Part shown: positions 1 through 20,944 of the stretch, in pieces
Layout of the letters: each line of letters starts with the position of its first letter
Numbering within the stretch: position 1 is the stretch's first letter
DNA from: a virus
IMG/VR virus record: IMGVR_UViG_3300032245_000086
Coordinates: 1 to 20,944 of that record
Strand: one strand, 5' to 3'
Length of the DNA: 20,944 bases
Program-made: the position numbers and the translations under genes
The notes under the pieces: generated by a model
What the model was told of the DNA's origin: nothing
The model's input: the letters and a program-made list of their open reading frames with translations, nothing else
Databases searched by the model: none

Positions 1-1
1 C

Positions 2-34
2 GCTGAAGTAATGAAAGAAATAGGAGCAATCTAA
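2..34 (+). CDS. 3' end of an upstream phage gene (partial)
   Basis: The window opens inside a reading frame that ends ...AEVMKEIGAI-stop, with its TAA sharing bases with the ATG of the next gene (TAATG). This is the same junction style as the genes downstream, which supports it being real. Only ten residues are visible, so no function can be given. Confidence 0.55.
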   Translation, partial: AEVMKEIGAI

Positions 35-171
35 TGTCGGCTAAAGGCGAGAAGTACAAGTCAAAAAAGGCAATGATGAAACACGAGAAAACTGAATCTC
101 CTGCTATGCGTATGAAAGAATATAGCGCTAAGAAGAAGGTTATGCCTAAGAAGATGGGAAAGAAGAAATAA
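34..171 (+). CDS. Very small lysine-rich protein
   Basis: This is a 45-residue protein starting MSAKGEKYKSKK and ending KKMGKKK. Sixteen of its 45 residues are lysine and five more are methionine after the start. The start is fixed by the TAATG overlap with the upstream stop, and GGAG lies 7 nt before the ATG. The stop abuts the next ATG directly. I do not recognise a family. The strong positive charge and position just upstream of virion genes suggest nucleic-acid contact or packaging with DNA, but that is inference from composition only. Confidence 0.7.
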   Translation: MSAKGEKYKSKKAMMKHEKTESPAMRMKEYSAKKKVMPKKMGKKK

Positions 172-360
172 ATGCCTAATCCAGCACCTAAGCCAACACC
201 TAGAGTAAGGGTGTCAAATCCTGCTGATGCTAAGACAATTGCTGCAGCAGAAAAAGCATTTAAGAAAATGATTGACAGCGGTAAGGTCAAGAGCATTACT
301 GAAGCCCGTAAACAAATTGCCAAGCAATATGGCGTTAGCCCGAATGGATATACAAACTAA
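172..360 (+). CDS. Small basic helical protein, unknown
   Basis: This 62-residue protein has a Pro-rich basic N-terminus (MPNPAPKPTPRVRV) followed by an Ala/Lys helix-forming segment (about residues 20-50) ending in KQYGVSPNGYTN. The segment reading EARKQIAKQYGVS resembles one helix of a helix-turn-helix, but there is too little for a domain call. It starts immediately after the previous stop and its stop shares a base with the next ATG, so it is part of one tightly packed transcription unit. Function unknown. Confidence 0.7.
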   Translation: MPNPAPKPTPRVRVSNPADAKTIAAAEKAFKKMIDSGKVKSITEARKQIAKQYGVSPNGYTN

Positions 361-536
361 TGAAAAAAGCACATCCAGGATTTAAAGCAGTTCAGAAAAA
401 GATTGCTGCAAAGCAAGGCATCTCTATGGAACGCGCTGGTGCAATCGTTGCAGCGGGCGCACGTAAAGCAAGCAAGGCTGCAGTCAAGGCTAACCCACGT
501 CTGAAAAAAGTTTCAGGCGTAAAAAAGGGTAAGTAA
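360..536 (+). CDS. Small lysine/alanine-rich protein
   Basis: This is a 58-residue protein, MKKAHPGFKAVQKKIAAKQG..., with 14 lysines, three arginines and many alanines. The middle (ISMERAGAIVAAGARKASK) would form a basic amphipathic helix. Such short proteins with a GFKAVQ-type start recur beside head genes in environmental phages, as far as I recall, but have no assigned role. It overlaps its neighbours by one base at each end (TAATG). A histone-like or internal virion role is only a guess. Confidence 0.72.
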   Translation: MKKAHPGFKAVQKKIAAKQGISMERAGAIVAAGARKASKAAVKANPRLKKVSGVKKGK

Positions 537-691
537 TGAAAAAAGCAGCAAAGGTTAAGAAGGTTGCCAAGGTTATGAAGGAGTTCAAATCAGGAACCCT
601 TCACTCAGGCAAAAAGGGACCAGTAGTTAAGTCCAAGAAGCAAGCAATTGCTATCGCTCTTAGCGAAGCAAAGATGGCAAAGAAGAAGTAG
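536..691 (+). CDS. DUF6496-like small basic protein
   Basis: This is a 51-residue protein with 17 lysines. The central pattern VMKEFKSGTLHSGKKGPVV followed by KQAIAIALSEA closely matches the short DUF6496 domain, in which an E-F-K-x-G-x-L-x-S-G-K-K-G-P-V-V core precedes a Q-A-I-A-I-A-L helix. That family is known from phages and bacteria but has no established biochemical role. The start overlaps the upstream stop (TAATG) and the TAG stop ends one base before the next ATG. The match is from memory of the family and should be confirmed by a profile search. Confidence 0.8.
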   Translation: MKKAAKVKKVAKVMKEFKSGTLHSGKKGPVVKSKKQAIAIALSEAKMAKKK

Positions 692-949
692 ATGCAAGAC
701 CCACGATTAAAGCGAGCAGGAGTATCTGGGTTTAATAAACCAAAGCGTACACCTAATCACCCAGAGAAGTCACACGTTGTTGTGGCTAAAGAGGGCGATA
801 AGGTCAAAACCATTCGCTTTGGTCAACAGGGTGTGACTGGAGACAAGAAGCCAACAGCACGTCAGGCTTCATTCAAAGCACGTCACGCAAAGAACATTGC
901 TAAGGGCAAGATGAGTGCCGCATATTGGGCAGACAAGGTTAAGTGGTAA
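692..949 (+). CDS. Conserved basic phage protein, unknown
   Basis: This 85-residue protein has recognisable blocks: KRAGVSGFNKPKRTPNHPEK, then SHVVVAKEGDKVKTIRFGQQ, and a C-terminal ARHAKNIAKGKMSAAYWAD. I recall similar blocks in many environmental phage genomes near head or connector genes, always as a protein of unknown function. It has a beta-rich centre and a basic helical tail. The ATG directly follows the upstream TAG and the stop overlaps the next ATG. It belongs to the row of small basic genes, but is longer and more structured than they are. Confidence 0.82.
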   Translation: MQDPRLKRAGVSGFNKPKRTPNHPEKSHVVVAKEGDKVKTIRFGQQGVTGDKKPTARQASFKARHAKNIAKGKMSAAYWADKVKW

Positions 950-1098
950 TGAAGAAAGCATTCTGGGACAAGAAGAACCCTAACAAGAAATCAACACCAC
1001 TTACACCTGCTCAAAAGGTTAAGGCTAAGGCAATGGCTAAGAAGGCTGGAAGACCATATCCAAATCTTGTAGACAACGCAAGAGCAAAGAAGAAATAA
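949..1098 (+). CDS. Small lysine-rich protein with PYPNLVDN motif
   Basis: This is a 49-residue protein starting MKKAFWDKKNPNKK and ending RPYPNLVDNARAKKK, with 14 lysines. The pattern K-K-N-P-N-K-K-S-T-P-L-T-P-A-Q-K followed by G-R-P-Y-P-N-L-V-D-N recurs in phage small proteins that I remember from environmental genomes, none with a known role. The start is set by TAATG overlap with the upstream gene. This is the last member of the Lys-rich run. A short gap with a Shine-Dalgarno then leads into the glycosyltransferase gene. Confidence 0.75.
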   Translation: MKKAFWDKKNPNKKSTPLTPAQKVKAKAMAKKAGRPYPNLVDNARAKKK

Positions 1099-1112
1099 CA
1101 AAGGTGGGGACA

Positions 1113-1793
1113 ATGCAAGAAACAGTAGCAATCGCTTGGTGCGACAACGGTATGGTAGATGGCAAGTTTATGCAGGGTGTTACAGATGTAATACTTAAGT
1201 CAGGACTTACCTTTGAATCTACCTATCGCTCACAGGGCAATCAAATTGCCCGTCAACGTGAGAAGGTTATCAACTATTGGTATGACCAGAACAAAGCAGA
1301 CTGGTTGCTCTGGGTTGATTCAGATGTAGTTATAAGCCCAGAAAGTTTCTTGAAACTCTGGAATCAAAAAGACAAAGATGAACGCCCAATGATGACTGGC
1401 GTTTACTTTACTACTGATAATCCAGAAGAACCTTTGATGGTTCCAATGCCTACGGTATTTAACTTTGTAGATAACGAAGACGGTGGTTTTGGTTTAGCCA
1501 GAATCCACCCACTTCCAAAGGACAAACTGATTCAAGTCGGCGCAGCGGGTATGGGATACGTCCTAATGCACCGCAGCGTGGTTGACAGGATTAGAAAAGA
1601 ATTACCTGATGCTCAGTTCTTTATGGAGATGGGCAGAGGAAATAAATTTATCGGAGAGGACATCTACTTCTTTGCTTTATGCGAGAAGGCTGGAGTCCCA
1701 CTCTGGTGTGATACAAGTGTGACTGCTCCACATATGAAGCGGTTCTCATTTGATGAACACTATTACAACGCAATGACCAAAGGGAGAAAATAA
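1113..1793 (+). CDS. GT-A fold glycosyltransferase-like protein
   Basis: I predict a 226-residue nucleotide-sugar transferase of GT-A type. The segment IARQREKVINYWYDQ leads into ADWLLWVDSDVVI, where D69-S-D71 is the metal-binding DxD motif at the end of a beta strand. Near the C-terminus, FIGEDIYFFALCEKAG supplies the acidic GED motif, and the later TAPH gives the usual metal-ligand His. AAGMGYVLMHRSV fits the acceptor-side strand. I chose the ATG at 1113 because AAGGTGGGG lies just before it; a GTG at 1104 in the same frame is possible. Its place among virion genes suggests it glycosylates a capsid or tail protein, or a host surface glycan. The sugar and acceptor are unknown. Confidence 0.75.
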   Translation: MQETVAIAWCDNGMVDGKFMQGVTDVILKSGLTFESTYRSQGNQIARQREKVINYWYDQNKADWLLWVDSDVVISPESFLKLWNQKDKDERPMMTGVYFTTDNPEEPLMVPMPTVFNFVDNEDGGFGLARIHPLPKDKLIQVGAAGMGYVLMHRSVVDRIRKELPDAQFFMEMGRGNKFIGEDIYFFALCEKAGVPLWCDTSVTAPHMKRFSFDEHYYNAMTKGRK

Positions 1794-2059
1794 TGCCAGG
1801 TACTGCTGGTAGCACATTGTGCGCCGAACTAAACCGCTTAGCCAATGGTGGAACCTACCCAGCAAGAACAGCATTCCTTGATGAACAAGGTGCTGCCAAT
1901 AAGTGGGCTGGCACTACAGGTAAAGCCATAATCGGCGCTTTGAATTACAAAGCAAGTTCATCTCGTACACCTGATGCTTTCAAGGACTTGAATGGAATTT
2001 GCAACGAACTTGCTGGAACAACTGGAAAATCTGCCTCTGATGCATTAAGGACTATATAG
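1793..2059 (+). CDS. Small virion-region protein, unknown
   Basis: This is an 88-residue protein without a recognised family. It contains an internal repeat: ANKWAGTTGKAIIGALN and CNELAGTTGKSASDALR share the pattern LxAGTTGKxxxxAL, each preceded by a helix. This looks like two copies of a short helical unit. The gene overlaps the glycosyltransferase stop by one base and the next gene's GTG start by one base (TAGTG), so it is co-translated with the head-tail adaptor candidate. A minor structural or connector-associated role is plausible from context only. Confidence 0.7.
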   Translation: MPGTAGSTLCAELNRLANGGTYPARTAFLDEQGAANKWAGTTGKAIIGALNYKASSSRTPDAFKDLNGICNELAGTTGKSASDALRTI

Positions 2060-2991
2060 TGACAACTACCCTTACCAATATGATTGATGAGGTTGCGGTA
2101 AACCTTGCGGGATACACATTCCAACAAGACCGTTCAACCTATCTAGCATCTGCCGTTACTACAACTACATCTACAAGCGCTTCCCCGCTTATCTTGAGCC
2201 TTGGCTCTACCGATAACGTAGGTAAGGGTGTCATTGAAATTGACGAAGAACTAATGTGGGTTGACTCCTATGACCGCGTTGCTAACACAGCAACCGTTGC
2301 TCCATACGGACGTGGCTACCTAGGTACAACTGCTGCTACACACGCTGCAGATACACGAGTGGCTATCAGCCCTACCTTCCCACGCTTTAATCTTAAGCGA
2401 GCAATCAACGATACTATCCGCGCCCTTGGCGCTAACATCTTTGCTGTTAAGTCAACAACCTTTACATTTAATGCTGCGGTGTCTACCTACGCATTTGCAG
2501 ACTTAAACATCAAGAATATCTTGACTGTTACTTGGCAGTCAATTGGTCCATCTAAAGAATGGATTCCACTTCGTAAGTGGGACTTTGATTCAATCGCTAA
2601 CGCAGCAGCCTTTGGTTATACAACTGAACAGGTTCAGACAATTACATTGGGCGAAGCCCCTATCTCTGGTCGTACGGTAAAGGTTACTTATGCTACAGAC
2701 CCAGCAGCGTTTACAACTAATGCTCAGGACTATGTAGAACAAACAGGCTTACCAGAATCAACGCGGGACGTTGTGATTCTTGGCGCAGCCTACCGCTTGC
2801 TCTCATTCCTAGACCCAGCACGTGCTGCTCAAGTTAGCCCACAGGCTGATGAGACAGATAGCAAGCGCCCATATGGTGCAAGCCAGACAGCAACTAAACA
2901 ACTTTATGCTTTGTACTCACAGCGCCTTGCTGAAGAAACAAAAGCACAACAACAGAATTATCCACCCAAAGTCCACTACTCAAGACGATAG
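2059..2991 (+). CDS. Head-tail adaptor / connector-like virion protein
   Basis: This 310-residue protein starts with GTG inside a TAGTG overlap. Residues about 50-110 form a small beta module (VIEIDEELMWVDSYD, then GRGYLGTTAATHAADTRV). The same pattern (valine strand, EE-V-V, RG-x-x-G, A-H-x-A-G-x-V-V) appears again in the next gene. The middle is beta-rich with Trp/Tyr, and the C-terminal ~70 residues are helical (DVVILGAAYRLLSFLDPARA... ending PKVHYSRR). This layout and position fit a neck or adaptor protein between portal and tail. The family is not identified with certainty, and a general structural protein is the fallback call. Confidence 0.6.
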   Translation: MTTTLTNMIDEVAVNLAGYTFQQDRSTYLASAVTTTTSTSASPLILSLGSTDNVGKGVIEIDEELMWVDSYDRVANTATVAPYGRGYLGTTAATHAADTRVAISPTFPRFNLKRAINDTIRALGANIFAVKSTTFTFNAAVSTYAFADLNIKNILTVTWQSIGPSKEWIPLRKWDFDSIANAAAFGYTTEQVQTITLGEAPISGRTVKVTYATDPAAFTTNAQDYVEQTGLPESTRDVVILGAAYRLLSFLDPARAAQVSPQADETDSKRPYGASQTATKQLYALYSQRLAEETKAQQQNYPPKVHYSRR

Positions 2992-3000
2992 GTATCAGCA

Positions 3001-4545
3001 ATGACAACTAGAAAATATTCCTCCCGCTCGCAGCAGACCACACTGACTGGTGCTCTTACCTCATCTGGTACATCAGCCACAGTAGTATCTGGTACAGCGC
3101 TCCTTGGTGGTGTAACAATCTCTGCTGGTGAAATCTTCACAGTAGTAATTGACCCAGATACAGCCCTTGAAGAAATTGTAGATGTCAGTGCCGTAAGCAC
3201 TAACACTCTTACAATTGCTCGCGGTATTGATGGTTCATCTGGACAGGCTCACTCCGCTGGTGCGGTAGTTCGCCATATGGCTATTGGTAGAGATTACCGC
3301 GAAGCCAACACCCATATTGAAGCAACAACAGGACACGGTGCAACTGGAGCGGTAGTTGGTACAACCAACACTCAGACTCTGACTAACAAAATTTTAACCA
3401 CTCCTACAATTACTAGCCCAACCATTACTGGTACAGGCGCTATTGCTGGAACCTTTACTGGCAACCTGACAGGTAACGTAACAGGCAATGTAAGCGGTAC
3501 ATCTGGTTCTACCACAGGTAACGCAGCAACAGCCACAGCCCTTGCTACAGGGCGTACAATCAGCCTTGCAGGTGACTTGAGTGGTACTTCTGCATCATTT
3601 GATGGAACCGCAAACGTAAGCATCACAGCAGCAATTGCTTCTAACACAATCGTAGATGCAGACATCAACGCATCGGCTGCTATCACAGCCACAAAGATTG
3701 CTGGAACTGCCGTAACTCAGGCAGATACTGGCACAGTCACTAGCACAATGATTGCCAACGGAACTATCGTAGATGCTGATGTTAATGCCTCTGCTGCCAT
3801 TGCTCGCACAAAGATTGCTAACCCAACAGCAGATGTATCTAATGGTGGCTTCAAGATTACAAGCCTTGGCACACCAACACTAGATGCGGATGCTTCAACT
3901 AAGGCTTATGTAGATACCTCTATTGCTAACCTTATTGCTGGGGCTCCTAGCACACTTGATACCTTGGATGAGATTGCTGCAGCCTTGGCTGATACAGCAA
4001 ACTTCTCAGATACGGTAGTACTCAAGACTGGTAGCACAATGTCTGGCAACCTTGCTATGGGAACTAACAAGGTAACTGGACTTGGTACTCCAACTACATC
4101 TACAGATGCTGCTACTAAGGGCTATGTAGATACAGTCACAGTTGCACCTAGCAACTTAACTGGTCCTATTACCTCTGTGGGTGCAGCAACTAGCGTTGCA
4201 GCCCAGACTGGTACTGGTTCTACTTTTGTAATGAATACAAGCCCAACGCTTGTAACTCCAGTTCTTGGTGTGGCTACTGCTACATCTATCAACGGAACTT
4301 CTATTCCAGCCAGCAAGACTCTTGTGGCTACAGACTCAACAGCATTTGTTGTACCTAGCCAGACTGGTAACTCAGGCAAGTATCTAACTACAAATGGAAC
4401 AGTATCTTCTTGGGGAGCAGTTGATGCCCTACCAAGCCAGACAAGTAACGCAGGAAAATATTTAACCACAGACGGAACAACCGCTTCGTGGGCAACAGTA
4501 ACCACCGACCCAACAGCCGACATTTTTATGATGATGGGCGCTTAA
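3001..4545 (+). CDS. Long repetitive tail fibre protein
   Basis: This 514-residue Thr/Ser/Gly/Ala-rich protein is organised like a trimeric fibre. The N-terminal ~100 residues carry the beta module shared with the preceding gene, ending in RDYREANTHIEATTGHGATG, a probable attachment region. Then come fibre-forming repeats: TLTNKILTTPTITSPTITG, the TGNLTGNVTGNVSG triplet-like run, and two copies of a VDADxNASAAIxxTKI unit. Two copies of GTPTxxxDAxTKxYVDT flank a GAPSTLDTLDEIAAALAD segment typical of phage fibre shafts. The C-terminus has two copies of PSQTxNxGKYLTTxGTxxSW. It probably forms the shaft of the host-recognition apparatus, with the small beta proteins downstream as candidates for its tip. 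Confidence 0.88.
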   Translation: MTTRKYSSRSQQTTLTGALTSSGTSATVVSGTALLGGVTISAGEIFTVVIDPDTALEEIVDVSAVSTNTLTIARGIDGSSGQAHSAGAVVRHMAIGRDYREANTHIEATTGHGATGAVVGTTNTQTLTNKILTTPTITSPTITGTGAIAGTFTGNLTGNVTGNVSGTSGSTTGNAATATALATGRTISLAGDLSGTSASFDGTANVSITAAIASNTIVDADINASAAITATKIAGTAVTQADTGTVTSTMIANGTIVDADVNASAAIARTKIANPTADVSNGGFKITSLGTPTLDADASTKAYVDTSIANLIAGAPSTLDTLDEIAAALADTANFSDTVVLKTGSTMSGNLAMGTNKVTGLGTPTTSTDAATKGYVDTVTVAPSNLTGPITSVGAATSVAAQTGTGSTFVMNTSPTLVTPVLGVATATSINGTSIPASKTLVATDSTAFVVPSQTGNSGKYLTTNGTVSSWGAVDALPSQTSNAGKYLTTDGTTASWATVTTDPTADIFMMMGA

Positions 4546-4568
4546 CCAACTACTAAGGAGAAATACAA

Positions 4569-4889
4569 ATGGCAAAAAAAGTACTTGGGCAAATTAACCC
4601 ATCAGCAACAACTGCAACAACTCTATACACAGTTCCATCTGCTAAGTCAGCAGTTATCTCATCTCTTACAATCTGTAACCAAGCATCTACTGCTGCAACG
4701 TTTCGCGTTGCTGTACGTCCTGGTGGTGCAACCTTGGCTGCTGTTCACTATGTAGCCTATGACGTTGCTGTAGGTGCTGCAGATACTACTGCTCTTACTC
4801 TAGGCATCACACTTGCTACTACAGATGTGGTAACTGTCTATGCTTCTACTGCAAACATCTCATTCCACGCCTACGGAGACGAGTCCTAA
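4569..4889 (+). CDS. Small beta-rich tail-associated protein
   Basis: This is a 106-residue protein with a good Shine-Dalgarno, AAGGAG at 4555-4560, eight bases before the ATG. The sequence alternates hydrophobic and Thr/Ser residues (TTLYTVPSAKSAVISSLTIC, then FRVAVRPGGATL). This predicts a compact beta sandwich ending in NISFHAYGDES. Proteins with the LYTVPxxxxAVISSLxIxN pattern are frequent next to phage tail fibres, as I recall, probably as minor fibre or decoration components. Its stop is directly followed by the TTG start of the first array member. No enzyme motif is visible. Confidence 0.72.
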   Translation: MAKKVLGQINPSATTATTLYTVPSAKSAVISSLTICNQASTAATFRVAVRPGGATLAAVHYVAYDVAVGAADTTALTLGITLATTDVVTVYASTANISFHAYGDES

Positions 4890-5486
4890 TTGTCTATAAC
4901 TAGAGCAAAGACCTCTAGTATTGCTCAGGGTCCTTCAACTAATAGAAACCTTCTCGCTGGCAATCCTGTCATCCTTGGCGGAAGTTACGAGTCTATTGAG
5001 ACTATAACCGTTGGCGCAGGTGGCGCAGCCAGTGTTACTTTTAGCAGTATTGCGACTGACTGGAAGCACCTACAAATTAGAGGCATAAGCCGTTCTACAG
5101 ACTCAGCCGCTTACACTCAAACTAAACTAACAATAAATGGTGTTACAACTAATTACACCTTGCACCAACTTTTTGCAGACGGCTCAGCAGCAAGCGCTTA
5201 TGCATTAACTGGACAAGCCAGTACACAGTTTGAGGCTATGACCGCAGATACCGCAACTGCCAGCATTTACGGCGTTACAATAATTGATATTTTAGATTAT
5301 CAGTCCACTAATAAATATAAGACTTTCCGCATATTGGCTGGTTACGATGCTAACGGCTCAGGGCGTTTGGCTCTTTCATCAGGTATGACAACCACAAACA
5401 CAAATGCGGTTACTTCAGTTACTTTAACTCCCCGCTTTGGCAACTTTAAGCAATACTCATCCTTCGCTCTGTATGGCATAAAATGA
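4890..5486 (+). CDS. Tail array protein A1 (beta-rich, ends YGIK)
   Basis: This 198-residue member of a six-gene paralogous family ends at 8966. The TTG start directly after the upstream stop is supported by the opening MSIT, the same as its closest relative at 7388. Family landmarks are AASVTFSSIATDWKHLQIRG near residue 55 and the closing SSFALYGIK. Subtype A markers are KHLQIRGISR, a central DILDYQSTNKYKTFR and a following GYDANGSG. No catalytic residues are evident, and the Ser/Thr/Ala-rich beta pattern fits a carbohydrate-binding or fibre-tip sandwich. Its stop overlaps the HNH gene start (ATGA). Confidence 0.78.
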   Translation: MSITRAKTSSIAQGPSTNRNLLAGNPVILGGSYESIETITVGAGGAASVTFSSIATDWKHLQIRGISRSTDSAAYTQTKLTINGVTTNYTLHQLFADGSAASAYALTGQASTQFEAMTADTATASIYGVTIIDILDYQSTNKYKTFRILAGYDANGSGRLALSSGMTTTNTNAVTSVTLTPRFGNFKQYSSFALYGIK

Positions 5487-5941
5487 CAACAGCAACCATA
5501 TCTCCTTGGAATAAAATTAGTGATGTCTGCTTGTTTGATAACTGTGGCAAGAAACATTCCGCTAAAGGTTTCTGCTCAAAGCATTACCGCGCTTTTAAGG
5601 CTTGGCTAGACAAAGACCGCAGAACAGAAATGCAGTCACAGCAGAAGCCAGCAAAAGATAAAGATAGTTATGTCTTGCTTTATATGCCATCACATCCTAA
5701 CTGCGCTGTTAGTGGTGGTTATGCAGAACACCGCTTGGTTATGGAACAAACACTTGGGCGTTTGCTAGAAAAGAATGAAAATGTCCATCACAAGAACGGT
5801 GTCAGAAATGACAACCGTCCAGAGAATTTAGAACTATGGTCAAGTCGGCAACCTAAAGGACAACGGGTAGAAGATAAGGTGGAATACGCAATGGAAATAT
5901 TAACCCAATACGCACCACATCTTTTAGCAGGTGATAAATAA
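5483..5941 (+). CDS. HNH homing-type endonuclease 1
   Basis: This 152-residue protein is predicted to cut DNA at a specific site. The N-terminus carries a zinc-binding pattern C16-x4-C21-x3-H25-x5-C31-x2-H34, ending FCSKHYR. The nuclease core is AEHRLVMEQTLGR followed by NVHHKNGVRNDNRPENLEL, with the His pair at 103-104 and the Asn residues of an HNH_3-type site. The C-terminal QRVEDKVEYAMEIL helix is shared with the second copy at 6441. The gene sits seamlessly between two array members, with a 4-nt overlap upstream and a 1-nt overlap downstream. This is typical of free-standing homing genes that insert between conserved phage genes. Confidence 0.92.
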   Translation: MTTATISPWNKISDVCLFDNCGKKHSAKGFCSKHYRAFKAWLDKDRRTEMQSQQKPAKDKDSYVLLYMPSHPNCAVSGGYAEHRLVMEQTLGRLLEKNENVHHKNGVRNDNRPENLELWSSRQPKGQRVEDKVEYAMEILTQYAPHLLAGDK

Positions 5942-6438
5942 TGGCTAAAACTTATGAACCGATAGCAACTAATACGCTCGGCAGCGCAACTGCTACCGTT
6001 TCTTTTTCTAGTATTGCAGCAACTTATACAGATTTAGTATTAGTAGTTAGTCATTTGGGTACTTTGGCTACAGCCGAAGCAAAAATACAATTTAATGGAG
6101 ATACAGCAACCAATTATTCGTGGACTCAACTTTACGGAAATGGTACAAGCGCGGCAAGTTATAGAGCCTCTAGTGTTAGCAGCATACCTTTACTTCCAAA
6201 TGAAGCATCAAGCACAACTGTTCCAAGTGCAATTATTGTAAATATACAAAACTATGCAAATGCTACAACTTTCAAGACTGTAATTTATAGGGGAAGTGTT
6301 ACAAGTTTAGCAACCAGCGCAAATGTTGGTTTATGGCGTAAAACTCCAGAAGCAATAAACTCCATTACTGTTTTTACACCAGTTTCAACTTTTGCGGCAG
6401 GCTCAACCTTTACCCTATACGGAATTAAGTCCGCTTAG
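5941..6438 (+). CDS. Tail array protein B1 (ends YGIKSA)
   Basis: This 165-residue family member starts MAKT, as does its nearest relative at 7960. It has the family block ATVSFSSIAATYTDLVLVVS and the closing STFTLYGIKSA. Subtype B markers are TDLVLVVS, a central NIQNYANATTFKTVIYRGS and ANVGLWRKTPEAINSITVF near the end. These align with MDYANTTTNKTILLRAS and ARVGLYRSTAAISSISLF in the gene at 7960. The start shares a base with the HNH gene stop. It is probably a small beta sandwich on the tail tip; the ligand is unknown. Confidence 0.78.
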   Translation: MAKTYEPIATNTLGSATATVSFSSIAATYTDLVLVVSHLGTLATAEAKIQFNGDTATNYSWTQLYGNGTSAASYRASSVSSIPLLPNEASSTTVPSAIIVNIQNYANATTFKTVIYRGSVTSLATSANVGLWRKTPEAINSITVFTPVSTFAAGSTFTLYGIKSA

Positions 6439-6440
6439 TC

Positions 6441-6878
6441 GTGTTACTATTAGATATGCCAAGAGGACAATTTAGTAAATACGCACATTGCACAATAAGT
6501 GATTGCACTAAACCACACCGTGCCAAAGGTATGTGCCAAATGCACTACCGCCGAAATCGTCTTTACAAAGACCCAACAGTTGTTATGAATGTTGGGATTA
6601 AAAAAGACAAAGGTGGGTATGTCCAAGTAAGGACAGTTGCTGGCAATGGCAAAGAAGGTAAATATACCTATCAGCATCGCCTAGTAATGGAACAGATGAT
6701 TGGCAGAGCCTTAGTAAAAGGCGAGACAGTTCATCATAAGAATGGAATTAGAAACGACAATCGCCCAGAGAACTTAGAACTTTGGTCAGAGGCTCAACCA
6801 TACGGGCAGAGAGTAGAGGACAAAGTGGCATACGCTATAGAGATTCTCAAACAGTACGCACCTGAGAGGTTGGCTTAA
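6441..6878 (+). CDS. HNH homing-type endonuclease 2
   Basis: This 145-residue protein (from GTG; an in-frame ATG at 6456 would give 140) is a sister of the HNH gene at 5483. The zinc motif has identical spacing, C17-x4-C22-x3-H26-x5-C32-x2-H35. The core TVHHKNGIRNDNRPENLEL is nearly the same, and it shares QRVEDKVAYAIEILKQYAP at the C-terminus. The middle differs more (a GGYVQVRTVAG segment here), as expected where target recognition varies. It lies between array members B1 and C1 with gaps of two and zero bases. The pair probably arose by duplication and moved to a neighbouring, related target. Confidence 0.9.
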   Translation: MLLLDMPRGQFSKYAHCTISDCTKPHRAKGMCQMHYRRNRLYKDPTVVMNVGIKKDKGGYVQVRTVAGNGKEGKYTYQHRLVMEQMIGRALVKGETVHHKNGIRNDNRPENLELWSEAQPYGQRVEDKVAYAIEILKQYAPERLA

Positions 6879-7391
6879 ATGGCATTCACATATAGCAAAC
6901 TAGTTGAGACAACTCTTAGCAGTTCAGCAGCAACTGTTACCTTAAACAACATCCCGCAAAACTATACCGATTTGAAGATTGTAATTTCATCTCGTTCAAG
7001 TGCTGGTGGTAGTCCTTGGTCAGATATTATCATTACTCCAAACGGCTCAACTACTTCAATTAGTACTAGAGTTTTATATGGAACTGGTTCTGCTGCAGCA
7101 TCTGGAACTTTTACTACTGGTATTCCAGCGGTGGGAGAAGGCAATGTTGGAACTGCTAGCACTTTTGGTAATGCAGAAATTTATATTCCAAACTATACTT
7201 CTAGTAACTTCAAATCATTTTCGGCAGATTCTGTTTCTGAGAACAATGCAACATCATCTCTTGCACAAATAGGTGCAATGCTTTGGTCCAACACATCAGC
7301 AATTAGTTCATTAACATTTACTGATTTTAATAGTGGTTCATTTGTACAGCACTCAACCTTCAGCCTCTACGGAATACGGATAGAACTATGA
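6879..7391 (+). CDS. Tail array protein C1 (ends YGIRIEL)
   Basis: This is a 170-residue family member. The shared block is AATVTLNNIPQNYTDLKIVI and the shared end is STFSLYGIR. Subtype C markers are TDLKIVISSRSS, a long Gly/Thr/Ser middle, then AEIYIPNYTSSNFKSFSADS and GAMLWSNTSAISSLTF. These align closely with CDIYIPNYASANNKSISVDA and AGLWSNTAAITSLSL in the gene at 8463. The ATG directly follows the HNH stop. The stop overlaps the next ATG by 4 nt, so this end of the array is uninterrupted. Confidence 0.78.
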   Translation: MAFTYSKLVETTLSSSAATVTLNNIPQNYTDLKIVISSRSSAGGSPWSDIIITPNGSTTSISTRVLYGTGSAAASGTFTTGIPAVGEGNVGTASTFGNAEIYIPNYTSSNFKSFSADSVSENNATSSLAQIGAMLWSNTSAISSLTFTDFNSGSFVQHSTFSLYGIRIEL

Positions 7392-7960
7392 GCATAACTA
7401 AACTAACCACCAACGGTTTAACAGGCAGCAAGTACGACACCGTATCTGCTGACAACTACTATATGGAGCCGATTGCTACTACGTTGCTAGGAACTACTGC
7501 ATCTAGTGTTACCTTTAGTAGTATTCCTGCTGGATATAAGCATCTGCAAATTAGAGGTATATCAAGAATTACAAGCGGCTCTTATGCTCAAGTAGTGTAT
7601 CAACTTAATGGAGATACAGGGTCTAATTATTCACGCCATTATCTTTTTGGCGATGGCGCAAGTACGGGTGTTGCTGGAACTGCATCAACTACAAATATGT
7701 TTGGTGGCATAATGTCAGGTTCAAGTCAAACTGCAGGAATTTTTGGTGCATTAGTAACAGACATCTTAGATTATTCAAACACATCAAAAAATAAAACCAT
7801 ACGTACATTATCTGGTGTTGATGGAAATGGAAGCGGATATGCTTGGTTTTCATCAGGAGCATACTTATCAACCTCTCCTATTACTTCTGTAACAATTATT
7901 CCAGAATCAAGTACTTTTACCGCAAACTCCCGTTTCTCACTGTTTGGAGTAAAAGGCTAA
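7388..7960 (+). CDS. Tail array protein A2 (ends FGVKG)
   Basis: This 190-residue protein is the second copy of subtype A. It opens MSIT like A1 and shares SSVTFSSIPAGYKHLQIRG followed by ISR. It also has TDILDYSNTSKNKTIRTLSG and GVDGNGSG, and the close SRFSLFGVKG. The first ~40 residues before the shared block differ from A1. In the middle, LNGDTGSNYSRHYLFGDGAS corresponds to INGVTTNYTLHQLFADGSAA of A1. The start overlaps C1 by 4 nt and the stop overlaps B2 by one base, with no endonuclease between them here. Confidence 0.78.
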   Translation: MSITKLTTNGLTGSKYDTVSADNYYMEPIATTLLGTTASSVTFSSIPAGYKHLQIRGISRITSGSYAQVVYQLNGDTGSNYSRHYLFGDGASTGVAGTASTTNMFGGIMSGSSQTAGIFGALVTDILDYSNTSKNKTIRTLSGVDGNGSGYAWFSSGAYLSTSPITSVTIIPESSTFTANSRFSLFGVKG

Positions 7961-8463
7961 TGGCTAAGACTGCTACCTATTCGCTGATTGCAAGTTATAC
8001 CCATAGCGGGGCAAGCACCACTACAATTACTATGTCTTCAATACCTGCAACATTTACTGATTTGGTTGTTGTATCAAATGTGCTTTACTCAGCCAACAAT
8101 GGCGACTATATGTCTTGGAGAATGAATGGAGACTCTAGCGCTCTTTACTCCAGTACTCCAGTGGTAGGCACAGGTACAGCGGCAGAATCATTCAGAGCAA
8201 CTAACGGAACTCAAATTGCTTTTTATGGTTCATCAACAACTAATTATGTTCCTTCCATTACCAATTTTATGGACTATGCCAACACAACTACAAATAAAAC
8301 CATTTTACTAAGGGCTTCAGGCGCAGGAAATAGCGTTGAAGCCAGAGTTGGTTTATATAGAAGCACCGCTGCAATCAGCAGCATTTCTTTGTTCTTTCCT
8401 GTGGCATCTATAGCAGCAGGAACTAACATTAAAATCTACGGGATACAGGCAGGTAACGCATAA
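7960..8463 (+). CDS. Tail array protein B2 (ends YGIQAGNA)
   Basis: This 167-residue protein is the second copy of subtype B. I place the start at the ATG in the TAATG overlap at 7960, because it gives MAKT as in B1. An upstream ATG in this frame would only add residues encoded out of frame within A2. Shared blocks are TTITMSSIPATFTDLVVVS, FMDYANTTTNKTILLRAS, ARVGLYRSTAAISSISLFF and the close IKIYGIQ. The latter part VASIAAGT corresponds to VSTFAAGS of B1. It is presumably an adhesion-tip component. Confidence 0.78.
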   Translation: MAKTATYSLIASYTHSGASTTTITMSSIPATFTDLVVVSNVLYSANNGDYMSWRMNGDSSALYSSTPVVGTGTAAESFRATNGTQIAFYGSSTTNYVPSITNFMDYANTTTNKTILLRASGAGNSVEARVGLYRSTAAISSISLFFPVASIAAGTNIKIYGIQAGNA

Positions 8464-8966
8464 TGCCACTACAACTATATAAGATTGGCTCTGTAGAAGT
8501 TGGCTCTGCTGGAGCAAGCAATATTGACTTCACCTCCATACCTCAGGGTTATAGTGATTTGAAATTGGTAGTATCAACACGTGGAACATCTGGGACCTCT
8601 GTTGGTGGACACGTATTTTATATACGCCCCAATAATTCTAGCGCTAATGGAAGCATCCGCTACCTAGTGGGAAATGGTGTAACCGCATCTTCTGGCACTG
8701 ATACCTCAATCCAAGGGGCAGGAAATGCTTCTGATTGGACAGCAAACACATTTGGTTCTTGTGATATTTATATTCCTAATTATGCCTCTGCAAATAATAA
8801 ATCAATCTCTGTTGATGCAGTAGGAGAAAACAATGGAACGGATACAAGAATAATTTTGTATGCTGGTCTTTGGTCTAATACGGCAGCAATCACTTCTTTG
8901 TCTTTAGTTCCTTACGCAGGAACTTTTGTTCAATACACAACAGCAACACTTTACGGTATCCTCTAA
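8463..8966 (+). CDS. Tail array protein C2 (ends YGIL)
   Basis: This 167-residue protein is the second copy of subtype C and the last array member. Shared blocks are SNIDFTSIPQGYSDLKLVVS followed by TRG, CDIYIPNYASANNKSISVDA, ENNGTD, GLWSNTAAITSLSLVPY and the close TTATLYGIL. It overlaps B2 by one base and is followed by a 16-nt gap with a purine-rich ribosome binding site. As with the others, the fold appears all-beta and no enzyme residues stand out. Confidence 0.78.
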   Translation: MPLQLYKIGSVEVGSAGASNIDFTSIPQGYSDLKLVVSTRGTSGTSVGGHVFYIRPNNSSANGSIRYLVGNGVTASSGTDTSIQGAGNASDWTANTFGSCDIYIPNYASANNKSISVDAVGENNGTDTRIILYAGLWSNTAAITSLSLVPYAGTFVQYTTATLYGIL

Positions 8967-8982
8967 CAGAAAAGGAAAGACA

Positions 8983-9216
8983 ATGACAACACCAACAGCA
9001 ATTGAAGTTGACTGCTCAACAGGAGTAGTTACAGAACGCGAACTAACAGCAGAAGAAATTGCACAGCGCGAAGCAGATGCAGCAGCATATGCAACAGCAA
9101 AGGCAGCAGAAGAGGCAGCCGCGGCTGCGCTTGCAACACTAAAAGCATCAGCAAAGGCTAAGTTAATTGCTGGCGAAGCATTGACTGAAGAAGAAGCAGC
9201 AACAATCGTTCTTTAA
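8983..9216 (+). CDS. Small Ala/Glu-rich coiled-coil protein after tail array
   Basis: This 77-residue protein is read from the ATG at 8983, which follows the purine-rich AAAGGAAAG. It opens TTPTAIEVDCSTGVVTEREL and continues with a long Ala/Glu/Lys helix (AEEIAQREADAAAYATAKAA). It ends KLIAGEALTEEEAATIVL, another helix pair. A short beta lead plus LTxEEIxQREADxAA helix is common in small phage proteins encoded after tail fibres, some of which aid fibre assembly. That role is possible here but not shown. Confidence 0.7.
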   Translation: MTTPTAIEVDCSTGVVTERELTAEEIAQREADAAAYATAKAAEEAAAAALATLKASAKAKLIAGEALTEEEAATIVL

Positions 9217-9245
9217 TTTGCAACAACTATTAGTGGAGGTGTCCC

Positions 9246-11258
9246 TTGGCGGGTAGAGATATAACCGAAGGTAGAGCCGAACGCTCTATCGCCGTTGACG
9301 TAGGTGTAGTTTCATCTACGGCTGTCTGGCAGAACACCGATATGTCTTACGACGTAGCACTTGGTGGACTTCCATTCATCTATGCAATCAGTGATGCACG
9401 TCCATACACACGTCAGACTGCACCCTTCCGTAAAGACCAGTTTGACAATGGCGCAGAGCCAGGTGAGCAATCCCTTACTGGTTGGTGGATTAGAAGTCAA
9501 GCATCGTTCCACTCTGGTTCAGGCATTAAGTTCTATGACCCTGCAACTACAGATGAGAATGGACACTATCGCTTTGCGGATAGCAAGGGGCTAGATGTTT
9601 GGACTAAGGGACAGGTAACGCTACTTAAAGATGTAGATAACAACCACATCACAACTGGAGCCATTGTTGGCACAGACCATCAGCACGTTAATCAGCACAC
9701 TCGTTCTATTCAGTATAACGGAACAAATGCTGTATTACTGCACGATGAATTTGACGTAGACAAGATTGTGCCAGGTGCATCACCTGTCCACTTTATTGAT
9801 TATATCTCTGGAACAGACCGCAAGGTATTTGCTATTTGTGATGATGGAGTCAACGTTTACTGGGTGACCAATAAGACCGTTGGCGGTAATCAGCGCCTCA
9901 CTATGTTTAAGAAGCCATTAACTGGTGATTCAACTACTGGCTCATCTAACCCATCTGCAACTGGTGACGTTACTCAGATGTTTCAAAGTGGCGATACTGA
10001 AATTTTTTATGCAACAATGGAATTTGTTAAAGATAGAATTGTACTGTGTGTAAACAATAAAGTTTACGAACTATCCACAAGTGCGACAGGTTTGCCTTCT
10101 CCTGCTTATACAAACCCTAATACAAATTATCACTATACATCAGTGGCTGCCTCTGGTCCTGCCATCTATACAGCAGGTCACTCAGGTATCTATTCAACTA
10201 TCCAGAAGTACACACTATCAACTGCTGGAGTAATGCCAACGCTAACCTCTGCAGTAGTAGCAGCAGAACTTCCCGCTGGTGAAATAGTAGAGAAGTTATA
10301 CTACTACTTAGGCTATATGACGATTGGCACTAACAAAGGTGTACGAGTTGCTACAGTATCTGACCAGGATGGCTCACTTAATTACGGTCCACTCATTGTA
10401 GAAACATCACAGCCTTGCTACGACTTTGCCGCACGCGACCATTATGTATGGTGTGCTACTGGTATTGGTGCTCTTAATGGTGGACTCATCCGTATTGACT
10501 TAAGTAATGAATTAGAAACCCTGCGCTTTGCTTGGGCTAATGACCTAGAGGTAAGCCAGACAACTGAGCATTACACGACAGCGGTAGCGTTTGTTGGAGC
10601 GACCAATCGCTTAGCGTTTGCAACAGCATATAATACAACAAATGGCGCAATCTATACAGAGTCAGACAATTTAGTTCCATCAGGTTACATAACCACAGGA
10701 AACATTCGCTACGGAACTCTTGAGCCAAAGAACTTTAAGCGTCTGCTAGGACGCGGTGACTTTACCTACGGCTCAATGACGCTAGAGACTGTAGATAAAA
10801 ATGGTGTTGAGTATGACCACATCTCTTATGATTCATCTGTTCCACCTATTGAAGTAGGTACATCTAATCCTGCTACCGCTCAAGAGTATGTAGCATTTAA
10901 GTTTATTCTTTATCGTGATGCAACAACCACATCTTCTGGTCCTACATTCAAGGGCTATCAGGCTAAGGCAACCATTGCTACTCCGCGCCAGCGTGTAATG
11001 CAGTTCCCTGTATATTGCTATGACATTGAGACTGACCGATACAACACAATGGTTGGCTATGAAGGCAGAGCCTTTGATAAGATTCAATTGCTAGAAGACA
11101 TTGAAGAAACAGGCGATGTTATTACCTGGCAAGACTTAACTACTGGTGAATCTCGCCAAGCAATCATTGAACAAATTTCATTCAATCGTATGACCCCACC
11201 TGATAAGCGCTTTGATGGCTTTGGTGGAGTCATTAACATCACTATCAGAACGGTATAA
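9246..11258 (+). CDS. Large beta-propeller-like tail protein (minor tail or nozzle)
   Basis: This 670-residue protein starts with TTG, supported by GGAGGT at 9235-9240 five bases upstream. The N-terminal region contains GLPFIYAISDARPYTRQTAP and GEQSLTGWWIRSQASFHSGS followed by GIKFYDP, blocks I associate with actinophage virion proteins. From about residue 180 to 440 there are repeated strand units (VFAICDDGVNVYWVTN, YYYLGYMTIGTNKGVRVA, DHYVWCATGIGALNGG), which look like blades of a beta-propeller. The C-terminal ~100 residues (DKIQLLEDIEETGDVITWQD... INITIRTV) form a separate beta domain. It probably forms part of the tail tube end or tail tip. The propeller reading is inference. Confidence 0.68.
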   Translation: MAGRDITEGRAERSIAVDVGVVSSTAVWQNTDMSYDVALGGLPFIYAISDARPYTRQTAPFRKDQFDNGAEPGEQSLTGWWIRSQASFHSGSGIKFYDPATTDENGHYRFADSKGLDVWTKGQVTLLKDVDNNHITTGAIVGTDHQHVNQHTRSIQYNGTNAVLLHDEFDVDKIVPGASPVHFIDYISGTDRKVFAICDDGVNVYWVTNKTVGGNQRLTMFKKPLTGDSTTGSSNPSATGDVTQMFQSGDTEIFYATMEFVKDRIVLCVNNKVYELSTSATGLPSPAYTNPNTNYHYTSVAASGPAIYTAGHSGIYSTIQKYTLSTAGVMPTLTSAVVAAELPAGEIVEKLYYYLGYMTIGTNKGVRVATVSDQDGSLNYGPLIVETSQPCYDFAARDHYVWCATGIGALNGGLIRIDLSNELETLRFAWANDLEVSQTTEHYTTAVAFVGATNRLAFATAYNTTNGAIYTESDNLVPSGYITTGNIRYGTLEPKNFKRLLGRGDFTYGSMTLETVDKNGVEYDHISYDSSVPPIEVGTSNPATAQEYVAFKFILYRDATTTSSGPTFKGYQAKATIATPRQRVMQFPVYCYDIETDRYNTMVGYEGRAFDKIQLLEDIEETGDVITWQDLTTGESRQAIIEQISFNRMTPPDKRFDGFGGVINITIRTV

Positions 11259-11259
11259 T

Positions 11260-11460
11260 ATGACAGCGCAAGACTGGGCTGCGCTCGCCGTAGCACTTAT
11301 GACTATAGTGGCTGGGTTTGCCACACTTGTACGATGGCTAGTAAAGCATTACTTGTATGAGTTAAAACCAAATGGGGGCGGTTCCGTTAAAGACCAAGTG
11401 AACCGATTGGAAGAACGAGTTGACCAAATTTACGTCCTTCTTTGCGAAAGAGAACAGTAA
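11260..11460 (+). CDS. Small membrane protein with TM helix and coiled coil
   Basis: This is a 66-residue protein from the ATG at 11260, two bases after the upstream stop; longer versions would overlap the tail gene. Residues ~5-27 ([20 protein letters not shown]) are one membrane helix. Next comes [20 protein letters not shown] and an amphipathic coiled coil ([20 protein letters not shown]). One TM helix followed by a [12 protein letters not shown] coil is a pattern I know from small proteins in actinophage lysis regions, sometimes annotated as holin-like or membrane proteins. It overlaps the next gene by 41 nt. Confidence 0.7.
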
Positions 11461-12832
11461 AAAATTAAACGTTTTATTTCTAGTGCTTGGCACATCATTC
11501 TTTTATTTACCGACAGCAAGCGCAGTAAATACTGGTCAAGTGACAATCACTTGTGCAAATGCAAGCGGAGTTGCAAGAACTAATACTGTTGGCTGGGATA
11601 ACAGCAACCAATTCTTTGCGAATAAGGGTGACATCGCCCGTCTATATTGCGAAGGTGGATTCAATGGTGACTACAGAACCTTTGTAAGTACCAGCGTTAC
11701 TGATATGTCTTTGCGTTATTACAACGGGATAGTCATAGTGGAATCTCCCACTGTTGTAGCGGAGCCTAGTCCTTCTGTAAGTCCCAGTCCTGAGTCTGTG
11801 GTTGGCGAAACTGTGACTGTTGTTTCCGATACTCAGACTGCGCCCGCTGTTGATACTTCAACGCCAGTTTTATCTGAGACCTCAACCTCCGTTGTTGATT
11901 CCGTGACTGTCGTAACTCAACAACCAGAATCACCGACAGTATCGTCAGAGACAGCGACAACAACTGAAACACAAACAGTGAACGTAACACCTGAACCTCC
12001 TATAGTTCCTGAACCTACACCTATTGTAGTGCCAGACCCACCTGTAATTAAACCAGAACCAATTGCAATTCCTGACCCTCCACCCGTGGTGGAACCAGAA
12101 CCCGAACCTTTACCTGACCCAGCGCCTGAAGTTGCGCCTGAGCCTATACCAGAGCCTGAACCAGTTCCAGAAGTAGAACCTGAACCCACTCCTGAACCTG
12201 AGCCTCCAGTCATAGAGCCAGAACCTGAAGTCATTCCAGAACCCGCTCCCGAACCTCCTGCTATTGCAGAACCAGAGCCACTTGAGCCAGAACCTGTTGA
12301 AGAAGTTGAGCAAGTTGAACCTCCTGTAGAAGAAGAAGATGCTCCTATGGTAGCAGATGAAGACGCTACAGAAGAAGAGAAGGCTGCAGTTGCTGAAGCA
12401 ATTATTGAAGCAGCCCAAGGCGAGCCAGTTACCGCAGCGGCAATAGCAGCGGCTGGGCTTACATATGCTGACCTGCCAGCAGAGACTCCTGTTGAAGTAC
12501 GTAAAGATGAAAACGGTAACGAAGTAGTTATCACAGCAGAGGTAGCAGCAGCACTTGTAATGCTTGAAAACCCCGCAGAACTCATTAGCGCAATCTTCAC
12601 TGACCCTGGGAAAGCATTGCTTGCTATCACCAGTATTGGTGCAGATATGTCAGATGAAGAACGAACAGAATCAGAACAAACAATTGTTGCAGCCGTCATT
12701 GCTGGACAGGCTGCAGTATCTGCAGCAGGTATGGCAGCAGGAGCAGCATCAGGTAGTACTGGTGGTGGTTCCTCTGGCGGGGGTGGCGGAGCATCTGCAG
12801 AATCTAAAGGCGTAAGGAGACGCAAAGAATGA
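11420..12832 (+). CDS. Secreted Pro/Glu-repeat protein with basic C-terminal tail
   Basis: This 470-residue protein starts at TTG 11420, with GGAAG eight bases upstream inside the preceding gene. Residues 1-35 are a signal peptide: basic ENSKK, a hydrophobic core [16 protein letters not shown], cleavage after ASA. A short mature domain holds C45 and C77, which could form a disulfide. Residues ~110-185 are Ser/Thr/Val-rich, ~186-300 are PEP/EPEP-type repeats expected to form a stiff extended rod, and ~300-420 are acidic and Ala-rich. The end has a weakly hydrophobic Ala/Gly stretch, a poly-Gly/Ser linker and a VRRRKE tail, resembling a stop-transfer anchor without LPxTG. It could span the cell wall to aid lysis or block superinfection. 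Function unknown. Confidence 0.72.
11986..12330 (+). repeat. PEP/EPEP-type coding repeat
   Basis: An imperfect short repeat of codons for Pro-Glu-Pro-x and Pro-Asp-Pro-Pro runs through the middle of the secreted-protein gene. Synonymous codons vary between units, so the protein repeat is selected rather than being recent DNA slippage. Its compositional bias also leaves the opposite strand open, which creates false reverse-strand reading frames. Confidence 0.8.
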
Positions 12833-13002
12833 AAATACTAAAAGATATGGTTGAACAACTTTGGACTTTGCTAGGTATGTTTATTGCCTGGGTGGTCCTT
12901 GATGGTTCAGCCAAGCAAGTTGTTGGCGTAGCCATTTTTGGAACGCTTTTCTTCTGGGCTATTACTTACCCAATTAGAAACCCACTAGACAAGGACGAAT
13001 AA
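12829..13002 (+). CDS. Two-helix small membrane protein, holin-like
   Basis: This 57-residue protein overlaps the upstream stop by four bases (ATGA) and the next ATG by one. Residues ~10-26 ([16 protein letters not shown]) and ~31-48 ([18 protein letters not shown]) form two predicted membrane helices with a short polar hairpin (DGSAKQ). The C-terminus IRNPLDKDE is charged. Size, hairpin topology and position just before the holin/endolysin pair suit a class II holin or an antiholin partner. Sequence alone cannot separate these. Confidence 0.7.
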
Positions 13003-13244
13003 TGGATACATTTAAGAATGTAATGATGAGAATTTTTGCTGTAATTGCAGCAGAGTCTCTTGGTGTTATTGGTGCTGGCTCACTGGTAGGTATTGAGGTA
13101 TGGCAAGCAGCAACTCTCGCTGGTGCGCTAGGCGCAGCACGTGTACTTGAAGCCCTTGCTCGTTTCTACCTAGCAGATGGAAGCCTGACATCAGAAGAAA
13201 TCAACGCAGCCTTTGCAAAGGTTGACAAGAAAGCGAGTGAATAA
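13002..13244 (+). CDS. Holin (R1t-like), probable
   Basis: This 80-residue protein has two hydrophobic segments, VMMRIFAVIAAESLGVIGAG and GIEVWQAATLAGALGAARVL, separated by a short turn. A charged C-terminal part follows (FYLADGSLTSEEINAAFAKV). The pattern IFAxxAAxSLGxIGAGxxxG, VWxAAxxAG, then LxxDGxLTxEEINxAFxKVD is what I remember from R1t/actinophage holins. It would form inner-membrane lesions that let the endolysin reach the wall. The stop overlaps the endolysin ATG (TAATG), the classic holin-endolysin arrangement. Confidence 0.82.
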   Translation: MDTFKNVMMRIFAVIAAESLGVIGAGSLVGIEVWQAATLAGALGAARVLEALARFYLADGSLTSEEINAAFAKVDKKASE

Positions 13245-13753
13245 TGGGACAGAGACTGGACTTCATCGCAGTAGCCAAAGGCGAACTGGGTGTAATTGAA
13301 GGACCAAAGGATAACGAAACCAAGTACGGTGCATTCACCAAAGCAAACTTCCTACCTTGGTGTGGGTCATTTGTTATGTGGTGTGCTAACGAAGTTGGAT
13401 TAAAGATTCCTAACTGCGTATCAACTAAGGTTGGAGCAGAAGCATTTATGAAGAAGAAGCAATGGGAGAAGGCAGAGGAAGCAGTTCCCCTACCAGGCGA
13501 CATTGTGTTCTTTGATTTCCCGAACGATGGAGTTGACCGTATCTCACATATTGGGATTGTGGTCAAGGACAACGCAGACGGAACGGTTACCTGTATTGAG
13601 GGCAACACTGCTCCAGACAAGAAGGGTGACCAGCGCAACGGTGGGCAAGTATGCCTGAAGGTGCGTGCTTACAAGAAGAAGAATGGCTCAAAGTTGAGAA
13701 AGTCTCAGGCTGTAACCATCGTTGGTTTCGGCAAGCCAGTCTTCAAGTCTTAA
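13244..13753 (+). CDS. CHAP-domain endolysin
   Basis: This 169-residue peptidoglycan hydrolase is a single CHAP cysteine amidase/endopeptidase domain without a separate wall-binding domain. FLPWCGSFVMWCANEVG contains the catalytic C40. PLPGDIVFFDF leads to the strand with H102 (RISHIGIVV), and TCIEGNT supplies E119 and N121 as the third active-site residue. It follows the probable holin with a one-base overlap and has no signal peptide, so it would need holin release. It is short compared with multi-domain actinophage lysins. Whether it cuts the stem-peptide amide or cross-bridge cannot be told from sequence. Confidence 0.93.
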   Translation: MGQRLDFIAVAKGELGVIEGPKDNETKYGAFTKANFLPWCGSFVMWCANEVGLKIPNCVSTKVGAEAFMKKKQWEKAEEAVPLPGDIVFFDFPNDGVDRISHIGIVVKDNADGTVTCIEGNTAPDKKGDQRNGGQVCLKVRAYKKKNGSKLRKSQAVTIVGFGKPVFKS

Positions 13754-13764
13754 GGAGAAACCCA

Positions 13765-13953
13765 ATGAAAGAAAAGTTAACACAGATTGTACTCTCTTAT
13801 GGTCGTGCAGCATTCGCGGCTGTAATGGCACTATACCTTGCAGGTGAGACAAGCCCAAAGGCTCTACTCGCAGCAGCGGTTGCAGCAGTCGCAGGTCCAG
13901 TACTCAAGGCTTTAGACCCTAAAGCAACAGAGTTTGGACGCGGTTCAAAGTAA
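13765..13953 (+). CDS. Small hydrophobic membrane protein after endolysin
   Basis: This 62-residue protein is read from the ATG at 13765, with AAGGAG at 13752-13757 (overlapping the endolysin stop) seven bases upstream. It has two hydrophobic stretches, RAAFAAVMALYLAG and ALLAAAVAAVAGPVLKAL, divided by ETSPK, and a charged end ATEFGRGSK. This SYGRAAxAAVxALYLAG pattern is one I recall from small membrane proteins in actinophage lysis blocks. It may be a second holin or antiholin. It is the last gene before the terminator. Confidence 0.72.
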   Translation: MKEKLTQIVLSYGRAAFAAVMALYLAGETSPKALLAAAVAAVAGPVLKALDPKATEFGRGSK

Positions 13954-13961
13954 CCCGCATA

Positions 13962-13980
13962 CGCCTTAGAAGGCGGTTTT
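13962..13980 (+). terminator. Short hairpin with T-run, late operon
   Basis: A five-pair stem CGCCT/AGGCG with a TAGA loop is followed by GGTTTT just after the last lysis-region gene. On the forward strand it can act as a small intrinsic terminator backing up the larger hairpin downstream. Confidence 0.6.
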
Positions 13981-13991
13981 AAGACACTTAG

Positions 13992-14028
13992 CCCCCTGGG
14001 TGGTAGGAATTATCCTACCCCTGGGGGG
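13992..14028. terminator. Long bidirectional terminator hairpin between convergent genes
   Basis: The arms CCCCCTGGG and CCTGGGGG pair (two G-T wobbles) and continue through one bulged T into a perfect 7-bp GGTAGGA/TCCTACC stem with an ATTA loop. It lies between forward genes ending at 13953 and the reverse methyltransferase ending at 14029, so it probably stops transcription from both sides. Confidence 0.8.
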
Positions 14029-14607
14029 TTATTTGTCATTTCTGCGTATCCAAACCTGGTAATCCTGACTCAATAGTTCATACTCACCTTGCTTTTCCTC
14101 AAGGAATTTATCTATTCCAGGACCAGGGCGTAGTTCTGGGTGGACATCTTGACCCCATAGGTAGTCATCAAAGGCTAGGATTCCACCAGATTTAAGCAAC
14201 GCCCAAGCGTTGGTAGCATCACGATAGACAGCCTTCTCGGTATGGTCACCGTCAATGTAGATGAAGTCGTATCGCTCCCGAAGGGATGGCAGCACGTAGG
14301 ATGAGTCACCCTTGATAGACATTAGGTTCTCGTACTTGTCCATTCGCTGCAGGTACAGGGTGTAGATTTTGTTGAAGTCCATAGCCTTGTGCTCACGCTC
14401 ATCTGAACCCTGCCAAGTATCCACATCGGTAAGGGTTGATGATGGGTCAGTCAGGATTGTAGATAACAACCAGTCGCTGGCATCGCCAGTGTATGTACCA
14501 ACCTGCAGGAACTTGAGGTCAGGCTTACCCTTGAACTGGGTCAGATGATTCTCAAAGTTGTACTTCTGGCTATCAAACCAGTTGGGATATATCGGCGTGT
14601 CGGACAT
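14029..14607 (-). CDS. SAM-dependent methyltransferase (Methyltransf_24-like)
   Basis: This 192-residue class I methyltransferase is the only reverse gene in the middle of the window. LKFLQVGTYTGDASDWLL (residues 31-48) is the SAM-binding motif I, and DVDTWQGS (61-68) carries the post-II acidic residue. YDFIYIDGDHTEKAVYRD (113-130) followed by LLKSGGILAFDDY gives the IDGDH signature of the Methyltransf_24 group. I use the ATG at 14607 because GGAGA lies just upstream; a TTG at 14634 would extend it without a good ribosome site. Such enzymes often modify sugars or small molecules, and with the glycosyltransferase at 1113 a virion or host glycan is possible. The substrate is unknown. Confidence 0.82.
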   Translation of the reverse strand: MSDTPIYPNWFDSQKYNFENHLTQFKGKPDLKFLQVGTYTGDASDWLLSTILTDPSSTLTDVDTWQGSDEREHKAMDFNKIYTLYLQRMDKYENLMSIKGDSSYVLPSLRERYDFIYIDGDHTEKAVYRDATNAWALLKSGGILAFDDYLWGQDVHPELRPGPGIDKFLEEKQGEYELLSQDYQVWIRRNDK

Positions 14608-14721
14608 ACATTCTCCAGTCGGGTATGTGTACAATTAATTATTAATATAACATATAAGTAATATATAGGCGCAGAGCGCCTTATATAATATATATATTAT
14701 ATATTAATAATCAACTGAATA
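14608..14721. promoter_or_regulatory. AT-rich divergent control region with palindromes
   Basis: This non-coding block separates the reverse methyltransferase from the forward early operon. It contains a GC stem GGCGC-AGA-GCGCC at 14668-14680, flanked by A/T that can extend the hairpin. Next comes a perfect 22-base A/T palindrome at 14682-14703, which carries TATAAT on the forward strand (14684-14689) and on the reverse strand. No convincing -35 accompanies either. It probably holds the divergent promoters, and an AT-rich origin is also possible. Neither is proven. Confidence 0.5.
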
Positions 14722-14796
14722 TTAGATAGACTCCTTCATTGAGTCACCTCCTGTCCTCTGAGGGAGTCTATCTAAACAACTACGACAGGAGTTAAT
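14722..14796 (+). promoter_or_regulatory. Leader hairpin/pseudoknot predicted to mask the next gene's RBS
   Basis: Perfect 13-bp inverted repeats at 14722-14734 and 14763-14775 (TTAGATAGACTCC and its complement) enclose a 28-nt loop. Loop bases 14748-14755 (CTCCTGTC) are exactly complementary to 14784-14791 (GACAGGAG), the Shine-Dalgarno of the gene at 14797. The loop also contains TCACCTCCT, identical to the anti-Shine-Dalgarno end of bacterial 16S rRNA. Pairing of loop and RBS would form an H-type pseudoknot and block translation. Confidence 0.6.
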
Positions 14797-14925
14797 GTGT
14801 TTAACAACCAACAAATAAAGAAACTAGAAGAACTATCTGATGCTCTATTGCTACTTGATGAGAGTGTCAAGCAACTACGCGAAGAGGTAGATTACCTAGT
14901 TGAAATATTAGAAACTGATGATTAA
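14797..14925 (+). CDS. Small acidic coiled-coil protein
   Basis: This is a 42-residue protein from a GTG start five bases after AGGAG. An ATG two bases earlier opens only a seven-residue frame (MCLTTNK). The sequence MFNNQQIKKLEELSDALLLL continues DESVKQLREEVDYLVEILET. It is a single long heptad-patterned helix, acidic overall, suited to dimerisation. It overlaps the following nuclease gene by eight bases and is the first gene of the early operon, directly behind the structured leader. It may be a small regulator or a partner of another operon protein. Function unknown. Confidence 0.7.
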   Translation: MFNNQQIKKLEELSDALLLLDESVKQLREEVDYLVEILETDD

Positions 14926-15106
14926 ATTAAATGAGTATGTTCTACCCGAACACATCTCTTACTCCGCCTTCACGACCTACCTTACGTGCGGTTATCAGTA
15001 CTATCTTGGGCGGTTGCTGCAAGTTCCTGAAGAACCTAGTATCTGGTCGGCGGGTGGAAGAGCCTTCCACTACGCAGCAGAACTCTGGGACTTAGAGAAT
15101 GAGTAA
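14918..15106 (+). CDS. Cas4/RecB-like nuclease, N-terminal part
   Basis: This 62-residue frame corresponds to the start of a Cas4-like PD-(D/E)XK exonuclease. ISYSAFTTYLTCGYQYYLGR is the usual N-terminal helix with an Fe-S ligand cysteine (C24), and WSAGGRAFHYAAELWD is motif I with G47-x3-H51-x3-E55. The frame then ends at TAA. The rest of the enzyme is encoded from 15099 in the +1 frame with an 8-nt overlap. On its own this piece lacks the metal-binding Asp and Lys. Either the two products assemble, or ribosomes occasionally change frame, or an indel has split the gene. The start overlaps the upstream stop region. Confidence 0.78.
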   Translation: MIKLNEYVLPEHISYSAFTTYLTCGYQYYLGRLLQVPEEPSIWSAGGRAFHYAAELWDLENE

Positions 15107-15704
15107 CCTACTCTGGGACAAGGCTTGGGCTAAAGAGACTGAAGGTTTAGATTTAACAACTGCACGACGTGCAGGACGAGCCACCAAAGATAACCCGAAT
15201 AAAGAAGACGGTGCTTGGTGGAATGCTAATGGTTCCATTTGGGTAGACAACTACATCACTTGGCGCAAGAACAATCCTAACTGGAAAATCTGGACAACAC
15301 CGCAAGGTGCAAGAGCGATTGAGTTGGAATTAAATCCTGTAATTGCAGGTGTTCCAGTGAAGATGTTCATAGATAGAATCTTTGAGGTAGACGGACAACT
15401 AGTGATAGTTGACCTCAAGACATCACGCACTAGACCAACATCTGATTTGCAACTCGGTTTCTATAAGGTCGGGGTAGAGCAGATGATTGGAGCAGAAGTC
15501 AATCTAGGAAACTACTGGATGTCTCGTGAATCGGGGACAGGGGAGATGATTGACCTAAGTAGATATACGCTGGATATGCTTGAGTACTTTGTTGATGGAT
15601 TTGATAAAGCACGCAAGGCTGGTATATTTCTACCGAACCTACAATCGTGCAATTTCTGTGGACTCACAGAGCATTGCCAATTCACTAAAAAAGGAAACAA
15701 ATGA
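15099..15704 (+). CDS. Cas4/RecB-like nuclease, catalytic C-terminal part
   Basis: This 201-residue frame carries the core of a PD-(D/E)XK exonuclease. MFIDRIFEV supplies D92, LVIVDLKTS supplies D105-x-K107, and DLQLGFY supplies the motif Q118. The C-terminus has C184-x2-C187-x5-C193, the three C-terminal ligands of the 4Fe-4S cluster typical of Cas4/AddB-type nucleases. The fourth ligand and the motif I His lie in the preceding frame. The ATG overlaps the previous stop (ATGAGTAA) and has only a weak ribosome site, suggesting stop-start coupled translation. Phage relatives act in DNA end processing or recombination. Next to a zinc-finger protein and helicase, a replication/recombination role is likely. 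Confidence 0.85.
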   Translation: MSNLLWDKAWAKETEGLDLTTARRAGRATKDNPNKEDGAWWNANGSIWVDNYITWRKNNPNWKIWTTPQGARAIELELNPVIAGVPVKMFIDRIFEVDGQLVIVDLKTSRTRPTSDLQLGFYKVGVEQMIGAEVNLGNYWMSRESGTGEMIDLSRYTLDMLEYFVDGFDKARKAGIFLPNLQSCNFCGLTEHCQFTKKGNK

Positions 15705-16102
15705 CAACAGAAAACTGGAAACTACAAGTTAGTTACAAGACATCTGCAGGGGATATGATTAACGTTCGTGCTAACACAGCCGACGAACTATCAGTATTAC
15801 TTGAAGGTATCTCTGACTACTCAACACAGATTGCAGCAACATCAAAGATGTTGAATGCAGCAACGGTGGCTGCCCCTTTGGTGACCACTACTTCAACTCC
15901 AGACATTCAAGCGCCTCCTACTTTCGTAACCGCCCCGACAGCACCAGCATCCGCTACGGGGGCAGGAATGTCTACACCTACGTGCATCCACGGAGCGAGA
16001 ACATTCCGTCAGGGAGTAAGCAAGACAACGGGGAAGCCTTACGCATTCTGGGCTTGTCCGACTCCAATGGGAACACCAGACCAATGCAAACCGCAGAACT
16101 AA
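15701..16102 (+). CDS. Putative ssDNA-binding protein with C-terminal zinc finger
   Basis: This 133-residue protein begins with a beta-rich segment (WKLQVSYKTSAGDMINVRAN) and a helix (ADELSVLLEGISDYSTQIAA). A flexible Pro/Ala/Thr linker follows (about residues 58-90). The C-terminal ~40 residues hold a probable zinc finger: TCIHGARTFRQGVSKTTGKP followed by YAFWACPTPMGTPDQC, with Cys/His ligands C-x-H near 95 and two later cysteines. I recall the CxHGxRxFRxGxSKxTGKPY pattern beside Cas4-like nucleases in actinophages, in proteins thought to bind single-stranded DNA. The start overlaps the nuclease stop (ATGA). Confidence 0.7.
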   Translation: MTTENWKLQVSYKTSAGDMINVRANTADELSVLLEGISDYSTQIAATSKMLNAATVAAPLVTTTSTPDIQAPPTFVTAPTAPASATGAGMSTPTCIHGARTFRQGVSKTTGKPYAFWACPTPMGTPDQCKPQN

Positions 16103-16125
16103 TACAGGACGAAATGCTATAAGAA

Positions 16126-16171
16126 TTGGTGGAAGGGTAGTCCTTAGGGGAAGATGGCTACCCTCCACCAA
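16126..16171 (+). promoter_or_regulatory. Leader hairpin before helicase gene
   Basis: Arms 16126-16140 (TTGGTGGAAGGGTAG) and 16158-16171 (CTACCCTCCACCAA) pair over 14 bp with one bulged A and a 17-nt loop. The hairpin ends five bases before the RBS-like GACAGGGG (16176-16183) of the helicase gene. There is no T-run after it, so it looks like a translational or RNA-stability element rather than a terminator. Confidence 0.6.
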
Positions 16172-16189
16172 CTTAGACAGGGGATGTAG
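16154..16189 (+). CDS. Possible 11-residue leader peptide upstream of helicase
   Basis: A short frame MATLHQLRQGM starts in the loop of the leader hairpin, three bases after AGGGG. It ends with a TAG that overlaps the GTG start of the helicase gene (TAGTG), the junction type used elsewhere in this genome. It could couple translation or respond to ribosome stalling. The evidence is positional only, and it may simply be chance. Confidence 0.3.
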   Translation: MATLHQLRQGM

Positions 16190-16971
16190 TGAGAACTTTA
16201 GTAAGAAGCGTAGGAAGAGCAGACATCGGTGGAGAACCGTTGCCCTCTGTGTTCAAAACATTTGATGCAAACAAAATTATATTTCGTAGAGCAGAAGTCT
16301 CTATGCTGGCTGGTACTCCAGGAGTTGGTAAGTCCACACTCGCTTTGGCTTTAGCCTTAAGAATGAAAGTACCTAGCCTGTATGTATCGGCAGATACCAA
16401 CGCACACACTATGGCTATGCGACTTGCTTCTATGATTAGTGGTAAGAACCAGACAGATGTAGAAGCGTTGATGAATACTGATGCTGGTTGGACTAAGGCT
16501 GTGCTACATAAGAGCAGTCATATCGTGTGGTCATTTGAATCTAGTCCTACCTTGCAAGACATTGACGAAGAAGTGCAAGCCTTTGAGGAACTGTGGGGCT
16601 GTCCTCCTGTGGCTATCTTCGTAGATAACCTAATGGATATAGCCACCGATGGTGGTGAAGAGTTTGCATCTATGCGTGCAATTATGAAGGAGTTGAAGTA
16701 CCTTGCTCGTGCCACCAATGCTGCAATTATTATTCTTCATCATACTAGTGAGGCTGTTATGGGTAACCCTTGCCAACCAAGGTCGGCTCTACAGGGTAAG
16801 GTCGCTCAGTTACCTGCTCTTATTTGTACTCTTGGTGTGGTCGGGACTTCAATGGCAGTTGCACCAGTAAAGAATAGATATGGGCGTGCCGATGCCAACG
16901 CAAACCTGAATTGTTGGCTATCATTTAACCCTGAGTATATGTTTATGGACGACATACCAGAGAATGGATAA
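16189..16971 (+). CDS. DnaB-like / RepA-type RecA-fold helicase
   Basis: This 260-residue ATPase starts at GTG after GACAGGGG. The Walker A loop is AGTPGVGKST (residues 41-50), followed by the LALALALRMK helix. VSADTNAHTMAMRLA corresponds to motif H1a of RecA-like helicases. Walker B is VAIFVDNLMD (141-150) with D147. AAIIILHHTSE (179-188) is motif H3, and NRYGRADANANLNCWLSFN is the C-terminal strand region with the basic residue expected near the arginine finger. It lacks the N-terminal primase-interaction domain of full DnaB, as many actinophage helicases do. It probably unwinds the phage replication fork together with the primase genes downstream. A DNA-repair RecA-like role is less likely. 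Confidence 0.85.
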   Translation: MRTLVRSVGRADIGGEPLPSVFKTFDANKIIFRRAEVSMLAGTPGVGKSTLALALALRMKVPSLYVSADTNAHTMAMRLASMISGKNQTDVEALMNTDAGWTKAVLHKSSHIVWSFESSPTLQDIDEEVQAFEELWGCPPVAIFVDNLMDIATDGGEEFASMRAIMKELKYLARATNAAIIILHHTSEAVMGNPCQPRSALQGKVAQLPALICTLGVVGTSMAVAPVKNRYGRADANANLNCWLSFNPEYMFMDDIPENG

Positions 16972-16974
16972 GAA

Positions 16975-17172
16975 ATGCTAAGAGAAGAAGAAGACGATAT
17001 GACGCAAGAGATGCGTCAACTCGTAATGCAAAAGGTTAATGAAGAGTTAGCAGTCTTTATTAGCAAGATAGAAGACGCTAAGCCACCTGCCACGGATGAG
17101 TGGACAGAGGGCGTTAACGTTGGTATGGATTGGGCTATCCGAATCTTACGCAAGGACAAGAGTGCGTTCTAA
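16975..17172 (+). CDS. Small acidic helical protein, unknown
   Basis: This 65-residue protein, MLREEEDDMTQEMRQLVMQK..., has a predicted long helix (about 9-37), then a Pro-rich turn KPPATDEW and a second helix GVNVGMDWAIRILRKDKSA. The second half (W-x-x-G-V-x-x-G-x-x-W-A-I-R-I-L) looks like a short conserved motif, but I cannot name it. An in-frame ATG at 16999 preceded by AGAAGAAG would shorten it by eight residues. Its stop directly abuts the next GTG. Function unknown. Confidence 0.62.
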   Translation: MLREEEDDMTQEMRQLVMQKVNEELAVFISKIEDAKPPATDEWTEGVNVGMDWAIRILRKDKSAF

Positions 17173-17520
17173 GTGGCATCGCAATCGCGCAAACACAGAG
17201 GATACCGAAGTCAAAAAGTCTTGGCTCTTTACCTTGCTGACAACGGATTCCCATTTGCGGAATCTACAGGTGCTGGTCGTAGTGGCTCTGACATTACTGG
17301 CACTATCGGTATTGATTGGGAAGTAAAAGCAAGAACAGGATTTAATCCTGCTGCTGCTATCGCGCAATTAAAAGATAGAGATAATAATAAAGACCTTGGT
17401 GTTGTAGTCTTAAGACTTAACGGACAAGGTGAGAAGAGTGTATCCGATTGGGTATGTTTACTAAGACTGGAGGATGCTGTGAAACTATTAAGAGATGCAG
17501 GTTACGGTGATAAAAATTGA
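17173..17520 (+). CDS. PD-(D/E)XK nuclease, Holliday-junction-resolvase-like
   Basis: This 115-residue protein starts at a GTG directly after the previous stop. SRKHRGYRSQKVLALYLADN is a basic N-terminal helix. STGAGRSGSDITGTIGIDWE followed by VKAR supplies D40 and E50-x-K52 of the PD-(D/E)XK site, and FNPAAAIAQLKDR supplies the conserved Gln helix (Q65). The C-terminal part ends in an EDAVKLLRDAGY helix. Short stand-alone proteins of this type in actinophage replication operons are usually called resolvase-like or VRR-type nucleases and would act on branched replication intermediates. It overlaps the primase Zn gene by 26 nt. Confidence 0.78.
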   Translation: MASQSRKHRGYRSQKVLALYLADNGFPFAESTGAGRSGSDITGTIGIDWEVKARTGFNPAAAIAQLKDRDNNKDLGVVVLRLNGQGEKSVSDWVCLLRLEDAVKLLRDAGYGDKN

Positions 17521-17884
17521 CAACGACTTGCCAGACATCGCAGATGTCCTCACACATTACGGTGCGAACATACGACAAAGACACGGGCAAGTCAACCTTA
17601 AGTGTCCGTTCCACGACGATACGCACCAGTCAGGTTCCGCGAACTTGGACAAAAATATCTTTATATGCTTTGCCTGTGGCGTACAAGGTAACAGTTTGCA
17701 ACTCATTGCACAAAGAGAAGGAGTAAACATACGTGAAGCAAAGCGCATTGCAGAAGGATTTACTGGGACGAGCAACAGAGAAATACGCGGCAAACATTTA
17801 TCAGGCTCAAAGTTACCTAGAAAGCAGGGGAATTCCTCTGGAAGTAGCACGGCTGGCGCAATTAGGCGTAGTCGTGGAGCCTGA
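17495..17884 (+). CDS. Primase zinc-binding (CHC2-type) protein
   Basis: This is a 129-residue protein. Residues 1-80 form a DnaG-type zinc-binding domain: IADVLTHYGANIRQRHGQVN leads to C37-P-F-H40, and FICFACGVQGNSLQLI holds C58-x2-C61. This gives C-x2-H-x17-C-x2-C. The zinc fold would recognise template sequence for primer start. After residue ~80 the frame continues for ~50 Ser/Arg/Gly-rich residues (LSGSKLPRKQGNSSGSSTAG...) that lie over the start of the TOPRIM gene in another frame. The start may be ATG 17495 or GTG 17507. It works with the gene at 17733 as a split primase. Confidence 0.85.
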   Translation: MQVTVIKIDNDLPDIADVLTHYGANIRQRHGQVNLKCPFHDDTHQSGSANLDKNIFICFACGVQGNSLQLIAQREGVNIREAKRIAEGFTGTSNREIRGKHLSGSKLPRKQGNSSGSSTAGAIRRSRGA

Positions 17885-18353
17885 GGTTGGACACGAAGCA
17901 TTCGTTGGTCGCTTGTCTATCCCTTATATTACCAAGACTGGTGTTGTTGACTTGCGATTTCGTTCTCTTAACCCTGCTGTTGAGCCTAAGTATATGGGTA
18001 TGACTGGGGCAGAAACAAAAATGTACAATGTATTAGATGTTGAACGCGCTGGTGATTTCATTGGAGTGTGTGAAGGTGAACTGGATACTATTACTCTTAG
18101 TCATTGTGTTGGCATCTCCTGTATTGGCGTGCCTGGTGCTAATAGTTGGAAGAAACATTACACGCGTTTACTCGCAGACTTTGAAAGAGTCTTCGTCTTT
18201 GCAGACGGCGACCAAGCGGGTACGGAGTTCGCACGCTCATTGGCTAGGGAACTCCCCGTTACTATTGTGCAACTGCCAGAAGGAGAAGATGTCAACTCGC
18301 TATTCGTCAAGCACGGAGCAGGATATATAAAGGACAAGGCTGGCATTGCGTAG
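17733..18353 (+). CDS. Primase TOPRIM-domain protein
   Basis: This is a 206-residue catalytic half of a DnaG-like primase. It starts at GTG 17733 with AAGGAG at 17718-17723, nine bases upstream, inside the Zn-domain gene. The first ~50 residues (AQSYLESRGIPLEVARLAQL) form the helical lead of the RNA-polymerase domain, and GRLSIPYITKTGVVDLRFRS is the N-terminal subdomain strand pair. TOPRIM motifs are FIGVCEGELDTITL (catalytic E114), GVPGANSWKKHY, and VFVFADGDQAGTEFA (D158-x-D160). EGEDVNSLF closes the domain. It needs the zinc protein for template recognition. An in-frame stop at 17724-17726 rules out a longer product in this frame. Confidence 0.87.
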   Translation: MKQSALQKDLLGRATEKYAANIYQAQSYLESRGIPLEVARLAQLGVVVEPEVGHEAFVGRLSIPYITKTGVVDLRFRSLNPAVEPKYMGMTGAETKMYNVLDVERAGDFIGVCEGELDTITLSHCVGISCIGVPGANSWKKHYTRLLADFERVFVFADGDQAGTEFARSLARELPVTIVQLPEGEDVNSLFVKHGAGYIKDKAGIA

Positions 18354-18727
18354 TGAAGTTTAACTTTGAGGATGATGATACTCCAAACTTCTGCCACGAT
18401 TGCAAGCAGCAGTTTGAAAATTCATTTGAGTTAATAGACCACGCACTAGAAGATGATGAAGACTTTGACCCTTACTACATACTACCGAATGGGTTTAAGT
18501 TGTTGCTCGGTTCTTTGCTTCGCTTTATGTATAACAATGCAGACGAGCCAGAGAAGATTAAACTGATTAGCCAGTCAACCTTTGTAACTCTATTCGCTGG
18601 CGAGATGGGTTACGATTTGATAGATGAACTGGTTGAGGATATGGTAGTCAAGTCAGCGCTACAAGATTTTGATAAGTCATTAGAAGAACTATTGTCGGAG
18701 GAAACAGATGAAGAAGGCGGAGCGTGA
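18353..18727 (+). CDS. Acidic protein with short N-terminal zinc-finger-like motif
   Basis: This 124-residue protein starts at GTG in a TAGTG overlap with the primase stop. The N-terminus is acidic (FEDDDTPNFCHDCKQQFENS), with C14-x2-C17 and H30. This resembles the first half of a C2H2 finger, but no clear fourth ligand is visible. The rest is helical: NGFKLLLGSLLRFMYNNADE, FVTLFAGEMGYDLIDELVED and a very acidic tail. I recall similar CHDC...F-x-L-x-x-H proteins between primase and other early genes in actinophages, always unassigned. It might bind a replication or transcription partner. Confidence 0.68.
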   Translation: MKFNFEDDDTPNFCHDCKQQFENSFELIDHALEDDEDFDPYYILPNGFKLLLGSLLRFMYNNADEPEKIKLISQSTFVTLFAGEMGYDLIDELVEDMVVKSALQDFDKSLEELLSEETDEEGGA

Positions 18728-18854
18728 AGAGATATGGCAGATTATAACCCACTTGGCAGAACAAGGGCTGAACGTGAAGAACTATGTTGTCCAGGAAAAG
18801 ACTCTAGTGGTGACGCTACACATTCCCCTACTAACTGGGCAGAATTTGAACTGA
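18708..18854 (+). CDS. Possible small overlapping gene with strong RBS
   Basis: This is a 48-residue frame, MKKAEREEIWQIITHLAEQG followed by LNVKNYVVQEKTLVVTLHIP. It is preceded by GGAGG at 18697-18701 with ideal six-base spacing, a better site than that of the overlapping Nmad1 gene. It predicts a helix plus two amphipathic strands, a sensible small fold. It overlaps the previous gene by 20 nt and lies over the first ~40 codons of the gene at 18734 in another frame. Either it is a real mini-protein, or its translation delivers ribosomes to the downstream gene. Confidence 0.5.
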   Translation: MKKAEREEIWQIITHLAEQGLNVKNYVVQEKTLVVTLHIPLLTGQNLN

Positions 18855-19123
18855 ATGTAAGAGATACGATGCAGGAACTTGGTGACCTGCTTATAAAGAA
18901 GCATCGGGACTACGGCGCAAAGAACATATCCAACTCACCTTACGGTGCGACACAAGGATTAGTAGTACGGATGTGGGACAAGATAGCCCGCATTGTTAAT
19001 CTAACTAAACAAGGTAACACTACCGCTGAGAACGAACCGCTTGAAGATTCCTTCAAGGATATAGCCAACTATGGTATCATTGGGCTACTCGTTCTAAGGG
19101 GTAAGTGGGATAGTGGCAACTAA
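18734..19123 (+). CDS. DUF1599 / Nmad1-like protein
   Basis: This is a 129-residue protein. The domain starts near residue 40: NVRDTMQELGDLLIKKHRDY followed by GAKNI gives the K-x-x-D-Y-G motif. VVRMWDKIARIVNLT gives the R-x-x-D-K-x-x-R helix, and EPLEDSFKDIANYGIIGLLV gives the E-x-x-x-D-x-x-x-D-x-x-x-Y motif. This matches DUF1599, also called nucleotide modification associated domain 1, an all-helical fold related to MazG-type NTP pyrophosphatases. The acidic residues would bind a metal-nucleotide. The N-terminal ~35 residues (with CCPGKDSSGDATHS) are not part of the domain and overlap the mini-ORF. It may act on a modified nucleotide pool or be a general NTP-handling protein. Confidence 0.8.
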   Translation: MADYNPLGRTRAEREELCCPGKDSSGDATHSPTNWAEFELNVRDTMQELGDLLIKKHRDYGAKNISNSPYGATQGLVVRMWDKIARIVNLTKQGNTTAENEPLEDSFKDIANYGIIGLLVLRGKWDSGN

Positions 19124-19511
19124 ATCAAGTTTTGATTTAGACTTTGGCTATGGTCGCAAGGGCGAACAACTTGTGGATGAGTTGCTTACTGGTGGTCGTA
19201 CCGTTGAGGTCAAGCGTGACCGCAAGTGGTTCAAGACAAACAATCTTTATATAGAGACTGAATGTTTCTTTCAAAAGGTAGGCGACTGGGCTGCCTCTGG
19301 ACTCGGTGTAACCGAAGCATCTTACTGGGCTTTCGTATTGCAAGAGTCAACTCTCATCGTACCAACTGATGTGCTGCGCTATGCGGTAAAGGAATTTGGT
19401 AGAGAGATAAGTTGTTTCATTCCTCCGAACCAAAGCAAAGGCTTCCTCATTACTGTTGACGACTTAATGACTGCGACAAGGAAGTATAAGGATGACGATA
19501 GAGTGGAATAG
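19113..19511 (+). CDS. Putative PD-(D/E)XK-like nuclease
   Basis: This is a 132-residue protein from a GTG in a TAGTG-like overlap. LDFGYGRKGEQLVDELLTGG (with E18) and RTVEVKRDRKWFKTNNLYIE (E32-x-K34, then E48) fit the E...E-x-K arrangement of small PD-(D/E)XK nucleases. The following VTEASYWAFVLQES strand and the C-terminal FLITVDDLMTATRKYKD helix also fit that fold. It would be the third nuclease-like protein of the operon. A binding-only or inactive member is possible, because the motif II acidic residue is not certain. The stop lies inside the start of the next gene (20-nt overlap). Confidence 0.6.
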   Translation: MATKSSFDLDFGYGRKGEQLVDELLTGGRTVEVKRDRKWFKTNNLYIETECFFQKVGDWAASGLGVTEASYWAFVLQESTLIVPTDVLRYAVKEFGREISCFIPPNQSKGFLITVDDLMTATRKYKDDDRVE

Positions 19512-20142
19512 AATAGAGCGTTGGCAATACATCGTTGATGCTGTTGCCTCTGACTATCATAGAAAGTTTTCACCGATAGAGTTTGATGATATTAAACAAT
19601 CACTCTACCAATGGTTCGTTGAGCATCCCAATAAGTTGGATACGTGGGAAGCAATCGGTGAGAAGGATGCAAAGAATTTAATATATCGTTCGCTTCGCAA
19701 TCAAGCGTTGGACTATTGCCAACATTGGAAAGCGAAGTCAGGCGGATACGAAGCAAGCGACTTGTTCTATTACGAAGCCGATATGGTTGAGGCAATTCTT
19801 CCTTCTGTCTTAAGAGGTGAATACGGACTCGGTGCGAAGGTAGACTTAGGCAGACCAGGCAGACCGTCAGCCCCGAATGAGGGTGGCAATATGATGGCGA
19901 TGATGATTGAAGTTGATTACGGTTTCTGGAAACTATCTAAAGATGATAGGAAAGTTTTATTCTTAAGACACGCAGAGTCAATGGAGTTCGGTGCGATAGC
20001 AGGTGAGTTGTCGTTGGGTAGTGAAGACGCTGCTCGGATGAGACACAAACGTGCTATCCGTAAACTGATAAATAAAATCGGTGGGTTCAGACCATTCAGA
20101 GATGATGATGAAGAACCGAAGCAGGAAGAAGAAGACAAATAA
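19492..20142 (+). CDS. Sigma-factor-like / HTH transcription regulator
   Basis: This 216-residue protein has AAGGAAG seven bases before its ATG. The N-terminal ~80 residues (FDDIKQSLYQWFVEH ... AKNLIYRSLRNQALDYCQHW) look like sigma-70 region 2 helices. Residues ~150-200 (KLSKDDRKVLFLRHAESMEF followed by GAIAGELSLGSEDAARMRHK) look like a region 4 helix-turn-helix with the RAIRKLI end. The tail is very acidic (DDDEEPKQEEEDK). This two-part layout suits an ECF-like or phage-specific sigma factor that could redirect host RNA polymerase to late promoters. It is the last gene before the terminator. It may alternatively be a DNA-binding regulator without sigma activity. Confidence 0.68.
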   Translation: MTIEWNRIERWQYIVDAVASDYHRKFSPIEFDDIKQSLYQWFVEHPNKLDTWEAIGEKDAKNLIYRSLRNQALDYCQHWKAKSGGYEASDLFYYEADMVEAILPSVLRGEYGLGAKVDLGRPGRPSAPNEGGNMMAMMIEVDYGFWKLSKDDRKVLFLRHAESMEFGAIAGELSLGSEDAARMRHKRAIRKLINKIGGFRPFRDDDEEPKQEEEDK

Positions 20143-20146
20143 AAAA

Positions 20147-20164
20147 CCCCCGCCGAAGCGGGGG
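20147..20164. terminator. Bidirectional intrinsic terminator
   Basis: A perfect 7-bp stem CCCCCGC/GCGGGGG with a four-base CGAA loop sits between convergent genes. On the reverse strand it is followed by six T residues, a textbook intrinsic terminator. On the forward strand CTTCTTATTATTT follows, weaker but workable. Confidence 0.9.
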
Positions 20165-20180
20165 CTTCTTATTATTTATT

Positions 20181-20375
20181 CTAGACTGTCCTTGCAATCT
20201 CTTCACGACATCTTTCCATTAAAATCATTAAGTCAATTCCAATGTTATGAAATCTATCAAAGTCGGAAGCCGCCCAACCTAATTCTATAGAGTTGGGTAT
20301 GTTTTTCCAAACAGTCTCTAAAATTTCATTTGCATTTTCAAGAGATGAAAGTATTTCTGATGGATTGTAAATCAT
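20181..20375 (-). CDS. Small helical protein, unknown
   Basis: This 64-residue protein is read leftwards, with GGAGGA five bases before its ATG. The sequence (MIYNPSEILSSLENANEILE, then GWAASDFDRFHNIGIDLMIL) predicts two or three helices and no known motif. The ribosome site overlaps the end of the gene at 20377, so the two are co-translated. It ends shortly before the bidirectional terminator. Function unknown. Confidence 0.7.
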   Translation of the reverse strand: MIYNPSEILSSLENANEILETVWKNIPNSIELGWAASDFDRFHNIGIDLMILMERCREEIARTV

Positions 20376-20376
20376 T

Positions 20377-20634
20377 TTATTCCTCCCCTTCTGGCACTCT
20401 GTGCCAAGGCTTATAAGAAATCATTGTCTGTAAGTCAGAGTAGATTTCTCTCCAGAGTTCTTTGGCATCTGGTATTCCAGACATTGAAAGCCCAGTCCTA
20501 GCACCTTCAAACTCTTCAAGTTGATAGCCCTTTGGGACAGTCAACTGAGTTTCATATGAATGCCAACTTTTGTCAACATAGATTTCTATGCCGTGTTGTT
20601 CTGCTAATGCAAAACATTTTGCTTTTGTAGTCAT
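20377..20634 (-). CDS. Small alpha/beta protein, unknown
   Basis: This 85-residue protein is read leftwards, with AGGAG seven bases before the ATG. MTTKAKCFALAEQHGIEIYV is a helix-strand lead (K-x-x-C-x-x-L-A-x-x-x-G-I-x-I-x-V), followed by a strand TQLTVPKGYQLEEF and a C-terminal helix AKELWREIYSDLQTMISYKP. I recall similar short proteins in actinophages but know no function for them. It is the first gene after an untranslated gap and probably leads this small reverse operon with the gene at 20181. Confidence 0.72.
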   Translation of the reverse strand: MTTKAKCFALAEQHGIEIYVDKSWHSYETQLTVPKGYQLEEFEGARTGLSMSGIPDAKELWREIYSDLQTMISYKPWHRVPEGEE

Positions 20635-20768
20635 CCGATTTCTCCTGTCTAGTGGATGTCTTGGGATAAGTATATCAAATGGGGTTTTTTAGATTTCTAA
20701 TTTTGAAACAATCTCCAACGGCGACACGCCCATAAAACTAAAACGCTTGACAGTATAAATCAGATACT
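20635..20768. promoter_or_regulatory. Short non-coding gap in reverse operon
   Basis: This gap lies between the reverse gene ending at 20769 and the one starting at 20634. On the reverse strand it holds TATACT near 20675-20680 without a good -35, and the ribosome site GACAGGAG (20642-20649). I see no hairpin terminator and no convincing full promoter. Confidence 0.3.
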
Positions 20769-20888
20769 TCAGAGGTTGCTATCTACTTCTATCTCCGCTG
20801 GGTCAACCCATAATCCTTCGGGGTAATCGCGTATCATTTCTTTTTCGTAGAGTTCTGTAATCTCTTTCCAAGATTGTATTGTATTCAT
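20769..20888 (-). CDS. Small acidic protein, unknown
   Basis: This 39-residue protein is read leftwards: MNTIQSWKEITELYEKEMIR followed by DYPEGLWVDPAEIEVDSNL. The ATG at 20888 has GGGAGG six bases upstream, a very good ribosome site, which is the main support for such a short gene. It predicts a helix then an extended acidic end. Its start lies one base from the stop of the partial frame further right, in keeping with operon packing. Function unknown. Confidence 0.6.
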   Translation of the reverse strand: MNTIQSWKEITELYEKEMIRDYPEGLWVDPAEIEVDSNL

Positions 20889-20889
20889 C

Positions 20890-20944
20890 TTATCCTCCCG
20901 TACTGTAGAAGCCACCTGTTTTAAAGTGGACTGGTGTTGCTGAC
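20890..20944 (-). CDS. C-terminal end of a reverse-strand gene (partial)
   Basis: The last bases of the window, read leftwards, give an open frame ending SATPVHFKTGGFYSTGG-stop. The stop falls just before the ATG of the next reverse gene and its last codons double as that gene's ribosome site. This is the usual arrangement of adjacent phage genes. Only 17 residues are visible. Confidence 0.4.
   Translation of the reverse strand, partial: SATPVHFKTGGFYSTGG

Follow-up and report, generated by a model that had tools for sequence, protein, structure and literature searches.

The closest described counterpart of the locus reported here is found in the Planktophila phages LanE43AprE7 and LanE43AprF5 (E7 and F5), which possess a 5 kb variable island for which the authors suggest a part in host recognition (Kavagutti et al. 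2023, PMC10202952). It contains part of the tail fiber, two collagen-like proteins, and "three proteins encoding DUF2541" (PMC10202952). Our analysis reveals that each of these isolates, which infect 'Ca. Planktophila' LanE-43, carries one set of three small proteins (A, B, and C) followed by a further small protein (s), and that this A-B-C-s cassette lies beside two glycine-rich tip proteins; in this respect the island and the present locus are alike. Subtypes, a fixed order, double sets, leaders, and the swapping of single genes do not feature in the published description (PMC10202952), and the DUF2541 match could not be reproduced in the current Pfam, which returned none for the six proteins studied here, for 73 A proteins (E ≤0.01), or for 62 B proteins (E ≤1).

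The branched tailspikes of the Ackermannviridae, such as TSP1-4 of CBA120 (PMC8825819, PMC11414711), likewise combine neighboring receptor-binding genes, N-terminal assembly segments, and exchangeable specificity parts. There every spike is separate, large, and equipped with its own receptor, whereas the present locus has three small paralogues that share a fold and occur as an all-or-none set. Furthermore, each member of a branched multi-RBP complex carries a docking segment, whereas here an N-terminal leader is present on A only. The glycine-rich adhesins of the gp38 type in T4-like phages (PP01, PMC12892980) resemble, by sequence composition only, the glycine-rich proteins that share this leader; A, B, and C, in contrast, lack this glycine-rich composition, and the fold predicted for them is a different one, all-beta. 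RBP domain shuffling (PMC10684548) is comparable as an ongoing exchange of host-recognition parts, even between phage families, but in the present case whole genes are exchanged inside three fixed slots of one set. Our search of the open-access literature found no description of a three-paralogue tip with subtypes, a double set, and slot-wise exchange. The initial annotation, which knew of no described system with this ordered repeat, was therefore nearly right: three DUF2541 proteins had been noted in two isolates (PMC10202952), while subtypes, double set, and shuffling are absent there. Already known, then, are the three proteins and the variable island; new are the non-recent double set, the sharing of one gene at a time, and the restriction of the leader to A.

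The tip module

The window, that is, the whole stretch of DNA analyzed, comprises 20,944 bases of a virus record, and its six A/B/C genes sit within the tail module, flanked by a fiber gene and a conserved tail gene (Table 1). All six open reading frames start where the initial annotation had placed them, and the sequence blocks that it used for sorting are present: KHLQIRGISR and DILDY in A, NVGLWRKT/RVGLYRST in B, and IYIPNY and LWSNT in C. Its description of six neighboring genes needs correction, since HNH genes intervene at the A1/B1 and B1/C1 borders. Nor had it picked up that A carries a leader, that a linked gene follows C, or that relatives encode glycine-rich tip proteins in the same places. 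The upstream gene u matches the SU10 adaptor family, from which we surmise that the phages of the window's group are probably short-tailed. Further downstream (11420-12832) lies a gene for a proline-glutamate repeat protein of 470 residues, for which neither PHROG nor Pfam gave a match.

Table 1. Genes and segments of the tip module and its surroundings in the window.
Feature	Position	Strand	Evidence
u, tail adaptor-like gene (context)	2059..2991	+	PF24175 SU10 adaptor protein, 1.9e-8
F, long fiber protein 5′ of the tip module	3001..4545	+	PHROG tail fiber matches; conserved anchor among relatives
P, small protein adjoining first A	4569..4889	+	PHROG tail fiber matches; leader association
A1 leader, putative position-1 docking segment	4890..4985	+	Leader comparisons
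A1, subtype A tip protein, TTG start	4890..5486	+	Alignment and tree
HNH endonuclease between A1 and B1	5483..5941	+	PF13392, 1.7e-12, above cut-off
B1, subtype B tip protein	5941..6438	+	Alignment and tree
Second HNH endonuclease, between B1 and C1	6441..6878	+	Aligns with first HNH protein
C1, subtype C tip protein	6879..7391	+	Alignment and tree
A2 leader, putative position-2 docking segment	7388..7465	+	Leader comparisons
A2, subtype A	7388..7960	+	Sequence and all-beta model, leader disordered
B2, subtype B	7960..8463	+	Sequence; 90% identity to L002 B2
C2, subtype C	8463..8966	+	Sequence and structure model
s, small charged protein after C2	8983..9216	+	Gene order among relatives
D, conserved downstream tail gene, unbiased anchor	9246..11258	+	phrog_11667, 2.2e-141

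Three types in a fixed order

The order A, B, C, A, B, C proposed in the initial annotation is borne out by the protein comparisons. Genes three positions apart are 43.2% (A1-A2), 43.7% (B1-B2), and 44.2% (C1-C2) identical, against 21.7-32.5% for every other pair in the window, and they also give the top local alignment scores (313, 268, and 329; z of 25-39 versus shuffles). FastTree and IQ-TREE both pair B1 with B2 and C1 with C2 (99-100% support) and split A1-A2 from the remaining four proteins with 84-90% support; adjacent genes are not each other's closest relatives.

Viral contigs were searched with A2, C2, B1, and D, which yielded loci L001-L019 and L023-L164; with two isolate genomes (L020 and L021) and a Streptomyces phage (L022) added, the total came to 164 loci. 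A profile search revealed 425 relatives. All 328 distinct ones group into three clades (115, 108, and 105 members), and each clade contains one of the window pairs (local support 0.91, 0.88, and 0.92). As an independent check, three models built from the window pairs alone agreed with the tree on the type of 354 of the 362 full-length relatives, and under these models the commonest readings of the arrays were ABC (57) and ABCABC (20). Adjacent pairs of genes are BC (117), AB (112), and CA (22), with AA three times and AC and CB once each, and B and C overlap by start and stop in 72 of 107 pairs. The interior arrays comprise 49 ABC, 14 ABCABC, seven A, one AAC, one AA, and one set with a shortened A, counts that are biased since most loci were retrieved by an A, B, or C query. 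In L085 (4012-4416) the A of the second set is cut to 134 residues, with leader and C-terminal end kept and the middle missing.

A fair sample is provided by 43 distinct contigs picked by D and also carrying F. Eighteen of these contain no member of the family, nine have ABC, eight ABCABC, five A, and three AA. B or C is found only within complete triads (17/17 contigs), while A can occur alone. Copy number thus changes in steps of three genes, as the initial annotation had expected, and random gain and loss of single genes, which it had considered the contrary outcome, is not what these anchor-chosen contigs reveal. Three types, one set order that holds in nearly all relatives, and all-or-none triads, present once or twice, characterize this family in viruses of freshwater actinobacteria. 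A scan of genome contigs located three further loci in MAG contigs, two assigned to an uncultured actinobacterium and one to a Polynucleobacter bin. In the Streptomyces phage JackieB, gene 29 (L022:7428-8603) encodes a larger minor tail protein with an A-type domain as its C-terminal part, and B and C are absent.

Almost all cassettes that occur singly have the s gene after C, and most double arrays end in a single s. Pfam and PHROG searches with s gave no match; its place in the gene order makes it a candidate assembly helper. A second small protein, of the MAHFAQLD type, accompanies glycine-rich proteins as s does ABC (L020:27147-27533 and similar), and both may be such helpers.

A position-specific leader on A and the origin of the double set

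The A proteins of the window begin with a leader of approximately 25-32 residues, which is absent from B and C; among the relatives its median length is 23 residues for A and 0 for B and C. Across 15 double arrays, leaders are ~0.50 (0.50-0.51) identical within a position and 0.23-0.25 between positions, while the A body is 0.41-0.44 identical in every comparison, within or between positions. Leaders adjacent to P belong to the LAGN type or its variants (22 loci), and those that directly follow F, with no P, are of another type (nine loci), the classes having been set after inspection. P is found in all relatives with a LAGN-type A leader. The two leader classes of double arrays suggest, from sequence comparison, two docking places.

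When searched as a profile, the leader model found two non-family proteins only. In pairwise comparison glycine-rich tip proteins share the A leaders: scores reach 117, whereas shuffled sequences score 48 at most, and 128 of 5,044 pairs exceed the 99.9% shuffle level, where five were expected. These glycine-rich proteins (G) also take the places of cassettes: L139 reads P-ABC-G, L020 P-G-G-ABC, and L104 P-G-G-G, and P-ABC-ABC occurs too. Since they share both leaders and places with A, one triad would correspond to one tip protein, with A responsible for docking.

The initial annotation offered duplication of a three-gene cassette as one of two readings of the double set, the other being a mixed tip with a place for each subtype. 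A recent tandem duplication can be ruled out, as the two sets of one phage (28-48% identity per slot) are no closer than random cassettes (median 43%); in the window the best local DNA match between them is 63 bp. There remains an ancestral tandem duplication of ABC that has since diverged, as opposed to the filling of a second docking place. Two like sets lying head to tail and the single s that ends most double arrays would fit such an event, the traces of which later swapping could have erased. We nevertheless consider it rather unlikely, for the sets of one phage are only as close as random ones, the A leaders differ by position, and in L139 the second place is held by a glycine-rich protein sharing its leader with the position-2 A of L163.

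Exchange of single genes

Pairs of sets were scored as close when one or more of their genes were at least 75% identical and the sets were not wholly identical (n=24). Twenty-two of these have one gene in common, one has two, and one has three, in agreement with the gene-level recombination proposed in the initial annotation. The gene held in common in the 22 one-gene pairs is A in four, B in eight, and C in ten cases, and background identity is equal for the three types (medians 0.43). The window itself provides two examples. Compared with L009, F (99%), P (98%), s (100%), and D (90%) are closely similar and the six A/B/C genes are 47-69% identical; compared with L002, B2 alone reaches 90%, with its neighbors at 51-53% and D at 50%. 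In such cassette comparisons DNA identity switches close to the gene borders.

Grouping by any common genes merged nearly all contigs, and marker genes were used instead to define backbone groups. The cassette occurs on two of these. One comprises 37 contigs that carry F or D, the other 35 contigs identified by tape-measure-linked markers. Alleles of B that are 88-95% identical are found in both groups, and one-gene matches link different backbones (L009-L059, L005-L036, and L014-L084). Distances for A, B, and C are moderately correlated (Mantel 0.44-0.52). In the tape-measure group gene ends are clearly better conserved than middles (the last 36 bases of B, for example, 79% versus 52% mid-gene). 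In the window's own group, compared without gaps, they are not, and end conservation as a property of all groups was dropped. When codons were tested for additional DNA conservation at the ends, a modest excess emerged, confined to the first codons.

Two explanations dispense with exchange between phages. Mosaics could be artefacts of assemblers jumping between strains, given that the relatives are mostly metagenome contigs, that the gene ends conserved in one group are where such jumps would be expected, and that a few matches are 98-99% identical. Most single-gene matches, however, are 80-96% identical, which indicates divergence since the exchange; some link different backbones, the contigs come from separate metagenomes, and triads are also present in the sequenced isolates L020 and L021. 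We regard this explanation as very improbable. Less credible still is descent without recombination, in which one gene of each lineage evolves slowly and the others diverge under selection. Divergent selection is common in host-recognition genes, but the conserved gene varies with the pair, all three types have the same background identity, and the genes that are alike sit on different backbones. With genes replaced singly slot by slot, specificity would be reassembled combinatorially: a gene is exchanged between viruses only for one of its own type, probably altering the range of attachable cells.

The two HNH genes of the window, which are related to each other, split the first set exactly at gene borders, the first overlapping both the stop of A1 and the start of B1. 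The first product carries an HNH_3 motif and the second aligns with it, which makes both putative homing-type enzymes. In the relatives L008, L057, and L098 HNH genes are found at different borders. We speculate that such genes might promote exchange. Upstream of position 2460 in L008, directly 3′ of an HNH gene, a position-2 A leader is present in frame without an ATG, GTG, or TTG start.

Predicted fold

The models of A2 (pLDDT 88.3, pTM 0.82) and C2 (pLDDT 91.2, pTM 0.86) are both all-beta with the same strand order, and the leader of A2 is disordered. Sequence searches of Pfam, PHROGs, and PDB gave no family assignment for A, B, or C. PDB yielded neither a sequence match nor a fold match at E ≤0.001, and its lectin-like and enzyme-domain fold matches were set aside as weak. 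Among the viral predictions of BFVD there were 104 fold matches at E ≤0.001 (best 5.9e-22), several of them as parts of fiber, collagen-repeat, or glycine-rich proteins. Judged from these models, A, B, and C share an all-beta domain of a kind that recurs widely among predicted phage fibers.

A composite tip unit or three independent tips

We propose that A, B, and C make up one composite tip unit that is docked by A and whose slots are exchanged singly by homologous exchange, a reading to which we assign a probability of about 0.6. The three paralogous all-beta proteins would form a single host-recognition unit; a part in receptor binding is suggested by their position, their variability, and their exchange with glycine-rich tip proteins. 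The A leader would dock the unit to the fiber, and B and C, being leaderless, would join either by way of A or by contacts specific to their type. The window phage would then carry two units at two docking places, each with its own A leader. Every slot would draw on its own large pool of alleles, and homologous exchange near the gene ends would replace single genes while slot identity and leader are kept.

The main rival holds that A, B, and C make no contact with one another, that each is a separate (homotrimeric) tip or decoration recognizing a receptor of its own, and that their order is simply inherited synteny. Known phage fiber tips are usually homotrimers. B and C, never A, are fused C-terminally to glycine-rich heads in L098, L121, L049, and L134, and such separate heads, like the exchange of genes one at a time, are what independent tips would lead one to expect. 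The fusions in L121, L098, and L049 accordingly fit independent units as well as a composite one, and the occurrence of A alone in some relatives, the only moderate correlation of the A, B, and C distances, and the restriction of strong junction conservation to one backbone group also count against the composite unit. Any contact between A, B, and C must moreover tolerate many partners, as the genes are exchanged singly. On the other side, B and C lack a leader, and no complete contig contains them without A; a triad occupies the position otherwise filled by a single glycine-rich adhesin, and it moves whole between unrelated backbones. On this evidence we find independent tips doubtful and favor the composite unit.

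Implications

The composite unit may be taken one step further: A, B, and C together could constitute one hetero-oligomeric adhesin mixing three independently inherited allele pools, in short- and long-tailed phages of freshwater actinobacteria. We advance this tentatively, with the odds somewhat against it. If true, a few hundred genes would give rise to a very large number of specificities. The acI actinobacteria of freshwater combine very high abundance with high microdiversity, supposedly through phage predation, and three independently swapped slots on two unrelated backbones would offer a concrete, testable route by which phages keep pace. The leader rule states which parts are exchangeable and where they belong, and a cultured host with phages carrying the cassette already exists in LanE-43 with E7 and F5.
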